The notes under the pieces were generated by a model, which worked only from the letters and a program-made list of their open reading frames with translations, searched no databases and was not told the DNA's origin. 64,000 nt of DNA from the NCBI RefSeq assembly GCF_000469135.2, contig NZ_CP048117.1, positions 859,001-923,000 of the forward strand, in the 5' to 3' direction. Origin of the DNA: Bacillus sp. SB49. Its GTDB lineage: Bacteria; Bacillota; Bacilli; Bacillales; Halobacillaceae. This document shows, piece after piece, positions 1 through 64,000 of the stretch (the stretch's first letter is position 1; every line of letters begins with the position of its first letter). A program made the position numbers and the translations under genes.

Positions 1-355
1 CCAGGGCCCCGCTTAAAGAGAAAATAAAGATCAATATGGCTCCTTCCATCCAATAACCGATGGACGCGGAGCCGACGGCTGCCAGAATCATGAGGAGCTC
101 GACATTTAATTCACGTTCTTTCAGCGTTTCTGTTATTCCTTCTTTCGCTTTTGCGTATCCTCCGATTAGAAAAGCCGCCAGATAGATTCCTATGTAAATA
201 GGAGGATCCCAGTGCGACTCCCCGTACCAGGCGAATAGAACAAGCAGACCGCTGAGTATTGCTGCCGCCAGTTCGGAATGGTCTTTCCAATGTTTCCCCC
301 GGTTAGAAGATAGCAGGGAATGCTTTAATGTTCCGGATAGATTCAATGCTTTCAC
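1..355 (-). CDS. zosA: ZosA-like zinc-transporting P-type ATPase, N-terminal part (runs off window)
   Basis: This is the first 118 codons of a heavy-metal P1B ATPase; the rest lies left of the window. The translation shows two hydrophobic segments and then the stretch ELNVELLMILAAVG...GYWMEGAILIFIFSLSG, which is typical of transmembrane helices 3-4 of ZosA/CadA-type pumps. There is no N-terminal CxxC metal-binding domain, as in Bacillus subtilis ZosA. The start is GTG at 355 behind AGAAAGGTGT, with a rather short spacing. ZosA is known to import Zn(II) during peroxide stress under PerR control, and a perfect PerR box lies just upstream, which supports zosA over cadA or copA. Divergent from the amino-acid ABC genes. 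Confidence 0.8.
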   Translation of the reverse strand, partial: MKALNLSGTLKHSLLSSNRGKHWKDHSELAAAILSGLLVLFAWYGESHWDPPIYIGIYLAAFLIGGYAKAKEGITETLKERELNVELLMILAAVGSASIGYWMEGAILIFIFSLSGAL

Positions 356-381
356 ACACCTTTCTTATATCGTTTGTTAGA

Positions 382-396
382 TTATAATTATTATAA
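382..396. promoter_or_regulatory. PerR box (perfect match)
   Basis: TTATAATTATTATAA is an exact match to the Bacillus PerR operator consensus TTATAATNATTATAA. It lies 27 bases upstream of the zosA-like GTG. On the minus strand it contains TATAAT elements, so a bound repressor would cover the promoter. zosA is an established PerR target in B. subtilis; binding here is inferred. Confidence 0.8.
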
Positions 397-543
397 TTTA
401 GTATATGTTATAATCATAGCATGGTGCTCAAAAAAGTCAATTCCAACATGGAAAGAAAAAATTCCGCCTGGTCAGTTGAAAATACAGGTGTCAAGTTGCT
501 ATATTATACAAGTGTGAAAAAAATCAGAAAGGTGGCACAGTCC

Positions 544-1386
544 ATGCGTAAACGTGTCTTATTTATACTTATGCTTGTCATGTCATTCCTCCTTGCTGCT
601 TGTGGATCAGAGGAAGAATCCGCAGATAAATGGAGCGAAATCACAGATAAAGGGGAAATTGTTGTAGGAACATCAGGAACGCTTTATCCTGCTTCTTATT
701 ATCCGGAAGGTTCTGATGAGCTGACAGGGTATGACGTGGAGGTAATGAAGGAAGTAGCAGACCGCCTCGGTCTGGAAGTGAAGTTCGAGGAATTCGGAGT
801 AGACGGGCTTACGGCAGCCATTGAGAGCGGTCGTGTAGATGCTGTCATTAATGATATGGAAGTGACAAAGGAACGTCAGAAGAAATTTGACTTCAGTGAG
901 CCGTATAAATATTCTTATTCCACTATGATTGTCCGTGAGTCGGATATGTCAGGCATTGAGACGCTTGATGATCTGGAAGGAAAAGTACATGGTGGTGGAG
1001 CCACGACAGTATTTGCTCAAATTGCAGAACACTTCGGCGCGGAAACGAAGACATATGGAAATGTTGCAAACGATGTATATCTTCGTGATGTGGAGAACGG
1101 TAACACAGACTTCATTATCAATGACTACTATCTGCAGTCTCTTGCACTTGAAGCGCTGCCGGACATCAAAGTCCAGCTGCATCCTGATTTGAAATTCTAT
1201 CCCACCAATTCTGCCATCGTCCTTCCGAAAGATGCAGGAGATATGAAGGAAGAAGTAGATGCGGTTCTTCAGGAAATGCGGGAAGACGGCACTCTGACGG
1301 AGATTTCAGAGGAATTCTTCGGCGGGCAGGATGCTTCCAAGAAACCGGATGAAGATATTCAGGAAATCGAAGGATTGGATATTTAA
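544..1386 (+). CDS. Amino-acid ABC transporter substrate-binding lipoprotein
   Basis: Family 3 periplasmic-type binding protein of 280 residues. The start chosen is ATG 544 behind AGAAAGGTGG; the reading frame stays open back to 421, but the upstream part looks like leader DNA and lacks a signal sequence. The N-terminus MRKRVLFILMLVMS...LLAAC is a lipoprotein signal with the lipidated Cys at residue 20. The body has the usual motifs for polar amino acids (IVVGTSG, LTGYDVEVMKEVADRLG, DAVINDMEVT..R). A possible promoter is TTGAAA at 476 with TATATT at 500. It is followed 6 bases later by its permease. The substrate is not resolved; cystine or another polar amino acid is likely. Confidence 0.85.
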   Translation: MRKRVLFILMLVMSFLLAACGSEEESADKWSEITDKGEIVVGTSGTLYPASYYPEGSDELTGYDVEVMKEVADRLGLEVKFEEFGVDGLTAAIESGRVDAVINDMEVTKERQKKFDFSEPYKYSYSTMIVRESDMSGIETLDDLEGKVHGGGATTVFAQIAEHFGAETKTYGNVANDVYLRDVENGNTDFIINDYYLQSLALEALPDIKVQLHPDLKFYPTNSAIVLPKDAGDMKEEVDAVLQEMREDGTLTEISEEFFGGQDASKKPDEDIQEIEGLDI

Positions 1387-1392
1387 GCTCTT

Positions 1393-2085
1393 ATGTTCGG
1401 AATAGAAATCAATAACATCCAAACAGACAAGTTGTTCGATGTCGATCGTGCACTGGAAAACCTGCCTTTTCTTTTGGAAGGTGTGCCGTATACGCTTCTT
1501 CTTGCTGTTGCTGGTATGCTGATCGGACTCGTGTTGGGCTTTTTTCTAGCTCTTGCGAGAGGATCAGAGCGCAGGTGGTTACGCTGGCCGGCCCGGTTCT
1601 ACATTTCGTTTATGCGCGGGACGCCGATTCTTGTTTATTTGTTCGTGCTTTATTTCGGTCTGCCTATTGCTGGAATCAAGCTTACTGCAACGGCTGCTGC
1701 CGTTATTGGTTTCGGTACCAACAGCGCCGCATATATTGCCGAGATTAACCGCGCTTCTTTGAATAGTGTCTCGTCCGGGCAATGGGAGTCGGCGCGTGCC
1801 CTCGGTTTTACGTACTGGCAGACCATACGGAGGATCATTACGCCGCAGGCAACGAGGATTGCGATCCCGCCCCTCGGTAATGTGTTTCTTGATTTGTTGA
1901 AAGCAACGTCGCTTGCGGCCATGATTTCTGTACCGGAAATATTAAACAAAGCTCAAATAGCTGCCGGCCGTACAGTAGACTCAATGACGATGTATATTAC
2001 TGCTGCCCTTATTTACTGGCCGCTTACGATGTTGTTTTCGGCTTTGCAGGACTATTTAGAGAAACGTTACAATCGATATTTATAA
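1393..2085 (+). CDS. Amino-acid ABC transporter permease
   Basis: HisM/GlnP-type inner-membrane permease of 230 residues with about five transmembrane segments. It carries the EAA-type loop that contacts the ATPase (SARALGFTYWQTIRRIITPQATRIAIPPLGN, about residues 135-165). The start follows the binding-protein stop by 6 bases; its Shine-Dalgarno (AAGGATT) is weak and lies inside the end of that gene, suggesting coupled translation. No ATPase gene follows: the next gene, after a strong terminator, is the zinc ATPase znuC. The arrangement resembles B. subtilis yckB-yckA, so a shared ATPase encoded elsewhere is likely. Confidence 0.85.
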   Translation: MFGIEINNIQTDKLFDVDRALENLPFLLEGVPYTLLLAVAGMLIGLVLGFFLALARGSERRWLRWPARFYISFMRGTPILVYLFVLYFGLPIAGIKLTATAAAVIGFGTNSAAYIAEINRASLNSVSSGQWESARALGFTYWQTIRRIITPQATRIAIPPLGNVFLDLLKATSLAAMISVPEILNKAQIAAGRTVDSMTMYITAALIYWPLTMLFSALQDYLEKRYNRYL

Positions 2086-2092
2086 TGATGGG

Positions 2093-2125
2093 AACCGGAG
2101 CAGATCTGCTGCTCCGGTTTTCTTT
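2093..2125 (+). terminator. Rho-independent terminator
   Basis: Perfect 11-bp stem (AACCGGAGCAG, 2093-2103, with 2109-2119), 5-base loop, then TTTTCTTTT. It ends the amino-acid ABC operon and separates it from znuCB-zur. Confidence 0.85.
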
Positions 2126-2156
2126 TGTCCGAGAGGAAGAATGTAAGGTGAGCTGC

Positions 2157-2185
2157 TTGATTCATAAGCTATCCTCCTTTATGAT
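2157..2185 (+). promoter_or_regulatory. SigA-type promoter for znuCB-zur
   Basis: TTGATT (2157-2162), 17-base spacer, TATGAT (2180-2185). Transcription would start just before the Zur-like box at 2199. Confidence 0.55.
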
Positions 2186-2198
2186 AGGTATTGGGTTT

Positions 2199-2219
2199 AA
2201 ATCGTAATGATTATGAATT
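2199..2219. promoter_or_regulatory. Zur box upstream of znuC
   Basis: The core TCGTAATGATTATGA differs by one base from the Bacillus Zur operator TCGTAATNATTACGA, and flanking A/T bases extend the symmetry. It lies downstream of the predicted promoter, about 50 bases before znuC, so Zur would block initiation or early elongation. Confidence 0.75.
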
Positions 2220-2269
2220 GTTGGCGGATACGCCCGCCTGACATAAATCTTTTGAAAGAGTGAAAAAGG

Positions 2270-3052
2270 ATGGAAACTAAACAAAGCATTTTAGAAATGA
2301 AGAATGTCTCTTTTAAATATGAAAGGGAATTGGTTGTGAAAGATGTAGATCTTTCCATCGAGCAGGGACAGTTTTTGGGCCTTGTAGGTCCCAATGGTTC
2401 AGGCAAGTCGACTCTAATTAAGCTTATGCTCGGTCTCATCAGGCCGGATCGTGGGAAAATTAACTTGTTCGGCCAGCCGATTAAGGACTATAAAGACTGG
2501 CAGGAAATTGGTTTTGTCTCCCAGAAAGCGAACAGCTTTAATTCCGGCTTTCCAGCTACAGTATTGGAGGTAGTGAAGACAGGGCTTGTTTCCAGGATAG
2601 GTGCCTTTAAGTTCTTCAATAAAAAACATAAAGATAAAGCCATGGAAGCTCTCCGAACGGTAGAGATGGAAGAATTTTCTGACCATAACATCGGTGAGCT
2701 GTCGGGAGGCCAGCAGCAGCGGGTGTTCATAGCGAGGGCTTTAGTAAGTGATCCTGCTCTGCTGATATTGGATGAGCCGACCGTCGGTGTGGATGCAAAG
2801 CATGTAACGGAGTTTTACAACCTTCTTGGCCGTTTGAATAAAGAGCAGGGGATTACCTTGTTGATGGTTACCCATGATATCGGTACCATTACGGACCATG
2901 CAACACACGTCATCTGCATGAACAAGACGGTTCACTTCCACGGGGCTTCCAAAGATTACAAAGAGTTCAGTGAAGAAGATCTCAACCAACTATACGGCCA
3001 TGCTGTTCAACAATTGAGCCATAACCACGCAGAGGTGAACCATCATGATTGA
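2270..3052 (+). CDS. znuC: Zinc ABC transporter ATP-binding protein ZnuC
   Basis: ABC ATPase of 260 residues: Walker A GPNGSGKST (40-48), signature LSGGQQQR (144-151), Walker B LLILDEPT (164-171), H-loop VTHD near 200. It is closest in type to ZnuC/AdcC, the ATPase of the high-affinity Zn(II) importer, and the C-terminus is His-rich (HAVQQLSHNHAEVNHHD). The ATG at 2270 is preceded by GAAAGAG. The gene overlaps znuB by 8 bases. The Zur-like box upstream and zur downstream fix zinc over manganese as the likely substrate. Confidence 0.9.
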   Translation: METKQSILEMKNVSFKYERELVVKDVDLSIEQGQFLGLVGPNGSGKSTLIKLMLGLIRPDRGKINLFGQPIKDYKDWQEIGFVSQKANSFNSGFPATVLEVVKTGLVSRIGAFKFFNKKHKDKAMEALRTVEMEEFSDHNIGELSGGQQQRVFIARALVSDPALLILDEPTVGVDAKHVTEFYNLLGRLNKEQGITLLMVTHDIGTITDHATHVICMNKTVHFHGASKDYKEFSEEDLNQLYGHAVQQLSHNHAEVNHHD

Positions 3053-3902
3053 AAGTTTTTTTCAGTATGAATTTTTACAGAACGCCGCCATTACAGGGCT
3101 GCTTATCGGAATCGTCGCACCTTTACTCGGGGTGTTCATTGTCGTTCGTAGACTGTCACTGATTGCTGACGCTCTCTCCCACATTACGTTGACGGGAATC
3201 GCCGCCAGCTTGTTGCTGGAGAAAAAGGTGACAGGAATCAACGACTGGAATCCGATTTATATGGGGATGGTCTTCTCCGTTGGGGGGGCCGTGCTGATTG
3301 AGCGGCTGCGCAAGGTATATAAGCACTATGAAGAGCTTGCTATACCAATCATCCTGTCCGGGGGAATCGGTCTTGGTGTCATTCTCATTTCCCTCGCAGA
3401 CGGCTTTAACACGGATCTGTTCAGTTATTTGTTCGGGAGCGTGACAGCGGTAAGCAGAGACAGTATGTGGACCGTACTGGTAATAACGATGATCGTCGTC
3501 ATGATCGTCATTCTCTTCTACAAAGAGCTGTTCGTCCTGTCCTTCGACGAAGAGCATGCTTCTGTTTCAGGAGTTAATGGAAGGTGGATCCATTTATTAT
3601 TTATCGTCATGGTCGCGCTCGTCATTGCGTCTTCCATGCAGGTGGTCGGAATTTTACTTGTTTCCGCCTTGATGACGCTCCCGGTAGCGTCAGCGCTTCG
3701 GATAGCCAGAAGCTTTAAACAGACGATCGGGTTGTCCATTGCATTCGGGGAAATCTCTGTTATGCTTGGTCTGTTCTCTTCCTATCATCTCAGCGTTCCA
3801 CCAGGAGGGACGATTGTTGTAATCGCTATTTTAATACTAATTTTATCTATCTTGTATAAGAAAGTCAGGACGCAATTATGGATAAAGGGTGAAGTCGGAT
3901 GA
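3045..3902 (+). CDS. znuB: Zinc ABC transporter permease ZnuB
   Basis: ABC-3 family metal permease of 285 residues with 7-8 hydrophobic segments. Family motifs are visible: APLLGVFIVVRRLSLIADALSHITL near the N-terminus and the conserved VVGILLVSALMTLPVASALRIARS region near residues 205-230. It forms the membrane channel for ZnuC and for the binding protein ZnuA encoded at 4442. It overlaps znuC by 8 bases and zur by 4, so the three genes are translationally coupled. Confidence 0.9.
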   Translation: MIESFFQYEFLQNAAITGLLIGIVAPLLGVFIVVRRLSLIADALSHITLTGIAASLLLEKKVTGINDWNPIYMGMVFSVGGAVLIERLRKVYKHYEELAIPIILSGGIGLGVILISLADGFNTDLFSYLFGSVTAVSRDSMWTVLVITMIVVMIVILFYKELFVLSFDEEHASVSGVNGRWIHLLFIVMVALVIASSMQVVGILLVSALMTLPVASALRIARSFKQTIGLSIAFGEISVMLGLFSSYHLSVPPGGTIVVIAILILILSILYKKVRTQLWIKGEVG

Positions 3903-4309
3903 ATATCGAGACAGCACTGCAGAAACTGAAGGAAAAAGGATATAAACGTACGAAACAGCGGGAACGCATCCTCGACATTTTCATCAATCAGGATCAATAC
4001 ATCGCTGCTAAGGATATTTTGAAGGAAATCCAGGAAGATTTCCCTGGGGTAAGCTATGATACGATCTATCGGAACCTGTATATGTTGACGGAAGTGGATA
4101 TTCTGGAAGCGACCGAGCTGGGCGGAGAGAAGCACTTCCGCCTCGGATGTGACACGCATGGGCATCACCATCATTTCATATGTACCCTCTGCGGTAAGAC
4201 GAAGTCCATTGAATTCTGTCCGATGGAAAGTATTAATGAAAATCTAAGCGGGTATGACGTAGAGAATCATAAATTTGAGATTTATGGAAAATGTCCGCAG
4301 TGCCAATAA
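3899..4309 (+). CDS. zur: Zinc-responsive Fur-family repressor Zur
   Basis: Fur-family regulator of 136 residues. A winged-helix N-terminal domain (KRTKQRERILDIF, SYDTIYRNLYML) is followed by a metal-binding domain with the HGHHHHF cluster (88-93) and two CxxC pairs (C95/C98 and C132/C135) for structural zinc. As last gene of the znuCB operon, and with Zur-like boxes before znuC and znuA, it is best assigned as Zur rather than Fur or PerR. The start overlaps the znuB stop (ATGA). It would shut off both promoters when zinc is sufficient, including its own. Confidence 0.88.
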   Translation: MNIETALQKLKEKGYKRTKQRERILDIFINQDQYIAAKDILKEIQEDFPGVSYDTIYRNLYMLTEVDILEATELGGEKHFRLGCDTHGHHHHFICTLCGKTKSIEFCPMESINENLSGYDVENHKFEIYGKCPQCQ

Positions 4310-4314
4310 GGGAT

Positions 4315-4352
4315 AACAGTCTGTACCACGCTGTACAGGCTGTTGTTTTTTA
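4315..4352 (+). terminator. Rho-independent terminator after zur
   Basis: 12-bp stem (AACAGTCTGTAC, 4315-4326, with GTACAGGCTGTT, 4333-4344; one G-U pair) followed by a T-rich tract. It shows that znuA is a separate transcription unit. Confidence 0.8.
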
Positions 4353-4366
4353 TTCTGAATCAAAAA

Positions 4367-4408
4367 GTAACGATTACCATTTACAAAAAGTAATCGTTAC
4401 GATATAAT
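4367..4408 (+). promoter_or_regulatory. znuA promoter with two Zur-like boxes
   Basis: TTTACA (4380-4385), 17-base spacer and TATAAT (4403-4408) form a near-consensus SigA promoter. GTAACGATTAC (4367-4377) and its exact reverse complement GTAATCGTTAC (4390-4400) flank and overlap the -35 and spacer. Each resembles the core of the Zur operator, with 3-4 mismatches to TCGTAATNATTACGA over 15 bases. Confidence 0.65.
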
Positions 4409-4441
4409 CCCAAAAGGATAAGGACGGCAAGGAGGCCTGAG

Positions 4442-5440
4442 ATGAGAAAAATATGGATAACAGCAATCATTCTATTGAGTGTTTTTATACTGACAGCTTG
4501 TGGAGACAAGGAAACATCCGGTCAAGGAGAAGGACAGGAAGGAAAATTAAAAGTCTATACGACGGTGTATCCATTACAGTTCTTCGCTGAGCAGATCGGG
4601 GGAGAAACAGTAGATGTCTCGTCTATACTCCCGCCTGGTTCAGATGCGCACACGTATGAGCCTACAACGAAGGAAATGGTCGAAATGGCGGAATCTGATT
4701 TGTTCATTTACAATGGTGCGGGTCTTGAAGGATATGCAGAAAAAATATCCCAAGCGATTGAGCCGGAAGGAGTATCCATTCTTGCCGCAGCGAATGGGAT
4801 GGACTTAGAGGAGAGTGCCCATACTCATGAAGGGGACACGCACGATGGGGCATCTGAGGAAGCGGATGATCATGCACATGAAGCGGAGTCCGGCCATGAA
4901 GGTCATAATCACGGCGAACAGGACCCGCATGTCTGGCTGGACCCTGTTCGCTCTATAGAGATGGCTGAGAATATTAAAGACCAACTGGTAGATCTCAATC
5001 CGGAAGAGAAGGATCGGTATGAGGAAAACTTCAAAGAGCTGGAAGGGAAGTTGACAGACCTTGATCAATCCTTCCATGATACGATTTCCAGTAAGGACAA
5101 AAAAGAAATCATTGTATCTCATGCCGCTTACGGTTATTGGGAAGAGGCATATGGCATCAGGCAGATTTCCGTTTCCGGTTTAAGCCCGACCAATGAACCC
5201 TCCCAAAAAGATTTGGAGAAAATCGTAAAGGAAGCCAAAGATCATGACTTGCGCTACGTAATTTTTGAACAGAACATTACGCCGAAAGTTTCAGAGATCA
5301 TTCAAAAGGAAATCGGAGCTGAAACGCTTCGATTCCATAACCTTGCTGTGCTGACAGAAGAGGATATAGAACAAGATGAAGACTACTTCTCTCTTATGAA
5401 CCGCAATCTAGATGTGCTTGAGAAAGCACTGACCGAATGA
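4442..5440 (+). CDS. znuA: Zinc ABC transporter substrate-binding lipoprotein ZnuA
   Basis: Cluster A-I metal-binding protein of 332 residues, start ATG after AAGGAGG. The signal ends in LTAC with the lipidated Cys at 20. Metal ligands expected for the family are present: His in GSDAHTYEP (H70), His in DPHVWLDP (H163) and His in IIVSHAAYGYW. Residues 127-158 form an acidic, His-rich loop (HTHEGDTHDG...HNHGEQ) characteristic of zinc-specific ZnuA/AdcA and absent from manganese binders. It delivers Zn(II) to ZnuB. Own promoter with Zur-like boxes; separate from znuCB-zur. Confidence 0.92.
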   Translation: MRKIWITAIILLSVFILTACGDKETSGQGEGQEGKLKVYTTVYPLQFFAEQIGGETVDVSSILPPGSDAHTYEPTTKEMVEMAESDLFIYNGAGLEGYAEKISQAIEPEGVSILAAANGMDLEESAHTHEGDTHDGASEEADDHAHEAESGHEGHNHGEQDPHVWLDPVRSIEMAENIKDQLVDLNPEEKDRYEENFKELEGKLTDLDQSFHDTISSKDKKEIIVSHAAYGYWEEAYGIRQISVSGLSPTNEPSQKDLEKIVKEAKDHDLRYVIFEQNITPKVSEIIQKEIGAETLRFHNLAVLTEEDIEQDEDYFSLMNRNLDVLEKALTE

Positions 5441-5445
5441 AAGAA

Positions 5446-5483
5446 AAGAAAGAGCTGACGGAATCATTCCGCGGCTCTTTCTT
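5446..5483. terminator. Bidirectional terminator between znuA and the MFS gene
   Basis: Ten-bp stem AAGAAAGAGC (5446-5455) with GCTCTTTCTT (5474-5483); A/T-rich flanks on both sides. It overlaps the last codons of the minus-strand transporter. Confidence 0.65.
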
Positions 5484-6636
5484 GTGTTTGTGGACTCTTT
5501 TTAATGAATGTCGCTGCAAGGACGATAAGCAACAAGGCGACGATAACGTAGAAGAAGGACATACCCGGCAAGAGGTCGAGGAATGACCCGGATAAGAAAG
5601 GGCCGAGAATGCTGCCTATACTGAAAGCCATTCCGCATAATATGTTACCGGCAGGCAGCAGGTCTCTAGGGAGCAAATCGGTCATATAGGATATCCCCAG
5701 TGAGAAGAGGGAACCGACACATAGTCCTGCCATAGCAAAAGTAGTAAAAAGGCCGAGGACGGATTCTTCCCAGACAGCGGCACCAAGAAATGCAAAAATT
5801 CCTAACGTGACAACTGTTAATAGGACGTTTCTCCTTCCGTACTTGTCGCTCATCGTACCAAGTGGAATCTGTGAAAGTAAGCTTGCTGCAGCGAAACTTG
5901 GAATGATGAACGAGAGTGTATGGACATCGTGGCCGATTCTCAGTCCGTAAATAGGGAAGATCCCGTGCAGGGTTCCTTCCAGGAATCCATAGGCAAGCGG
6001 GGGAAGAAAAGCCACCCACCCAAGTTGCAGTGCCTGTCGGAAGCGTTGCAGCGAACTGGTTTCCCTTGCCGTCGCCGTGTGTGCTTCGGGCATTTCATTT
6101 CTGATCCGGAGCATAAGTAACCAGACGGAAAGACTCAGCAAAGAAGATAGTAAGAATGGAGCGAATGTTCCGAAAGTCAATAGGTTTGTCATCAGTGGAC
6201 CTATCGTGAATCCTGCACTGAAGAAAAGTCCATAGTAAGCTATGCTTTTTCCCAATGACTTTTTATCTGCGGTCGCTGTGATCCAAGTTTGGGTTCCGAA
6301 GTGAAGGATTTGATCCCCGATCCCAATGGCGACTCTCAGGATAAACCAAAACCACAGTGCCTGCCATAATGGGAAAAGAGCCAGCGAAACCACAACGAGT
6401 GCTCCTCCAATCATGATCATCGGTTTGAACCCGATCCTCCGTAACGGCTTTTCCATAAATGGCGAAGCGAGGAGTATTCCTATGTATAATCCGGTGGCAT
6501 GGAGCCCGTTAACGGAAGAGGAAATTCCGTTTTGTTCCAGAATGATAGCCAGGAGCGGCAGTAACATCCCTTGGGAAAATCCTGAAATCGTTACAAGGCT
6601 GATTAATGTCCAAAATCGTCTTCGCATATAATTCAT
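5464..6636 (-). CDS. MFS drug-type efflux transporter
   Basis: Major facilitator protein of 390 residues with 12 predicted hydrophobic segments. The MFS signature lies between helices 2 and 3 (FMEKPLRRIGFKP), with a related GTMSDKYGRRNVLL in the second half, as in DHA1-type multidrug exporters. The chosen start, ATG 6636 (MNYMRRRFW), has AGAGGTG at suitable distance; ATG 6660 behind AGGATGG would add eight residues. It is convergent with znuA and divergent from the OsmC gene. The substrate is unknown. Confidence 0.85.
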   Translation of the reverse strand: MNYMRRRFWTLISLVTISGFSQGMLLPLLAIILEQNGISSSVNGLHATGLYIGILLASPFMEKPLRRIGFKPMIMIGGALVVVSLALFPLWQALWFWFILRVAIGIGDQILHFGTQTWITATADKKSLGKSIAYYGLFFSAGFTIGPLMTNLLTFGTFAPFLLSSLLSLSVWLLMLRIRNEMPEAHTATARETSSLQRFRQALQLGWVAFLPPLAYGFLEGTLHGIFPIYGLRIGHDVHTLSFIIPSFAAASLLSQIPLGTMSDKYGRRNVLLTVVTLGIFAFLGAAVWEESVLGLFTTFAMAGLCVGSLFSLGISYMTDLLPRDLLPAGNILCGMAFSIGSILGPFLSGSFLDLLPGMSFFYVIVALLLIVLAATFIKKSPQTQERAAE

Positions 6637-6783
6637 AGCGTCTGACACCTCTTTCTGCATGTTCCATCCTATAGAAAAGCAGGTGCAGGAACAAGCTTTT
6701 ATTCATCTGAGCTGGTTATTTTCACTCGGAAAACGGTTATTATATAATTAAGTATCAGTTGAGAGAAAGGAAGTGGGACAGTG

Positions 6784-7176
6784 ATGGATTTTTACTTGAA
6801 AGAGAACGGAGTGCGTACTTCCGTGGAATTTGGACAGCTGAACATATCCGGAGATGAAGCATTCGGATTCCGCCCTTATCAGTTGATGGTTGCTTCCATA
6901 GCCGGGTGCAGTGTGAGTGTTTTTAGGAAGATTCTTGATAAACAGCGTGTGGAGTATGAAGATATTAAAGTTACAGCAGAAGTAACGAGAAATCCGGATG
7001 AAGCCAACCGGATAGAGAAGGTGCATCTCCATTTTGTGATCAAAGGGTATCACCTGAATCAGGACAAGCTGCTGAAGAATTTGAACGTTTCTAAGAAGAA
7101 TTGTTCTATGGTACAATCGGTCAAGGACAGTATTGTAGTAGAAGAATCTCTTGAGACAATTCAGTTAAGCAAGTAG
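6784..7176 (+). CDS. OsmC-family protein
   Basis: A 130-residue OsmC/Ohr-fold protein. Both conserved reactive cysteines are present, in SIAGCSVSVFRKIL (about residue 42) and KKNCSMVQSV (about residue 109), so a thiol-dependent peroxidase role is possible, but it is not close enough to Ohr to assert organic hydroperoxide specificity. GTG at 6781 directly precedes the ATG at 6784; the RBS AAAGGAAG suits either. A weak promoter with TATAAT at 6743 lies upstream. Single-gene unit ended by a terminator at 7181. Confidence 0.8.
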   Translation: MDFYLKENGVRTSVEFGQLNISGDEAFGFRPYQLMVASIAGCSVSVFRKILDKQRVEYEDIKVTAEVTRNPDEANRIEKVHLHFVIKGYHLNQDKLLKNLNVSKKNCSMVQSVKDSIVVEESLETIQLSK

Positions 7177-7180
7177 AATA

Positions 7181-7231
7181 AAGGGAGCTTTATCCAAAAA
7201 CATCGTTTTTTGGATAACTGCTCTTTTTTTT
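7181..7231 (+). terminator. Rho-independent terminator
   Basis: Stem TTATCCAAAAA (7190-7200) with its complement at 7207-7217, extended by outer AGC/GCT pairing, followed by eight T. Ends the OsmC gene. Confidence 0.8.
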
Positions 7232-7282
7232 GTTCGAAGGTTTTCTGACATCTTTGAGCAGACAACATAGGGAGAAGAGGGA

Positions 7283-7903
7283 TTGGAATTGAGAAACTTT
7301 GTCATTAAAGCATTTTTTTATCTGCTTGGTCTGACTATCATGTCACTGGGGATAGCCATGACGATTGAAGCGGATCTTGGGGCTGGCGCGTGGGATGCTA
7401 TTAACGTCGGTCTTGTTGAGATCATTGGACTGACTGTCGGGACATGGGTCATTATCATAGGAGCGATTTTGATTGTAGTCAATGCGCTGATAGCTAAAGA
7501 AAAACCCGATATCCTGGCGGTTATAACCATTCTTGTGTTGGGGAGGTTTATTGATTTTTGGCTTCTCCATGCCTTTGAAGGTTTAGACTTGACTACTTTG
7601 TGGAGCCGAATCGGATTGTCTCTCGGCGGCATTGTTATCTTAGGTATAGGGGTTTCCCTCTATCTGCAGCCGCAGTTCTCATTAAATCCCATCGACAACT
7701 TGATGATTTCATTGAGAAAGCGTTTTGGTTTCAGTATTACCATATCAAAGACCATGACAGAAGGATTTGCCTTAGTCGTAGCACTTCTGGTCGGTGGGCC
7801 GGTTGGAATCGGTACCATACTGATTCTCGTCTTTATCGGTCCGATGATCCAGTTCTTCGAAGGTAAGGCGAACCAATTGATGAACAAGTTGTTGTCAGAG
7901 TAA
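7283..7903 (+). CDS. YczE/YitT-type integral membrane protein
   Basis: A 206-residue membrane protein with five or more hydrophobic helices. The N-terminal SLGIAMTIEADLGAGAWDAINVGL and the internal SLYLQPQFSLNPIDNLMISLRKRFG are the paired motifs of the YczE/YyaS/YitT family. B. subtilis YczE affects surfactin production by an unknown mechanism; no such cluster is seen here, so no function is assigned. TTG 7283 follows GGGAG; TTG 7289 is an equally good alternative with AGAGGG 8 bases upstream. Confidence 0.75.
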   Translation: MELRNFVIKAFFYLLGLTIMSLGIAMTIEADLGAGAWDAINVGLVEIIGLTVGTWVIIIGAILIVVNALIAKEKPDILAVITILVLGRFIDFWLLHAFEGLDLTTLWSRIGLSLGGIVILGIGVSLYLQPQFSLNPIDNLMISLRKRFGFSITISKTMTEGFALVVALLVGGPVGIGTILILVFIGPMIQFFEGKANQLMNKLLSE

Positions 7904-7917
7904 TCATGTATAGTCTC

Positions 7918-7955
7918 GGCCACCTTTCACAAAATATAAAAAAAGAAAGGTGGCC
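7918..7955 (+). promoter_or_regulatory. Hairpin sequestering the yfkD-like ribosome-binding site
   Basis: GGCCACCTTTC (7918-7928) is exactly complementary to GAAAGGTGGCC (7945-7955), with a 16-base A-rich loop. The 3' arm contains the Shine-Dalgarno AGAAAGGTGG of the downstream gene, so folding would hide it. Only four T follow, so it is a poor terminator. Translational control is inferred. Confidence 0.6.
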
Positions 7956-7961
7956 AGAATT

Positions 7962-8759
7962 TTGAATAAACGATGGTTGGTACTGATAATACTCATCGGC
8001 CTCTTTACCCTTGCAGCTGCAGGGACCATATCTGCGGAAAAGAAGCAGTCCAAAGATGATAAAGGGGATATCCCGAGCCATGTATTGAATATATCAAAGG
8101 ACAATACGTATCCGAACTCAACGGATGATCAGCAGCTGCTGGAAGCAGAGGACATCACCAAACAATTGATGAAGGACACGAACATCCGAATTACAAACCC
8201 ACAGCTCATCGAAATGCTCAATGAAACATCATTGAAGCCGTCCCCATTAGCAATCGGCTACCGGGGAGAAATCTTCCTTGGAAGATGGCCGCTCGCTTAT
8301 GAATCAAAAGAGACGAACATCAACTGGGAATACCAAAAAATTAATGAGAATGAGAAAAACAATCACGGTGGCGAAAGTGTTGAGAAACTAAGCTATCTTC
8401 AACAAGAAGAAAAACAGGTGAAGGGTGGCTTGACTTCACGAATCAGCCAGAGTGATCAAATGATGAAATTGATTTTACTGGAAGCTCAAAACAATACGAA
8501 ACTGCCTTTATCGTTCAACACAGTTATTGGAAAAGGTACAAAACAGAACAACAGTTATGCAGTACCCACGAATAAAGTCGGGATACTACACGCCTATGCC
8601 CCTGCTGTAAACGAAAAAGGTGATGTGACCTTTGGAGATGTCTATATTCAACTCAAGGGTTCAAAGAAGACGCTGAGCATTAAGAATGTGACTCGTCAAG
8701 GCATCGGTGCCTGGATCCCGATTCAGGATCATGTCAGCTTTTCGTTTGAGTTGAAATAA
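7962..8759 (+). CDS. yfkD: YfkD-like secreted protein
   Basis: A 265-residue protein resembling the Bacillus YfkD family (function unknown). TTG 7962 is preferred over GTG 7950 because AGAAAGGTGG ends eight bases before it. The N-terminus has a signal sequence or anchor (KRWLVLIILIGLFTLAAAG...SAEK). Conserved-looking blocks are ITNPQLIEMLNETS, APLAIGYRG-like SPLAIGYRGEIFLGRWPL, NWEYQKIN and the C-terminal GIGAWIPIQDHVSFSFEL. The ribosome-binding site lies in a strong hairpin. Its last 31 bases overlap the 3' end of the opposite-strand MscS gene. Confidence 0.7.
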   Translation: MNKRWLVLIILIGLFTLAAAGTISAEKKQSKDDKGDIPSHVLNISKDNTYPNSTDDQQLLEAEDITKQLMKDTNIRITNPQLIEMLNETSLKPSPLAIGYRGEIFLGRWPLAYESKETNINWEYQKINENEKNNHGGESVEKLSYLQQEEKQVKGGLTSRISQSDQMMKLILLEAQNNTKLPLSFNTVIGKGTKQNNSYAVPTNKVGILHAYAPAVNEKGDVTFGDVYIQLKGSKKTLSIKNVTRQGIGAWIPIQDHVSFSFELK

Positions 8760-9607
8760 TCACTGTCATCAACGGTTGACCTTACTTCTACACGCTGTTC
8801 TGCCAAACGGATCTGATGATCATACAACGTTTCGGCTAGAATGAAGCGTGTTTTTTTTGCAGCTGTCCAGTAAACGAGATCGATGACAAGACCAGTTACG
8901 GTGTATTGATACCCACGGTATTGATCGTTGAGGGATGTCATGCCGTACACTTGGAACGGTTCCAACGGCTTTCCTGTCAGGTCTTTCTTTAAGTATTCCT
9001 GCAGTTCTTCATTCAATCGTTCACATGCCTTCTCAAGAATGAGCATCACTTTGCGTGGGTCTTCATGAAAATTAGTGGTTACTTTCTCTATGACACGCAT
9101 GTATTCGAAATTAAAATTCTCTATGGTGTTAATTTGTCCATTACTGATTGTAAGAAGCTTTCCAGACCATTCGCGGAGCTTTAAGAAGCGCAGGCCGATG
9201 TCTTCTACAGTACCGTGAAAGGTATCATTTATGGTGACGTAATCTCCCTTGTGAAGCTGTTTTTCGTATAAGAGAAAAAGTCCGGCAAAGAAATCCTTGA
9301 TCAAGTTTTGGGCACCAAATCCGACAATGATCCCGATCACTCCAGCTCCTGCAAGGAGATTGCCTATGGAAGTGAATTCATTAAGCACTATAAGCAGAAA
9401 TCCGATGACGGAGGCATAACTGATAACGGAGTTCATCATGGATTCCAGCGTTTTCTCCTTACGCTCTTCCATGAAATCTGTCTTCTTGAAGAAGGAGTGA
9501 ATGACTTTTCGTAACACGAGTGCAGAGAGAAAGATGATAACAGCTACAATCAGCAGTTTTATTGCTGTGTTTTCATCTAAATAGGTGATAAATTCTTTTA
9601 ATGTCAT
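8729..9607 (-). CDS. Small-conductance mechanosensitive channel, MscS family
   Basis: MscS-type channel of 292 residues. Three hydrophobic segments lie in the first 120 residues; the pore-lining helix is LAGAGVIGIIVGFGAQNLIKDFFAGLFLL, followed by the beta domain (GDYVTINDTFHGTVEDIGLR). It releases solutes on hypo-osmotic shock, useful in a halophile. The start ATG 9607 has AAAGGAGATGG; the longer open frame to 9715 has no ribosome-binding site. Divergent from the SE1561-like gene. Confidence 0.88.
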   Translation of the reverse strand: MTLKEFITYLDENTAIKLLIVAVIIFLSALVLRKVIHSFFKKTDFMEERKEKTLESMMNSVISYASVIGFLLIVLNEFTSIGNLLAGAGVIGIIVGFGAQNLIKDFFAGLFLLYEKQLHKGDYVTINDTFHGTVEDIGLRFLKLREWSGKLLTISNGQINTIENFNFEYMRVIEKVTTNFHEDPRKVMLILEKACERLNEELQEYLKKDLTGKPLEPFQVYGMTSLNDQYRGYQYTVTGLVIDLVYWTAAKKTRFILAETLYDHQIRLAEQRVEVRSTVDDSDYFNSNEKLT

Positions 9608-9713
9608 GTTTCCATCTCCTTTAAGTAGTGGTTTAACCCTAAGCCATGGACACATCGGAATACTTGTACTATGATAAATGCAGACAAAAAAGAACGTAAG
9701 GGGTGTAACGATC

Positions 9714-9863
9714 ATGACACAGCAAAAGAGAATTCAGGACCTGAAGGCAAAGCTTGCGGATTTCATGGGCCGCCTGGATCAGCTTGATCCTGAAGAGACA
9801 TCTGTAGAAGATATTGACCGCTTAATTTCCATGCTGGAAGATTTAGAGCGCCAGATGGACTGA
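9714..9863 (+). CDS. SE1561-family small protein
   Basis: A 49-residue charged protein (MTQQKRIQDLKAKLADF...) that looks fully alpha-helical, with heptad-like leucines (LISMLEDLERQMD). It resembles the short SE1561 family of Bacillales, which has no known function. ATG 9714 follows AAGGGGTG. The open frame runs back to 9678 but without a start signal. Twenty bases separate it from the next short membrane ORF, so the two are probably co-transcribed. Confidence 0.65.
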   Translation: MTQQKRIQDLKAKLADFMGRLDQLDPEETSVEDIDRLISMLEDLERQMD

Positions 9864-9883
9864 AGCTGTAAAGGAGGAAGTTC

Positions 9884-10060
9884 ATGGAGTCGTTGATCTT
9901 TTATTTATCTCCGGTTGCAGGATTTGTTTTTATGTTGACCATGATTATGTTTCTCACCCGTCTGGCCGCCGGACGCAAATCCGACCGTAAAATAACGATG
10001 ATCCTGGTTTCCTCCTTTACCGTGATGCTCGCGATGATCGTATACGTCATGGGAAAGTGA
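9884..10060 (+). CDS. Small two-helix membrane protein
   Basis: A 58-residue ORF with the strong ribosome-binding site AAAGGAGG nine bases before ATG 9884. It encodes two hydrophobic helices (SLIFYLSPVAGFVFMLTMIMFL and ITMILVSSFTVMLAMIVYVM) joined by a basic loop RLAAGRKSDRK. No family is recognised. It follows the SE1561-like gene and ends at a terminator, giving a two-gene operon of short proteins. Confidence 0.6.
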   Translation: MESLIFYLSPVAGFVFMLTMIMFLTRLAAGRKSDRKITMILVSSFTVMLAMIVYVMGK

Positions 10061-10062
10061 CA

Positions 10063-10090
10063 AACCCTCATCCGCAGGGTTGATTTTTTT
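10063..10090 (+). terminator. Rho-independent terminator
   Basis: AACCCT (10063-10068) pairs with AGGGTT (10076-10081), followed by GA and seven T. Ends the two-gene small-protein unit. Confidence 0.7.
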
Positions 10091-10151
10091 AAAATAATGC
10101 TTTATCATAGTAAATCGCTAATGCATTGAATTATTGAGAGGAGAATGTCTT

Positions 10152-11456
10152 ATGGCTTGGGCAGTCGTCGTATCTGTCCTCGTAATGACTGTGCTCAGTC
10201 TATTGCGTGTGAACGTCATTGTTGCTATCCTTGCTGCTGGCCTGACTGCCGGCTTGATGAACGGTGAAACGTTAACCAGCTCACTGGAAATCCTTGTTAA
10301 CGGCATGGGAGAACAGGCAAGTGTAGCTTTAAGTTATATATTATTAGGAGCTTTTGCAATTGCGATCAGTTACTCGGGTATCACCACCATCCTTGTCAGT
10401 TATCTGCTTCGCGTGTTGAAGAATAAAAGGACGATGATCGTTTTTGTCATTGCCTTTGTAGCAAGTTTATCTCAGAATGTCATACCTGTGCACATTGCAT
10501 TTATTCCTATATTGATACCACCTTTACTGAAACTGTTTGATGAAATGAAATTGGATCGTCGTGCTGTTGCAGCCGCGCTTACGTTCGGATTGAAGGCTCC
10601 TTACGTTATGATTCCTGTCGGCTTCGGTTATATATTCCACCAAACGATTCAAAAGTCCATGGAATCGAATGGAATTGAATTGAGCATCGGAACGATCGCA
10701 CAATCCTTGATTATCCCAGGTTCCGGTATGATTGTCGGATTGCTGATTGCTGTTCTCATCACTTATAGAAAGCCGACAGTGGTGAATGAACAGCAGGCGA
10801 ACGAAGAAGATGTACTTGTACAGACGCAAGATCAGAAATTCAACAAAAAGCACGTTCTGACTATCGTAGCAATCATCGTCACATTGGTTATCCAGGCTGT
10901 CTGGGCTAACCTCGTCCTTGCTGCGCTTGCGGGAATTGTACTGATGTTCGCTTTCCGCGTCGTACCTTATTCTAAAGGGGATAAAGTAATAAATGATGGA
11001 ATCGCTATGATGGGGTTCATTGCTTTTGTTATGCTGGTTGCCTCCGGCTATGCAAATGTACTGACGACGACAGAATCGGTATCTGCGCTTGTGGAGGTCA
11101 GCTCTGATTACCTTGGTAATAATCAAGCCTTCATAGCATTCATTCTGCTCCTTGTAGGTCTTGTTGTGACAATGGGAATAGGATCATCCTTCGCGACTAT
11201 TCCTATCCTGGCTGCTTTGTTTGTACCGATTTGTGTGGCTGCAGGATTTTCTCCATTGGCCACGGCGGCATTGATCGGAACAGCTGGAGCACTCGGCGAT
11301 GCTGGATCCCCTGCATCGGATAGTACCCTGGGACCGACCTCGGGACTAAACGCAGATGGCAGACACAACCATATTTGGGATACGTGTGTGCCGACATTTC
11401 TTCACTACAACATTCCGTTGTTCATTTTCGGATGGGCGGCTTCCTTATTCTTGTAA
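10152..11456 (+). CDS. Na+/H+ antiporter family protein (YuiF-like)
   Basis: Membrane protein of 434 residues with about 11-12 hydrophobic segments, in the NhaC/ArsB-like antiporter group. Typical features are an N-terminal VVVSVLVMTVLSLLRVNVIVAILAAG, FVIAFVASLSQNVIPVHIAFIPIL in the middle, and a Gly-rich C-terminal ALIGTAGALGDAGSPASDSTLGPTSGLN. ATG 10152 has GAGAGGAG at correct spacing; TTG 10134 lies upstream of that site and is rejected. Likely exports Na+ for pH and salt homeostasis; B. subtilis YuiF is the named relative, but ion specificity is not shown by sequence. Confidence 0.75.
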   Translation: MAWAVVVSVLVMTVLSLLRVNVIVAILAAGLTAGLMNGETLTSSLEILVNGMGEQASVALSYILLGAFAIAISYSGITTILVSYLLRVLKNKRTMIVFVIAFVASLSQNVIPVHIAFIPILIPPLLKLFDEMKLDRRAVAAALTFGLKAPYVMIPVGFGYIFHQTIQKSMESNGIELSIGTIAQSLIIPGSGMIVGLLIAVLITYRKPTVVNEQQANEEDVLVQTQDQKFNKKHVLTIVAIIVTLVIQAVWANLVLAALAGIVLMFAFRVVPYSKGDKVINDGIAMMGFIAFVMLVASGYANVLTTTESVSALVEVSSDYLGNNQAFIAFILLLVGLVVTMGIGSSFATIPILAALFVPICVAAGFSPLATAALIGTAGALGDAGSPASDSTLGPTSGLNADGRHNHIWDTCVPTFLHYNIPLFIFGWAASLFL

Positions 11457-11459
11457 AAA

Positions 11460-11493
11460 GGCGTGTGGGTATTTTTCCCACATGTCTTTTTTT
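11460..11493 (+). terminator. Rho-independent terminator
   Basis: TGTGGG (11464-11469) pairs with CCCACA (11477-11482), with additional outer pairs, followed by TCTTTTTTT. Confidence 0.65.
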
Positions 11494-11541
11494 ATATTCT
11501 CCCATCCATCACACATAATAAGAAAAAAGTGAGTGATATGT

Positions 11542-12321
11542 ATGTGGAAAGTGATCTCTCTCCTGGTACTTTTAAGTGCGGTTCTGGTTTATCCAACCGC
11601 TGCTTTCGCAGAAGGCTGGGGATACAGTAAGAGCAAAGATGGAAATGTCCCTGAAGTCGGTCGTTATAAACCGATGATAGATAAATACGATGGTTTTTAT
11701 TATGACGAGACAGAACAACCCGTTGTTTACCTGACCTTCGATAATGGGTATGAACAAGGATACACAGGTAAAGTATTGGACATCCTCAAAGAAAAGCAGG
11801 TTCCGGCAGCATTTTTCGTAACGGGTCATTACATTGAGAGTGCACCTGATTTATTGAAGAGGATGGCTTCAGAAGGCCATTTGATCGGCAACCATTCCTG
11901 GAGCCATCCGGACTTCACAAAGATATCAAAAGAGACAATGAAAGAAGAACTGGATAAAGTGGATGAAGCGGTCCGGAAATTGACGGACCAGGACGTCATG
12001 ACGTTTGTTCGTCCCCCGAGAGGGACGTTTAACGATCAAACACTGCAATGGTCGCGGGAGCTTGGTTATACGCATGCATTCTGGTCCATTGCCTTTAAAG
12101 ATTGGGAAACGGACAAACAAAAGGGATGGGAGTATGCCTACAACAGCGTCATTGATCAAATACATCCCGGAGCGGTCATTTTGCTGCATACCGTATCTCA
12201 GGATAACGCAGAAGCGCTGTCCCAATTAATTGATGAGCTCAGGAAACGCGGCTATCGTTTTGGGAATTTAAATGATTTGATGATCAAACAGATAGTGCCT
12301 GCTCCTCTCTGGCAGTTATAA
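11542..12321 (+). CDS. pdaA: Delta-lactam-biosynthetic de-N-acetylase PdaA
   Basis: Polysaccharide deacetylase of 259 residues with a signal peptide (KVISLLVLLSAVLVYPTAAFA). PdaA-type motifs are present: TFDNGYEQGY (motif 1, with Asn where most NodB proteins have Asp), the metal site HSWSHPD (motif 2), RPPRGTFN (motif 3) and LLHTVSQDNAEAL near the C-terminus. PdaA removes the acetyl group from N-acetylmuramate in spore-cortex peptidoglycan so muramic delta-lactam can form, needed for germination. ATG 11542 is preferred over GTG 11533. This is evidence that the organism sporulates. Confidence 0.9.
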   Translation: MWKVISLLVLLSAVLVYPTAAFAEGWGYSKSKDGNVPEVGRYKPMIDKYDGFYYDETEQPVVYLTFDNGYEQGYTGKVLDILKEKQVPAAFFVTGHYIESAPDLLKRMASEGHLIGNHSWSHPDFTKISKETMKEELDKVDEAVRKLTDQDVMTFVRPPRGTFNDQTLQWSRELGYTHAFWSIAFKDWETDKQKGWEYAYNSVIDQIHPGAVILLHTVSQDNAEALSQLIDELRKRGYRFGNLNDLMIKQIVPAPLWQL

Positions 12322-12340
12322 CTTCGGCGGTATTCCAACC

Positions 12341-12375
12341 AAAAAGCTGTACTGCTACGGTACAGCTTTTTAATT
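12341..12375 (+). terminator. Rho-independent terminator after pdaA
   Basis: Perfect 12-bp stem AAAAAGCTGTAC (12341-12352) with GTACAGCTTTTT (12360-12371), 7-base loop, T-rich tail. The 186 bases from here to the next gene hold no ORF I can support; a TATAAT at 12488 is a possible -10. Confidence 0.85.
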
Positions 12376-12561
12376 TTATTCATGAAATGTTCGAGGAAAG
12401 AAGGAAAAGGAAGAGGCAAGGAAGAAGTGTACATAGGGAAATAAGAGGATTCGTGTCGAATAATGGGGAAGTTATTACATATTTGCTTATAATTTTCCGA
12501 TAAACCTAATACATTTTAACTATTATGGAATTTTTTATAAAAAGAGGGGAGGATTTTTGAA

Positions 12562-13431
12562 TTGTGGAAAGAAAGATTTAAAGCAACTGGTTTTTATGAT
12601 TTTGATTACACGTTACTTCGATGGCAATTCGATCCTTTGACGCGTTTGGACAGAGCTGAGCGCTGGGTTGATGTCCCGGTGAAGTTAGGGGAAGAACGAC
12701 ATATTGTCCGTGTCCAAGGCCTCGGGACGACTGCTGAACCGGTGTTTGAAGTTTCCGGTGAGAGCGTGAAAGACAAAGATGCTTTAGTCACGCATGTACA
12801 AGAGCTTTTTCAGTGGGGGGTAAATTTAGAGAATATTCATCAGCACTTCATGGACACGAATGTAAAGCAGCTGTTTCAGGACCATCCCGGAACACCGATC
12901 GTTAAAGATTTTCATTTGTATGACTGCTTAATGAAAGTGATCATTCATCAGCAGTTGAATATGAAATTTGCCTACACGCTAAGTACAAGATTTGTCCATA
13001 CGTTCGGATCAACGAAAGACGGGGTATGGTTTTACCCCGACCCAGAGGAGACAGCCGCACTGAAGTATGAGGATCTCAGGGCACTGCAATTCAGCCAAAG
13101 GAAAGCAGAATACGTCATAGACACTTCCAGAATGATCGCAGAGGGCAGGTTGGACTTGGCCGCTCTCTCCGGACAGAGTGACGAAGAAGTCAAGAAACAA
13201 TTAGTGAAAATAAGAGGCATCGGGCCCTGGACTGCTGAGAACTGGCTGTTGTTCGGATTAGGAAGACAGGATCTGTTCCCAAAGGCAGACATTGGAATTC
13301 AGAACGCGTGGAAGGTATATTTCGATATGGACAAAAAACCGTCCTATGAACAGATGGAAACGCACAGTGCAGGCTGGCATCCATACAGGAGCTATGCTTC
13401 TTTGACTTTATGGCGCAGCATTGAAGGGTGA
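12562..13431 (+). CDS. DNA-3-methyladenine glycosylase (AlkA-type)
   Basis: HhH-GPD base-excision glycosylase of 289 residues. The helix-hairpin-helix is KIRGIGPWTAENWLLFGLGRQD (about 214-236), followed by the catalytic aspartate in FPKADIGIQNAW. The N-terminal part (residues 1-100) has the AlkA_N-like domain and HQQLNMKFA opens the HhH fold. It removes alkylated purines from DNA. Start TTG 12562 is nine bases after GAGGGGAGG. No ada or methyltransferase gene is adjacent. Confidence 0.85.
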   Translation: MWKERFKATGFYDFDYTLLRWQFDPLTRLDRAERWVDVPVKLGEERHIVRVQGLGTTAEPVFEVSGESVKDKDALVTHVQELFQWGVNLENIHQHFMDTNVKQLFQDHPGTPIVKDFHLYDCLMKVIIHQQLNMKFAYTLSTRFVHTFGSTKDGVWFYPDPEETAALKYEDLRALQFSQRKAEYVIDTSRMIAEGRLDLAALSGQSDEEVKKQLVKIRGIGPWTAENWLLFGLGRQDLFPKADIGIQNAWKVYFDMDKKPSYEQMETHSAGWHPYRSYASLTLWRSIEG

Positions 13432-13538
13432 AAACAGAAGAATAAAGTCATACTTTCTGTAATCTTCACGTATGGTGTAGAGAATAGAAAATAAGTGATA
13501 AATTATTTGAATATATACAAAATTTTTCTGGATTGCGT

Positions 13539-13544
13539 TATAAT
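13539..13544 (+). promoter_or_regulatory. -10 element of the histidine-kinase gene
   Basis: TATAAT 52 bases upstream of the TTG start; no convincing -35 at 16-18 bases, so the sigma factor is uncertain. Confidence 0.35.
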
Positions 13545-13595
13545 AGTACACATATTGGAAAATATGGAACGGATAAAAGGAAAGAGGTCTTAATA

Positions 13596-15455
13596 TTGGT
13601 GATAAGAGAGAGGTATTCTGACCAAGTTCATAGTGGCGAAATATTGGATGTTCTAAGTTTGAATGGTACACCGGCATGTCTACTCGATCTGCGTTTACAA
13701 ACGGTTACGCTGAATCAGGAAATGCAAGGAACTCTTCATTTAGAAGATACAGATATGTCATTCTCTCAATGGATCCGCAGTTTTCGGCATACGGCCCAAC
13801 ACCGCCTGCAGCAGGTGCTTCATCAGCTGCTGACAGAAGGCTTGAGGGAAATGTCCGTCCATTTGACAGATAAGAATAACCTTCGCAAGTATCACTGCAA
13901 AATGGTTCATCTGACTAACGGTCAAATTGCTTTTTCCTTAAACGATCTTACTATGAAAGCAAATCGTCCTGAAGCGGAGCCGCGCTCTGAAAAATTAGAG
14001 GGACCTGTGAGTTTGGCTTCCAGCCTCAGCCAACAGATGGTTCACGTTACGGATCCAAAAGAAGCCCAATTGAAGCATCGTATGTCCCACTTAGTGGACA
14101 AATTCCCGCATGGATTAGCAATCATTAACCCTAATTGGGAAGTGATCTATGCCAATCCTAAAATGGAAGAAATGACAGCGGTACCTTTTTACAGTAACTA
14201 TTGTAAAAAACTTTGGAACATCTTCCCGATTGATCAATATTATCATTTCTTCCAGCACTATTTGAGGGCGATGGAGACACAGGAAACGGTCGAATTTGAG
14301 GGCTATTTGATTGAGCAGGGCGTCGATGTTCAGGTCACGGTTCACCCTACAGAACTTGGAATAACAGTGTTTGTACAGGATATAACGCAATATAAGAAGC
14401 ATTTGCAGGCTTTGAAAGCATCAGAAGAGCGTTTTGCTCTGCTGGCGAATAACATTAAAGATGTTTTTTGGATCAGCGAACCGGACTATGAAGAGCTCCA
14501 CTATATCAGTCCTGCGTTTCAATCCCTGTTTGGGATAACGCGAAGAGATGCATTTTTAAATCCAGGTCTTGTTTTTGAGAAAGTGTATGGGGCGGATAAG
14601 AAGAAAGTGCAGGACGCGTTTCAAGTAATGAGGAAGCAGATGCATGAAGTGGAATACAGATTGAACCAGGGGGAAGAGGGGGCATACAAATGGATTCGCT
14701 CCAAAGGTTTCCCTGTGGACTACAATGGTAAGTCGTATGTGCTTGGACTGCACGAAGATGTGACGGAATATAAGGAAATGCTGGAGTTTAAAGAAAAGAC
14801 ACAACAGCTATCCACGATTACGCAGATGTCTGCTGGAATCGCACATGAGATTAAGAACCCGTTAACCGCAATCAAAGGTTTTCTGCAAATCGGCGCAGCA
14901 AACCCCGAGCTGAGAGATAATTATCAGGAGATTATCCTGGATGAAGTAAACAGGATAGAGGCGATTGTCCAAGATTTCATGATGCTGTCTAAGCCGAAAT
15001 CGACGATTCAGATGGAGGAGATCGATCCGGAACAGCTTGTGTCCTATGTTCTCCGCCTTTTAGAGCCGGAGGCTAATGACAAACAGATTCTGCTTTTATT
15101 TGACTGTGCTTGTTCGCAAGACCAGGAAGCGTTCAGAACAGAACCGAAGCGGATGAACCAAATATTGATTAACCTTGTTAAGAATGCCATTGATGCTGTG
15201 GATCATGGTGGGGAAGTTCGCGTGGGAGTTGAAGTAACGAGCGAAGAGCTAACGCTTTCCGTTAGAGATAATGGACCGGGTCTAACATCCCGGGAGCTTG
15301 CTAAGATTGGAGAGCCGTTCTTTACTACGAAAGAGAAAGGGACGGGGCTCGGAGTCATGGTGACAAAAAAAATCGTCGCCGATCTAAATGGAACCATCAC
15401 CTACCAGAGTGAAAAAGGTGTAGGGACAGCAGTAACTGTACGATTACCGCGATAA
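13596..15455 (+). CDS. Soluble PAS-domain sensor histidine kinase
   Basis: Cytoplasmic histidine kinase of 619 residues with no membrane segment. An N-terminal region of unknown fold is followed by PAS domains (about 170-285 and 290-405), a HisKA domain with the phospho-acceptor in AGIAHEIKNPLTAIKGF (about residue 430), and an HATPase_c domain (N box LINLVKNAIDAV, G1 DNGPGL, G2 GTGLGVMV). The layout and H-box match sporulation phosphorelay kinases of the KinA/KinE type. No response regulator is adjacent, again as for the Kin proteins. TTG 13596 follows AAAGAGGT; GTG 13599 is an alternative, and the frame upstream of 13596 overlaps the promoter. Confidence 0.82.
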   Translation: MVIRERYSDQVHSGEILDVLSLNGTPACLLDLRLQTVTLNQEMQGTLHLEDTDMSFSQWIRSFRHTAQHRLQQVLHQLLTEGLREMSVHLTDKNNLRKYHCKMVHLTNGQIAFSLNDLTMKANRPEAEPRSEKLEGPVSLASSLSQQMVHVTDPKEAQLKHRMSHLVDKFPHGLAIINPNWEVIYANPKMEEMTAVPFYSNYCKKLWNIFPIDQYYHFFQHYLRAMETQETVEFEGYLIEQGVDVQVTVHPTELGITVFVQDITQYKKHLQALKASEERFALLANNIKDVFWISEPDYEELHYISPAFQSLFGITRRDAFLNPGLVFEKVYGADKKKVQDAFQVMRKQMHEVEYRLNQGEEGAYKWIRSKGFPVDYNGKSYVLGLHEDVTEYKEMLEFKEKTQQLSTITQMSAGIAHEIKNPLTAIKGFLQIGAANPELRDNYQEIILDEVNRIEAIVQDFMMLSKPKSTIQMEEIDPEQLVSYVLRLLEPEANDKQILLLFDCACSQDQEAFRTEPKRMNQILINLVKNAIDAVDHGGEVRVGVEVTSEELTLSVRDNGPGLTSRELAKIGEPFFTTKEKGTGLGVMVTKKIVADLNGTITYQSEKGVGTAVTVRLPR

Positions 15456-15466
15456 AAGACGAATGA

Positions 15467-15500
15467 AACCGCCACTACTTATGTAGTGGTGGTTTTTTTT
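15467..15500 (+). terminator. Rho-independent terminator after the kinase
   Basis: Perfect 12-bp stem AACCGCCACTAC (15467-15478) with GTAGTGGTGGTT (15483-15494), 4-base loop, then six T. The following ~190 bases are A/T-rich without a supportable ORF. Confidence 0.9.
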
Positions 15501-15691
15501 ATGGGGAGAAAGGCCGGGAAACTGGTGCAGTATAAGAAAGGGAAACTAACGATATCCTTATCTGCAAAATATTACAACTTATCATATGTATCGTCACATT
15601 TTTATTAGTGTTAACGTGTTTTTATTAATTATTGAATTTTTTAACGTCAATCGCTTACATAAAAGAATTGATATTTTTACAGGCACAGCTG

Positions 15692-15720
15692 TTTACAAAC
15701 GCAGTTATGGGCTCTATAAT
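15692..15720 (+). promoter_or_regulatory. SigA promoter of the yitT-gntR unit
   Basis: TTTACA (15692-15697), exactly 17 bases, TATAAT (15715-15720). Confidence 0.75.
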
Positions 15721-15782
15721 CCCGATTGTACTACAATTTGAATTCGACATTATTCTATATTTTTTATAAAGGAGGCTTTCTG

Positions 15783-16631
15783 ATGCTTAAAAAGATAAGG
15801 TCTTTTCTACTGATGAACCTGGGGGCGCTGGGAGTTGCCGTCAACGTGCACTTCTTCCTGTCTCCCAACGATCTAGCTACCGGTGGAGTAAGTGGTCTAT
15901 CCATCGTCATGAATAAAGTATTTCCCGATCTTTCTCTCGGATTGATCATGTTGGTGTTAAATATTCTGCTGTTCATTGTTGGAATTATCTTCTTAGGTTT
16001 CCAATTCGGTTTAAAAACCATTTATGCAAGTATGGCATTATCAGTCATGGTTTGGGGGTTGGAAACGTTCTTTCCTATGCAGCAAGCTTTAAGTGATGAT
16101 TTATTAATTCAGCTTATTATTGGTCAAATCATTGCTGCGTCGGGTATGGCCTTAGTCTTCCATCAGGGAGCCTCAACGGGCGGTACAGACATTCTTGCCA
16201 TGATTCTTAATAAATTCTTCTCGATTGAAGTCGGGAAGGGCGTGTTGTTTTCAGATATAGCCATTGCAACATCTTCCATCTTCCTATTTGGACCAACCGT
16301 GGGAATGTACGCTTTCTTCGGAGTGATTTTAAACGGTCTTGTCATTGACTATATGCTCAAGCAGTTTGAAGATAATAAAGAGATCGTAATCATCAGCCGT
16401 GAGAGCGAACTCGTCCGTCATTTTATCGTAGATCGTCTTGGACGGGGAGCGACTATCCATCAAGCGAAGGGCGCGTTCATGCAGGAAGATAAAGAAGTAA
16501 TAACCACCATCCTCAGCCGGAAAGATTATACACGATTAAAGAAATATATGACCGATATCGATGAGCAGGCGTTTATCACTGTCCACTCTATGAACGAAAT
16601 TCTCGGTCAGAACTTCAAGCGGCTGGCCTAA
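15783..16631 (+). CDS. YitT-family membrane protein
   Basis: A 282-residue protein of the DUF161/DUF2179 type: five N-terminal membrane segments with NVHFFLSPNDLATGGVSGLSIVMNK and HQGASTGGTDILAMILNK, then a soluble C-terminal domain (ESELVRHFIVDRLGRGATIHQAKGAFMQEDKEVITTIL, about 205-275). The family is common in Firmicutes in several copies; its transport role is unproven. ATG 15783 has AAAGGAGG. The stop TAA is in frame with, and 22 codons before, the GntR coding region. Confidence 0.85.
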   Translation: MLKKIRSFLLMNLGALGVAVNVHFFLSPNDLATGGVSGLSIVMNKVFPDLSLGLIMLVLNILLFIVGIIFLGFQFGLKTIYASMALSVMVWGLETFFPMQQALSDDLLIQLIIGQIIAASGMALVFHQGASTGGTDILAMILNKFFSIEVGKGVLFSDIAIATSSIFLFGPTVGMYAFFGVILNGLVIDYMLKQFEDNKEIVIISRESELVRHFIVDRLGRGATIHQAKGAFMQEDKEVITTILSRKDYTRLKKYMTDIDEQAFITVHSMNEILGQNFKRLA

Positions 16632-16697
16632 AGGCGGGATACTATCTCTCAAGACTATTCCAAAGCAAAGCAGGAGCGTTCTTCCAGATCGGAGGAG

Positions 16698-17321
16698 GTG
16701 TACCGGCACTTACGGGAGCAGATCGTTACCAAAGAGATCTCTCCTGGTTCACAGCTTGTCGAGAAATCGATAGAAGCCGAATTATCTGTATCCCGTACAC
16801 CGATCCGCCAGGCAATCCGGCGTCTGTGTGACGAGGGGTTTGCCAAGCTGTATGCCCATCGAGGAGCCTTTGTCATGAATCCTTCCGAGACAGAAGTGCT
16901 GCAGGCGTTTGAGATGTGGAAGTACTTGGAAATAAAAGTGGCTGAACTTGTTTATAATCAAGTGACATACAGCGATTTACAACAATTAAACAAATGGATT
17001 TCGGAAGGTGAGCAGGCGTGGGAAGCTGGAGATGTGGAGAGGTATTTGGAAGCTGATAAAGAGTTTCACTTGTTACTTGCCTGGAAAACCGGCAATGAGC
17101 TTCTCCATGAGTTTCTGGAACGGATCATTAATCAAGTCCATGTGTATGTACGAATGTTGGAACGTCATTCAAAAACGATTCCTGTTATAGGCAGGGTAAA
17201 AGATCATTACAGCGTGGTTGATGCACTGGAAGAACAAGACCTTTCCCTGTTGCAAACAACTTTAGATGAACACACAAGGTACCATGCAACCGCCTGGTCC
17301 TGGGAAAGAAGCCGGCAGTAA
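16698..17321 (+). CDS. GntR/FadR-type transcriptional regulator (start uncertain)
   Basis: FCD-domain GntR regulator. Winged helix: LVEKSIEAELSVSRTPIRQAIRRLCDEGFAKLYAHRGAFV; all-helical effector domain (ADKEFHLLLAWKTGNELL ... DHYSVVDALEEQDLSLLQTTLDEHTRYH). GTG 16698 is the only ATG/GTG/TTG codon in frame before the DNA-binding domain, yet the Shine-Dalgarno GGAGGAG abuts it with no spacer. Relatives begin 10-20 residues earlier; the frame is open back to the yitT stop and contains ATC at 16644 five bases after AAGGCGGG. Initiation at ATC, or a sequence error, is possible. Effector unknown. Confidence 0.75.
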   Translation: MYRHLREQIVTKEISPGSQLVEKSIEAELSVSRTPIRQAIRRLCDEGFAKLYAHRGAFVMNPSETEVLQAFEMWKYLEIKVAELVYNQVTYSDLQQLNKWISEGEQAWEAGDVERYLEADKEFHLLLAWKTGNELLHEFLERIINQVHVYVRMLERHSKTIPVIGRVKDHYSVVDALEEQDLSLLQTTLDEHTRYHATAWSWERSRQ

Positions 17322-17327
17322 GAAAGA

Positions 17328-17365
17328 GGGCGTGAAATCACTCGTGATTTCACGCCCTTTTTTTT
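17328..17365. terminator. Bidirectional terminator
   Basis: Perfect 14-bp stem GGGCGTGAAATCAC (17328-17341) with 17344-17357, followed by eight T on the plus strand. It includes the stop codon of the minus-strand small protein. Confidence 0.8.
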
Positions 17366-17544
17366 CTTTTCATTGTCTGAAATAATAAGGACCCGTTAAT
17401 CAGCAATACAGTCAGGACGGAAGCGTAAGCATAGTTGGCGTTTTTTGTTAGGACGGAAAATAAGACAAATACAGACAACACCACGATAGAAATCAAGAGA
17501 CAGGTTTTGCTGTCCGGTACGATTCTGCTTGCCTGAACGTTCAC
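17350..17544 (-). CDS. Small two-helix membrane protein
   Basis: A 64-residue protein with two hydrophobic segments (CLLISIVVLSVFVLFSVL and YASVLTVLLINGSLLF) and a basic tail MKRKKRA. GTG 17544 is chosen because AAGGAGTG precedes it by seven bases; ATG 17565 has no ribosome-binding site. It resembles no family I can name. Stand-alone gene between the GntR and acyl-CoA synthetase genes. Confidence 0.55.
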   Translation of the reverse strand: MNVQASRIVPDSKTCLLISIVVLSVFVLFSVLTKNANYAYASVLTVLLINGSLLFQTMKRKKRA

Positions 17545-17649
17545 TAAACGACACTCCTTATCCATACTTTGTCACTTATTATAAGATACGAAATAATTAT
17601 CTGTCAATTTATCGGGAGCAATAATGTTTCCTTTGCGCAAATAACATTA

Positions 17650-17678
17650 TTGGAAATATTCCAAAAACTTGGTATAAT
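17650..17678 (+). promoter_or_regulatory. Promoter of the acyl-CoA synthetase gene with palindromic operator
   Basis: TTGGAA (17650-17655), 17-base spacer, TATAAT (17673-17678). The -35 is the left half of a perfect palindrome, TTGGAA-ATA-TTCCAA (17650-17664), a plausible repressor site; the regulator is not identified. Confidence 0.6.
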
Positions 17679-17720
17679 GAATGCGATTAAAGACGCGATT
17701 GATCATAAAGGAGGGTTTCT

Positions 17721-19295
17721 GTGAAGAGAGAAAGTTTGATAGCACCAGATCGATATAACATCGTATCCGAGATGGAGAAGTATGCAGACGGTACAGGGCG
17801 CGAAGCGTTGCAGTGGATCAATGAAGCAGGGGAGCGAAGAGGAGTTACATATGATCAGCTGATTGAAAATGCAAACAAAATTGGAAACGCTTTCTTAAGT
17901 GCAGGCTTAAAAGCCGGGGATAAGGTGCTTGTCATGATTCCGCGTCTTCTGGAGGCGTATCATGTATATGTTGCAGCTTTGAAAGCGGGACTTGTGGTCA
18001 TTCCAAGTTCGGAAATGCTGAGGACGAAAGATTTGCAGTACAGGATATCCCACGGGGAAGTCCGCGGGGTGATAAGCTATCATCCATACACGGAACAGTT
18101 CCAAGGAGTCAAAGAGTTCGACCGTCTGTTGAAGTTCCGTGTAGGCGGACCGGAAGAAGGATGGTTCGATCTGGATGCGCTGATGGAGGATTATCCCTCG
18201 ACAATGGAAACTGCTGATACAGACAGAGACGATATGGCGTTCTTATCTTACACATCCGGTACGACAGGAAATCCGAAAGGGGTTGTTCATACGCATGGAT
18301 GGGGGTATGCGCACCTGAAGACGGCAGCTGACAATTGGCTTGCCATTGAAGAGGGCGATACGGTCTGGGCTACTGCGGGTCCGGGATGGCAGAAGTGGAT
18401 TTGGAGTCCATTCTTATCCGTGCTCGGCAAGGGGGCGAAGGGCCTCGTTTATCATGGCAGATTCGAACCGAACAAATATTTGAGGCTGATGGATGAGGAG
18501 AAGGTAAACGTACTCTGCTGTACACCGACAGAGTACCGTCTGATGGCGAAAGCCGACAACCTTGCTGATTATACTCTTTCAGCTCTTCACAGTGCTGTTT
18601 CAGCGGGAGAACCGTTAAATAGAGAAGTGATTGATACATTCCGCCGTCATTTCCATGTAACTGTGCGGGATGGCTACGGGCAGACGGAAAACACGCTGCT
18701 CGTCGGTATTATGAAAGACATGGAAGTGAAACCGGGTTCCATGGGCCGTCCCACCCCGGGTAACCATGTAGAAATTATAGATGAGGAAGGAATGCCTTTG
18801 GATTCAGGGAAAGTCGGTGATATCGCCGTACACTTGGATACGCCGGCACTTTTTCGGGAGTATTACAAAGATCCAGAACGGACGAAAATGACAAGAAGAG
18901 GTGACTATTATGTAACAGGGGATCAGGCAAGGAAAGATGAAGATGGATATTTCTGGTTCGAAGGGCGTAGCGATGATATTATTATCAGCTCAGGCTACAC
19001 AATCGGTCCGTTTGAAGTAGAGGACGCCCTTATTAAGCATCCATCCGTGCAGGAGTGTGCCGTTATTGCGAGCCCCGATGATGTTCGAGGGAGTGTTGTC
19101 AAGGCTTATATCGTTTTAAAGCAAGGGTACGAAGCGACGGATTCTCTTACTGTTGAACTTCAGCAGCATGTAAAAGAGCTAACCGCCCCTTATAAGTATC
19201 CGCGTCGGATTAAATATATTAAAGAACTGCCGAAGACTACCTCAGGGAAAATCAGACGGGTAGAGCTGAGGCAGTTGGAGCAGACGAACAATTAA
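17721..19295 (+). CDS. Acyl-CoA synthetase (AMP-forming, AcsA/MbcS-like)
   Basis: Adenylate-forming enzyme of 524 residues, start GTG after AAAGGAGGG. The phosphate loop is SYTSGTTGNPKGVVHTH (about 174-190), the A5 motif is DGYGQTENT, the A7 motif YYVTGDQARKDEDGYFWFEGRSDDII and the C-terminal catalytic lysine lies in LPKTTSGKIRRVEL. It activates a carboxylate to its CoA thioester; length and sequence place it with medium-chain/branched-chain ligases such as B. subtilis MbcS (YtcI), but the substrate is not certain. Single-gene unit. Confidence 0.85.
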   Translation: MKRESLIAPDRYNIVSEMEKYADGTGREALQWINEAGERRGVTYDQLIENANKIGNAFLSAGLKAGDKVLVMIPRLLEAYHVYVAALKAGLVVIPSSEMLRTKDLQYRISHGEVRGVISYHPYTEQFQGVKEFDRLLKFRVGGPEEGWFDLDALMEDYPSTMETADTDRDDMAFLSYTSGTTGNPKGVVHTHGWGYAHLKTAADNWLAIEEGDTVWATAGPGWQKWIWSPFLSVLGKGAKGLVYHGRFEPNKYLRLMDEEKVNVLCCTPTEYRLMAKADNLADYTLSALHSAVSAGEPLNREVIDTFRRHFHVTVRDGYGQTENTLLVGIMKDMEVKPGSMGRPTPGNHVEIIDEEGMPLDSGKVGDIAVHLDTPALFREYYKDPERTKMTRRGDYYVTGDQARKDEDGYFWFEGRSDDIIISSGYTIGPFEVEDALIKHPSVQECAVIASPDDVRGSVVKAYIVLKQGYEATDSLTVELQQHVKELTAPYKYPRRIKYIKELPKTTSGKIRRVELRQLEQTNN

Positions 19296-19301
19296 AAGAG
19301 A

Positions 19302-19335
19302 TAAGCCCTTGTGTTATGGATCAGGGGCTTTTTTT
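19302..19335 (+). terminator. Rho-independent terminator
   Basis: AGCCCTTG pairs with CAGGGGCT (8 bp, one mismatch or wobble), followed by seven T. It ends the acyl-CoA synthetase unit and lies just before the GNAT gene. Confidence 0.6.
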
Positions 19336-19360
19336 CTATGGATTGGAAGGGGAGAATTGT

Positions 19361-19786
19361 ATGATTAGAGATATGCAGCTGGGAGATGCGGCTGAATTGA
19401 CTGGATTGATGGGGGAACTGGGGTATGCGACCAACGTTGATCAAATGACAGACCGTATGAAGAAGATTCAATTAAGGGAAGAATACAAAACGTTTGTTTG
19501 GGAAGAAGATGACCGGATTCATGGGATGATAGGTATGACGCATTCGCTTGCTTATCATGATGACCGCTCCCATATCCGAGTCATTGCGTTCATCGTGAGA
19601 GCAGGAGAGCGGGGAAGAGGTATCGGGAAACAGCTTATGCAAACAGCAGAGAATTGGGGAGCCGAGCAGGGGGCAGGAACGATCCAGTTAAACAGCGGGA
19701 ACCGCGAGGAAAGGAAGCGCGCTCATGAAATATACAGATATTACGGATTCCAAGGAACGGCGACCGGTTTTTATAAAAAGCTCTAA
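19361..19786 (+). CDS. GNAT-family N-acetyltransferase
   Basis: A 141-residue GCN5-type acetyltransferase. The acetyl-CoA binding motif is VRAGERGRGIGKQLMQTAENWG (about 86-107), followed by IQLNSGNREERKRAHEIYRYYGFQ. The start is ATG 19361 behind AAGGGGAG; upstream in-frame codons overlap the terminator. The acceptor substrate is unknown. Followed 45 bases later by the RNase H-like gene. Confidence 0.8.
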   Translation: MIRDMQLGDAAELTGLMGELGYATNVDQMTDRMKKIQLREEYKTFVWEEDDRIHGMIGMTHSLAYHDDRSHIRVIAFIVRAGERGRGIGKQLMQTAENWGAEQGAGTIQLNSGNREERKRAHEIYRYYGFQGTATGFYKKL

Positions 19787-19831
19787 AAAAGCTGACTTCG
19801 GGTAAGATAGAAGAATAAGGAGGGTTGTCCA

Positions 19832-20488
19832 TTGAAAATAAGGTTGGAATGTACATATCAGACACCTGGAAAAGCGGAGATCCACTTCCGTTCTGAAGAA
19901 AAAAGCATCGGAGAAGTACTGCTTATTGCGGATGATTTAGAGAAGACGAAAAGGGCGAAAAAGATCGAGTTTCTGGACCAACATGATTCTATGTGGAAAC
20001 GGAAGGACTTGGAGAAGTATAGGAAGCAGCTCGAAACAGAGCCCCATGATGTTTCTGTTTATTTCGACGGAGGTTTTGACTTAAATGATCGACTCTCGGG
20101 GCTTGGGTGTGTTATTTATTACAAACAGAACGGAAAAGCGATGCGGAGAAGGAGAAGTGCGAGGATAGAGCAGCTCGGTTCAAATAATGAAGCGGAATAC
20201 GCTGCTCTTCACTTGGCGGTCCAAGAACTGGCGAATCTCGGTGCTCAACATCTACCAGTCACGTTTTACGGTGATTCCCGTGTCGTCATTCATCAGATGG
20301 AAGGCGATTGGGCTTGTGTGGAAGAAGAACTGAATCGTTGGGCGGACCGGATCGATGCTGATCTTGAAACCGCGGGTATTACACCAAGTTATCAACTGCT
20401 CTCCCGGAAAGACAACAAAGAGGCGGATCGTCTTGCTTCTGAAGCACTTTCTGGAAAAGAGATTTCCAGTACTTCAGAAATCCGTTAA
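19832..20488 (+). CDS. RNase HI-like protein (YpeP type)
   Basis: A 218-residue protein whose C-terminal part (about 73-210) is an RNase H fold. The four expected acidic residues are visible: Asp in VYFDGGFD, Glu in NNEAEYAAL, Asp in FYGDSRVV and Asp in NKEADRLA. This fits a ribonuclease HI-like enzyme that cleaves RNA in RNA-DNA hybrids, similar to B. subtilis YpeP; activity is not assured by sequence. The N-terminal 70 residues are a separate charged domain. TTG 19832 follows AAGGAGGG. Its stop abuts, with no gap, the stop of the opposite-strand gene. Confidence 0.8.
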   Translation: MKIRLECTYQTPGKAEIHFRSEEKSIGEVLLIADDLEKTKRAKKIEFLDQHDSMWKRKDLEKYRKQLETEPHDVSVYFDGGFDLNDRLSGLGCVIYYKQNGKAMRRRRSARIEQLGSNNEAEYAALHLAVQELANLGAQHLPVTFYGDSRVVIHQMEGDWACVEEELNRWADRIDADLETAGITPSYQLLSRKDNKEADRLASEALSGKEISSTSEIR

Positions 20489-20983
20489 CTACAAATGGAT
20501 ATCTACACGAGTACCGACGGGCACAATGTCAGCTAATTCCTCGACATCTTCATTGTGCATCCGGATACACCCCTTGGAAACGGCTTTACCGATGGAGGAG
20601 GGATTGTTTGTTCCATGGATGCCGTAATGTTCTTTAGATAAACTCATCCACATGGTGCCGAACGGACCTCCCGGATCAGGTGCTTTGTTAATAATGATGA
20701 AAGTACCGATCGGCGTCGTAGTCAGCATTTTTCCAACAGCAATCGGATATTCTTTGACAAGTTTATTACGATTGTAAAGTCTCAACTTTCGATTGTTTAC
20801 TGAGACATCAATTCGATAAGGAATGGTGGAAGGATCAGGTATTCCTGGTATTTGAAGCTGTTGGCCGGGATAGATTATGTCAGGGTTTGATAGATTGTTT
20901 GCCCGCAGGATATCTGTGAGGGGAACCCGGTAATCCCTGGATATTTGTGTGAGTGTTTCACCTGGTCTTACGCTGTGGATCAT
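20489..20983 (-). CDS. LysM-L,D-transpeptidase (YkuD domain)
   Basis: A 164-residue wall enzyme: one LysM repeat ([30 protein letters not shown]...GQQLQIPG, 2-48), then a YkuD catalytic domain with [24 protein letters not shown] (about 121-145), which contains the catalytic HG and SxGCIRM cysteine motif. It would cross-link peptidoglycan through 3-3 bonds or attach to spore wall, as B. subtilis YkuD. There is no signal peptide, as in YkuD. Good RBS AAAAGGAG. Convergent with the RNase H gene. Confidence 0.88.
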
Positions 20984-21037
20984 ACGATCGACTCCTTTTT
21001 GGAGGATGTTATTACCTATCCTATGAAGTGAAACATG

Positions 21038-21072
21038 GAAAAAGCACTCGACGAATAGTCGGGTGCTTTTTC
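21038..21072 (-). terminator. Rho-independent terminator after purU
   Basis: Perfect 15-bp stem GAAAAAGCACTCGAC (21038-21052) with 21058-21072, 5-base loop; A/T run inside the stem end. It lies downstream of the minus-strand purU. Confidence 0.75.
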
Positions 21073-21097
21073 GTGACTTTTAATAGTGTTGGAAGGA

Positions 21098-21994
21098 TTA
21101 AAAGACGATGGTTTTATTGCCGTTCACGATGACTCGGTCTTCCAGATGCCATTTGACTCCTCTGGCCAGCACGCTTCGTTCGATGAGACGTCCTTTTTTC
21201 TTCAAGTCATCGATATCATTCTGGTGATCGACCCGGATAACATCCTGCTCGATAATCGGACCTTCATCCAGGTCGTCTGTCACGTAATGAGAAGTGGCGC
21301 CGATTAATTTCACGCCCCGATTATAAGCACGTTTGTGCGGGTTGGCACCTATGAAAGCTGGTAAGAACGAATGATGGATGTTGATGATGCTGGAAGGGTG
21401 TTGGGCTACAAATACAGGAGTCAGTATTTGCATGTACCTTGCCAGTACGATCAAATCAATATCGTATTTCTCAAGAAGCTCCAGCTGTTCTGCCTCTACT
21501 TCTTTCCGAATATGCTTGTTGGCAGGAATGTAGTGGAACGGTATGCCGAAGGACTCGACCAACTCTCTTCCTGTTTCGTGATTGCTGATTACGAGGGCGA
21601 TATCCGTCAGCAAATCCCCGCTTTCCCATTCATATAATAGTTCCCGCAGACAATGCAGTTCTTTGGATGCGAAAACAGCTGTCTTTTTCAGTTCATGGAG
21701 AAATGTCATTTTCCACTCCAAGCGGAATTGTTCTGCGATCGCATGGAAATGTTTTTTTAAATCGGCTGCTTTTTCTTTCAGTCCTTCTGTCTCGAAAACA
21801 ATCCTCAGGAAAAATGTGCCGTCTACGTGATCCGTCGTATATTGGCTCGACTCTACAATGTTTGCTCCATTTTCATAAAGGAAATTCGAGATGGTCGCGA
21901 CGATACCCGGTTTATCCGGGCAGCTGACGAGCAGTCTCCCTTTATCTTCATTATCATTCAAGTATTTTTGTATGTGCTGATGTGTTGAAGTCAT
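21098..21994 (-). CDS. purU: Formyltetrahydrofolate deformylase PurU
   Basis: A 298-residue protein: N-terminal ACT domain (RLLVSCPDKPGIVATISNFLYENGANIVESSQYTTD, 18-90) and C-terminal formyltransferase-like hydrolase domain with SNHETGRELVESFGIPFHYIP, LARYMQILTP, IINIHHSFLPAFIGANPHKRAYNRGVKLIGATSHYVTDDLDEGPII. It hydrolyses 10-formyl-THF to THF and formate, supplying formate for PurT and balancing one-carbon pools. ATG 21994 has AAGGGATG at good spacing; ATG 22006 would place the Shine-Dalgarno against the start. Monocistronic. Confidence 0.92.
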   Translation of the reverse strand: MTSTHQHIQKYLNDNEDKGRLLVSCPDKPGIVATISNFLYENGANIVESSQYTTDHVDGTFFLRIVFETEGLKEKAADLKKHFHAIAEQFRLEWKMTFLHELKKTAVFASKELHCLRELLYEWESGDLLTDIALVISNHETGRELVESFGIPFHYIPANKHIRKEVEAEQLELLEKYDIDLIVLARYMQILTPVFVAQHPSSIINIHHSFLPAFIGANPHKRAYNRGVKLIGATSHYVTDDLDEGPIIEQDVIRVDHQNDIDDLKKKGRLIERSVLARGVKWHLEDRVIVNGNKTIVF

Positions 21995-22154
21995 ACCAAT
22001 GATCATCCCTTCTGCCTATTGCTCCAATTATAGAGGAATCCCGATAGTTTGAGAAGGGGGCGGCCATTTGTATGTTTCATCTGCTGTTTTTACGGTTATA
22101 GTCTCATATATCTTGATATTGTAAATTTATTACATCAGAGGAGTGTATCTATTT

Positions 22155-23585
22155 ATGCGTAACTATCTTCAACACTATATAAATGGAGAATGGATCGATT
22201 CTACAGGAAATGAAACAGAAGAGGTAATTAATCCTGCTACAGAAGAAGTTATAGGGAAAATAAGTCTGGGAACGAAAGAAGATCTTGATAAAGCGGTTCA
22301 GGCCGCAAGGGAGGCTTTCCCTTCCTTTTCCCAGACGTCCAAAGAAGAGCGTGTAGAGATGCTGGAGAAGATTGCTGCCGAATACGAGAATCGCAAGCAG
22401 GAGATCATTGATACGATCACGGATGAACTTGGTTCACCGGTTTCCGTTTCGGAGAACGTGCACTACAGCATGGGATATAACCACTTCTCCCAGGCAGCTG
22501 AATCTCTAAAGAACTTCTCTTTCTTCGAGGACCGAGGCGGTCATTTCGTCCAGAAAGATTCGGTCGGGGTAAGTGGATTGATCACCCCCTGGAACTTCCC
22601 TACAAATCAGACATCTACAAAGATTGCCAGCGCGTTTGCAGCAGGAAGTCCTGTCATCTTGAAACCGGCAGAGCTGACGCCGTTTGCTGCGATTATCCTT
22701 ACAGAAATCTTTGACAAAGTAGGAGTGCCTAAAGGGGTCTTCAACCTGGTAAATGGTTCCGGTTCGGTCATAGGAGACGGCATCAGCTCTCATCCGGACA
22801 TCGACTTCGTATCCTTCACCGGTTCCGGCGCTGTCGGACAGAAGATCATGGAAAATGCCTCTCATACCATTAAGAAGGTCGCTCTGGAACTGGGTGGTAA
22901 ATCACCACTTGTCATTCTTGATGATGCAGATGTCGAAGATGCAGCGAGGTCCGCCGTGAATCATATTGCAAATAACAGCGGTCAAGTATGTTCTGCTGCT
23001 ACAAGAGTACTTGTGCCGTCCTCCATGAAAGAGGCATTCGAGGATGCGGTGAAGAAGGTTCTTCCTGAATATCCTGTTGGTGACCCAAGAGGAGATAATC
23101 GCATAGGGCCCCTCGTGTCGAAAAAACAATGGGATACGGTTCAATCCTACATTGAGAAAGGACAGGAAGAAGGTGCACGTTTACTTGTAGGTGGTACTGG
23201 TAAGCCGGAAGGTCTGGAAACCGGCTACTATGCGAAGCCTACGGTGTTTACAGACGTAGACAATTCTATGGTCATTGCTCAGGAAGAGATTTTTGGTCCC
23301 GTAACGACAATCATTACGTATGACTCTATTGATGAAGCTATTGAAATCGCTAATGATACCGTTTATGGGCTCGCCGGTTATGTATTCGGGAAAGATCCGA
23401 AGAACTTGAGGAAGGTCGCTGGAAGCATCCGTGCAGGTAGAGTGAAGGTCAACGATGCCGAAGCGGATTTCGCCGGCCCGTTCGGAGGCTATAAGCAGTC
23501 CGGTATCGGTCGCGAATGGGGAGATTATGGTATAGAGGAATATCTGGAAGTGAAAACACTACTGGGTTTCCCTTCAGAAGATTAA
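22155..23585 (+). CDS. Aldehyde dehydrogenase family protein
   Basis: NAD(P)-dependent aldehyde dehydrogenase of 476 residues. Motifs are complete: [33 protein letters not shown], the FTGSGAVGQ dinucleotide loop, the general base in ALELGGKSP and the catalytic Cys in [12 protein letters not shown] (about residue 280), EEIFGPV near 380. It oxidises an aldehyde to the acid; substrate unknown (no betaine or other pathway genes adjacent). ATG 22155 follows AGAGGAGTG; the GTG at 22143 overlaps that site. Confidence 0.87.
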
Positions 23586-23588
23586 AAG

Positions 23589-23618
23589 AGAGCAGGAGTC
23601 GTACTCCTGCTCTTTCTA
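23589..23618 (+). terminator. Rho-independent terminator
   Basis: 11-bp stem AGAGCAGGAGT (23589-23599) with ACTCCTGCTCT (23603-23613), tail TTCTATAT. Confidence 0.75.
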
Positions 23619-23753
23619 TATAAATGGAATTTCTTTAGCCATTTTGAAACTATTGCAGTCTTTTTTTCGTATTACTTAATAGAGAACTTACTTTGTATAG
23701 AATATATGCCATTCATTTTATCGATGTAAAAGAGGAGGCGGGAAGGGACGAAG

Positions 23754-24179
23754 ATGTGGAAGAAAATATGGATAGCAATAGCGACGGTGATGATCCTGGC
23801 AACCATTGTCAGCTACATAAACCACAGGTACTTCTTCAATCCTGTTGCATTCAGTAAGGATGATATCACTCCGCACGAATGGCAGGATTATAAGCGTCCA
23901 TTAACGCTGACCTATTATAATCTCAAAGGAGAAAGAACATCGCGGATTATCGATCAGGAAGATGAAATCCGGCAATTGCTCGAAGCGATGAAAGCATCCC
24001 CTCCAGTTGAAGAGTCGATCGAGGCAGATACCAATGTCAGTGGCGCCTTGAAGCTGTCCGGAAAACAAGGGACCTTGTTGGAGGTTTACTTGTACAAGGA
24101 CTCCTGGCGCGTTCTCAATAAAGATTACTCGTTCTTCGAAGTTACAGGACCACTTCGAAACCTACTTGATAATTTATAA
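23754..24179 (+). CDS. Membrane-anchored protein of unknown function
   Basis: A 141-residue protein with one N-terminal membrane helix (WIAIATVMILATIVSYI) and an extracytoplasmic domain of about 115 residues rich in charged residues (DYKRPLTLTYYNLKGERTSRIIDQEDEIRQLLEAM, KLSGKQGTLLEVYLYKDSWRVLNKDYSFFEV). No family is recognised. ATG follows a purine-rich GGCGGGAAGGGACGAAG. Stand-alone unit ended by a strong terminator. Confidence 0.65.
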   Translation: MWKKIWIAIATVMILATIVSYINHRYFFNPVAFSKDDITPHEWQDYKRPLTLTYYNLKGERTSRIIDQEDEIRQLLEAMKASPPVEESIEADTNVSGALKLSGKQGTLLEVYLYKDSWRVLNKDYSFFEVTGPLRNLLDNL

Positions 24180-24187
24180 TTGCACAA

Positions 24188-24217
24188 AAAAAAGCACCCG
24201 GATATGGGTGCTTTTTT
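24188..24217 (+). terminator. Rho-independent terminator
   Basis: AAAAAGCACCC (24189-24199) pairs with GGGTGCTTTTT (24206-24216), followed by T. Confidence 0.85.
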
Positions 24218-24338
24218 GGTAACTGCTGCCCCCTTGTCTTCTTACACGTTATGCTTCGATCCTCGGTTCTTCCTAATCAAAAGAGGATGTACTATACTTG
24301 GAGAGTGTAAAAGCTAATTTTATTTAGGAGGATGCTTT

Positions 24339-24593
24339 GTGAGTAAGCGGTTTACGCATCTGTTCAATATTATTGTCGGTCTTCTGCTCCTGACAGAAGG
24401 ATCGGTCTATATATTTATGAATAATAAAGACGGAGATATTCATGTGCGGAGCATCATCGTGACTCTGATATTACTCGCCGCCTGGGGCGTGTCTTACAGG
24501 AATCAGACGAAAAAAGAAGATCCAAGCTCCTGGTTGATCTTTACCATGATCATTATGATCCCGATGATTCTGCCTTGGCTCTTCTTCATTTGA
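24339..24593 (+). CDS. Small three-helix membrane protein
   Basis: An 84-residue protein with three hydrophobic segments (LFNIIVGLLLLTEGSVYIF, SIIVTLILLAAWGV, WLIFTMIIMIPMILPWLFFI). GTG start after TAGGAGGATGC. Unknown family. It ends two bases before the 3' end of the opposite-strand small membrane gene. Confidence 0.6.
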   Translation: MSKRFTHLFNIIVGLLLLTEGSVYIFMNNKDGDIHVRSIIVTLILLAAWGVSYRNQTKKEDPSSWLIFTMIIMIPMILPWLFFI

Positions 24594-24595
24594 TT

Positions 24596-24862
24596 CTAAT
24601 TCAGCCAGCGGTACAGACCGGCACCGGCCAAGAATAGTCCGGATACCATATACAAATAGCCAAAAATTCGGTGCTTCCGTTCGTCGCTGCTGGTTTCTAC
24701 GCTGCCAGAGAAGAATAAAAATAATGTCGTAATGATATATAAACTGATTTCCACCCCTTGAAAGGGGCCATCTTTTCCTGTCAGCCATACCCCGACAGGA
24801 ATGGCCGTGAATAGTGGGAAATAAAGAGGATCGAAGCGGTCCGTCCACGATTTCTCTGCCAT
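24596..24862 (-). CDS. Small membrane protein of unknown function
   Basis: An 88-residue protein with three hydrophobic segments (LYFPLFTAIPVGVWL, ISLYIITTLFLFFSGS, FGYLYMVSGLFLAGAGLYRWL). ATG 24862 is chosen because AAGGAGG lies ten bases upstream; the longer frame to 24931 overlaps the preceding gene without a ribosome-binding site. It is the last gene of a likely three-gene minus-strand operon with the DUF5694-like and LLM genes. Confidence 0.55.
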   Translation of the reverse strand: MAEKSWTDRFDPLYFPLFTAIPVGVWLTGKDGPFQGVEISLYIITTLFLFFSGSVETSSDERKHRIFGYLYMVSGLFLAGAGLYRWLN

Positions 24863-24902
24863 AGGATCAGTCCTCCTTATTTTAATAGACAATAGGAACC
24901 GG

Positions 24903-25622
24903 TTACTCAGCAAGCTTGTTGGAACCATCAAGGAATAAGGAGGGATGAATGATTTTTACTTGGTTACTGTCTTCCAGCATTTGTCTGATAAGGTGCAGAT
25001 GATCCGCTCCGATCCATATAAGTACCCTGTCCCCCGGTTCCGTCAGTTTCAGTAGGTTGGCTGTAATGGTTAAATCCCGAAGATACCATTGGTTGAGCCA
25101 TTCCACTCCCAAAGGATGGGAGCGATCGCCGATTTGGGACAGCTTCCAGTACAACCTTTGTAATCGTCTTCCATATTCCAGTCTGTTTACCTCTTTTAAC
25201 TTCTCCATTATATCTGTTTTCTGCCGGCTTTGATTCAACTCGTGCTGCATCTCTACGATTTCTTTCAATAAATCAGGCTGGTACTCCTTCGCCCAGGCAA
25301 ACACCTGACTCAGGGGTGGACGGTCCATATCAACTTGTGCGTCGACAGCGTGGAGACGAGGAAGACTCAAGGCCTTGCCAATCCGGAAGGCGAATTGCTC
25401 TACCTCATCATATGCCGGTTGAAAGGCTCCGGCTTGAAACAGTTCGTAACGCTTGTTAATCTCTTCTTCAAGAAGAAAAGATTTCTCTACTGCAATCTTC
25501 GTCGGCTCATACTCCTTCAAACAATCAACCACTTCTAATATCTTCTTCTGCTGGTTATTGACCGTATCGGGTTCAACGGAAAAGTGTACGCTGCCCATTA
25601 CGAGAATTTGTGCATCTTCCAT
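24903..25622 (-). CDS. DUF5694 / TraB-like domain protein
   Basis: A 239-residue cytoplasmic protein. The N-terminus VMGSVHFS, the later EPTKIAVEKS and the C-terminal LIWIGADHLHLIRQML match the general pattern of the TraB/GumN-Tiki superfamily (GxxH near both ends, central Glu), most like DUF5694. Whether it is a metal-dependent protease is unknown. Start ATG follows AAAGGAG. It lies between an LLM oxidoreductase (25 bases upstream) and a small membrane protein, probably one operon. Confidence 0.65.
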   Translation of the reverse strand: MEDAQILVMGSVHFSVEPDTVNNQQKKILEVVDCLKEYEPTKIAVEKSFLLEEEINKRYELFQAGAFQPAYDEVEQFAFRIGKALSLPRLHAVDAQVDMDRPPLSQVFAWAKEYQPDLLKEIVEMQHELNQSRQKTDIMEKLKEVNRLEYGRRLQRLYWKLSQIGDRSHPLGVEWLNQWYLRDLTITANLLKLTEPGDRVLIWIGADHLHLIRQMLEDSNQVKIIHPSLFLDGSNKLAE

Positions 25623-25647
25623 ACCGTGCTCCTTTCCATTATTTCAT

Positions 25648-26589
25648 TTATAGGCGGAAAAGGGGTAGTACTTCACTGCCCAGCTCTGCAAGGACTGCTT
25701 CGACAGAACGTTCGCTTCTCGCCAAATTGAACATCAAGTGATTGACTCCGATCGATCGGTACTCTTCGATTAAACCAACCAACCCTTTTCGGCCCGTTCT
25801 ATATCCGGCAGGGATCTTTTCGACAGGGTGATCCGGATCCTTCTCAAGTATGAGTGGAAGCGGCATGAAGAATGGACGGAAGACGTCGCCGTGATAGAGC
25901 CTCACTTTTTCCCGATACTGATGGATCGTTTCCCTCTGTTTATCCGGGCGTTGAGGATAGAACATCCAACCATCGCTGTGTTCGGCAATCCAATCCAGTG
26001 ACTGCTGGCAGTATCCCGTCATATAAAAAGGGATGTTCTCCTTTGGTTTGGGAACAAGGTTCGACTTGTCCATTCGACCGAATCGGGACTTGGAATCGGG
26101 AAATTCCTTACCCAGTGCCTCCTGTATAACCTGATGGGCATCGCGAAACCACTCTCCGCGCTCCATAATGGGAACATTCAATCCTTCGAAATCTTTCCTT
26201 CGATCTCCGGAAGAAACGCCGAGAAGCAATCGACCGGGAAAAAGGTTGCTGATGCTTGCGATCTCCTTCGCCGTCCGTAACGGGTGCCTTAATGGCAGTA
26301 CAAGGGCGGCTGTCCCTAAATGAATCGTCTTCGTTTGGCTGGCCAGGTAAGTAAGATAGATTAAGCTATCGTATATTTGTCCTGTTGCGGGGTCTTCAAA
26401 AGTCGGATCCTCCAACAGGACATCCTGGAGCCATAAACTGTGGAAACCAAGTTTCTCTGCGAGGCGAGCCCGCTCCAACTGCTTTGTCATGTCAGGCTTC
26501 CGACCGTGATAGTTATCTATTGGGAGCGTCAGACCGAACGTAATTCGATCTTCCTTTAATATGTCAGGGTATTCCAGGTAATGATCCAA
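25648..26589 (-). CDS. LLM-class (luciferase-like) flavin oxidoreductase
   Basis: A 313-residue member of the bacterial luciferase-like monooxygenase family: an F420/FMN-binding barrel with RLAEKLGFHSLWLQDV near the N-terminus, GTAALVLPLRHPLRTAKEIASISNLFPGRLLLGVSSGDR in the middle and MTGYCQQSLDWIAEHSDGWMFYP. Substrate unknown. TTG 26589 lies six bases after CAGGAGGG. First gene of the likely operon running to 24596. Confidence 0.8.
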   Translation of the reverse strand: MDHYLEYPDILKEDRITFGLTLPIDNYHGRKPDMTKQLERARLAEKLGFHSLWLQDVLLEDPTFEDPATGQIYDSLIYLTYLASQTKTIHLGTAALVLPLRHPLRTAKEIASISNLFPGRLLLGVSSGDRRKDFEGLNVPIMERGEWFRDAHQVIQEALGKEFPDSKSRFGRMDKSNLVPKPKENIPFYMTGYCQQSLDWIAEHSDGWMFYPQRPDKQRETIHQYREKVRLYHGDVFRPFFMPLPLILEKDPDHPVEKIPAGYRTGRKGLVGLIEEYRSIGVNHLMFNLARSERSVEAVLAELGSEVLPLFRL

Positions 26590-26681
26590 AAAATTCCCTC
26601 CTGTTTGTAATGGGATTACTTCTATTATAAAGAGAGGATTCCTCCTATTCTAATCAAAAAGACTGCCGCCTGCATACGAAA

Positions 26682-26707
26682 AAGCCTCTCCTTCCAAGGA
26701 GAGGCTT
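26682..26707 (-). terminator. Rho-independent terminator of the 33-residue peptide gene
   Basis: Perfect 12-bp stem AAGCCTCTCCTT (26682-26693) with AAGGAGAGGCTT (26696-26707); on the minus strand the stem is followed by TTTTTCG. Confidence 0.75.
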
Positions 26708-26717
26708 GAAATATTAT

Positions 26718-26819
26718 TTACTGGACGTAAATGATGAAGTATAAGAACAGGGTCAGGAAGGCGGCCCCTCCTGCAACACTAGCGATTTCTGCAAAATCAT
26801 ATTCTATACGTTTCTTCAT
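26718..26819 (-). CDS. 33-residue single-pass membrane peptide
   Basis: The ORF MKKRIEYDFAEIASVAGG...IIYVQ has a polar N-terminus and one membrane helix. AAAGGGGCG precedes the ATG at suitable distance, and a strong terminator follows the stop after ten bases, so gene-like signals frame it on both sides. No family is recognised. It occupies the otherwise empty 350-base interval between the LLM and PilZ genes. Confidence 0.55.
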   Translation of the reverse strand: MKKRIEYDFAEIASVAGGAAFLTLFLYFIIYVQ

Positions 26820-26935
26820 AATGAACGCCCCTTTCCGACATGTTTGTTTTCGTACTACTATATAGACGAATCAGAAAGTGGAAAGGTTTCAATTTTATTA
26901 CATAAATATTTCTTTTATGTTACAGAAAATGAAAA

Positions 26936-27295
26936 TCAGCCGTTGGCAGGAATCGCTTTCCATTTCTTTAAAGCCTGGACAATTTCGGATTTCTGGTCTC
27001 CTTTGAAATCCAAACCATAAAGGTATTCCTTCATATATGGCTTCATCCAAACGACATCGGCAGTAAAGGAAAGGGAGGTTCCTTCAAATTCCAGTTGAAG
27101 GAAGACGTCAATCTCTTTGTGGAGGGGAATCTTGATGTCTGTTGCCATTTTCAATCCTCCGGTACTCAAGTCATGAATGACCGCCTTGCCGAACGATGAA
27201 TCCACCGGACGGTCGCCGACCTGGATGATTTTAAAACGGGCTCCTATAGGATTTGGAAATATATAACGAAGGGGGTCTTGTCGTCGGTATCTCAC
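26936..27295 (-). CDS. PilZ-domain protein
   Basis: A 119-residue single-domain PilZ protein. The DxSxxG motif is IHDLSTGGLKM (about 41-51) and the Arg-rich N-terminus RYRRQDPLRY can supply the RxxxR element, though its spacing is not canonical. Such proteins bind cyclic di-GMP and act in motility or matrix control; c-di-GMP binding here is inferred. GTG 27295 follows AAAGGATG by eight bases. No cyclase or phosphodiesterase is adjacent. Confidence 0.8.
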   Translation of the reverse strand: MRYRRQDPLRYIFPNPIGARFKIIQVGDRPVDSSFGKAVIHDLSTGGLKMATDIKIPLHKEIDVFLQLEFEGTSLSFTADVVWMKPYMKEYLYGLDFKGDQKSEIVQALKKWKAIPANG

Positions 27296-27445
27296 AAGTC
27301 TTCATCCTTTCCAAACTCTTTTTTTTTCATTATATAGACAAACAGAGGCTTTGACTATATAGAAATAGGGGAGAAAGGAAATTTTTGATATAATGTAAGC
27401 GTTCAAATGAAAAATGATGGTACATATTAAGGAAGGGGAGTATCC

Positions 27446-29221
27446 ATGTCCACTTATCCGGTTACTTGGAATTTAAATAGTATATTTGCTGGTGGAAGCA
27501 GCTCATCAGAATTGAAGTCGTATGTCCAAGGCATCGAACAACATGCCGATACGTTGGAGCAGCTGGTGCAGGATTTCCATGCTCCAAAGAATACGGATCA
27601 AATGGAAGACTTAGATGCCGTACTGATACAGCTGCAGTTGGTTTTAAAGGAACTGGCTGAATTCGGAGCTTTCGTCGGTTGCTTGAATGCTCAAAACGTG
27701 GAGGACGAGGGAGTCTCCGCCTGGCTATCAAAGCGTGGTGATCTTGGGGCCAAAGTGGATAACAGCTTAACCGTCTTCGATCAGAAGCTTGTCCAGACGG
27801 ATGATGACGTATGGAAGTCTTTGTTGAATCAGCCACCTTTCCGTGATGTGGCTTTCGTTCTTAATGAGCGAAGAGAACATGCGAAAGATAAGCTTGAGGT
27901 AAATTCAGAGGCATTGATTAATGATCTCAGCGTTGACGGGTACGATGCCTGGGAACAAATGTATGATCAGCTTGTAGGTAAACTGAAAATCGAATTGGAT
28001 GGAGAAACGCTTTCCATCGGGCAGGCGGCGAATAAGCTCGATTCCTCCGACCGCGCTGTACGGAAGGAAGCCTTTGATAAACTTCAGCAGGTATGGGGAA
28101 AGCAATCGGATCTTTTCAGCAGCACGTTAAACCACCTTTCAGGCTTCCGCCTGCAGGTGTATAAACACAGAGGCTGGACGAACGTGTTGAAGGAGCCGCT
28201 CGAATATAACAGGATGAGCAGAAAAACGCTGGATGCGATGTGGAATGCCATTACAAAATATAAGGACCAGTACATACCTTATATGAAAAAGAAAGCCGAA
28301 CTCTTGGGAATCGATCAACTAAGCTTCTATGATGTAGAAGCACCAATCGGTCATTCAGGAACAGGCTGGAGCTTCCAGGAAGGAGCAGACTTCATTCTAA
28401 AGCATTTCCGGCAGTTCAGTCCGAAAATGGCTGATTTCGCTGAGATGGCATTTGAGAAAGGGTGGATCGAATCAGAAGACCGTCCCGGTAAACAGCCAGG
28501 GGGATTTTGCACGAGCTTTCCTGACAGTGAAGAAACCCGGATATTTATGACGTATTCAGGGACACCGTCGAGTGTAGCGACACTGGCGCATGAGCTTGGG
28601 CACGCCTATCATCAGCATGTTATGAATGAGCTTCCGATATTAAATCAGGGCTATGCGATGAATGTAGCGGAAACGGCGTCCACGTTTGCGGAGATGATTG
28701 TAGCAGATGCTGCGGTCAAACAGGCGGAAGGACAAGAAGAGAAACGAGTACTCTTGGAGGATAAAGTTCAGCGCAGTATCGCATTCTTCATGAACATCCA
28801 CGCCCGCTTCTTGTTTGAAACCCGTTTCTATGAAGAAAGACAGCACGGAGCTGTTTCAAAACAGCGCTTGAACGATTTAATGGAGGAGGCACAAAGGGAA
28901 GCATATGTCGGTACATTGAAGGAATACGATCCTACGTTCTGGGCGTCCAAACTCCACTTCCATATTACCGATGTTCCTTTCTATAACTTCCCTTATACGT
29001 TCGGCTATTTGTTCAGCATGGGAATTTATGCGAAAGCTCTCGAGGAGGGGCAGGGCTTTGAGGATAAGTATGTGGCCCTGCTGCAAGATACAGGCAGGAT
29101 GTCCGTGGAAGATCTTGCCATGAAACACTTAGGTGTAAACCTGGAGGAAGCAGACTTTTGGGAACACGCACTTGATTTATGCCTTCATGATCTCCGGACG
29201 TTCATGTCTATGGACAACTGA
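27446..29221 (+). CDS. pepF: M3-family oligoendopeptidase (PepF-like)
   Basis: A 591-residue zinc metallopeptidase. The catalytic HELGHAYHQHV (HExxH) is near residue 387, with the third ligand in NVAETASTFAEMIV. N-terminal oligopeptidase F domain about 110-180. It hydrolyses short peptides in the cytoplasm. Start ATG follows GGAAGGGGAG; an extended -10 (TGATATAAT at 27386) lies upstream. The gene stands alone. Confidence 0.9.
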   Translation: MSTYPVTWNLNSIFAGGSSSSELKSYVQGIEQHADTLEQLVQDFHAPKNTDQMEDLDAVLIQLQLVLKELAEFGAFVGCLNAQNVEDEGVSAWLSKRGDLGAKVDNSLTVFDQKLVQTDDDVWKSLLNQPPFRDVAFVLNERREHAKDKLEVNSEALINDLSVDGYDAWEQMYDQLVGKLKIELDGETLSIGQAANKLDSSDRAVRKEAFDKLQQVWGKQSDLFSSTLNHLSGFRLQVYKHRGWTNVLKEPLEYNRMSRKTLDAMWNAITKYKDQYIPYMKKKAELLGIDQLSFYDVEAPIGHSGTGWSFQEGADFILKHFRQFSPKMADFAEMAFEKGWIESEDRPGKQPGGFCTSFPDSEETRIFMTYSGTPSSVATLAHELGHAYHQHVMNELPILNQGYAMNVAETASTFAEMIVADAAVKQAEGQEEKRVLLEDKVQRSIAFFMNIHARFLFETRFYEERQHGAVSKQRLNDLMEEAQREAYVGTLKEYDPTFWASKLHFHITDVPFYNFPYTFGYLFSMGIYAKALEEGQGFEDKYVALLQDTGRMSVEDLAMKHLGVNLEEADFWEHALDLCLHDLRTFMSMDN

Positions 29222-29297
29222 TCCGACAGTGTTTCCATTTTCGGGAAAAGGGTATTTATAAGTAGAAGCAGCTATACAAAAAGGAGTCGTGAAAGAG

Positions 29298-29603
29298 ATG
29301 GAGGAGCAAAGGATTCCAGATGAAGAGAAGCAGGCGAGAATGGAAGAATTAGACGGCTGGAAGCTCAGTGAGGATAAATTCATCGTCAAACGCTATCGGT
29401 TCTCTGAATTTCTTACAGGGGTTCAGTTCGTCAATCATGTCGCGGAATATTCGGAGGACATTCAACATCATCCTTTCATCAGCATTGATTATAAGATGGT
29501 GACTATGAAGCTTACATCATGGAATGCCAAGGGTCTTACTGAACTCGATCTGAAGTGCGCAGAGAAGTATGATGATTTGTATGCGTCTATCACAGGGAAG
29601 TAA
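29298..29603 (+). CDS. Pterin-4a-carbinolamine dehydratase (PCD)
   Basis: A 101-residue PCD/DCoH-like protein. The active-site motif is EDIQHHPFISIDYKMVTMKLTSWNAKGLTELD (about 54-85) with adjacent histidines before Pro. It dehydrates 4a-hydroxytetrahydrobiopterin; in Bacillaceae without aromatic hydroxylase it may serve molybdopterin or another pterin. ATG 29298 is used; GTG 29289 lies only two bases from AAGGAG. Confidence 0.85.
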   Translation: MEEQRIPDEEKQARMEELDGWKLSEDKFIVKRYRFSEFLTGVQFVNHVAEYSEDIQHHPFISIDYKMVTMKLTSWNAKGLTELDLKCAEKYDDLYASITGK

Positions 29604-29650
29604 ATGTCTTTTATGATGGCTAAATTATATTGAAGCTTCACAAGTGCATT

Positions 29651-29685
29651 AAAAGATCCGCCTTTGTGGGCGGATCTTTTTTCAG
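29651..29685 (+). terminator. Rho-independent terminator
   Basis: Perfect 12-bp stem AAAAGATCCGCC (29651-29662) with 29669-29680, then TT. Confidence 0.85.
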
Positions 29686-29781
29686 TCTGCCAAAGAGGCA
29701 ATAGTTAAAGGGAAAAGCAATCAGAGAGCTGCCCCCTATTCCTCCGCCCTTTGATAAGACCACTTTCATAAGAATAAGTGC

Positions 29782-30711
29782 TCAATCAGAGAGCTTAAGG
29801 ACCTGCGCTTCTGTAAACAATGGGGAAGCTTTCATCGGCATGGCAAGGCAATGAACTTCTTGTTGTGTAAAGGGATGATAGAGTGTCAACTTGGCCGCAT
29901 GCAGGGCTTGTTTATAATTAAGACTCCCGGCACCGCCGTACAATTCATCTCCAAGAAGCGGATGGCCGGCATGGCTGAGGTGTACCCTGATTTGATGGGT
30001 TCTCCCCGTTTGTAAACGCAATTTGACTAAGGAAGCGTCTTGCTTCCTGTCATATTCGACAACTTCATAATGGGTCAGTGCGCGCTGTCCGTCTTCCGCT
30101 ACACATCTGCGGACCGGATGGCTGTCATCTTTCCCAATCGGTGCTTCTATCCGGCCTTTCGCTGGAGAGAGATTTCCGTGGGCCCATGCCAAATAAGTTC
30201 GTTTAATTCTTCGCTCCTGTAACTCTTTTCCGAGCATGGCGATGGCTAGTTCATGTTTCGCAAACAGAATGGCTCCTGATGTATCCCGATCGAGTCGATG
30301 TACATACTTTGGAGTGGAAAAAATGCCTTTCTGCTTGAAATAAGCGGCTACGCCGTTCACTAATGTATCATGCTCATCCGGTCTATTTGGATGGGTGAAC
30401 ACACCGGCAGGTTTATTCACGACAAGAAGGTGGTCATCCTCATAGATCACATCCACGTGCATAGGTGTCGGGACGACCTCTAGGGGCCGCGGGCGGAACA
30501 AGCGGATGCGTAATATATCCCCCGCCTCCGCTTTAGCGGTTTTCCAGTGGGGGATTTCCTGATTCAGAGTAACTTCCTTCTTTGACCGGAAGCTGTGGAT
30601 TAATTTTCGTGGGACATGCCACTTTTTTTTCATGATCCGTTCAATCGTATAGCCGTTCCATTCTTCCGGCACTTCTACTTCAAGCCATTCTCCGATACGT
30701 CTCGTGTTCAT
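29782..30711 (-). CDS. RluA-family pseudouridine synthase
   Basis: A 309-residue RNA pseudouridine synthase. The catalytic aspartate is in VHRLDRDTSGAILFAK (about 133-148); VVNKPAGVFTHPN precedes it and LQTGRTHQIRVHLSHAGHPLLGD follows, the full RluA set. The N-terminal 80 residues resemble an S4-like RNA-binding part. ATG 30711 has AGGTG at good spacing; the 60 extra upstream codons are rejected because they lie in a region with no ribosome-binding site. Position of modification (23S rRNA or other) unknown. Confidence 0.85.
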   Translation of the reverse strand: MNTRRIGEWLEVEVPEEWNGYTIERIMKKKWHVPRKLIHSFRSKKEVTLNQEIPHWKTAKAEAGDILRIRLFRPRPLEVVPTPMHVDVIYEDDHLLVVNKPAGVFTHPNRPDEHDTLVNGVAAYFKQKGIFSTPKYVHRLDRDTSGAILFAKHELAIAMLGKELQERRIKRTYLAWAHGNLSPAKGRIEAPIGKDDSHPVRRCVAEDGQRALTHYEVVEYDRKQDASLVKLRLQTGRTHQIRVHLSHAGHPLLGDELYGGAGSLNYKQALHAAKLTLYHPFTQQEVHCLAMPMKASPLFTEAQVLKLSD

Positions 30712-30920
30712 TGCTTCACCTAATTTCCGAGTGTTTTCTGTATATAGACAACCAACAAAGGCCATATTGTTAGCAGATAAGGGCTGTTGTATATTGTACC
30801 CGTTATGGTGGTGGCTCTGCAATGGAAAGGAAAGATTCGGACTTCCGAAACACTTGTGAGTCAATGAAACGCTTCCATTATTATCAGGCATGTAAACTTG
30901 TATCTGCGCCCTTGAAACTG

Positions 30921-30929
30921 TGTTATAAT
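30921..30929 (+). promoter_or_regulatory. Extended -10 promoter of typA
   Basis: TGTTATAAT, an extended -10, 40 bases upstream of the typA ATG; the -35 is weak. Confidence 0.5.
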
Positions 30930-30968
30930 AGAACGGTTGAATAATGATACGAAAGAGGTGTGTGCTTC

Positions 30969-32810
30969 ATGCAACACAGAGATGATATACGTAATATCGC
31001 GATCATCGCACACGTTGACCACGGAAAAACGACGTTGGTTGACCAAATGCTTCACTACTCCGGAACCTTCCGTGATAACGAGCACGTCGATGAGCGCGCC
31101 ATGGACTCTAATGATTTGGAAAAAGAACGCGGAATTACAATTCTAGCGAAAAATACCGCGATCAATTATAACGATGCACGCATCAACATCCTTGATACAC
31201 CTGGTCACGCAGACTTTGGTGGGGAAGTTGAGCGTATTCTTAAAATGGTAGACGGCGTACTGCTTGTCGTAGATGCATATGAAGGCTGTATGCCACAAAC
31301 ACGGTTCGTTCTGAAGAAAGCACTGGAGCAGAAATTGACTCCTGTTGTCGTCTTGAACAAGATTGACCGTCCGAACGCCCGCCCTGATGAAGTTGTTGAT
31401 GAAGTTCTGGACTTGTTCATAGAACTGGGTGCAGATGACGAACAGCTGGAATTCCCTGTTGTCTATGCTTCTGCATTGAACGGTACTTCCGGTGATGAGC
31501 CTGAGGATCAGCAGGAGACGATGGACCCGATCTTTAAACTGATCATGAACAACATCCCTGCACCAGTGGATACGAAGGATGAGCCGCTTCAGTACCAGGT
31601 AACATTGCTTGATTACAATGATTATCTTGGACGTATCGGTATCGGCCGTGTATTCAACGGTACGATCAAAGTTGGACAGCAGGTATCTCTAATGAAGAAA
31701 GACGGTTCCGTTAAAAACTTCCGCGTTTCCAAGCTGTTCGGATTCATCGGTCTGAAACGTGTCGAAATCGAAGAAGCGAAAGCTGGAGACATCATCGCTC
31801 TTGCGGGTATGGAAGATATCAACGTCGGAGAAACGGTTTGCAGCCCTGAACATCAGGAAGCAATGGAAATCCCACGTATTGATGAACCAACCCTTCAAAT
31901 GACATTCCTTGTCAACAACAGTCCTTTCGCTGGACGTGAAGGTAAGTTCGTAACGTCCCGTCAAATTGAAGAGCGTCTGATGACACAGCTCGAGACTGAC
32001 GTAAGTCTTCGTGTTGATCCTACGGAATCTCCTGATGCTTTCACAGTTTCCGGACGTGGAGAACTGCACTTGTCTATTCTCGTTGAGAATATGAGACGGG
32101 AAGGCTATGAGCTGCAGCTTTCCAAGCCGAAAGTAATCTTGAAAGAGATCGACGGCGTTCTATGTGAGCCTGTGGAACGTGTGCAAATCGATACACCGGA
32201 AGAGTACCAGGGTGCTGTAATGGAGTCCATTGGTTACCGTAAAGGTGAAATGCAGGATATGGTCAACGATGGAAACGGCCAAGTCCGTCTTGAATTCCTT
32301 GTACCTTCCCGTGGTTTGATCGGATATTCCACAGAATTCATGACCCAGACACGTGGCTACGGTATTCTAAACCATACGTTCGACGGATACGCACCTATGG
32401 CCAAAGGTCAGGTCGGCGGCCGTCGGGAAGGTGTCCTTGTATCTCTTGATAAAGGAAAAGCTTCCACATACGGAATCATGAACTTGGAAGACCGCGGTAC
32501 GATCTTTGTAGAACCGGGTACAGAAGTTTATGAAGGAATGATTGTCGGTGAGCATAACCGTGAGAACGATCTTACCGTTAACATTACGAAAGAGAAGCAC
32601 TTGACCAACATCCGTTCTGCTAACAAGGATTCAACCTCTACGATCAAGAAAACACGCCAGATGACTCTGGAGCAGGCAATTGAGTACTTGGATGATGATG
32701 AGTATTGCGAAGTTACACCGGAGAGTGTGCGTCTTCGTAAGAAATATCTCAACAAGAACGAACGTGAAAAAATGGCGAAGAAGAAAAAGCTCCAAAATAC
32801 AGAAATTTAA
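30969..32810 (+). CDS. typA: Ribosome-associated GTPase TypA/BipA
   Basis: A 613-residue translational GTPase. G1 AHVDHGKTT, G2 RAMDSNDLEKERGITI, G3 DTPGHADFGG, G4 NKIDR and G5 SALNG lie in the first 180 residues; EF-G-like domains III and V and the TypA-specific C-terminal domain (RRGVLVSLDKGKASTYGIMNLEDRG-type, about 480-600) follow. It assists 50S assembly and growth under stress. ATG 30969 after GAAAGAGGTG; the in-frame GTG nine bases earlier lies on that site. Confidence 0.95.
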   Translation: MQHRDDIRNIAIIAHVDHGKTTLVDQMLHYSGTFRDNEHVDERAMDSNDLEKERGITILAKNTAINYNDARINILDTPGHADFGGEVERILKMVDGVLLVVDAYEGCMPQTRFVLKKALEQKLTPVVVLNKIDRPNARPDEVVDEVLDLFIELGADDEQLEFPVVYASALNGTSGDEPEDQQETMDPIFKLIMNNIPAPVDTKDEPLQYQVTLLDYNDYLGRIGIGRVFNGTIKVGQQVSLMKKDGSVKNFRVSKLFGFIGLKRVEIEEAKAGDIIALAGMEDINVGETVCSPEHQEAMEIPRIDEPTLQMTFLVNNSPFAGREGKFVTSRQIEERLMTQLETDVSLRVDPTESPDAFTVSGRGELHLSILVENMRREGYELQLSKPKVILKEIDGVLCEPVERVQIDTPEEYQGAVMESIGYRKGEMQDMVNDGNGQVRLEFLVPSRGLIGYSTEFMTQTRGYGILNHTFDGYAPMAKGQVGGRREGVLVSLDKGKASTYGIMNLEDRGTIFVEPGTEVYEGMIVGEHNRENDLTVNITKEKHLTNIRSANKDSTSTIKKTRQMTLEQAIEYLDDDEYCEVTPESVRLRKKYLNKNEREKMAKKKKLQNTEI

Positions 32811-32814
32811 TGAC

Positions 32815-32850
32815 AAAGGCCGCCCTTTCTATGGGGCGGCCTTTTTTTCT
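32815..32850. terminator. Bidirectional terminator typA / FixH-like gene
   Basis: Perfect 11-bp stem AAAGGCCGCCC (32815-32825) with GGGCGGCCTTT (32834-32844), followed by TTTT on the plus strand. Confidence 0.85.
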
Positions 32851-33597
32851 TTATTCTTCGATATCCAATGTTTCTTCTTTGTGTCCGTGTATGTCTTCAT
32901 CCACCTTCTCAAAGTGAACGTTCAACTTGTAGGAACCGGTTTGGGGAAACGTAAACTGTCCTCGGTATTCGCCTGATTCTACAGGATCTGTATCCACATA
33001 GGCAGGCTCTTTCATAAATGGTGCAGTAATTTCCAGTCTCACTTCAGCGTCGGAAAAAGGCTCTTCCATATGGTTGATATGAACCGTAAGTAAAGACGGC
33101 TCTCCTTGCTTTACGTCTTCTTCGGTTACCAGTTGAACCATGAACATGCTCTCCGCCATTTGTGCGGATCTATCGGAATCATGAGCGTCTTTTGGAAGTT
33201 CGTCTCCTGCAGCGATGATCCGCTTCGGCATCGTATGGATATCATCAACTTGTGTATGGGCGATCACTTCATAGGCTCCGTTTTCTTTAAATGTAAAGGA
33301 TGCTTCATATCTCCCATTACCGACATGTTTTGCTTCCAAAATTTCAGATGTGTCCTGTCCCTTTTCAGAAAACCAGACTTCAAATTTGACGGAGGCGGCA
33401 TTCTTTACCGGCTGTCCTTCTCTCATTACTTCTGCTTGAAGGACACTTTGTTCGCCGACAGGGAGAGGCTCGTGATCCACTTGGATGACCACCTCGGGGC
33501 GGAGAGGGCCTTCCTGTTCTTCATTTGTGGAGCAGGCTGTAACAGCGGTTAATAGTAAGAAAATGATGACAGCGCTCGACCACGATTGTCTTTCCAT
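32851..33597 (-). CDS. Lipoprotein with tandem FixH/YtkA-like domains
   Basis: A 248-residue exported lipoprotein: signal SSAVIIFLLLTAVTAC with the lipidated Cys near residue 22, then two similar beta-sandwich-like repeats, about 32-130 and 150-245, each with the pattern ...LQAEV/LTVHI..., ...V.FEVWFSE/VRLEITAP..., G.Y.A.FTF.E.GAY.V (first) and GEYRGQFTFPQTGSYKLNVHFEKVD (second). These are YtkA-like/FixH family domains of unknown role. RBS AAGGAG. Confidence 0.7.
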   Translation of the reverse strand: MERQSWSSAVIIFLLLTAVTACSTNEEQEGPLRPEVVIQVDHEPLPVGEQSVLQAEVMREGQPVKNAASVKFEVWFSEKGQDTSEILEAKHVGNGRYEASFTFKENGAYEVIAHTQVDDIHTMPKRIIAAGDELPKDAHDSDRSAQMAESMFMVQLVTEEDVKQGEPSLLTVHINHMEEPFSDAEVRLEITAPFMKEPAYVDTDPVESGEYRGQFTFPQTGSYKLNVHFEKVDEDIHGHKEETLDIEE

Positions 33598-33707
33598 CCA
33601 ATCCAGCTCCTTCTTTTCTATGATCTATGATAAGGGTATCATTTTCAGGATGGACATTTCATGGCCTCTTTAGTCGCCTGTTCAAGTAGGATTTATGGAG
33701 ATGTAAA

Positions 33708-33735
33708 AAAGAAAGACTCCGTAGAGTCTTTCTTT
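33708..33735 (-). terminator. Rho-independent terminator after bshB2
   Basis: 12-bp stem AAAGAAAGACTC (33708-33719) with 33724-33735; on the minus strand the stem is followed by a T run. Confidence 0.8.
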
Positions 33736-34421
33736 TAGGTGACCTGATCATTGTTCCAGTTGTAGGTGTAGAAGCGCTCATCTTTTACCCATTTCATCGC
33801 TTCCGGATCGTTTACTTTGATGCCTTCTTCCAGCATCTGGAGTGTGCGGGACGTCTGAGAGATGTGTGCCCGCATGGCGTTCAATTTCTCTTCTTGGACG
33901 GATTCGATATTATGAACGATATCCGGTCTGCCCAATTTTTCTTCCGTGTCGTTCGCAAAGGCGACCGTATGGAGCTTCGGCCTGTCCTGTGGATCGATCT
34001 CTCTGACGGCACGGACGACGGCACGGGCTGTTGCTTCATGATCGGGGTGAACGGCAAACCCGGGATAGAAGGTGATGATAAGAGATGGATCCAGTTCGTC
34101 AATCAGCTGACGAACCATATTCTTCATCTCTCCATCATCTTCGAATTCCAAGGTCTTGTCACGAAGGCCCATCATGCGCAGGTCTTCAATTCCCATGGCT
34201 TCTGCGGCTTTAATTAATTCCTGCTTCCGGATTTGTGGAAGGGATTCTCTCGTAGCGAATGTAGGGTTTCCAAGGTTTCTTCCCATTTCACCTAACGTCA
34301 GGCAGGCGTAAGTGAGAGGGGTTCCTTGTTTTATATAGGATGTAATCGTTCCGGATACTCCGAATGCTTCATCATCAGGGTGTGGGAAAATAACGAGTAC
34401 ATGGCGTTCTTGTTCTATCAT
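33735..34421 (-). CDS. bshB2: Bacillithiol biosynthesis deacetylase BshB2
   Basis: A 228-residue LmbE-type zinc deacetylase. Metal motifs are FPHPDDEAFG (His and two Asp near residue 14) and HPDHEA near 120. Length and the sequences TYACLTLGEMGRNLGNP and DLRMMGLRDKTLEFED match BshB2 (B. subtilis YojG), which removes the acetyl group of GlcNAc-malate in bacillithiol synthesis. ATG 34421 follows AAGGAG by eight bases; the GTG at 34430 abuts that site. Divergent from nadE. Confidence 0.88.
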   Translation of the reverse strand: MIEQERHVLVIFPHPDDEAFGVSGTITSYIKQGTPLTYACLTLGEMGRNLGNPTFATRESLPQIRKQELIKAAEAMGIEDLRMMGLRDKTLEFEDDGEMKNMVRQLIDELDPSLIITFYPGFAVHPDHEATARAVVRAVREIDPQDRPKLHTVAFANDTEEKLGRPDIVHNIESVQEEKLNAMRAHISQTSRTLQMLEEGIKVNDPEAMKWVKDERFYTYNWNNDQVT

Positions 34422-34574
34422 ACTTTTCACTCCTTGAAAGGATTGCTATCCCTCATTATTGCGTAAATGCATAGAAATGAAAAGTTTTTTGTTTACCCTT
34501 CTATATGTTTATCTATTTGAAAAATAAGGAAAGTCACTTAGTAACATTCGTTATAGAAAGGTGTGGTGGAGTCT

Positions 34575-35315
34575 ATGGAGGATCGAATTAATTATTTATG
34601 TGAATGGCTGCAGGGAAAAGTAGAGGAAGCGTCCATGGAGGGCGTATTAGTAGGGATAAGCGGAGGGATTGATTCCGCCGTCGTTGCTTTTCTAATTAAA
34701 AGAGCCTTTCCGGAACAATCATTAGGCGTTTTGCTGCCGATCCATAAGAAGATGGAAGAACAGAAGGAAGCCTTAGAGGTGGTGGAAGCGGCTGACCTCG
34801 ACTATATAGGGATCGAGTTGACGGAGCCGTATTCGGTTACATACGATACGATCAAACAGCAGCTGCATTCCCGTGGGGATTGGAACCGGGATACCGAACG
34901 GCTTCGCGGGGCCAACCTACAGGCAAGGCTTCGAATGAGCACCCTCTACGCAGTGGCTGGTAATTACAATTATCTTGTTGTCGGAACTGACAATGCTGCA
35001 GAAGACTATACCGGTTATTTCACAAAATACGGGGATGGCGGAGTAGATTTGAATCCACTGCTCCATTTAAGGAAAGAGGAAGTGAGAGAAATGGCGGTAG
35101 CACTCGGAGTCCCCGAATCCATTGTGAAGAAAAAACCGAGCGCGGATTTGTGGGAAGGACAAACAGATGAAGAGGAACTCGGAGTCTCTTACGATGCCAT
35201 CGATTCATTCTTGAAAGGGAAAGACATTGAGGAAGAGGCAGAACAGCAGTTGAAAGAGCGGCATCGAAAGACGCAGCATAAGCGGGAAGTTCCAGCCGCT
35301 CCGGAACCATTTTAA
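34575..35315 (+). CDS. nadE: Ammonia-dependent NAD+ synthetase NadE
   Basis: A 246-residue N-type ATP pyrophosphatase. The P-loop is VGISGGIDSAVVAFL (about 30-44); GTDNAAEDYTGYFTKYGDGG and KKPSADLWEGQTDEEELG are NadE signatures. It makes NAD+ from deamido-NAD+ with NH3; no glutaminase domain is present. ATG 34575 is a compromise: AAAGGTG is 11 bases upstream, while GTG 34563/34566 overlap it. An isochorismatase follows after 12 bases, suggesting one operon. Confidence 0.92.
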   Translation: MEDRINYLCEWLQGKVEEASMEGVLVGISGGIDSAVVAFLIKRAFPEQSLGVLLPIHKKMEEQKEALEVVEAADLDYIGIELTEPYSVTYDTIKQQLHSRGDWNRDTERLRGANLQARLRMSTLYAVAGNYNYLVVGTDNAAEDYTGYFTKYGDGGVDLNPLLHLRKEEVREMAVALGVPESIVKKKPSADLWEGQTDEEELGVSYDAIDSFLKGKDIEEEAEQQLKERHRKTQHKREVPAAPEPF

Positions 35316-35327
35316 GGAGGGTGGATG

Positions 35328-35891
35328 ATGAAAGAGGATAAGAAGACGGCCTTACTGATCATAGACATGATCAACAAAATGGATTTTGATGGTGGTAATG
35401 ATTTGTTGGAACAGACACTTCCGATTACGGATACCATCCTTTCTTTAAAGGAAGAAGGAAGGTCAAAAGGAGTGCCGGTCATCTACGTGAATGACAACTT
35501 CGGGCTGTGGCAGGACAACGTGCCCGATTTGATTGAAGAATGTAAGCAGGGGATCGGTAGACCGGTCATTGAGCGGATGCTTCCGGAAGAGGACGATTAT
35601 TTCATTATTAAACCGAAGCATTCCGGATTTTTCGGTACACAACTCCATATTCTGCTGCAACAGTTGGGGGTGGAGAGATTAATATTGACCGGGGTCGCCG
35701 GTAATATTTGTGTTCTTTTTACAGCTAACGATGCTTATATGAGAGGGTACGATTTGTGGGTGCCGAGAGATGGAGTGGCTTCCGAATGTGCCGAGGATAA
35801 TGAGAACGCGTTCCGAATCATAGAACGTTCACTGTCGGCAAACACAGGGAAGACGACTGAAACCGGTTGGGATCATGCTTTTTATTCCTGA
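35328..35891 (+). CDS. Isochorismatase-family cysteine hydrolase
   Basis: A 187-residue amidohydrolase-type protein. The catalytic triad is visible: Asp in LLIIDMINKMDF, Lys in FIIKPKHSGFF and Cys in GVAGNICVLFTANDA, as in nicotinamidase/isochorismatase enzymes. The operon with nadE suggests a role in the NAD cycle, but the metal motif of PncA (DxHxxxH) is not seen, so nicotinamidase is not asserted. ATG 35328 with AAGGAGGGTGG; ATG 35325 is close by. Confidence 0.8.
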   Translation: MKEDKKTALLIIDMINKMDFDGGNDLLEQTLPITDTILSLKEEGRSKGVPVIYVNDNFGLWQDNVPDLIEECKQGIGRPVIERMLPEEDDYFIIKPKHSGFFGTQLHILLQQLGVERLILTGVAGNICVLFTANDAYMRGYDLWVPRDGVASECAEDNENAFRIIERSLSANTGKTTETGWDHAFYS

Positions 35892-35954
35892 GCGCACTGT
35901 CTATCCCCCAATTTCTCTCTCCCATGTTATATTGTAAGGGAGAGGAGAGGTCGA

Positions 35955-36650
35955 ATGAGGAAATATAGGAAGCGTTGGGTTGCAGTCATTGTGCTTCTTT
36001 TGCTTGCTGTCTTCCTGGTTCCAGAAGGATATGCTTATTTGACCCAGAGAAGCGGCGGAAGTGAGGCTGTAACGGAAGAGGATATCCCTGAAGGATACGA
36101 AACCGCTGTTTTCGCCGGCGGCTGCTTTTGGTGTATGGAGCCGCCTTTCGAGAAATTGAAAGGGGTGAAGGAAGCAGTCTCCGGTTATACAGGAGGGCAT
36201 ACAGAAACGCCTAGTTACAAAGAGGTATCTGCCGGGGATACCGGTCACGTCGAAGCTGTGCAAGTCTATTATGATCCGGATGTCCTCTCTTATTCTGATC
36301 TTTTGGAAGTATTCATACGACAAGTAGATCCTACTGATACCGGAGGTCAGTTCGTCGATCGAGGCTCTTCTTATAAAACAGGGATTTTCTATAAGAGCGA
36401 AGACCAACGGAAGAAGGCAGAAGCTTTCCTTGCTTCTCAGCAGGACTCCGGTCGATTCACCGAGGAGATCGTGACCCCGATTCAAGAAGCGGGGGCATTT
36501 TACCGTGCGGAAGAGTATCACCAGGATTACTATAAAAAGAACAAGCTCCGCTACGAGTATTACCGCGGAAATTCCGGACGGGATGACTATCTTGAGAAAA
36601 CATGGGGAGAGGATCGGGACGTGGACCTTCCCTATAAAGCAGAGCCATAA
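35955..36650 (+). CDS. msrA: Membrane-anchored peptide-methionine (S)-S-oxide reductase MsrA
   Basis: A 231-residue MsrA. A single N-terminal membrane helix (WVAVIVLLLLAVFLVPEGYAYL) precedes the catalytic domain, whose active site is AGGCFWCMEPPFEKLKGV; GYTGGHTETPSYKEVSAGDTGHVEAVQVYYDP is the substrate-binding part. It reduces S-methionine sulfoxide, here on the outside of the membrane. The C-terminus is not fused to MsrB, and no msrB is adjacent. RBS GAGGAGAGG. Confidence 0.9.
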   Translation: MRKYRKRWVAVIVLLLLAVFLVPEGYAYLTQRSGGSEAVTEEDIPEGYETAVFAGGCFWCMEPPFEKLKGVKEAVSGYTGGHTETPSYKEVSAGDTGHVEAVQVYYDPDVLSYSDLLEVFIRQVDPTDTGGQFVDRGSSYKTGIFYKSEDQRKKAEAFLASQQDSGRFTEEIVTPIQEAGAFYRAEEYHQDYYKKNKLRYEYYRGNSGRDDYLEKTWGEDRDVDLPYKAEP

Positions 36651-36686
36651 AAAAAGGAAAGCCGGAATCCCGGCTTTCCTTTTATT
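36651..36686. terminator. Bidirectional terminator
   Basis: AAGGAAAGCCGG pairs with CCGGCTTTCCTT, loop AATC, followed by T on the plus strand; it separates msrA from the minus-strand genes. Confidence 0.8.
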
Positions 36687-36809
36687 TTAGTAGTTTTTCA
36701 CTTCTTGAGGTGCAGAAGGTCTGGCATCAGGATGATCCAAACTCGTGTACCCTATATAGCTGAAACCAACGACAATCAACATAAGAATACCGACTAATAC
36801 TTTTCGCAA
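36687..36809 (-). CDS. 40-residue single-pass membrane protein
   Basis: Short ORF starting TTG 36809 behind GGGGGA seven bases upstream (ATG 36824 also in frame but without a site). One membrane helix (VLVGILMLIVVGFSYIGY) then a short exterior tail (TSLDHPDARPSAPQEVKNY). Ends two bases before a strong terminator. No family recognised. Confidence 0.45.
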   Translation of the reverse strand: MRKVLVGILMLIVVGFSYIGYTSLDHPDARPSAPQEVKNY

Positions 36810-36906
36810 TTTCCGTTCCCCCATCGATGCTGTAACAATAGGCTGCACTGCAGCTTCTTCTTATTTTACGTGCTTAATAGCGATCATTCAAGCACTATTG
36901 TCACAT

Positions 36907-37221
36907 TTATGAGACTAATTTCAATCCGATGACGCCTGCTATGATACAACCCACAAAGGCTATTCTTTTTGGATTGATTTGTTCCCGGAAGAATAGTATT
37001 CCCAACAACACTGTTCCAGCAGATCCGATTCCTGTCCAGATGGCATAAGCCGTTCCGATCGGAAGCTCTCTTAGAGACAATGATAAGAAATAGAAGCTCG
37101 TCGCCCCGGCCAGAACTGCAAAGACCGCCGGCCGTTTTTTCTTGAAACCTTCCGACAGCTTAAGAAAGAACATCGCTACCATTTCTCCCATACCAGCCAA
37201 AATTAAAAATACCCATGCCAT
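36907..37221 (-). CDS. Small multidrug resistance (SMR) protein, second partner
   Basis: A 104-residue four-helix SMR protein. The essential membrane Glu is in LAGMGEMVAMFFLKLSEGF (helix 1), and ELPIGTAYAIWTGIGSAGTVLLGILFF is the signature helix 2-3 region. It follows another SMR gene after two bases, so a heterodimeric pump is likely, as in B. subtilis YvdR/YvdS. Last gene of the TetR-SMR-SMR operon. Confidence 0.85.
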   Translation of the reverse strand: MAWVFLILAGMGEMVAMFFLKLSEGFKKKRPAVFAVLAGATSFYFLSLSLRELPIGTAYAIWTGIGSAGTVLLGILFFREQINPKRIAFVGCIIAGVIGLKLVS

Positions 37222-37223
37222 CC

Positions 37224-37580
37224 TTATCCCTCCTGGTGTTGGACTTCCTCGGTGGTTGGCGAGGAGTCACTCATTTTCAATCCGATAATACCGACAATTA
37301 AAAGAACAATAAAAAAGACCTTTCCCGGGCCGCCGCCATCGCCGAGAAGTGTCATTCCGAGAATCGCTGTTCCCGCTGCACCAATACCTGTAAAAATCGC
37401 ATATCCCGTACCAATATCAAACATGGTCAACGCCTTCGTAAAGAAAGAAAAGCTGATCAAAATCCCGATCACTGTTAACGTAGAGAACAATGGATCCGTA
37501 AAGCCTTCTGATAATTTCAATCCAATCGCCCAACCTATTTCAAATATAGCTCCTACGAGCAGATAGAACCATGCCATCAT
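37224..37580 (-). CDS. SMR protein, first partner
   Basis: A 118-residue SMR protein with the membrane Glu in GAIFEIGWAIGLKLSEGF and the GTGYAIFTGIGAAGTAILGMTLL region; the C-terminus carries an extra charged tail (SSPTTEEVQHQEG). The start overlaps the TetR stop (TAATG), and AAGGAGG lies within the TetR end. It exports small cationic compounds with the partner encoded next. Substrate not known. Confidence 0.85.
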   Translation of the reverse strand: MMAWFYLLVGAIFEIGWAIGLKLSEGFTDPLFSTLTVIGILISFSFFTKALTMFDIGTGYAIFTGIGAAGTAILGMTLLGDGGGPGKVFFIVLLIVGIIGLKMSDSSPTTEEVQHQEG

Positions 37581-38170
37581 TACTCCTCCTTCTCCGGGCA
37601 TTGGACGCCCAGCCAGAAAACTTCCCAGCTCGCCTCCTGCCGCTTATGAAATACTTCCTTGTCATAAAAGTTCTCTTCCAGGAATAGACCGTTAGTAAGG
37701 GTGTAAAAGGCAGAAGTCAGCTGTTCCGTCGGAAGTGGACGGATGACTTTTTCTTTAATTCCCTGTTCTAAAATCGGTACGAGAATGTCTGTCAGTGTTT
37801 TCTCGATCATCAGAAACACTTCCTGGATGTCATCAGAGAAGTCCTCCGGCGGAAAGAAAGTGACCCGCTTGAAGAACATTCCCTCCGTCGAATTCGACAT
37901 ATGATCCAAATACGTACAATACAGGTGCTTAAGCCGTTCGGCTATCGTATGATCCTTAGAAAGCGAGGTTTCTGAAATCAAATAATCGGATTCCCGCTCG
38001 GCCACGTGATATAAAACGCTCAAAAAAATGGCTTCTTTATTGTCAAAGTGATTATAAATGGAAGGTTTCTTAATTCCTACCGCATCCGCTATGTTTGCCA
38101 AGGTCGTATTCTCATATCCCTGGTTGGCAAAGAGCGTCAGACTCTCTTCCATAATGTTTTCTTTCGTCAT
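37580..38170 (-). CDS. TetR-family repressor of the SMR pair
   Basis: A 196-residue TetR regulator. The helix-turn-helix is TLANIADAVGIKKPSIYNHFDNKEAIF (about 22-48). The C-terminal ligand domain is typical of drug-efflux repressors (FADLERFFFKR-like ... FFPPEDFSDDIQEVFLMIEKTLTDIL). Operon TetR-SMR-SMR matches B. subtilis yvdT-yvdS-yvdR. Start ATG after AAGGAAGTG. A palindrome upstream is the probable operator. Confidence 0.85.
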   Translation of the reverse strand: MTKENIMEESLTLFANQGYENTTLANIADAVGIKKPSIYNHFDNKEAIFLSVLYHVAERESDYLISETSLSKDHTIAERLKHLYCTYLDHMSNSTEGMFFKRVTFFPPEDFSDDIQEVFLMIEKTLTDILVPILEQGIKEKVIRPLPTEQLTSAFYTLTNGLFLEENFYDKEVFHKRQEASWEVFWLGVQCPEKEE

Positions 38171-38196
38171 GTGATCACTTCCTTATCATTCAACTA

Positions 38197-38212
38197 ACTA
38201 ACGTTTGTTAGT
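38197..38212. promoter_or_regulatory. Candidate TetR operator
   Basis: Perfect inverted repeat ACTAAC-GTTT-GTTAGT, 27 bases upstream of the TetR start; a second ACTAAC half-site lies just beyond. TetR-family operators are often palindromes of this size. Confidence 0.5.
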
Positions 38213-38355
38213 CTATCTTATCACGGTCATAGAACGATGTCCAGAGCAGGGGTTTATTCGACATGTTTAGCTATAAGTAGACAGGGGTAAGGGTAGGTAA
38301 GAGCCGCCTGGCGCAGGAAAGAAGGGTGGACCAACTACAGAAGGGGATTGGACCG

Positions 38356-38562
38356 GTGAACCAATACAGACTGGATCGATACGAAGGTAACTATGCTGTC
38401 TTAGTTGAAGATTCTGAACGGAGAAATGAACTTTCTGTCTTGAAGGAACGATTAATTGGATTTGTAAAGCCCGGCGATTGTCTTGAAATCGAGTTCGACT
38501 CGATCGGGAACCTAAAACATGTAGCTATCATATCCAGATTGGAACAAATGGAAAAGGCGTAA
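38356..38562 (+). CDS. DUF3006-like small protein
   Basis: A 68-residue protein. The pattern YRLDRYEGNYAVLVEDSE...PGDCLEIEFDSIGNL recalls the DUF3006 family (small beta proteins of unknown function). GTG 38356 has AAGGGGAT nearby; the earlier GTG at 38326 would place its ribosome-binding site too close. No neighbour suggests a function. Confidence 0.6.
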   Translation: MNQYRLDRYEGNYAVLVEDSERRNELSVLKERLIGFVKPGDCLEIEFDSIGNLKHVAIISRLEQMEKA

Positions 38563-38593
38563 AAGCATCCTTCTTGCGGGTGCTTTTTTTATT
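38561..38593 (+). terminator. Rho-independent terminator
   Basis: AAAAGCATCC pairs with GGGTGCTTTT (one G-T pair), followed by T. Confidence 0.7.
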
Positions 38594-38727
38594 TGCACAG
38601 AAAGCCGACCTTTAGAATAAGAATGCATCTTTAATTATACTAATTTTTCAGAAAATTATGTCGAATTATCTTGATTTTCCAAGTGTACCCCCATCATAAT
38701 GAAAGTATGAAGACAGGGGGGTTCCGG

Positions 38728-39441
38728 ATGCTTATGCAGAATGCGATGGATCTTTTGGACGAAGGGGTCTTGATTTCGGATAAGCAATATAGAATAGCCT
38801 ACGCCAACCCAGCTTATGGACGGATATTTGAACTGGAGATGGAGGAGATCATCGGCAGGAAGTTTTCTGAGCTGTACCCGGACAGCGACATGCTGGAACT
38901 TGCAGTCGGAAATGATGCGAGGGAAGAAGTAGCAGAGAAGCAGCATCGGATCCGAGGGAAAGAGGTCGTACTGGAGTGGTTCACCAAGTCATTTCGTGAG
39001 GACGGGGAAGTGTACATCCTTGCAAGGGTGAGGGATAAAACCGCAGAAAAGGAAAAGGAAGATCGACTGACCTATATTATAGAAGAAATGACGGTCAATA
39101 TTGTAACGATCGCCAAAGGGTTCGGGCTGCTCCCGCTGCAGCCTATTTTACGGGAAGCCCAAAAAGAAACCCTGTTGACGCGTGTGCCTGCCGCCTGTCA
39201 AAAAAAACAAATAGACAGACTCGCCATCCAATTCGCCAGTATTACTTCTATTGACGAAGCCTGGGGCGACCTGCTAAGGCGTCTGATCCAGAACCTTCAG
39301 CTTCTTGGAGTAGAGGTGGCGCTTGCAGGTCTAAGGCCGGAAGTGGCGATGCAGTTTACAAATTATAGAATAAGACTGGACGGTGTTCGTACGTTCCGAA
39401 ACCTTCAACAGGCAACCCGCTATTATTATGGACAATCCTGA
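38728..39441 (+). CDS. PAS-STAS regulatory protein (RsbR-like)
   Basis: A 237-residue protein: a PAS domain (residues 3-110: DEGVLISDKQYRIAYANPAYGRIFELEMEEIIGRKFSELYPD) and a C-terminal STAS-like domain (135-230: NIVTIAKGFGLLPLQP...). This is the architecture of B. subtilis RsbR paralogues and YtvA, which feed the general stress response, but here without partners RsbS/RsbT. ATG 38728 follows AGGGGGG; the frame upstream to 38671 lacks a start signal. No LOV cysteine motif (NCRFLQ) is visible, so light sensing is not proposed. Confidence 0.7.
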   Translation: MLMQNAMDLLDEGVLISDKQYRIAYANPAYGRIFELEMEEIIGRKFSELYPDSDMLELAVGNDAREEVAEKQHRIRGKEVVLEWFTKSFREDGEVYILARVRDKTAEKEKEDRLTYIIEEMTVNIVTIAKGFGLLPLQPILREAQKETLLTRVPAACQKKQIDRLAIQFASITSIDEAWGDLLRRLIQNLQLLGVEVALAGLRPEVAMQFTNYRIRLDGVRTFRNLQQATRYYYGQS

Positions 39442-39448
39442 CTGACAA

Positions 39449-39488
39449 CAAGAGCCGAACTCCCTGTATGGGGGCTCGGCTCTTGTTG
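39449..39488. terminator. Terminator hairpin between PAS-STAS and OYE genes
   Basis: Perfect 13-bp arms CAACAAGAGCCGA and TCGGCTCTTGTTG around a central loop; close to both convergent gene ends. Confidence 0.7.
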
Positions 39489-40589
39489 TTATCTCCATTC
39501 CTGTTCTTTAATATCAGCCTGGGGAAGCATAATGCTTTGGAAATCAAAGGCTTCCAGCGATTCTCCGCGTCTGATCTTGTCAGGGGCATCAGGGTTTTGC
39601 AAAGCGCTTGTGCCGAGACTGATAAAATCAGCCTCTTCTCCATTAATCAGTCTTGCTGCTTTTTCCGGGTCCTGAAGCTGGCCGTTTGCGATGACCGGTA
39701 GCCCGCTGAACGTTTTGGCGGCAGCCGCCATGGACATAGATCCTTCACCAAAGCCGGGCTGGGTGCCGTCTTTATCTGTAACATGAATAAAGTTCAGAGA
39801 GCTGTCTCCCAAGTCTCCGAAAATTGTGCGCGCATCCGTTTCTCCTAACGCCCAGCGGTGTTCGCCATCCGAAGCTTTTCCTTGAGAAATTCTTATCCCG
39901 ACGAGATAGTCACTGCCGACAGCCTGTCTGACTTCCTCTATGACTTCCAGTGCAAAACGAAGCCGGTTCTTCGTTACTCCTCCGTACTCGTCCTCTCTTT
40001 GGTTAAAATAATCAGTAAGGAATTGATCGATTAGATAACCATTCGCACCATGGATCTCCACACCATCGAATCCGGCTTCCTTCGCCAGGCGTGCAGAAGT
40101 CGCGAAAGCCTTTTTGACGGATGCGATGTCTGCTTTGTTCATTGCCCTCGGTGTTGAGAACGCACCATTTCCACCATAGAAAGAAAGCTGGTCCCCTTTT
40201 GGTGCCACTTCGGAAGGAGCGATGGTTTGATCCTTATAGGCGTTACCTTGGGACTGAGCCCCGGCATGCATAATTTGGGCGATGATCCGGGTTCCGTGCT
40301 TTTGAACCCCTTGGATAATCGGCTTCCAAGCATCCCTGTGATTCTCATCGGCAAGGCCTGGTTGATTGGCATACCCTTGCGAATAGGACTTATCGGGGTA
40401 AATTCCTTCCGTGATGACAGCGCCGAACCCACCGGCTGCAAATCGTTCGTAATAGTGCTTCATTCGGTCTGTCGCTATTCCGTTATCAGCTGCGCTGATT
40501 CTCGTCATTGGTGCGACGACGTACCTGTTCGGGAAGTGTGTATGATGCACTTTCTTTTCTGTGAATAGAGGTTGTACCTTGTCCTTCAT
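39489..40589 (-). CDS. NADH:flavin oxidoreductase / old yellow enzyme family
   Basis: A 366-residue FMN barrel protein. VVAPMTRISAADNGIAT, AQIMHAGAQSQG, DGVEIHGANGYLIDQFLTDYFNQREDEYGG (substrate Tyr and His region) and the C-terminal FISLGTSALQNPDAPDKI match the OYE family (YqjM-like/NamA-like group). It reduces activated C=C bonds with NAD(P)H. Substrate and role unknown. Start ATG near 40589; divergent from the helicase. Confidence 0.82.
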   Translation of the reverse strand: MKDKVQPLFTEKKVHHTHFPNRYVVAPMTRISAADNGIATDRMKHYYERFAAGGFGAVITEGIYPDKSYSQGYANQPGLADENHRDAWKPIIQGVQKHGTRIIAQIMHAGAQSQGNAYKDQTIAPSEVAPKGDQLSFYGGNGAFSTPRAMNKADIASVKKAFATSARLAKEAGFDGVEIHGANGYLIDQFLTDYFNQREDEYGGVTKNRLRFALEVIEEVRQAVGSDYLVGIRISQGKASDGEHRWALGETDARTIFGDLGDSSLNFIHVTDKDGTQPGFGEGSMSMAAAAKTFSGLPVIANGQLQDPEKAARLINGEEADFISLGTSALQNPDAPDKIRRGESLEAFDFQSIMLPQADIKEQEWR

Positions 40590-40671
40590 TGTCTCTCATC
40601 TCCTTCTTCCTTCCTCGTTTCCTCTTTTGGTCATTCTCAAACAGTCGGATCATGGGAATAGTCCCCGAATG

Positions 40672-40680
40672 TGCTATAAT
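40672..40680 (+). promoter_or_regulatory. Extended -10 promoter of the helicase gene
   Basis: TGCTATAAT, an extended -10, 32 bases upstream of the ATG; no good -35. Confidence 0.45.
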
Positions 40681-40712
40681 ACAAACAAATGTTCTTGAAA
40701 AGGAGAAGCACG

Positions 40713-42863
40713 ATGGAGAAGTTATTGAACGGATTGAACCCTTCCCAGCAGGAGGCGGTCGCATCCACGGAGGGATATGTGCGTGTTATCGCGGGGGCAG
40801 GGTCAGGAAAGACGCGCGCTTTGACAAATCGATACGCTTTTCTTGTCGAAGAGCTCGGAATCGACCCCGGTAATATATTGTCGGTGACGTTTACGAATAA
40901 GGCAGCCAATGAGATGAAAAAACGAGTCAAAAAATTAATCGGCGGGGAGCAGGATACGGGCTTCATCACCACCTATCATGGATTCTGTGTCCGTATTTTA
41001 AGGGAGGATATCCACCGCTTATTCTATCCGAAGAATTTCGCCATTCTGGATGTAGAGGATCAGAAAGTGCTGCTTCGGGAAGTATTCGAAGAGCTTGAAC
41101 TGAAGATGAACGAGAAGACATTCAAGCGGATATTGGACAAAATCGGTATCCTGAAGGGGAATACACATTACGTCCAACAGATGATACTCCGGGGTAAGAT
41201 GCCCGATTCGGAAGCATCCGGCGATTTGGACGGTCAGATTATCCAACGTTACTTGAAAAAGCAGAAACGGGTATATGGACTTGACTTTGATGACTTGTTA
41301 AATTTCGTCTTCGTCCTGTTTGATCAATATAAAGAAGTGTTGGAGAAATGGCAGGAGCGCCTTTACTATCTCCAGGTGGATGAATTTCAGGACAGCAGTC
41401 TGAAACAGTTCGAACTTGTGCGTATGCTTTCCGATAAACATCGGAACCTGTTTGTCGTAGGCGACCCGGATCAAACCATCTATGAATGGCGGGGAGCAGA
41501 CCCGAAATATATGGTCGACTTTGAAAACTATTTCCCTGAAGCTCAGACCATTTTTCTAAACGAAAATTATCGCTCGACTCCGGAAATTCTGTCCTTGGGG
41601 AATGCGCTGATCCAGAATAATTATTTTCGCGTCGATAAGCAGATGACCCCTGTCCATCCATCCGGGGTCAAGGTTCTCCACTATCATGCCAAAGACGAAG
41701 TCAAGGAAGCGAAATGGGTGAAAGATAGAATTCAATCCATTCTTCAAAAGGAGGGCGGGCGACGTTCGGATATCGCCATCCTGTATCGGGCGAATTACTT
41801 ATCCCGTTCCGTCGAGCAGGAATTGATTGCTGCCAATATTGATTACACGATCTATGGCGGCTTCAAATTCTTCGAACGTATGGAAATTAAAGATGCGCTT
41901 GCACACTTGCGAATGATCGCCTGGGGAGATGATCTTTCCTTTGCGCGGATTATCAATGTTCCGAGAAGGCAGATTGGGAAGAAGCGGATGACCTTTCTTC
42001 GTCAAAGGGCGGAAAAGGACGGGACGACTCTTTATGAAACATTGAAAAAATATCAGGAGGATCCTTTGTTCCTGAGAACAGGAGCAGCTTCCTTTATTGA
42101 ATCAATGGAGCATCTTCGATCCATTCAGAAAGAGAGAAAAGTTTCGGAGCTTTTGCAGGAGTCCATGCAGTCTACCGGTTATGAAGCATACAGGCGTGAA
42201 GACGGGGACCAGGAACGGCTTGATAATCTGGCGGAACTCCTTCATTCCGTCGTGCAGTATGAACAGATGGCGGGGGAAGCTATACACCTCGATGAGTATC
42301 TTCAAATGCTGGCGTTATATACCGAAAACGACCGGGAGGAGCAAAAGGATTCCGTCAAACTGATGACGATTCATACAGCGAAAGGACTTGAATTCCCTTA
42401 CGTATTTCTGATCGGGTTGTCAGAGAATATTCTTCCTAATGTCCGGGCGCTCAGGGAACGGAAAGAACGGGCCCTTGAAGAAGAGCGTCGCCTTGCTTAC
42501 GTAGCCGTCACCCGGGCGGAGAAGGAACTGTATCTGACGGAATCGGAAGGCTTTCAGAACGGAGGGCAGAAGAAATACCCTTCCCGTTTTCTGTTCGAAG
42601 TGGAAGAAGGTCTTTATGAGAGTATTGGAGAAATGGATCCTTCCTTACGGGAGGAGGCAGAAGAATATATCCGTGCTGCCTACCGCGCTCCGGAACCGAC
42701 CGATAGCGGCTTTAAGAAGGGCGAGCGGGTGAAACACCCGGTCTTCGGTGAAGGCGTTATTGAGGAAATCGATGGGAAGAGGAACAATTATATGATTTTC
42801 TTTGACCGTCTGAAGGCTCCGCGGCCGATCAGTCGAAACTTTAAAAAACTTGAAAAAATATAA
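40713..42863 (+). CDS. UvrD/PcrA-type ATP-dependent DNA helicase
   Basis: A 716-residue superfamily 1A helicase. Motif I AGAGSGKTRAL, Ia VTFTNKAANEMKKRV, II VDEFQDSS, III FVVGDPDQTIYEWRGA, IV NYRSTPEIL, V MTIHTAKGLEFPYVFL, VI RLAYVAVTRAEKELYL are all present. The C-terminal about 50 residues (KKGERVKHPVFGEGVIEEIDGK) are a PcrA-like Tudor domain. Not with ligA and pcrB, so it is a second UvrD-type helicase like B. subtilis YjcD rather than the housekeeping PcrA. ATG 40713 follows AAAAGGAG. Confidence 0.88.
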   Translation: MEKLLNGLNPSQQEAVASTEGYVRVIAGAGSGKTRALTNRYAFLVEELGIDPGNILSVTFTNKAANEMKKRVKKLIGGEQDTGFITTYHGFCVRILREDIHRLFYPKNFAILDVEDQKVLLREVFEELELKMNEKTFKRILDKIGILKGNTHYVQQMILRGKMPDSEASGDLDGQIIQRYLKKQKRVYGLDFDDLLNFVFVLFDQYKEVLEKWQERLYYLQVDEFQDSSLKQFELVRMLSDKHRNLFVVGDPDQTIYEWRGADPKYMVDFENYFPEAQTIFLNENYRSTPEILSLGNALIQNNYFRVDKQMTPVHPSGVKVLHYHAKDEVKEAKWVKDRIQSILQKEGGRRSDIAILYRANYLSRSVEQELIAANIDYTIYGGFKFFERMEIKDALAHLRMIAWGDDLSFARIINVPRRQIGKKRMTFLRQRAEKDGTTLYETLKKYQEDPLFLRTGAASFIESMEHLRSIQKERKVSELLQESMQSTGYEAYRREDGDQERLDNLAELLHSVVQYEQMAGEAIHLDEYLQMLALYTENDREEQKDSVKLMTIHTAKGLEFPYVFLIGLSENILPNVRALRERKERALEEERRLAYVAVTRAEKELYLTESEGFQNGGQKKYPSRFLFEVEEGLYESIGEMDPSLREEAEEYIRAAYRAPEPTDSGFKKGERVKHPVFGEGVIEEIDGKRNNYMIFFDRLKAPRPISRNFKKLEKI

Positions 42864-42892
42864 AACAGCCGCTCAGCGGCTGTTTTTTTTAA
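42863..42892 (+). terminator. Rho-independent terminator
   Basis: AACAGCCGC pairs with GCGGCTGTT across a tiny loop, then eight T; it also touches the 3' end of the convergent lipoprotein gene. Confidence 0.8.
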
Positions 42893-43356
42893 ATCGAATT
42901 TGCGATATTCATTGCTTGTTCTGTCCGGTCCTCTCCTGTTCCGTTATATTCCACTTGATAAATGACATCAGAGTCGGACTCATACCACTCGACGAATACG
43001 GTATCGTTTCTTTCTTGAACACCGGCTACTGCTCCATTGTTAAGAGGTATCTGCAGCTCGGATTCCTGAAGGATGTTACCTGGCTCATAGATCGTATGCA
43101 CGGCTGCTCCCGTTTCTTTCTTTGATCCGTATACGATTGTAACGGTGTCTGAATCTATACTTGCCTGGACATCAGAGACGTCAAAGGGCAGCTTATCCGG
43201 AAGTCCCAGTCGCTCCTTCTGACTGTCTGATAAAGCCTGGATAGGTTCCGCGAATGTGTCCGGGTGTGCTTCCTCCAAATCCTGCAAACCTAAGTCTTGG
43301 GAAGAACAGGCGGCAAGCAGAAGCAGAGAAATAATCAGGATGGAACGCTTAAACAT
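42889..43356 (-). CDS. Lipoprotein of unknown function
   Basis: A 155-residue protein with a signal ending in LLLLAAC (Cys at about 17). The mature part is acidic (QDLEEAHPDTF, DSDTVTIVYGSKKETGAAVHTIYEP, VFVEWYESDSDVIYQVEYNG), as is common in halophilic Bacillaceae secreted proteins. No domain is recognised. Convergent with the helicase gene. Confidence 0.65.
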   Translation of the reverse strand: MFKRSILIISLLLLAACSSQDLGLQDLEEAHPDTFAEPIQALSDSQKERLGLPDKLPFDVSDVQASIDSDTVTIVYGSKKETGAAVHTIYEPGNILQESELQIPLNNGAVAGVQERNDTVFVEWYESDSDVIYQVEYNGTGEDRTEQAMNIANSI

Positions 43357-43539
43357 GTCTTATCCCCCTTGAATAATTCGAAAAAGTCCGATAATATTTT
43401 AACATAACCCTTATGATAATGCGCATGTAAAGGGCTGGTAAAATTAAAAAAGAGATAAAGTAGGAGAGAAATAGAATCTACAATGACTGGGTGACGGCAG
43501 AAGGGAATCAACATCCTATAAGAAGAAAGGTTGGATTTT

Positions 43540-43938
43540 ATGAATTCCATTCAAGTCCGCTCATTTCTAGAACACGACATCGATGCCGTTCAACAGTTGA
43601 ACGAAAAGGAAAACTGGAAAGTCCTTGTGGATCGGGCCGAGGAGACTCTGTGTTCCTGGCTGAATTCAGAGCCCGCGCTTGTTGCCGTTTCCGATGGGGA
43701 AGTCATCGGTTACCTGCGCGGCCTTACCGATGGCACGATGACCCTTTATATCTGTGAGCTGCTCGTTAAGGAAGAGTATCGGAATAACGGCGTGGCGCAG
43801 CAGTTGTTGCGCACAGCACATGAGTGTTATCCCGAAACGAGGATGGAGATGCTGGCAACAGAAAGCTCTGCCTCTTATTACACAGGACAGGGTTTTCGTA
43901 ATTTCGCCGGCTTCCGGAAGACTGCAGAAGAATTGTAG
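43540..43938 (+). CDS. GNAT-family N-acetyltransferase
   Basis: A 132-residue acetyltransferase. The acetyl-CoA site is ELLVKEEYRNNGVAQQLLRTAHE (about 70-92), and the C-terminal SASYYTGQGFRNFAGFRKTAEE is the usual conserved end. ATG 43540 follows AGAAAGG by ten bases; TTG 43531 lies too close. Acceptor unknown. Confidence 0.75.
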   Translation: MNSIQVRSFLEHDIDAVQQLNEKENWKVLVDRAEETLCSWLNSEPALVAVSDGEVIGYLRGLTDGTMTLYICELLVKEEYRNNGVAQQLLRTAHECYPETRMEMLATESSASYYTGQGFRNFAGFRKTAEEL

Positions 43939-43947
43939 AACCAAAGA

Positions 43948-43979
43948 AACGCCCGGACACACGGTCCGGGCGTTTTTTT
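43948..43979. terminator. Terminator after the GNAT gene
   Basis: Perfect 11-bp stem AACGCCCGGAC (43948-43958) with GTCCGGGCGTT (43964-43974), then TTTTT. Confidence 0.9.
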
Positions 43980-44001
43980 GTCTTGGTGCAGGTACAATCT
44001 A

Positions 44002-44517
44002 TTACTGGTGCTTTTCTATATATTGGACTTCTTCTTGTTCGGTCAGCAGGCCAGTCGCTTTTCCTACATTACCATTTTGAAGGTTCCAAATGGTGTTGTG
44101 ATCGGAGACGGCATGGGAGTAATCATCGTTCTTCCAGCGCGTCAAAATCTCTGTATACGTGTCCCCATGCTGTAATTCAGAAGAGGCGGTGTGTTGAAGC
44201 AGCCAGTCGATCCGCTCGGGATGGATGACGTAGTTCGTCCACTTCTTATCTGCTTTGACCTTCTGGTGAGACATGGCGTGGATGTACTGCTGGTAATCGG
44301 AATCCGTCAAATCACCACCGGCCTTTTCGTCTCCGAAAGGATTCTTCTTTTCTTTCTCGAATTGTTCGACTTCCTCGGTTACGGTCTGTTCGGCAGACTG
44401 TCTGGTCGTCTCCATTTCTTCTGCCGTCATCGTTTCTTCCTGGCTTGCGAAGTAGTAGGCAGCCGCTCCGACAATGAGGACGACCCCTGACAATATCCCG
44501 ATGATCCACTTCTTCAT
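44002..44517 (-). CDS. DUF6241-like membrane-anchored protein
   Basis: A 171-residue protein with one N-terminal membrane helix (IIGILSGVVLIVGAAAYYFA), an acidic linker and a compact domain (NPFGDE..., DSDYQQYIHAMSHQKVKADKKW, RIDWLLQHT, HNTIWNLQNGNVGKATGLLTEQEE). These motifs match the Bacillales DUF6241 domain, function unknown. Start ATG after AAAGGGGG. Confidence 0.7.
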   Translation of the reverse strand: MKKWIIGILSGVVLIVGAAAYYFASQEETMTAEEMETTRQSAEQTVTEEVEQFEKEKKNPFGDEKAGGDLTDSDYQQYIHAMSHQKVKADKKWTNYVIHPERIDWLLQHTASSELQHGDTYTEILTRWKNDDYSHAVSDHNTIWNLQNGNVGKATGLLTEQEEVQYIEKHQ

Positions 44518-44625
44518 AAGATCCCCCTTTAATCCCTTTCATTTCCATAATATCTCTATTATAGAGAAAAAAGATTCAGGGCGAAAGGTTTATCGGGGGA
44601 ATCTCTCTATTTGTGATGCATACTC

Positions 44626-45396
44626 TTAACGGTCGACATAGTGTGCCAGTTTGGCGGCAAGAGAGCGGGGGAGTAGTTTTGAAGCGTAGGCCATCCCTTG
44701 ATTTGCCATTCCGGGAATGACGACGCGCTTCCCTTTTACGAAGCCTAGAAACCCGGATTTAGCAACGGTCTCCGGCTTCATAGTGCTGTAGACGAGCTTC
44801 GTATGCTCTGCTTTCGCTCTTTTGAAGAATTCTGTCTCCGTTGCACCTGGACAGAGAGTTGTGATTGTCACACTTGTATCTCTGCACTCTTCGACAAGAG
44901 CTTCGGAAAAGGATAGTACGTAAGCTTTGGACGCATAGTAAACGGCCATTCTAGGGCCTGGCTGGAATGCAGCTGTGCTCGCTACATTGAGGATCCCCTT
45001 CGGTATCGAACGGAACCGCGCCGCTTTGATTTCAGGCAGGAACAAGTGAGTCAGTTCTGTTAAAGCATTCACATTGACCTGCAGCATCTGCTGCTGATCG
45101 GCAAGGGGGAGTTCATCAAATATTCCGTTTAAACCGAACCCGGCATTGTTGACCAACACGGTAATCGTCAGTCCGAGTTCTTTTACCCGGTCATAAATCT
45201 GTTGGGCAGCACCTGGCTCGGAAAGATCCTGGACAATTATGGTGACGGGATGTCCGTCCAATTCCTGTTTTAACGCTTCCAGCCTGGCCTCTGATCTTGC
45301 TACGACAATCAGGTTGTACCCGGACTTTGCAAAGAGGCGGGCGAGTTCGTACCCGATTCCTCCGGAAGCACCGGTAATGAGTGCAGTTGGTTTCAT
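44626..45396 (-). CDS. SDR-family NAD(P)-dependent oxidoreductase
   Basis: A 256-residue classical short-chain dehydrogenase: cofactor motif TGASGGIGYELARLF, VNNAGFGLNG, active site S...YYASKAYVLSFSEAL. The N-terminus lacks the acidic residue typical of NAD binding (RSEARLEALKQEL suggests NADP). Substrate unknown. RBS AAAGGAG. The hairpin downstream of 45396 (45468-45505) is upstream of this gene on its strand. Confidence 0.8.
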   Translation of the reverse strand: MKPTALITGASGGIGYELARLFAKSGYNLIVVARSEARLEALKQELDGHPVTIIVQDLSEPGAAQQIYDRVKELGLTITVLVNNAGFGLNGIFDELPLADQQQMLQVNVNALTELTHLFLPEIKAARFRSIPKGILNVASTAAFQPGPRMAVYYASKAYVLSFSEALVEECRDTSVTITTLCPGATETEFFKRAKAEHTKLVYSTMKPETVAKSGFLGFVKGKRVVIPGMANQGMAYASKLLPRSLAAKLAHYVDR

Positions 45397-45467
45397 ACGT
45401 CTCTCTCCTTTATAACTTCTCTTGGATTGCTAATAGTCTATACCCAAATACTGAATTCTACAAATCA

Positions 45468-45505
45468 AGCCCCTGTACTCCACTCAATGGGAGTTGACAG
45501 GGGCT
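45468..45505. terminator. Hairpin after the YbjQ-type gene
   Basis: AGCCCCTGT (45468-45476) pairs with ACAGGGGCT (45497-45505), with an inner ACTCC/GGGAGT-like helix. It lies 3' of the minus-strand YbjQ gene; the T run is poor, so termination is uncertain. Confidence 0.45.
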
Positions 45506-45531
45506 AATGTTGTTTCTTGTATTCCTTGAGC

Positions 45532-45855
45532 TTATTCTTTGGGTTTAAGAGTCACAGCGGTCCCATATGCCATTATTTCTGAAGCAGAGTTTGTAACCGT
45601 AGAAGTTTCCAGGCGGACGGCGATTACCGCATCCGCACCTTTTTCTTCTGCGTGTTTGATCATGCGCCCGATAGCCTGCTGACGGGCTTCGTCCATCATT
45701 GCTGTATAGTCTTTAATTTCTCCTCCGACGACGTTCTTTAACCCGGCAAGGATGTCGCGTCCGATATGCTTCGACTGAACGGTGCTTCCCCGGACGAATC
45801 CTTTCATAGCTGTAAGATCATACCCATGTACAAAATCAGTAGTCACGATAATCAT
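45532..45855 (-). CDS. YbjQ-type (DUF74) protein
   Basis: A 107-residue protein. The pattern IVTTDFVHGYDL...GFVRGSTVQSKHIGRDILAGLKNVVGGEI.DYT...A...GADAVIAVRLETSTV...EIMAYGTAVTLK is the YbjQ/UPF0145 heavy-metal-associated family. ATG 45855 has AAAGGAGG; the frame upstream is out of context. Its start overlaps the end of the yxlE-like gene by 20 bases, so it may be the last gene of the SigY operon. Confidence 0.75.
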   Translation of the reverse strand: MIIVTTDFVHGYDLTAMKGFVRGSTVQSKHIGRDILAGLKNVVGGEIKDYTAMMDEARQQAIGRMIKHAEEKGADAVIAVRLETSTVTNSASEIMAYGTAVTLKPKE

Positions 45856-46021
45856 TAAATGGTTCCTCCTTTTTACGCTCCTGCGCAAGTAAAAATAATA
45901 TAGTGAACAACCCTGCATACGAGCATGCGATAAGAATCAGCCCCGTCCATAGATGGAAGAACAAGGAGACGTATCCTGCGATCTGCAGTAAAAGACAAGC
46001 GAATACAAGATTGATTTTCAA
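45836..46021 (-). CDS. Small two-helix membrane protein at the yxlE position
   Basis: A 61-residue protein with two hydrophobic helices (LKINLVFACLLLQIAGYVSLFF and LILIACSYAGLFTILFLL) and a charged C-terminus. TTG 46021 shares a base with the yxlD stop (TTGA) and follows GGAGGGAG. By position it equals YxlE of the B. subtilis sigY operon; sequence similarity cannot be confirmed by eye. Confidence 0.55.
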   Translation of the reverse strand: MKINLVFACLLLQIAGYVSLFFHLWTGLILIACSYAGLFTILFLLAQERKKEEPFNDYRDY

Positions 46022-46227
46022 CGCGTCTCCCTCCAGACCGTGCGCCGCAGGATGAAAAACAGAATGCTCGGTACCGGAAATTGAATGATGCCGATCAGCC
46101 CCCAGAACCACGGAGCTTTATCGATTCGCCTTGCTTTTATAAAAAGAATCGAGCTTTGGGTAAGCAAGACCGTTCCAAGAAGCAGAAATCCCCATAAAGG
46201 GATATCTTCAGGCCCGTATTGTTTCAT
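46018..46227 (-). CDS. yxlD: SigmaY anti-sigma factor component YxlD
   Basis: A 69-residue two-helix membrane protein (IPLWGFLLLGTVLLTQSSILFI; WFWGLIGIIQFPVPSILFFIL). Short length, the APWFWGLIGIIQ.P pattern and its place after yxlC fit YxlD, which with YxlC restrains SigY in B. subtilis. Its ATG overlaps the yxlC stop (ATGA). Confidence 0.7.
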   Translation of the reverse strand: MKQYGPEDIPLWGFLLLGTVLLTQSSILFIKARRIDKAPWFWGLIGIIQFPVPSILFFILRRTVWRETR

Positions 46228-46541
46228 GATGTCACCACCGTTCGCCGCTTTTCACGAAGGGCATACACACACATGCTCCCGACAGCAATAATCTGGATGA
46301 TAAGGAACAAGGATGGGAACATGATAAACGTGAACGATAAGGCGGAAAGACCGATGGCTGCCACCAGCCACAGACATACAAGTTCTATCCATAACCGCTG
46401 GTACCAACGCCTGGAATGTTCTTCTATCCAAGCTTCAAATTGATGAAAGGAAGGTTCATCCACTTCCAAATAGTCATCGATTTTTTTGCTCGTTTCGTGA
46501 AGATGCTGTTCAATCAGACGTTTCTTATTATTATCATTCAT
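46224..46541 (-). CDS. yxlC: YxlC-like anti-sigma factor component
   Basis: A 105-residue protein: an N-terminal cytoplasmic part (MNDNNKKRLIEQHLHETSKKIDDYLEVDEPSFHQFEAWIEEHSRRWYQRLW) and two membrane helices (WLVAAIGLSALSFTFIMF and IIQIIAVGSMCVYAL). The size, DUF5345-like layout and operon position match YxlC, the membrane anti-SigY factor. ATG 46541 overlaps the sigma gene by eight bases; AAGGAG is ten bases upstream. Confidence 0.72.
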   Translation of the reverse strand: MNDNNKKRLIEQHLHETSKKIDDYLEVDEPSFHQFEAWIEEHSRRWYQRLWIELVCLWLVAAIGLSALSFTFIMFPSLFLIIQIIAVGSMCVYALREKRRTVVTS

Positions 46542-47040
46542 CGATATTAAGCTCCTTCCGTAAACGGTCCAGGCCATAGTGAACACGTGATTTGACCGTG
46601 CCGGTTTTCAGTTTTAACAGGTTAGCGATTTCTTCATATTCGTAACCGTAATAATGCTTCAGAAGGATGGGGATACGATGCTTCTCTTCCAGCTTCCATA
46701 TGGCCGTTTGGGTTTCGAACCATTCTTCGGGTACTTTGGCAGCTTCGATATGATTGATTTCATGCTCATGAAGGAACCGGGTATTCTTGTGCTTCTTTTT
46801 CATATCAAGGAAGGTATGCGTTGCAATCTGCAGCAGCCATGTGGAGAAGCTGGCATTCCCTTTATACTGATGGATCTTTCGGATCGCTTTCATGATTGTT
46901 TCCTGGGTAATGTCATAAGCCAGTTGTTCCTCCCCGCACATCTTCCAGGCGTATTTGAACAAGAAGCTGTAGTGATCTTTCAGCAGCCCTGCTAAAGCTT
47001 TGTTGTCCCCTTGGGCAGCTCTTATTCTCTCAAGGTCCAT
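46534..47040 (-). CDS. sigY: ECF sigma factor SigY
   Basis: A 168-residue ECF sigma factor. Region 2 (LLKDHYSFLFKYAWKMCGEEQLAYDITQETIMKAIRKIHQYKGNASFSTWLLQIATHTFLDMKKK, about 20-85) and region 4 helix-turn-helix (YGYEYEEIANLLKLKTGTVKSRVHYGLDRLRK, about 130-161) are complete. Upstream on the minus strand is a perfect SigY-type promoter, so it autoregulates. ATG 47040 (after GAGGG) is preferred; ATG 47046 is possible. SigY's regulon in B. subtilis is small and its inducing signal unclear. Confidence 0.82.
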   Translation of the reverse strand: MDLERIRAAQGDNKALAGLLKDHYSFLFKYAWKMCGEEQLAYDITQETIMKAIRKIHQYKGNASFSTWLLQIATHTFLDMKKKHKNTRFLHEHEINHIEAAKVPEEWFETQTAIWKLEEKHRIPILLKHYYGYEYEEIANLLKLKTGTVKSRVHYGLDRLRKELNIDE

Positions 47041-47070
47041 GGGCATCCCTCATTTCCTATCTGCCTATAC

Positions 47071-47096
47071 GACGAATGAACCCTGTCATCCGTTCA
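47071..47096 (-). promoter_or_regulatory. Autoregulatory SigY promoter
   Basis: On the minus strand TGAACG, 16-base spacer and CGTC: the published SigY consensus (TGAACG-N16-CGTC) without mismatch. It lies 31-56 bases upstream of the sigY ATG. Confidence 0.8.
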
Positions 47097-47194
47097 ATTT
47101 TTTTCTTTCTTTTCTATTTATGCAGACCTATCCGTGAAAAGCGGCGGTTCCTGCTTCTTCTTATTGTTTACTACAAATCATGGAAACATCGCTG

Positions 47195-47223
47195 TTGACT
47201 TTGAAGTCTGAATTTTATAGACT
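47195..47223 (+). promoter_or_regulatory. trp operon promoter
   Basis: TTGACT (47195-47200) with TAGACT (47218-47223) at 17 bases, or TATAGA (47216-47221) at 15. Transcription would start near 47230 and give a leader of about 195 bases before trpE. Confidence 0.5.
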
Positions 47224-47247
47224 GTGAGAAAGCTTAATAAGCAAGTT

Positions 47248-47300
47248 GAGATGAGAATGAGTTGAGTTGAGGTTAGAGTGAGCTGAGCCGAGAGAGCGAG
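47248..47300 (+). promoter_or_regulatory. TRAP-binding site in the trp leader
   Basis: Eleven (G/U)AG triplets begin at 47248, 47253, 47259, 47264, 47269, 47274 (UAG), 47280, 47285, 47290, 47294 and 47298, spaced 2-3 bases (the last two by 1). This equals the eleven RNA-binding sites of the TRAP (MtrB) ring. In B. subtilis TRAP with tryptophan binds such repeats. Confidence 0.85.
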
Positions 47301-47380
47301 GAATCGTCGGACGAAGGAGCTGACCGATTGCCTGGCCGTAAGTAAGTATTCAATGACAACCCCCCACTCGTTTTATCACC

Positions 47381-47426
47381 CTCAACGTCTCATTCTCCAT
47401 ACTACTATGGAGAGGTGAGCCTTTTT
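47381..47426 (+). promoter_or_regulatory. Switch hairpin over the trpE ribosome-binding site
   Basis: CTCATTCTCCAT (47389-47400) pairs with ATGGAG-A-GGTGAG (47407-47419; one bulge, two G-U) and hides the trpE site GGAGAGGTGAG; five T follow (47422-47426). Alternatively CTCATTCTC (47389-47397) pairs perfectly with GAGAATGAG in the TRAP site (47253-47261), and CTCAA with TTGAG. The two structures exclude each other. Confidence 0.7.
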
Positions 47427-48939
47427 GACTACTTTTGAAGCATTTCAAAGCGATGCATCCCTGTATCGCACCATCCCAATTACTAAATCCTTTTACACGG
47501 ATACGTTAACACCTATCCACATGTTTCACGCTTTAAATAACGAAGCGGTATATATGCTCGAGAGCCAGGATCCGGAATCACCCTGGTCGAACTATTCTTT
47601 TATTGGCTTAGATCCAATGATTGAATTAAAAGAAATGGACGGCACGTTCTATATTACAGATTTCCAGACGAAGCAGGAAGAAGAAGCGCCTTCTTTCAAA
47701 GCAGCTTACGAAAAGGTGTTGGAGGATCTGCAGGTGAAACCGGCTGAAGATAGCGATCTCCCTTTTAAAGGAGGAGGTGTCGGCTATATCAGCTATGACG
47801 CAATATCCGATTATGAACCGGTTCCAAGAGCCGAGGAAGCTGGAAGTCTTGCGAATTATCATCTGCTGTTCTGCCAGACTTTAATCGCTTATCATCACAA
47901 AACGAAGCAGACGACGATCTTGTCCTTTGCAAGGCTCGGAAGCGGCGGTGAAGAGAACCTGACAAGTGCCTATGAAGATACACTGGGAAGGATCGAGAAA
48001 GTCCAATCCCGCTTGGCGAAGGCTCCTGGTCTGCCGGACTTGATGATGCAGGAAGAGGCGGAGTCTGAAGAAGAGATGGAATGGGACAGCAATTATGAAC
48101 CGGACAAATTCAAAGCGGACGTGGAACGTATTAAAGAATACATTCTGGCGGGTGATGTCTTCCAGACTGTACTTTCCCAGCGCTTCCACACGGTAACGGA
48201 CAGGAGCGGATTTGAACTGTACCGCGTTCTTCGGAATGTGAATCCATCCCCGTACATGTTCTATTTGAAGATGGGCGGCGTGGAAGTCATCGGAAGCTCT
48301 CCGGAGCGCCTTCTTGAAGTAAGAGACAGGAAGCTTGAAATCCATCCCATAGCAGGAACAAGGAAGAGGGGCCGGACCAAGGAGGAAGATGACCGCCTTG
48401 CAGAAGAGCTGATGAAGGATGAAAAGGAACTGGCTGAGCACCGGATGCTTGTGGATCTGGCCAGAAACGATATTGGTCGAGTAGCCGAATACGGATCGGT
48501 TCAGGTCAGTGAATATATGACGATTGGTCGTTTCTCCAAAGTGATGCACATCATAAGTAAAGTGATTGGTGAACTGAAAGAGGATGTATCACCGATTGAT
48601 GCCCTTATTTCTTCCTTTCCGGCAGGAACGTTATCCGGAGCTCCGAAAGTCCGCGCTATGCAGATATTGCGGGAGCTCGAACCGACTCCGAGAAATCTAT
48701 ACGGCGGCGGCATCTTATACCTCGGGTTCGACGGTAACATCGATTCATGTATAACGATCCGGACGATGACGCTTATGGGACGGGATCTATACGTCCAGGC
48801 AGGGGCAGGAGTGGTGGCTGACTCCGATCCCGAAGCAGAGTATCAGGAGACGCTGAACAAAGCGAGTGCTTTGAAGCGGACGATTCAATTAGCAGAGAAG
48901 GTTTTTGAGAAGAGCGGAGAAGGAGTGGAGATGAGATGA
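47425..48939 (+). CDS. trpE: Anthranilate synthase component I TrpE
   Basis: A 504-residue chorismate-binding enzyme. N-terminal domain 1-150; C-terminal core with DVFQTVLSQRF, NPSPYMFYLKMGGVEVIGSSPERLLEV, PIAGTRKRG, LVDLARNDIGRV, SSFPAGTLSGAPKVRAMQILRELEPTPRNLYGGGI. It converts chorismate plus glutamine-derived ammonia to anthranilate with TrpG. Feedback-site residues LLES-like (AVYMLESQDPESPWSNYSFIG, 35-55) are present. TTG start 47425 follows GGAGAGGTGAG, which lies in the leader hairpin. First of seven trp genes; ends overlapping trpD by four bases. Confidence 0.95.
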   Translation: MTTFEAFQSDASLYRTIPITKSFYTDTLTPIHMFHALNNEAVYMLESQDPESPWSNYSFIGLDPMIELKEMDGTFYITDFQTKQEEEAPSFKAAYEKVLEDLQVKPAEDSDLPFKGGGVGYISYDAISDYEPVPRAEEAGSLANYHLLFCQTLIAYHHKTKQTTILSFARLGSGGEENLTSAYEDTLGRIEKVQSRLAKAPGLPDLMMQEEAESEEEMEWDSNYEPDKFKADVERIKEYILAGDVFQTVLSQRFHTVTDRSGFELYRVLRNVNPSPYMFYLKMGGVEVIGSSPERLLEVRDRKLEIHPIAGTRKRGRTKEEDDRLAEELMKDEKELAEHRMLVDLARNDIGRVAEYGSVQVSEYMTIGRFSKVMHIISKVIGELKEDVSPIDALISSFPAGTLSGAPKVRAMQILRELEPTPRNLYGGGILYLGFDGNIDSCITIRTMTLMGRDLYVQAGAGVVADSDPEAEYQETLNKASALKRTIQLAEKVFEKSGEGVEMR

Positions 48940-49958
48940 AAGAGCTATTAAATAGAGTTGTATCAGGGGAAGTAATGGATGAGCAGCAGGCGTTCGAAAC
49001 GATGAACGGTATCATGCAGGGCGAGGTTACGACAGCCCAGTTGACGAGTCTTTTAAGCATCATGCGTTTCCGCGGGGAGACAGTGGAAGAAATGACAGGA
49101 TTCGTCCGGGCGATGCGTGCCAACATGACGAAGCTGGATGTCCATGATTCCACCATCATCGACACATGCGGTACCGGAGGGGACGGTGCATCTACGTTCA
49201 ATATCTCCACGGCCGTATCGATCGTGCTTGCAAGTATGGGTGTCAAAGTTGCCAAACACGGAAACCGAAAAGTTTCTTCCAAGAGCGGGAGCGCAGATGT
49301 ACTGGAGATGCTTGGTATTCCAATCGATACAACACCGGCAGAAGGAGCGAAGGCTCTGCAGGATAAAGGAATGACTTTCCTTTTCGCACCATTGTATCAT
49401 CAGGCAATGAAACATGCAGGCCCGGCGAGGCAGGAACTTGGATTCCGGACGATATTCAACCTCCTCGGACCTATGTCAAATCCAGCCAATGCCAAACGGC
49501 AGCTGATTGGCATTTACTCCACGGATTATGCAGAGAAGATGGCCGAAACGCTGAAAGAGCTCGGATCCGAACGAGTGCTGCTTGCTACGGGCAGAGACGG
49601 TCTGGATGAAATAACGATAACAGGCGTGACGGATATAGTTGAACTGAACGAAGGGTCTATCACCCGATATACGATCACTCCGGAAGACTTCGGGTTATCA
49701 AGGGGATCCCTTGACGATATTAAAGCATCCGAACCCTCGGAAAGCGCAGCAATCATCAAAGAGATTTTCTACGGAGAATCAAACCAAAGCGCCGTCGATA
49801 TAGTCAAAATGAACGCGGCTGCCGGCCTGTACGTGGCAGGAAAAGCTGATGACCTTCACGAAGGAGTAAAGCAGGTCGAAGAAGCTCTTCGAACAGGAGT
49901 GACCAAAGATTACTTTGAATCCATTGTAACGGAAAGGGAGAATCGTCAATATGCTTGA
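48936..49958 (+). CDS. trpD: Anthranilate phosphoribosyltransferase TrpD
   Basis: A 340-residue glycosyltransferase: DTCGTGGDGASTFNISTAVSIVLASMGVKVAKHGNRKVSSKSGSADVLEMLG (about 70-120) is the PRPP and anthranilate site; FLFAPLYHQAMKHAGPARQELGFRTIFNLLGPMSNPA follows. It transfers ribose-5-phosphate to anthranilate. ATGA overlap with trpE (4 bases) and eight-base overlap with trpC mean coupled translation. Confidence 0.95.
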   Translation: MKELLNRVVSGEVMDEQQAFETMNGIMQGEVTTAQLTSLLSIMRFRGETVEEMTGFVRAMRANMTKLDVHDSTIIDTCGTGGDGASTFNISTAVSIVLASMGVKVAKHGNRKVSSKSGSADVLEMLGIPIDTTPAEGAKALQDKGMTFLFAPLYHQAMKHAGPARQELGFRTIFNLLGPMSNPANAKRQLIGIYSTDYAEKMAETLKELGSERVLLATGRDGLDEITITGVTDIVELNEGSITRYTITPEDFGLSRGSLDDIKASEPSESAAIIKEIFYGESNQSAVDIVKMNAAAGLYVAGKADDLHEGVKQVEEALRTGVTKDYFESIVTERENRQYA

Positions 49959-50715
49959 AACCATCTTGGCAGTCAAACAGCAGGAAATTGAAAAAATGTA
50001 TTTACCGGAAGAACAAACATACAGGAAATATTCTCTGCATGAATCCTTGAAAACTTCCCCCTATAGAGCGGGACTGATCGCAGAAGTGAAAAAGGCTTCT
50101 CCGTCGAAAGGGATTATTCGTGAAGACTTTAATCCTGTGAAGATCGCGCATGATTACAATCAAGCGGGAGTCCAGGCGATTTCTGTTTTGACGGATCAGC
50201 ATTTCTTCCAGGGGCACCGGGATTACTTATCTTCCATAAAACAGGTGGTCGATGTACCCGTACTTAGGAAAGACTTCCTCATCGATCCCATACAAATCGT
50301 AGAAAGTGCTTCTATTGGAGCGGATGCGGTCCTTCTGATTGGAGAAGCGATGGAAGCACGGGCCCTGCACGAACTTTATCTGCAGGCATATGAACTTGGA
50401 ATGGAAGTGCTAGTGGAAGTGCATGGGGAAGAAACGCTGGAGGGATTGTTGAAGCAGTTCACCCCTGAAATACTCGGCATCAACAACAGGAATCTGCATA
50501 CGTTTGAAACGAAGCTTTCTCAGACAGAGCGGATGGCGAAGCTTGCTCCGGCAGAAGCTCTTCTTGTTTCGGAAAGCGGCATTTTCACGCATGACGACTT
50601 ACTTGCCGTATCCAGCTTCGGAGCAGAAGGAATCCTCGTCGGTGAATCGTTGATGAGACAGCAGGACATAGGCAAGGCTGTTCAAGTGCTGATGGAAGGG
50701 GAAGATGTCCGATGA
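49951..50715 (+). CDS. trpC: Indole-3-glycerol phosphate synthase TrpC
   Basis: A 254-residue (beta/alpha)8 enzyme. Catalytic motifs are AEVKKASPSKGIIREDF (Lys near 48), VLRKDFLIDP and LGINNRNLHTFETKL; LLVSESGIFTHDDL and GILVGESLMR close the phosphate site. It closes CdRP to indole-glycerol phosphate. Separate from TrpF, unlike the enteric TrpCF fusion. Confidence 0.95.
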   Translation: MLETILAVKQQEIEKMYLPEEQTYRKYSLHESLKTSPYRAGLIAEVKKASPSKGIIREDFNPVKIAHDYNQAGVQAISVLTDQHFFQGHRDYLSSIKQVVDVPVLRKDFLIDPIQIVESASIGADAVLLIGEAMEARALHELYLQAYELGMEVLVEVHGEETLEGLLKQFTPEILGINNRNLHTFETKLSQTERMAKLAPAEALLVSESGIFTHDDLLAVSSFGAEGILVGESLMRQQDIGKAVQVLMEGEDVR

Positions 50716-51368
50716 AGGAGCCGATTGTCAAACTGTGTGGAAACCGGTCGCTCTCGGATGTCGCCAAGACTACTTCCTCGGAAGCGACGCATTTAGGTTT
50801 CATTTTCGTCAGAAGAACGAAAAGGTATGTTCGTCCGGAAGCCGTCGCCCGCTGGATCAGGAAGATCCGGCCAAAGCAGAAGCTTGTCGGGGTTTTCATT
50901 GAACCGACACTTGAGGAACTGGAACAGATTCTTCATTTTGTTCCACTTGACGTTATACAGCTCCATGGAAACGAAACCGTATCCCAGCTCCTGCGCATTA
51001 AAGAAGCATTCGGCCTTCCGGTTTGGAAGGTCATTCATCATCAAGAGAACGGGATGAACCAAATGGAGATTTTTCAAGGAGTTGCCGACGGGTATGTGAT
51101 CGATTCTAAAGTGGATGGTCAAGCGGGCGGAACCGGCGTTCGATTCGATTGGGAAGCTGTTCCTTCCTATCAGAGCGCTGCTTATGAGCAGGGCGTTCCC
51201 TGTCTTATTGCAGGTGGAATAAGGCCGGAAAACGTGGCAGAGCTTCTTACTTACGACCCGGATGGGATCGATCTGTCCAGTGGTATCGAATCCAATGAAA
51301 CAAAAGATATCGGCAAGATTCAAGCAGTCATGAAAGAGGTGGAGCGTAATGTTGCAAGTATTACCTGA
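50712..51368 (+). CDS. trpF: Phosphoribosylanthranilate isomerase TrpF
   Basis: A 218-residue TIM-barrel isomerase. The catalytic Cys lies in [13 protein letters not shown] (near 8) and the Asp in [32 protein letters not shown] and [11 protein letters not shown] are the phosphate loops. It converts PRA to CdRP. Four-base overlap with trpC, 20-base overlap with trpB. Confidence 0.93.
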
Positions 51369-52542
51369 TATAAAAGGCCGTTTTGGTGATTTCGGAGGGA
51401 AATATGTTCCGGAAACACTGATGGGTCCCCTTCAAGAGTTGGAAGATGCATTAGATGAAGCATTGAACGATTCATCCTTCATGGAGGAGTATCACCATAT
51501 ATTAAAAGAATACGCCGGCAGACCTACTTCCCTTACCTTTGCAGATAAGATAACGGAACATCTCGGCGGGGCGAAAGTGTATCTGAAGCGGGAGGACCTG
51601 AATCATACCGGCGCCCACAAGTTGAACAATGCCGTCGGACAGGCCCTGTTGGCGAAGCGTATGGGCAAGAAGAAAATCATCGCCGAAACGGGTGCTGGCC
51701 AGCATGGCGTCGCCTCTGCAACGGTGGCGGCAAAGTTCGGTCTGGAGTGTAAAGTGTTCATGGGCGAAGAGGATATCCGCCGGCAGGAGCTTAACGTATT
51801 TAGAATGAAGCTGCTCGGCGCAGAAGTCATTTCCGTGTCAAGCGGAAACGGCACGCTTAAAGATGCGACGAACGAAGCTATACGATACTGGGTAGCCAAC
51901 TGTGAGGACCATTTTTATTTGATCGGTTCTGTCGTGGGACCTCATCCGTATCCGAAGATGGTCCGTGATTTTCAGCGTATTATTGGGGATGAATCGAAGC
52001 GGCAATTCCTTGAGGCGGAGCCGGAGCTGCCCGACCGTATTTACGCCTGCGTAGGCGGAGGAAGCAATGCTATGGGTATGTTTTATCCTTTCTTGGAAGA
52101 TGAATCGGAGTTGATCGGCGTGGAAGCGGCAGGCAAAGGGGTGGAGACACCAGAGCATGCGGCGACATTGACGAAAGGGACGCCCGGCGTCATCCATGGT
52201 TCTCTTACTTATTTGATGCAGGATGAGAATGGCCAGATTACAGAGCCGTATTCGATTTCCGCAGGACTTGATTATCCCGGAATCGGACCGGAACACGCAC
52301 ATCTTTTCCAAACGAAGCGTGTGCGTTACGAATCGATTACGGATCAGGAAGCATTGGATGCCTTGAAATTGTTGACGCAAACGGAAGGAATCATACCGGC
52401 TATTGAAAGTGCTCATGCACTTGCCCAGGCGTTCAAGGAAGCCGGGTCGATGAAACCGGAAGAAACGATTCTCATTAATTTGTCCGGTCGGGGCGACAAA
52501 GATATGGCGACATTGATGGAACACTTCCAGGAGGAGGTATGA
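51349..52542 (+). CDS. trpB: Tryptophan synthase beta subunit TrpB
   Basis: A 397-residue PLP enzyme. The PLP lysine is in [23 protein letters not shown] (about 82-105), the phosphate loop in [16 protein letters not shown] and [19 protein letters not shown] in between; standard TrpB1 length. With TrpA it condenses indole and serine to tryptophan. RBS AGAGGTGG. Confidence 0.96.
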
Positions 52543-52543
52543 C

Positions 52544-53344
52544 ATGCTTACGAAAACAGCGTTCCAAGGTAAATTGACGAAAACAGAAGACTTATTTATT
52601 CCTTTCATCGTTGCAGGTGATCCGGCCCCCCAATACACTATAGACTTTGCTCTTAGACTCCAAGCGGAAGGAGCGGACATCCTTGAACTTGGCGTCCCTT
52701 ATTCGGACCCGCTTGCAGATGGTCCGACTATCCAGCGCGCCGCCAAGCGCGCTTTGAAGAGCGGTATGTCTTTGAGAAAAGCGATAGAACTGGTCCCGGC
52801 ATTGCGGGACAACGGGGTGGAAATACCGGTTGTCATTTTCACCTACTACAATCCTGTTCTGCAGATTGGACATAAAGACTTCTTCGATAAGCTGGAAGCA
52901 AACGGAGTAGAAGGGGTGCTCATTCCTGACCTTCCATTTGAGGAGAGTGCAGAGGTACGGAGCATGGCTGAAGAGAGAGGCATTGAATTCATTTCCCTTG
53001 TCGCTCCGAACTCCGATCAACGGATCAAGCAGATTGCAGAGAATGCAAAAGGCTTTTTGTACTGCGTTTCTTCACTTGGAGTCACAGGAGAACGGAATGA
53101 CATGTCCGGAGAAGCGCTCTCCTTCATTGAAAAAGTGAGAGAACACAGCAAGGTCCCGGTTGCGGTCGGTTTCGGCATCTCCACTAACGAGCACGTGAAA
53201 CTTGTGCGTCATCATGCGGATGGAGTCATTATCGGAAGTAAAATCATCCGTTTGATCGAAGAAGAGTTGCAGCACGTAGAAGCCGGCCGTAGAGATGAAG
53301 CTCTTGATAACTTTACTAAAGGCATCCGTGACCTGGTCGAATAG
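52544..53344 (+). CDS. trpA: Tryptophan synthase alpha subunit TrpA
   Basis: A 266-residue TIM barrel. Catalytic Glu in ADILELGVPYSDPLADGPTIQRA (about 46-68) and Asp in GVLIPDLPFEE; AVGFGISTNEHV and DGVIIGSKIIRLIEE complete the phosphate site. It cleaves indole-glycerol phosphate and channels indole to TrpB. Start one base after the trpB stop. Confidence 0.95.
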   Translation: MLTKTAFQGKLTKTEDLFIPFIVAGDPAPQYTIDFALRLQAEGADILELGVPYSDPLADGPTIQRAAKRALKSGMSLRKAIELVPALRDNGVEIPVVIFTYYNPVLQIGHKDFFDKLEANGVEGVLIPDLPFEESAEVRSMAEERGIEFISLVAPNSDQRIKQIAENAKGFLYCVSSLGVTGERNDMSGEALSFIEKVREHSKVPVAVGFGISTNEHVKLVRHHADGVIIGSKIIRLIEEELQHVEAGRRDEALDNFTKGIRDLVE

Positions 53345-53378
53345 TCGCTGCCGGCACAGCTGAGAGGAGTGGAGCAGA

Positions 53379-53963
53379 GTGATATACATGATTGACCATT
53401 ATGATTCTTTCACTTATAACCTTGTGCAGTATTTAGGGGATTTGGGAGAGGAGATCATCGTCAGAAGAAACGATGAAGTATGCTTGAGTGAAATTAAAGA
53501 ATGTAACCCTGATCTGATTTTCCTTTCGCCGGGACCTTGTTCTCCGGATGAAACAGGGATGACGCTGGACGTCATCGCTGCATTCAAGGACAGCATTCCT
53601 ATATTCGGTGTCTGTCTCGGCCACCAGTCAATTGCTCAGGTGTTCGGGGGGAAGGTGGTTCGTGCAGACCGCTTAATGCACGGGAAATCATCCCTCATCC
53701 ACCATGACGGCCGTGGTATTTATGATGGATTGAATAATCCGATGGAAGTGATGCGCTATCATTCGCTGATAGTGAAGCAGGACGGAGTGCCGGAGGATTT
53801 TGAAGTCACATCGAAGACTGCGGAAGGAGAAATCATGGGAATCCGTCATAAGGCTCTTCCTATAGAGGGCGTCCAGTTCCATCCGGAATCGATCGGCACG
53901 GCAGACGGCAGGAAGCTGCTGGAGAATCTTATTAAGCAGCGTGCGAAAGCATTATTATCATAA
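53379..53963 (+). CDS. trpG: Anthranilate/aminodeoxychorismate synthase glutamine amidotransferase TrpG (PabA)
   Basis: A 194-residue class I glutaminase: MIDHYDSFTYNLVQYLGDLG at the N-terminus, nucleophile Cys in FGVCLGHQSIAQVFGG (near residue 77), and His/Glu in PIEGVQFHPESIGT. It delivers ammonia to TrpE (and probably PabB). GTG start after GAGGAG; the preferred N-terminus MIYMID fits homologues (MILMID). It is the last gene, 34 bases after trpA, whereas B. subtilis has it in the folate cluster. Confidence 0.88.
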   Translation: MIYMIDHYDSFTYNLVQYLGDLGEEIIVRRNDEVCLSEIKECNPDLIFLSPGPCSPDETGMTLDVIAAFKDSIPIFGVCLGHQSIAQVFGGKVVRADRLMHGKSSLIHHDGRGIYDGLNNPMEVMRYHSLIVKQDGVPEDFEVTSKTAEGEIMGIRHKALPIEGVQFHPESIGTADGRKLLENLIKQRAKALLS

Positions 53964-53999
53964 GAAAAGCCTCCCATTGACCGGGAGGCTTTTTCTTAT
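53959..53999. terminator. Bidirectional terminator after trpG
   Basis: CATAAGAAAAGCCTCCC pairs with GGGAGGCTTTTTCTTATG (one extra base), a long stem ending at the convergent chemoreceptor gene. Confidence 0.85.
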
Positions 54000-54004
54000 G
54001 AGGT

Positions 54005-56032
54005 TCAATCGACTTTGAATCGTTTTATTTGATCGTTCAGTACATTCGATAGCTCTGCTAAGTCTTCGGCGCTGTTCGATACTTCTTCCACAGAACTGTT
54101 GGACTGCTGGGCCGCTGCGGTGACCTGTTCGACACCGGCGGCGGATTCTTCCGAAACAGAAGCCACTTCTTCAATCGATGTATTCATTTCATAACTGTCT
54201 TCCGAGATCTTTTGGAGCTTTGCAGAAATTTCCCGTGTGCGCGCCACCATATCTGTGACAGAATGCTGAATTTTATCAAAGGTTTCCCCGGTTTGTTTCA
54301 TCAGGGTGGTACCTTGATCGACCTCTTTGTATCCATTCTGAAGAGTAGCGGCCACCTCCCCGGATTCCGTTTGGATCGTATCGACAATTGATGTGATATC
54401 TTCGACAGAATGAGAGACCTGCTCGGCGAGCTTGCGGACTTCATCAGCAACGACGGCGAATCCTTTCCCATGCTCCCCTGCTCTTGCTGCTTCAATAGCT
54501 GCATTCAGAGAAAGGAGGTTCGTCTGGTTGGCGATATCCTGAATGACTTGGACAAGTTTTGAAATCTGCTGGGATTGACTGTCTAAGCCCCGAACCTTAT
54601 CAACAGATTCTTTGACGATGCGGTCTATTGTCTGCATTTGATCGACAGAATGACGCATCATGTCACTGCCTTCGTTCGTCATGCGAAGAACTGATCCAGA
54701 GGACTCCGAGATTCCCTTGCCATTCTCATAAGCCTCCCGTATTTCCGTGGTGAAAGCTTCCATCATTTCTGATAGTTTGGAAGAACTGTGGGCCTGTGAT
54801 TCCGCGCCTGCTGACAGCTGTTCCATCGTAGATGCAATCTGCTCACTACCTTCCTGTACTTCGTTTGCAGAAAGCCTCAAACCGGAACTTTGTGTGCGGA
54901 CAGATTCTACCGCACCTTGAAGTTGGAGGATGATTTGTCTGATTCCTTCTTTCATTTCATGAGTGGATCCCGCCAATTGACCGATCTCATCCTCTCGATT
55001 CTGTCGAAGATCAATGGTGAGGTTGCCCTCTTCTACTTCCTTCATTTGTGACTGCAGTCGGACAATCGGCTTGCGGATTCTTCTTGTAATCAATGTAGCG
55101 GCTATGATCGACAACAATAAAATGATCAGGACTGTAATGGCAATCGGAATAATGATGGCGGCACTTTGCTGTTCGAGATCCGCTTTATCGACCGTTCCGA
55201 TTATGATCCATCCGGTTATATCATTCTTTGAGTAGCCGAGTGTCTTATCTTTTCCTTCATATTCATAAGAAATAACGCCTGACTGTTTGTTTTGATTCAT
55301 AATAGAAGTATAAAAGCTGTTTTCTGTAATATCCGTTCCGACAAGGTCTTCCTGCGGGTGGGAGATGAATATGCCGTTTTCTGCAAAAATAGCAGCATAG
55401 CCGGAATCTGCGATTTTCACGCCATCGATCAGACGGAGGAGGGAGCTCATATTGATATCGATAGAAAAGACGCCGACGAGCTCGTCACCGTTTTGCACCG
55501 CTTTAGCTACACTCATAATGGTCTCTTCCGTATTTACATCCAAGTACGGTTCCGTCCAGACGAGAGAACCGGCATTGTCCACGGCATCCTGATACCACGG
55601 GCGTGTGCGCGCATCGAAGTCATCGGGGAGCTTCAGTTCATCGTCGGACACAGTCGTTCCTTCCGATTCCATACCTACATACGCATTTTGGACAATATCA
55701 TTGGAGGCGCGTATGTCATTGAGCTCTTCTATGACCGCATCAGGATCTGATTCTATATTTAAGAATTCCTCCTGGCCGGAATAGTAATTGATCGTATCTT
55801 CCTGTGCTTCGAGGAAAATATCGAAGGACTGACTCAACGTCTTCATTTGTTCTTCCACATTGTCTGTGAGCTCTGCCGTCGTGTTATCCACGCTGAAGGA
55901 ATAGCTGGCAATGCCGACGACAATGCCGGCGATGACAATTAACGTAAGAAAAGGAATCAAAATCTGCCGCTGAATCGTCTTTGTGAAAATGGATGGACGC
56001 TGTTTCTTCTTGCTCTTCTCTTTCTTCTTCAT
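54005..56032 (-). CDS. Methyl-accepting chemotaxis protein (dCACHE type)
   Basis: A 675-residue chemoreceptor: cytoplasmic Lys-rich start, TM1 (about 25-47, [22 protein letters not shown]), a Cache sensor domain (50-290, with [58 protein letters not shown]), TM2 (about 297-320), HAMP, then the signalling domain with tip [20 protein letters not shown] and [10 protein letters not shown]. It signals to CheA. Ligand unknown; Cache domains often bind amino or carboxylic acids. RBS GGGAGGG. Confidence 0.92.
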
Positions 56033-56167
56033 TGGTACCCTCCCGTATTACTTTCTTTGTGTTCTCCCAGTGCTTTCTTCTCTCTTGTATCGGCATCGGA
56101 TTAAGAGTTGTAAAGAGGATGTTTCTATGAGAGCGTTATCTAATTAAAATAAATGAAAAGATTAGTA

Positions 56168-56196
56168 TTGAAAGTGGGGAAGGAAGGTGCTATTAT
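56168..56196 (+). promoter_or_regulatory. tRNA-Ala promoter
   Basis: TTGAAA (56168-56173), 17 bases, TATTAT (56191-56196); the tRNA starts 20 bases later. Confidence 0.6.
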
Positions 56197-56216
56197 ATTA
56201 ATTGTCTTCAAAATAC

Positions 56217-56289
56217 GGGGCATTAGCTCAGCTGGGAGAGCGCTACACTGGCAGTGTAGAGGTCAGCGGTTCGAGCCCGCTATGCTCCA
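56217..56289 (+). tRNA. tRNA-Ala (anticodon GGC)
   Basis: All four arms pair: acceptor GGGGCAT / ATGCTCC (one G-T), D arm GCTC/GAGC, anticodon arm CTACA/TGTAG with loop CTGGCAG (anticodon GGC at 34-36), T arm AGCGG/CCGCT with TTCGAGC. Discriminator A; CCA is not encoded. It reads alanine GCC and GCU. Isolated gene with its own promoter and terminator. Confidence 0.95.
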
Positions 56290-56294
56290 CTTCG

Positions 56295-56334
56295 AAATAA
56301 AAAAGCACTTGCAGATGCAAGTGCTTTTTTATTT
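56295..56334 (+). terminator. Rho-independent terminator after tRNA-Ala
   Basis: A long perfect stem: AAATAAAAAAGCACTTGC with its complement, loop AGAT, followed by T and A/T; the A/T part itself gives the T run. Confidence 0.85.
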
Positions 56335-56493
56335 CTTCTATGATTCTCTTTTAACGATTACCTGCCTATTTCTCTATATTTCCCATGTAAATTACTATAT
56401 GTCCATCATTTGACTATACCAACACTGCCTCTCTGACATACATAATAATAAGTCAATAAATTTGGCTTTATATTATTTCAAGGAGAGAAAGCG

Positions 56494-57393
56494 ATGTATA
56501 TTTACGATCCAAACAGTCAGTCTTTCAGATCTAACCGCCTGTCCGGGCTTGGTGGCTGCAGCCGTACAAACGGAACAAATGCCGCAGGTCAACCATACGG
56601 CGGATATGGCCTGCGTCAACCAGGAAACTTGGCTGGCGGTACGACTGGAACAGGGAAATTCTACCCCGAAAGGAAAAACAGCTGTTCAAAGCAATATCCA
56701 GAGTGTGATATTGCGGAAACAGTAAGCGTCAACTGTAATTCGGAAGGCTTTGGAGGTGGATTCTTCCTGCCGGTCGTTCTTCGTGATGTGGAATTGCAGG
56801 CACTTGTTGAGTCTGAAATTACCCTTCCTACGGCTGCACGTGAAATCAAAAACGTACGCCGAAACGTGTACTTGACTCAGTGTAAAGCGATCCCGTCTAT
56901 CGCTACGGAAGCTTCCGTCAACGTATTCGTGTCTGGTTATATCCACAAGAATATTCAGTATGTAGAAGAGTGCAGCGGGTACCTGCAGGATTACTCTGTA
57001 GAAGTTCCATTCAGCTGCAACCAAACAGTGGAGATTGAGAACTTCCCGACACAATTCTTCAGTGAAAAGTCTACAAGCACAGGAGAGAGAATCTTCGTTG
57101 ACAAGAAGGGCATGGGAGGCGACCATTGTGTATCCGGCGGACTTACGTTCGAATACTACAACGAGCCGATCGAATGCCGTCTTTTGTTCAGTGCGGTAAA
57201 CGACATTGACTTGTATAAGCATGTCGACAAGTGGGGCCGTTTCTGTAAGATTGTAGAAAAAGCAGAAGTATTGCTTATCTTCCGTCTGATTCAGTCTCAG
57301 CAGTTCGATGAGCTTCCTGATGGAGAAGAGCCTGGTGCGCAGAATCAAGCGACACAAGGACGCATCCAGAATAAAATGAACAGAGGCAGATAA
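56494..57393 (+). CDS. SPOCS/CsxC-like spore-surface protein
   Basis: A 299-residue protein. The first ~60 residues are low-complexity, rich in Gly, Asn and Gln (NSQSFRSNRLSGLGGCSRTNGTNAAGQPYGGYGLRQ). The core about 75-175 (VNCNSEGFGGGFFLPVVLRDVELQALVESEITLPTAAREIKNVRRNVYLTQCKAIPS) resembles the SPOCS (DUF3794) domain of spore-envelope proteins, most like the CsxC exosporium type, with many Cys that may cross-link. Function is inferred from this resemblance. No sporulation promoter was identified. RBS AAGGAGAG. Confidence 0.6.
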   Translation: MYIYDPNSQSFRSNRLSGLGGCSRTNGTNAAGQPYGGYGLRQPGNLAGGTTGTGKFYPERKNSCSKQYPECDIAETVSVNCNSEGFGGGFFLPVVLRDVELQALVESEITLPTAAREIKNVRRNVYLTQCKAIPSIATEASVNVFVSGYIHKNIQYVEECSGYLQDYSVEVPFSCNQTVEIENFPTQFFSEKSTSTGERIFVDKKGMGGDHCVSGGLTFEYYNEPIECRLLFSAVNDIDLYKHVDKWGRFCKIVEKAEVLLIFRLIQSQQFDELPDGEEPGAQNQATQGRIQNKMNRGR

Positions 57394-57397
57394 TTAT

Positions 57398-57437
57398 CTG
57401 CAAGGGTCTGATCCTTTACGGGTCGGGCCTTTTTGTT
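57398..57437 (+). terminator. Rho-independent terminator
   Basis: AAGGGTCTGATCC pairs with GGGTCGGGCCTT (one bulge, some G-U), then TTTTT. Confidence 0.65.
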
Positions 57438-57536
57438 ATTTTATGTAGGAAGCGGGCGTTTGGTGTCACTGGGATTCCGTGTTTTTGTGTGGTTTGAAAA
57501 GGTATAATAGAAGGAAAAAAAGGGAGAGTCTTTGCT

Positions 57537-58511
57537 ATGATCGTGTCTTTCAACCGTGTTTTACAGCGTCTGATGCCCTATATTACGCCGAGCGCGGTGG
57601 TGATCGGTGTCCTGCTTGCGAAATGGTTCGATAACTTCGTCTTCCTCGTGCCGTGGATCTTTGCGGTCATGACGTTTGCCGGCAGCCTTGGATCGAACTT
57701 TACCGATTTGAAAAAAGTACTCAGACATCCGGTCGCACTGGTTGCATGTATCGTCTTATTACATATCATCATGCCTTTAATTGCTCTTGGAGTCGGAAGC
57801 TTATTGTTCGGGAAGGAGGATTATACGACAATCGGGCTGGTGCTGTCCTTTGTCATTCCTACGGGGATTACGTCTTTGATCTGGGTTTCCATCTATAAAG
57901 GAAACGTCGTGCTGACGCTCTCCATCATACTGATTGATACGCTTCTTGCTCCGTTTACAGTACCCTTGGTTATGCAGCTGTTGGTCGGGGGCTCTGTCCA
58001 GATGGACATAGGGGACATCATGGTCGGTCTTCTGTTCATGATCGTTATTCCTTCTCTGGCCGGGATGGCTGTCAATCAGTGGGGGAGGGCTTCTTTCACG
58101 TCCAAAATGGAAACCAACCTAGCGCCATTGACGAAAATCGGGATCGGTCTCGTTGTGACGATCAACAGCTCCGCCATCGCTCCTTATTTAAGAGTGATCG
58201 ACCAAACGCTGGTTTGGACCGGAGTGACGGTCCTGTGTCTGGCTGCGTTGTCCTATGTGCTCGGGTTTTGGACCGGTCGGCTGCTGCGGGTGGAGCGTGG
58301 CAGTGTCCTGTCGCTCACGTTCAACAGTGGAATGCGTAATATCAGCGGCGGTGCCGTGATCGCCATCACCTATTTTCCACCACCGGTCGCCGTTCCGGTC
58401 ATCGTCGGAATGTTGTTCCAGCAGGTCCTTGCCTCCTTCGCCGGCAAGAGGCTGGACAACTTTGGGAAAGGCGATAAAGGTGTGGCCGCACTGACGCACA
58501 AACAGATATAA
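57537..58511 (+). CDS. Bile acid:sodium symporter (BASS) family transporter
   Basis: A 324-residue membrane protein with nine to ten helices. The motifs FAGSLGSNFTDLKKVLRHPVAL, LHIIMPLIALG and FNSGMRNISGGAVIAITYFPPPVAVPVI match the SBF/BASS family. Substrate is not known; relatives move bile acids, pantoate or other organic anions with Na+. ATG after AAAGGGAG. A TATAAT at 57503 is a possible -10. Confidence 0.82.
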   Translation: MIVSFNRVLQRLMPYITPSAVVIGVLLAKWFDNFVFLVPWIFAVMTFAGSLGSNFTDLKKVLRHPVALVACIVLLHIIMPLIALGVGSLLFGKEDYTTIGLVLSFVIPTGITSLIWVSIYKGNVVLTLSIILIDTLLAPFTVPLVMQLLVGGSVQMDIGDIMVGLLFMIVIPSLAGMAVNQWGRASFTSKMETNLAPLTKIGIGLVVTINSSAIAPYLRVIDQTLVWTGVTVLCLAALSYVLGFWTGRLLRVERGSVLSLTFNSGMRNISGGAVIAITYFPPPVAVPVIVGMLFQQVLASFAGKRLDNFGKGDKGVAALTHKQI

Positions 58512-58575
58512 AGGTGTTTTATAGTTAAAGAAACAGGGGAATCTGATGGAATAGAAGGAAGGACGGGAGGCGCGT

Positions 58576-59307
58576 ATGTTATTTTCAGGAATTAAATTAT
58601 CCGATCTCTCCAAAGTATCGATCCTGCTCATCGCAGCTGGATTCGTCCTAGTGGGAGGGGCGTTGTTTTTCTTTGCAGAACTTGCCGAGGATGTATTGGA
58701 GCAGGACCAGTTCTTCATGGATCAGGCGGCTCAGGATTTCTTTGGGGCCATTCGGTCTCCGTGGCTCGATACAGCCTGGGGCGGATGGACCGAACTAGGG
58801 TCCGTCTGGTTCTTGACGACAGCCACCGTCCTCGTACTGGGTTACTTTTTATTCTTCTCCAAGTTCAGCCGATGGGTGGCCGTCTTCTTCCTTGTCAACA
58901 TGGCGGGTATCAGCCTGTTGACAAAGGCTCTCAAGCTCACGTTCGAACGGGAGCGGCCCGAGGTGCTGGCACAATATGACGGGACAGGATTCAGTTTTCC
59001 AAGCGGTCACTCGACAGGGTCGATGGTTTTCTATGGATTCATGATCTATGTTGTCGTCATCAGCCGTCTTCAGCGGAAGTGGAAAGTCACGCTCGGTCTT
59101 CTGCTGGGACTGGTAATCCTGCTCGTGGGGTTTTCCCGCGTTTATGTGGGGGTCCACTACCTGACGGACATCACTGCCGGCTTCTTATTCGGACTTGCCT
59201 GGCTGCTTGTTTGTATCGCTGCTCTCGAAGTAACACTTTGGAATCAGCGGCGCCGACAACAAGGTTATAAAATGAGCTCCGGGGGGAATAAGAAGATGGA
59301 GGAGTGA
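58576..59307 (+). CDS. PAP2-family phosphatase
   Basis: A 243-residue membrane phosphatase with six helices. The three active-site motifs are KLTFERERPE (KxxxxxxRP), PSGHSTGSM (PSGH) and SRVYVGVHYLTDI (SRxxxxxHxxxD). It would hydrolyse undecaprenyl pyrophosphate or phosphatidic acid/PGP outside the membrane. RBS GGGAGG. The adjacent Pmp3-type gene follows after six bases, suggesting co-transcription. Confidence 0.88.
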   Translation: MLFSGIKLSDLSKVSILLIAAGFVLVGGALFFFAELAEDVLEQDQFFMDQAAQDFFGAIRSPWLDTAWGGWTELGSVWFLTTATVLVLGYFLFFSKFSRWVAVFFLVNMAGISLLTKALKLTFERERPEVLAQYDGTGFSFPSGHSTGSMVFYGFMIYVVVISRLQRKWKVTLGLLLGLVILLVGFSRVYVGVHYLTDITAGFLFGLAWLLVCIAALEVTLWNQRRRQQGYKMSSGGNKKMEE

Positions 59308-59313
59308 TACATC

Positions 59314-59481
59314 ATGTTATACATCTTAGTTATATTTCTGCCGCCGCTAGCGGTCTTGTTTACGGGTCAGCCGTTGAAAGCGCTGCTGAACTTAATTTTG
59401 ACCATGCTCTTTTACGTGCCGGGAGCGGTTCATGCAGCCGTAGTTGTTAAAGGTCATTACGATAGAAAGAAGCATAGATGA
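59314..59481 (+). CDS. YqaE/Pmp3-family membrane protein
   Basis: A 55-residue protein with two membrane helices and the conserved LPPLAVLFTG...LNLILTMLFYVPGAVHAAVVV pattern of the YqaE/Pmp3/UPF0057 family, linked to salt and membrane-potential stress in other organisms. ATG 59314 after GGAGGAG; ends at a terminator. Directly after the PAP2 gene. Confidence 0.8.
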   Translation: MLYILVIFLPPLAVLFTGQPLKALLNLILTMLFYVPGAVHAAVVVKGHYDRKKHR

Positions 59482-59484
59482 GAA

Positions 59485-59523
59485 GAAGCGTCTGAAGGGA
59501 TCCCTTCAGACGCTTCTTTTTGA
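59485..59523. terminator. Bidirectional terminator
   Basis: A 15-bp palindromic stem GAAGCGTCTGAAGGG (59485-59499) with its complement (59502-59516); flanked by T on the plus strand, adjacent to the queE stop. Confidence 0.85.
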
Positions 59524-60252
59524 TTAAACTCCTCGTTTGTTTCCCCAGACGAGGGCATGTACCTGCGGCAGCACACGGACGTGATTAAGCTTTTCCGAGG
59601 CGACTACCTGATCGATCAGCCATTCATATTGTTCAAGCAGATGACCGGCCAGGTTCGCCGGTTCGCCTTCCTTGAGGTCATCGTTTCCGACCTGCAGGAA
59701 GAAAGGAATGGCTGGATATCGTTCATGGACCTGCGCTGCATAATCCAAATCTTCTTCGTTGAAAATGACGACCTTCAAACTTGTAGAATCACTCTGGCCC
59801 TTCCTTTCCAAGCGATGAAGGATGTCATCGAGGATGTTCCAATCCGTCTTCATCAATGAGCTTGGCGGCTTCGGAGAGATGGTAAGGTCATCGATGTCCG
59901 GGAACCAGTCCTGATAACGGCTTCCTTGTGTTTCCAATGCGACCTCGATACCGAGGTCGTGAAGTCCGTCAATCAATTCGTTTAAATGTTTCAGCAAAGC
60001 AGGGTTGCCGCCTGAGATGGTGACGTGATCGAAGCGTTCCCCACCGGTTTCTTTCAAGCGGGTGATAATTTCCTCGGCAGTCAGGCGTTCGATATCCTCT
60101 TTTGCGCTGCCGTCCCAAGTAAAAGCAGAATCGCACCAGGCGCAGCTGTAATCACAGCCGGCCGTCCGGACGAACATCGTTTTTCTACCGACGACCATGC
60201 CTTCTCCCTGTATCGTAGGTCCGAAGATTTCCAAGACGGGAAACTTATTCAT
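59524..60252 (-). CDS. queE: 7-carboxy-7-deazaguanine synthase QueE
   Basis: A 242-residue radical SAM enzyme. The iron-sulfur site is AGCDYSCAWCDSAFTW (CxxxCxxC) near 32-39, and HVTISGGNPAL follows. It turns CPH4 to CDG in queuosine synthesis. ATG 60252 has GGGAGTGG; the upstream frame to 60300 lies in queD. Third gene of queC-queD-queE; overlaps queD by 8 bases. Confidence 0.92.
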   Translation of the reverse strand: MNKFPVLEIFGPTIQGEGMVVGRKTMFVRTAGCDYSCAWCDSAFTWDGSAKEDIERLTAEEIITRLKETGGERFDHVTISGGNPALLKHLNELIDGLHDLGIEVALETQGSRYQDWFPDIDDLTISPKPPSSLMKTDWNILDDILHRLERKGQSDSTSLKVVIFNEEDLDYAAQVHERYPAIPFFLQVGNDDLKEGEPANLAGHLLEQYEWLIDQVVASEKLNHVRVLPQVHALVWGNKRGV

Positions 60253-60712
60253 CGCGCATCCACTCCCGTCTTGCTTCTGCATAGCTTGTCGGCGTCTCAT
60301 AAAGCTTCACGAACTCCACGCGGGAGCCGTCACCGCGGTTTAACAGTGCTTCTTCCATCTGATTATAAATCCAGACAACCATGTTTTCAGCCGTCGTATT
60401 CATGTTAGGGAGCGTGTCATTTAAATAGCGGTGATCGAGATGGACCTCAATGCTTTCTTTCCATATCTGTTTGATATCACCGAAGTCGATGACAAGTCCG
60501 ATATCATCAACGAATCCGCTTATACCGAAGATGACTTTGTACGTATGGCCGTGCAGATTTTTGCACTTTCCTTCATAACAGTGCAGGTGATGGGCCGCGT
60601 CGAAGGTGAATTCTTTGCTTACCATGACCCGCTTGGAATGATACTTTAAATCCTGGCGCTTAATGTCTTCATCTATTTTCTGTAAGTTTTCTACAATGGT
60701 GAAGCCGAACAT
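60245..60712 (-). CDS. queD: 6-carboxytetrahydropterin synthase QueD
   Basis: A 155-residue PTPS-like enzyme. Zn ligands are in EFTFDAAHHLHCYEGKCKNLHGHTYKV (His, His, His), with the catalytic Cys in GKC, and HLDHRYLNDTLPN / TAENMVVWIYNQM follow. It converts dihydroneopterin triphosphate to CPH4. Its ATG overlaps the queC stop (TGATG) and follows GAGGTGAG. Confidence 0.92.
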   Translation of the reverse strand: MFGFTIVENLQKIDEDIKRQDLKYHSKRVMVSKEFTFDAAHHLHCYEGKCKNLHGHTYKVIFGISGFVDDIGLVIDFGDIKQIWKESIEVHLDHRYLNDTLPNMNTTAENMVVWIYNQMEEALLNRGDGSRVEFVKLYETPTSYAEARREWMRDE

Positions 60713-61377
60713 CAGCGGCTCACCTCTTTTTGAGCAAGATACATATCCAGACCATTCTGACGGAGGCGGCACGCCGGGCAGTCGCCGCAGCCTTCTCCGC
60801 GTATGCCGTTATAACACGTAAGCGTCTTTTCGCGCACATATTCGAATCCACCGAGTGTATCAGCAAGCTCCCATGTCTCGGCTTTATCGAGCCACATAAG
60901 CGGTGTGTGAAGGACGAATTCGTCATCCATGGACAAGTTGAGGGTGACGTTCAGTGATTTCACAAAGACGTCACGGCAGTCCGGATAGCCGCTGAAATCT
61001 GTTTCACATACGCCGGTGATCACGTGCTTGGCACCGATCTGTCTGGCAAGAATGGAAGCGAAGGATAAGAACAACAAGTTCCTGCCCGGAACGAAGGTGG
61101 ATGGGAGCTCCCCGTTTTCGCCGTCTTTCACTTCCATATCATTACGCGTCAAAGCGTTCGGTGCGAGCTGGTTCAAGAGAGCCATATCCAGGATATGATG
61201 GCGGACGCCTTTATCGGCGGCGATTTCTTTGGCAACTTCAATTTCTTCTTTATGCCGCTGGTCGTAATCAAAGGTTACGGCTTCGACGTGATCGAACTTC
61301 TCTAAAGCCCAGTAAAGACACGTTGTACTGTCCTGACCGCCGCTGAATACAACCACGGCTTTGCTGTTTTTTTCCAT
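60712..61377 (-). CDS. queC: 7-cyano-7-deazaguanine synthase QueC
   Basis: A 221-residue PP-loop ATPase. [19 protein letters not shown] is the ATP motif, [14 protein letters not shown] and [16 protein letters not shown] (three Cys for zinc) are QueC signatures. It makes preQ0 from CDG. First gene of queCDE, behind a preQ1 riboswitch. Start ATG with AAGGAAGGGG. Confidence 0.95.
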
Positions 61378-61430
61378 AAAAAAATTCCCCTTCCTTATAG
61401 GAAAGAGAGTATTCTATACACCCAAAACAC

Positions 61431-61462
61431 TAAAAAAACCGTACCTAAGGTAAGGTACAGTT
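61431..61462 (-). terminator. preQ1-controlled attenuator terminator
   Basis: On the minus strand AACTGTACC pairs with GGTACGGTT (9 bp, one G-U) and is followed by TTTTTTT. The competing pairing CTAAGG (3' end of the aptamer) with CCTTAG would form an antiterminator. Confidence 0.85.
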
Positions 61463-61468
61463 CCATCC

Positions 61469-61502
61469 TTAGTTTTTTATAGAGGGTGTCGCTAGAACCT
61501 CT
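61469..61502 (-). promoter_or_regulatory. preQ1-I riboswitch aptamer
   Basis: Minus strand: AGAGGTTCTAGC, then ACACCCTCTATAAAAAACTA with the A-rich tail, matching the class I preQ1 aptamer of B. subtilis queC at nearly every base. The P1 stem AGAGG/CCTCT, the CUAGC loop and the A-rich pseudoknot tail are all present. Confidence 0.92.
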
Positions 61503-61627
61503 CCTGCATCTGTCTGCAGATTTTATTCCATTGCTTCCCTTATTCTAACATGGAGCAGGTGAAAAAGGGAAGGAAAGACTTGGAGAGGTGGAATAGGCTC
61601 ATTAGTTAAAAAATTGCGATTTACCTG

Positions 61628-61655
61628 TTGACTTCTTACATAGGTTTTGTATAAT
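61628..61655 (+). promoter_or_regulatory. argGH promoter
   Basis: TTGACT (61628-61633), 16 bases, TATAAT (61650-61655). The T-box leader begins a few bases further on. Confidence 0.75.
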
Positions 61656-61684
61656 TATAAACATCAAGTAATAAATATGCAGGA

Positions 61685-61922
61685 TTATTCATTGAGGAAG
61701 AGAGTACGTAGGCATCGGATCTGCAGCGAGCCGGGGTTGGTGGAAGCCTGGTGATCGATTCATACGGAAACGCACTTCTGAGAAGTTCGGTGAACGATAG
61801 TAGCCGTAACCGGGAGCTCCCGTTATCAGCATTGAGTTGGTCTATTTAATTAGACAATGAGAGTGGCACCGCGGATGATAATAACGTCCGTCTCTTACCT
61901 TTAGTAGGAGACGGTTTTTTTA
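61685..61922 (+). promoter_or_regulatory. T-box riboswitch for argGH (specifier CGC, Arg)
   Basis: Stem I: GAAG (61697-61700) with CTTC (61775-61778); loop E AGTA (61703-61706) opposite GAA (61767-61769); above it CGTA/TACG; then the distal AG-bulge region AGCGAGCCGGGG...GGTGGAAGCCTGG. The codon after GAAA is CGC (61771-61773) followed by A, reading Arg. The T-box AGAGTGGCACCGCGG (61860-61874) has TGGC, matching a tRNA with discriminator G. The terminator CCGTCTC (61888-61894)/GAGACGG (61908-61914) plus seven T follows. Uncharged tRNA-Arg would favour the antiterminator. Confidence 0.88.
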
Positions 61923-61952
61923 TGGATATAAATAACTAGGAGGAATTTAATT

Positions 61953-63188
61953 ATGACAAAACCAAAAGTAGTACTCGCATATTCCGGTGGATTGGATACT
62001 TCGATTTCAGTGAAATGGATTCAGGAAAAGTACGGATATGATGTCATCGCCTTAGGGTTGGACGTTGGTGAAGGGAAAGACTTGGAGAAGATCCGTCAGA
62101 AAGCGCTGGACGTCGGTGCGATTAAGGCTATTATGGTGGACGCTAAGGAACTGCTTGCGGAGGAATACCTGATTCCCGCTTTGAAAGCAAACGCACTGTA
62201 TGAAGGGAAATACCCGCTGTCTTCTGCACTATCCCGTCCATTAATCTCCAAGCTGTTGGTGGAGGTAGCGGAACAGGAAGGCGCAGTAGCTGTCGCACAC
62301 GGTTGTACAGGAAAAGGAAATGACCAGGTTCGTTTCGAAGTGTCCATCCAGGCCTTGAATCCAAACCTAGAAGTGATCGCTCCAGTCCGGGAGTGGGGAA
62401 TGACTCGTGATGAACAGATCGTATATGCAGAAGAAAATGGCATTCCAATTCCTGTGAATTTAGAAAATCCGTTTTCCATCGATGCGAATATCTGGGGACG
62501 TGCCTGCGAGGCCGGCGTTCTGGAGGATCCTTGGAAAGAGGCTCCGGAAGCGGCATACGCCTGGACGAATCCTATCGAGAAAACTCCGGATACGCCGGAA
62601 ACGATCGATATCGATTTTGTGGAAGGGAAGCCGGTAGCTATTAACGGTAAGGAAATGGGTATTGTAGAATTGATCGAATACTTGAATGAACTGGGTGGAG
62701 AGCACGGAGTCGGACGTATCGATCATACAGAAAACCGCCTTGTCGGAATCAAATCAAGAGAAGTGTATGAAAACCCTGCAGCCATGATCCTGATCAATGC
62801 TCATAAAGAGCTTGAGTTCCTGACATTGACAAGAGAAGTATCCCAGTACAAAGCGAATGTCGATCAGCAGCTTTCCAAGATCATTTACGATGGTCTATGG
62901 TATTCTCCGCTGCAGCCGGCGCTTGCTGCTTTCGTAGAGACAACACAGAACGTAGTGACTGGTACAGTGAAAGTGAAGCTGTTTAAAGGTCATCACACAG
63001 TGATTGGTAAGAAATCGCCGGTCAGTCTTTACAACGAGGAACTGTCCACTTATTCCAAAGAAGATGCGTTCGATCACAATGCAGCTGTCGGTTTCATTAA
63101 ACTGTGGGGGCTTCCGACGAAAGTATATGCTGATGTTCATAAAGGCGATAAGCTGTTAAACAAAGCCAAGGTGAGCGCGCATGACTAA
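61953..63188 (+). CDS. argG: Argininosuccinate synthase ArgG
   Basis: A 411-residue enzyme. The ATP motif is [16 protein letters not shown] (P-loop SGGLDTS, about 8-23); [15 protein letters not shown] and [32 protein letters not shown] are further ArgG signatures. It ligates citrulline and aspartate with ATP. Start ATG after AGGAGG; controlled by the T-box leader. Overlaps argH by 8 bases. Confidence 0.96.
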
Positions 63189-64000
63189 GCTGTGGGGCGG
63201 CCGCTTTACCAAACCAACGAATAAACTGGTGGAAGAGTACACCTCTTCCATCGGCTTTGATCAAAAACTGGCCCTTCAGGATATTAAGGGAAGCATGGCA
63301 CACGTTACGATGCTCGGCGCGTGCGGCATCATTTCCGAAGAGGAAGCTGCTCAAATCAAAGATGGTTTGTTAACTATTGAGCAAAAGGTGAAGAACGGGG
63401 ACGTCACGTTCGCTGTAGAGCATGAAGATATTCATATGAATATTGAGAAGCTGTTGATTGATGAAATTGGTCCCGTTGGTGGCAAACTGCATACAGGGAG
63501 AAGCAGGAATGACCAGGTAGCGACAGATATGCATCTGTATTTGAGAGAGAAGACGAAGGATCTCATTCAATTGCTGGAAGCAGTCCAAGCGGCTCTTGTT
63601 GATCAGGCGGAATCCCATGTAGAAACCATTGTCCCTGGTTATACACATTTGCAGCGCGCCCAGCCGATTTCTTTCGGACATCATCTCCTTGCTTATTTCT
63701 GGATGTTTGAAAGAGATAAAGAAAGATTGCAGGACAGCTTGAAGCGTGTCAACTGGTCACCACTTGGGGCGGCTGCCTTGGCAGGTACACCATATCCAAT
63801 CGATCGTCAGATGACAGCGGAAGCGCTGGGGTTCGACCAACCTTATCCTAACTCTTTGGATGCCGTGAGCGATCGGGATTTCATTCTTGAGTTTCTATCG
63901 ATTTCTTCGATTTTGATCATGCATATCTCCCGTCTGTCGGAAGAACTTGTGATGTGGGGAAGTCAGGAATTCCAATTTGTGGAGCTCGATGACGCATTCT
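63181..64000 (+). CDS. argH: Argininosuccinate lyase ArgH, N-terminal part (runs off window)
   Basis: The first 273 codons of ArgH; the frame is open to the window end. [29 protein letters not shown] at the start, then [35 protein letters not shown] and [32 protein letters not shown], the standard family motifs. It splits argininosuccinate to arginine and fumarate. The active-site signature GSSxMPxKxNP lies beyond the window. Start overlaps the argG end by eight bases; same operon. Confidence 0.95.

Follow-up and report, generated by a model that had tools for sequence, protein, structure and literature searches.

Most of what is known of TRAP, a textbook regulator, comes from Bacillus subtilis. 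Its targets there include trpE, trpG and trpP, according to the accessible part of PMC11255114, and a 2026 paper, in the part available, places trpE, trpD and trpG of this species under translational repression by TRAP (PMC13170310). The leader of the B. subtilis trpEDCFBA operon, which works by attenuation as well as by hiding the trpE ribosome site, resembles the one described below in three respects: TRAP, an array of (G/U)AG triplets, and a hairpin that sequesters the Shine-Dalgarno (SD) sequence downstream of the bound site (PMC11255114, accessible part). B. subtilis TRAP can also terminate transcription without a terminator hairpin (PMC3913778, from the text available). The trp leader of Bacillus halodurans is, like that of Halobacillus, a TRAP leader that departs from the B. 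subtilis one, with 19 NAG triplets and a TRAP that is a 12-mer (PMC3184956, in part). With TRAP and tryptophan present, termination takes place at or near a weak attenuator (PMC3913778, in part).

The 64,000-nt stretch of DNA analysed here (the window) belongs to a 3.77-Mb genome whose genus is taken to be Halobacillus, the named records nearest to its trpE being Halobacillus species. From open reading frames and family scans, its trp operon has the order trpE, trpD, trpC, trpF, trpB, trpA and a trpG-type gene. Throughout the Halobacillus family, TRAP loaded with tryptophan probably controls this operon mostly through translation, via three sites on one mRNA, the separate terminator being gone. 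Compared with the B. subtilis trp leader, that of Halobacillus has no conserved separate terminator, has an extra hairpin that separates the array from the anti-SD arm, and is part of an mRNA with further arrays at trpD and trpG. Compared with the trpG, trpP and ycbK sites of B. subtilis, the Halobacillus trpG ends the trp operon, and a like array is found at trpD, inside the trpE coding sequence. If this reading is right, tryptophan could switch off protein synthesis gene by gene in one operon, and the family would let nature answer what attenuation adds to control and how an RNA-binding ring can act within coding sequence.

The operon, the sampled relatives and the TRAP gene

The operon occupies the forward strand of the window:
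47195..47223, + strand: predicted trp operon promoter of sigma-70 type, with TTGACT-17-TAGACT (consensus match 9/12)
47425..48939, + strand: trpE, anthranilate synthase component I, TTG start (TIGR00564 above cut-off)
48936..49958, + strand: trpD, anthranilate phosphoribosyltransferase, its start in an ATGA overlap with the trpE stop (TIGR01245 above cut-off)
49951..53344, + strand: trpC, trpF, trpB and trpA, names based on gene order and ORF appearance; neighbours overlap or abut
53379..53963, + strand: trpG-type glutamine amidotransferase within the trp operon, GTG start (PF00117 and TIGR00566 above cut-off)

Promoter matches of this grade (9/12) are expected by chance 0.9 times in the region, and a similar stretch is found ahead of the leader in congeners. 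The ATGA overlap of trpD start and trpE stop recurs in 40/42 loci of the clade defined below. The window also contains a T-box leader (61683-61898), a PreQ1 riboswitch (61463-61507, minus strand) and a tRNA (56217-56289).

Relatives outside the family were drawn from the 299 genomes of the order. At E 1e-120, 139 of them gave no trpE match and 160 did, 12 of these in the family; from the 148 matching genomes outside the family, 60 were fetched, hand-chosen for spread over families. Among these 60, G074, whose trpE is 65% identical, carries the array too and was grouped with the family clade, which gives 42 clade loci and 59 loci of other families. The leader alignment accordingly holds 42 sequences: 21 from the genus (window included), 20 from other genera of the family, and that of G074, which belongs to another family (f32). 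G019 had no full trpE match, and for G035 and G038 only trpG was analysed. The loci have a common ancestry and are not independent of one another. Four Salinicoccus trpE loci (L054, L055, L057 and L058), 67-69% identical to that of the window, lack any chain of at least four triplets; in these loci a trpG-like start, judged by eye, directly follows trpE.

The first-pass annotation, made from the sequence of the window, had proposed that TRAP controls the operon, with a search of the genome for the TRAP gene, mtrB, as a check. A profile search finds the gene (PF02081, E 1.1e-39), and its product matched 15 PDB sequences, all named TRAP or MtrB. Together with the conserved array and SD hairpin described below, the presence of mtrB supports TRAP control. 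The gene occurs in 44/44 family genomes. For anti-TRAP, weak matches appeared in 13/44 family genomes and none exceeded the cut-off, those listed being inside open frames of at least 373 codons.

The trpE leader

Five features lie between the promoter and the trpE start:
47248..47300, + strand: (G/U)AG array of TRAP type in the trpE leader, with spacers of 2-3 nt for 9 triplets and of 1 nt for 2 more; arrays also present in relatives
47299..47333, + strand: inner hairpin, behind the array and ahead of the anti-SD arm, predicted fold
47380..47397, + strand: arm complementary to the array (CCUCAAC and CUCAUUCUC), from the sequence; four consensus pairs GAGG/CCUC
47389..47419, + strand: trpE SD-sequestering hairpin, predicted fold; 12 consensus pairs, motif in 38/42 leaders
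47422..47426, + strand: T5 run overlapping the TTG start, from the sequence; not conserved in relatives' leaders

The array had been described as eleven triplets spaced by 2-3 nt, a number taken to fit an eleven-subunit ring. The array is real, but only nine triplets (47248-47292) form a chain at that spacing, and eleven are reached through two 1-nt spacers at the 3' end (47294, 47298). The leader thus has the about eleven (G/U)AG triplets, mostly 2-3 nt apart, of a TRAP leader. Chance does not account for it, since shuffles never reach its chain length: in 200 dinucleotide shuffles of the window at spacing 2-3, the longest chain was 3 in 104, 4 in 91, 5 in 4 and 6 in 1, and nine never occurred, while 100 shuffles at spacing 1-3 never exceeded 6. 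Across the 42 relatives' leaders, the longest run varies from 5 to 14 triplets (spacers of 1-6 nt allowed), and exactly eleven triplets as a constraint was therefore rejected. Nor can the size of the ring be deduced from the triplet count, because TRAP of B. halodurans is a 12-mer (PMC3184956, in part). No Rfam family reached its gathering score over the leader.

The complementarity between the repeats and the arm, also part of the earlier description, is present: GAGAAUGAG (47253-47261) and GUUGAGG (47266-47272) in the array are complementary to CCUCAAC (47380-47386) and CUCAUUCUC (47389-47397) in the anti-SD arm. An ungapped pairing of 8-12 bp (G-U allowed) between the arm and an upstream stretch can be drawn in 42/42 leaders, lengths that carry no chance control. 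The hairpin at 47389-47419, predicted to be strong (about -15 kcal/mol), pairs CUCAUUCUCCAUA with UAUGGAGAGGUGAG, which is the trpE SD, and is directly followed by CCTTTTT. Its motif is conserved in 38/42 leaders, in agreement with the annotated hairpin that hides the trpE ribosome-binding site. The annotation had also proposed covariation in relatives as a check, and here the hairpin gives no signal: across the 42 aligned leaders none of its 12 consensus pairs changes on both sides, so its conservation does not prove pairing. The four consensus pairs that do change on both sides all fall within the inner hairpin, which is kept in the family with altered loop and stem. A leader peptide with its start behind the inner hairpin's AAGGAG was considered and dropped, as by eye it appeared not conserved.

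How would TRAP act at this site? Its binding to the GAG/UAG array would free CUCAUUCUCCAUA to pair with UAUGGAGAGGUGAG, shutting the trpE ribosome site. In folding predictions, barring the array from pairing makes the trpE SD harder to open: the mean cost goes up from 8.1 to 14.1 kcal/mol, and the increase exceeds 0.5 in 41/42 leaders (in the leader of L018 the difference is only 0.1 kcal/mol); control blocks of equal size elsewhere add 2.7 kcal/mol on average. At equilibrium, the SD is mostly paired either way, with a mean unpaired value of 0.16 with the array free and 0.11 with it blocked (lower when blocked in 29/42), and a simple equilibrium switch at trpE is not borne out by these values. 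As the SD stays mostly paired at equilibrium whether or not the array is free, the switch either depends on co-transcriptional folding or is less strong than drawn. A switch in the leader is likely, but would be a kinetic one.

In the first-pass annotation, the classic terminator and the site-sequestering hairpin were merged into one structure. In the window, the strong hairpin and the CCTTTTT behind it favour such a merger, and a similar hairpin with a T6 tail occurs in L138, from another genus of the family. These are the only 2/42 leaders with at least five T right behind the SD hairpin, compared with 38/42 that carry the hairpin motif, and the merged terminator was rejected as a conserved design. 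The run is short, has CC before it and accompanies the TTG start; the other 20 loci of the genus have ATG at the trpE start, and six of them read CCTTTATGACC where the window reads CCTTTTTGACT. That the window's hairpin is a true merged terminator, stopping transcription at about 47426 when TRAP is bound, is accordingly given little probability. To look for a separate terminator, the region between -260 and -28 of trpE was searched for hairpins that reach -11 kcal/mol and carry a T-rich tail. One was found in 3/42 clade leaders (shuffles 20/252) vs 51/59 loci of other families (shuffles 25/354); a cut-off of -10 gives 5/42 vs 51/59, and one of -14 gives 1/42 vs 43/59. The three clade leaders that pass do so by the inner hairpin plus a T-rich stretch. 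The window's own leader has no terminator at -11 kcal/mol in that interval and, as an intrinsic terminator between array and trpE is missing, it was not filed as a full attenuator type. The evidence from these sequences reads as a separate terminator lost, not one fused with the SD hairpin.

Arrays at the trpD and trpG starts

Two further arrays lie downstream on the same predicted mRNA:
48907..48935, + strand: second TRAP-type array, 6 GAG triplets at spacing 2-3, from genome scan, sequence, conservation and synonymous test
53362..53379, + strand: third TRAP-type array, GAGagGAGtgGAGcaGAG, its last triplet overlapping the trpG GTG start

The junction array, GAGaaGAGcgGAGaagGAGtgGAGatGAG, runs up to the trpD ATG, so that it covers the trpD ribosome-binding site together with the last part of trpE; additional triplets occur at 48890, 48895, 48942 and 48953. 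Between 5 and 7 triplets are present at the junction in 42/42 clade loci; near the trpE stop of other families the longest chain is at most 3 in 58/59 loci, the exception (G044) having four. In the body of clade trpE genes, sampled as 19,017 overlapping 42-nt windows, the chain never exceeds three triplets. An additional KAGnnKAG lies 30-60 nt ahead of the trpE stop in 39/40 family loci vs 5/59 others. The GAG rhythm is left unbroken by K to T and G to R changes and by the loss of a codon. When trpE was recoded synonymously with the pooled codon usage of clade trpE, the observed chain was reached with a median p of 0.001 (highest locus 0.006; 40 loci), or 0.015 (highest 0.058; 40 loci) with the last five, SD-proximal codons fixed. 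This test covers 40/42 loci and omits L138 and L140, whose trpE frame has a different end; in L140 (G034) the frame stops at codon 430 while the leader and junction arrays remain, indicating a broken gene or an assembly error. The junction RNA is predicted to be more open than windows of the trpE body (0.59 vs 0.42), and 5% of 271 body windows reach the junction mean. Contiguous triplets are fewer at the junction than at a leader site. The junction array has the marks of a direct translational site, in that it overlaps the trpD SD and is conserved beyond coding need.

TRAP bound here would directly mask the trpD ribosome site. The site would hold trpDCFBA silent on the full-length mRNA, with trpCFBA following trpD by overlap. 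In B. subtilis, trpD repression reportedly comes about through trpE-trpD translational coupling; trpD output would be tied to trpE in both cases, the difference being that the Halobacillus array is at the trpD site itself. Among the matches listed in a literature search, in which subscription journals were thinly covered, there was no report of a TRAP site at trpD or of trp control in Halobacillus.

The trpG start is preceded by 3-8 spaced triplets in 43/43 relatives, with four or more in 39 and only 3 in four. The array overlaps the start codon, is conserved and lies between genes, as expected of a direct site. TRAP bound to it would directly mask the trpG ribosome site, as known for trpG and trpP of B. 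subtilis. The window's genome carries a trpG paralogue elsewhere, 45% identical, which adjoins a chorismate-binding gene, and no array of at least four triplets was found at the start of this folate-region pabA. In this genome, the array therefore separates trpG from pabA.

It is from sequence that we infer TRAP binding, repression, and compensation for the loss of the terminator by the extra sites. The idea of compensation is drawn from one clade and may reflect a single evolutionary event. The chances are even that three TRAP rings per mRNA, one of them in coding sequence, took the place of an ancestral attenuator already in the family's common ancestor. The operon would then have passed naturally from transcription attenuation to repression of translation at several sites, with TRAP as the regulator throughout.

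Genome scans and the mode of control

A five-triplet scan of the window's genome returned two places, the leader and the trpE/trpD junction, and a second spacing returned the leader only; no trpP site emerged from the five-triplet scans of this genome. A four-triplet pattern with 2-nt spacers found three places, including the trpG site and the leader. Across 22 Halobacillus genomes, the five-triplet pattern matched 100 times. These matches form 72 clusters, of which 18 belong to the trpE leader, 13 to the junction, 14 to trpG and 19 to trpP-like starts, while 8 lie elsewhere. One of these 8 (in G019) is also at trpG, which places 65/72 clusters at trpE, trpD, trpG or trpP-like starts. The pattern missed 8/21 junction arrays, where the spacing is 2, 2, 3, 2. 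Among the trpP-like genes, one is TrpP (PF17099, 6.6e-44) and nine more have a similar ORF behind the array; the remaining clusters were assigned via shared array sequence. Since trpE, trpG and trpP are known B. subtilis targets, a large part of the established regulon comes back in the scan, with trpD in addition. A control with the pattern reversed gave 69 matches vs 100 in the 22 genomes, and 3 vs 5, 4 vs 2 and 9 vs 3 in the window's genome. This control is not independent, because GAG reads identically backwards and pure GAG arrays match both patterns. Match counts alone do not demonstrate enrichment, so the argument rests on where the arrays lie and on their conservation.

Could the junction and trpG arrays be merely the purine-rich surroundings of SD sequences, or codon bias? 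GAG is both SD-like and a glutamate codon, the arrays touch the SD, and the backward control matches as well. Against this stand the three of the window's six junction triplets that sit upstream of the GGAG of the SD, the rhythm that survives amino-acid changes and codon losses, the synonymous test, the absence of the junction array from the 59 other-family loci, and the confinement of 65/72 clusters to four sites of which three are known TRAP targets in B. subtilis. Such an origin of the arrays is highly improbable. It is also possible, if rather unlikely, that TRAP at the leader or junction acts on transcription, by hairpin-free TRAP-induced termination or through Rho after translation stops. 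Attenuator-independent termination induced by TRAP is described for B. subtilis (PMC3913778, in the part available), several relatives have U-rich stretches between array and SD, and in 3/42 leaders the inner hairpin with its U-rich stretch qualifies as a terminator. However, the window's leader has no long U run from the inner hairpin to the anti-SD arm (the longest being TTTT), and the junction and trpG arrays cover ribosome sites, which points to translation. Mainly translational control by TRAP is thus the preferred reading. It would be the opposite of B. halodurans, which is said to regulate transcription only.

A few arrays lie outside the trp genes. In two Halobacillus genomes, arrays of seven or eight triplets run across the start of a 235-aa ORF, methyltransferase-like by eye (L284, position 1769; L285, position 1922, minus strand), and a similar array crosses an ORF start in L255 (position 1501), whose 65-aa frame has no Pfam match. 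These could be an additional TRAP target or chance. In G014, a 53-kb contig whose small ORFs look phage- or plasmid-like by eye carries three more arrays (L283, positions 2302, 3430 and 4516). Each has five or six triplets, they all fall inside 2.3 kb, and two of them cross ORF starts.
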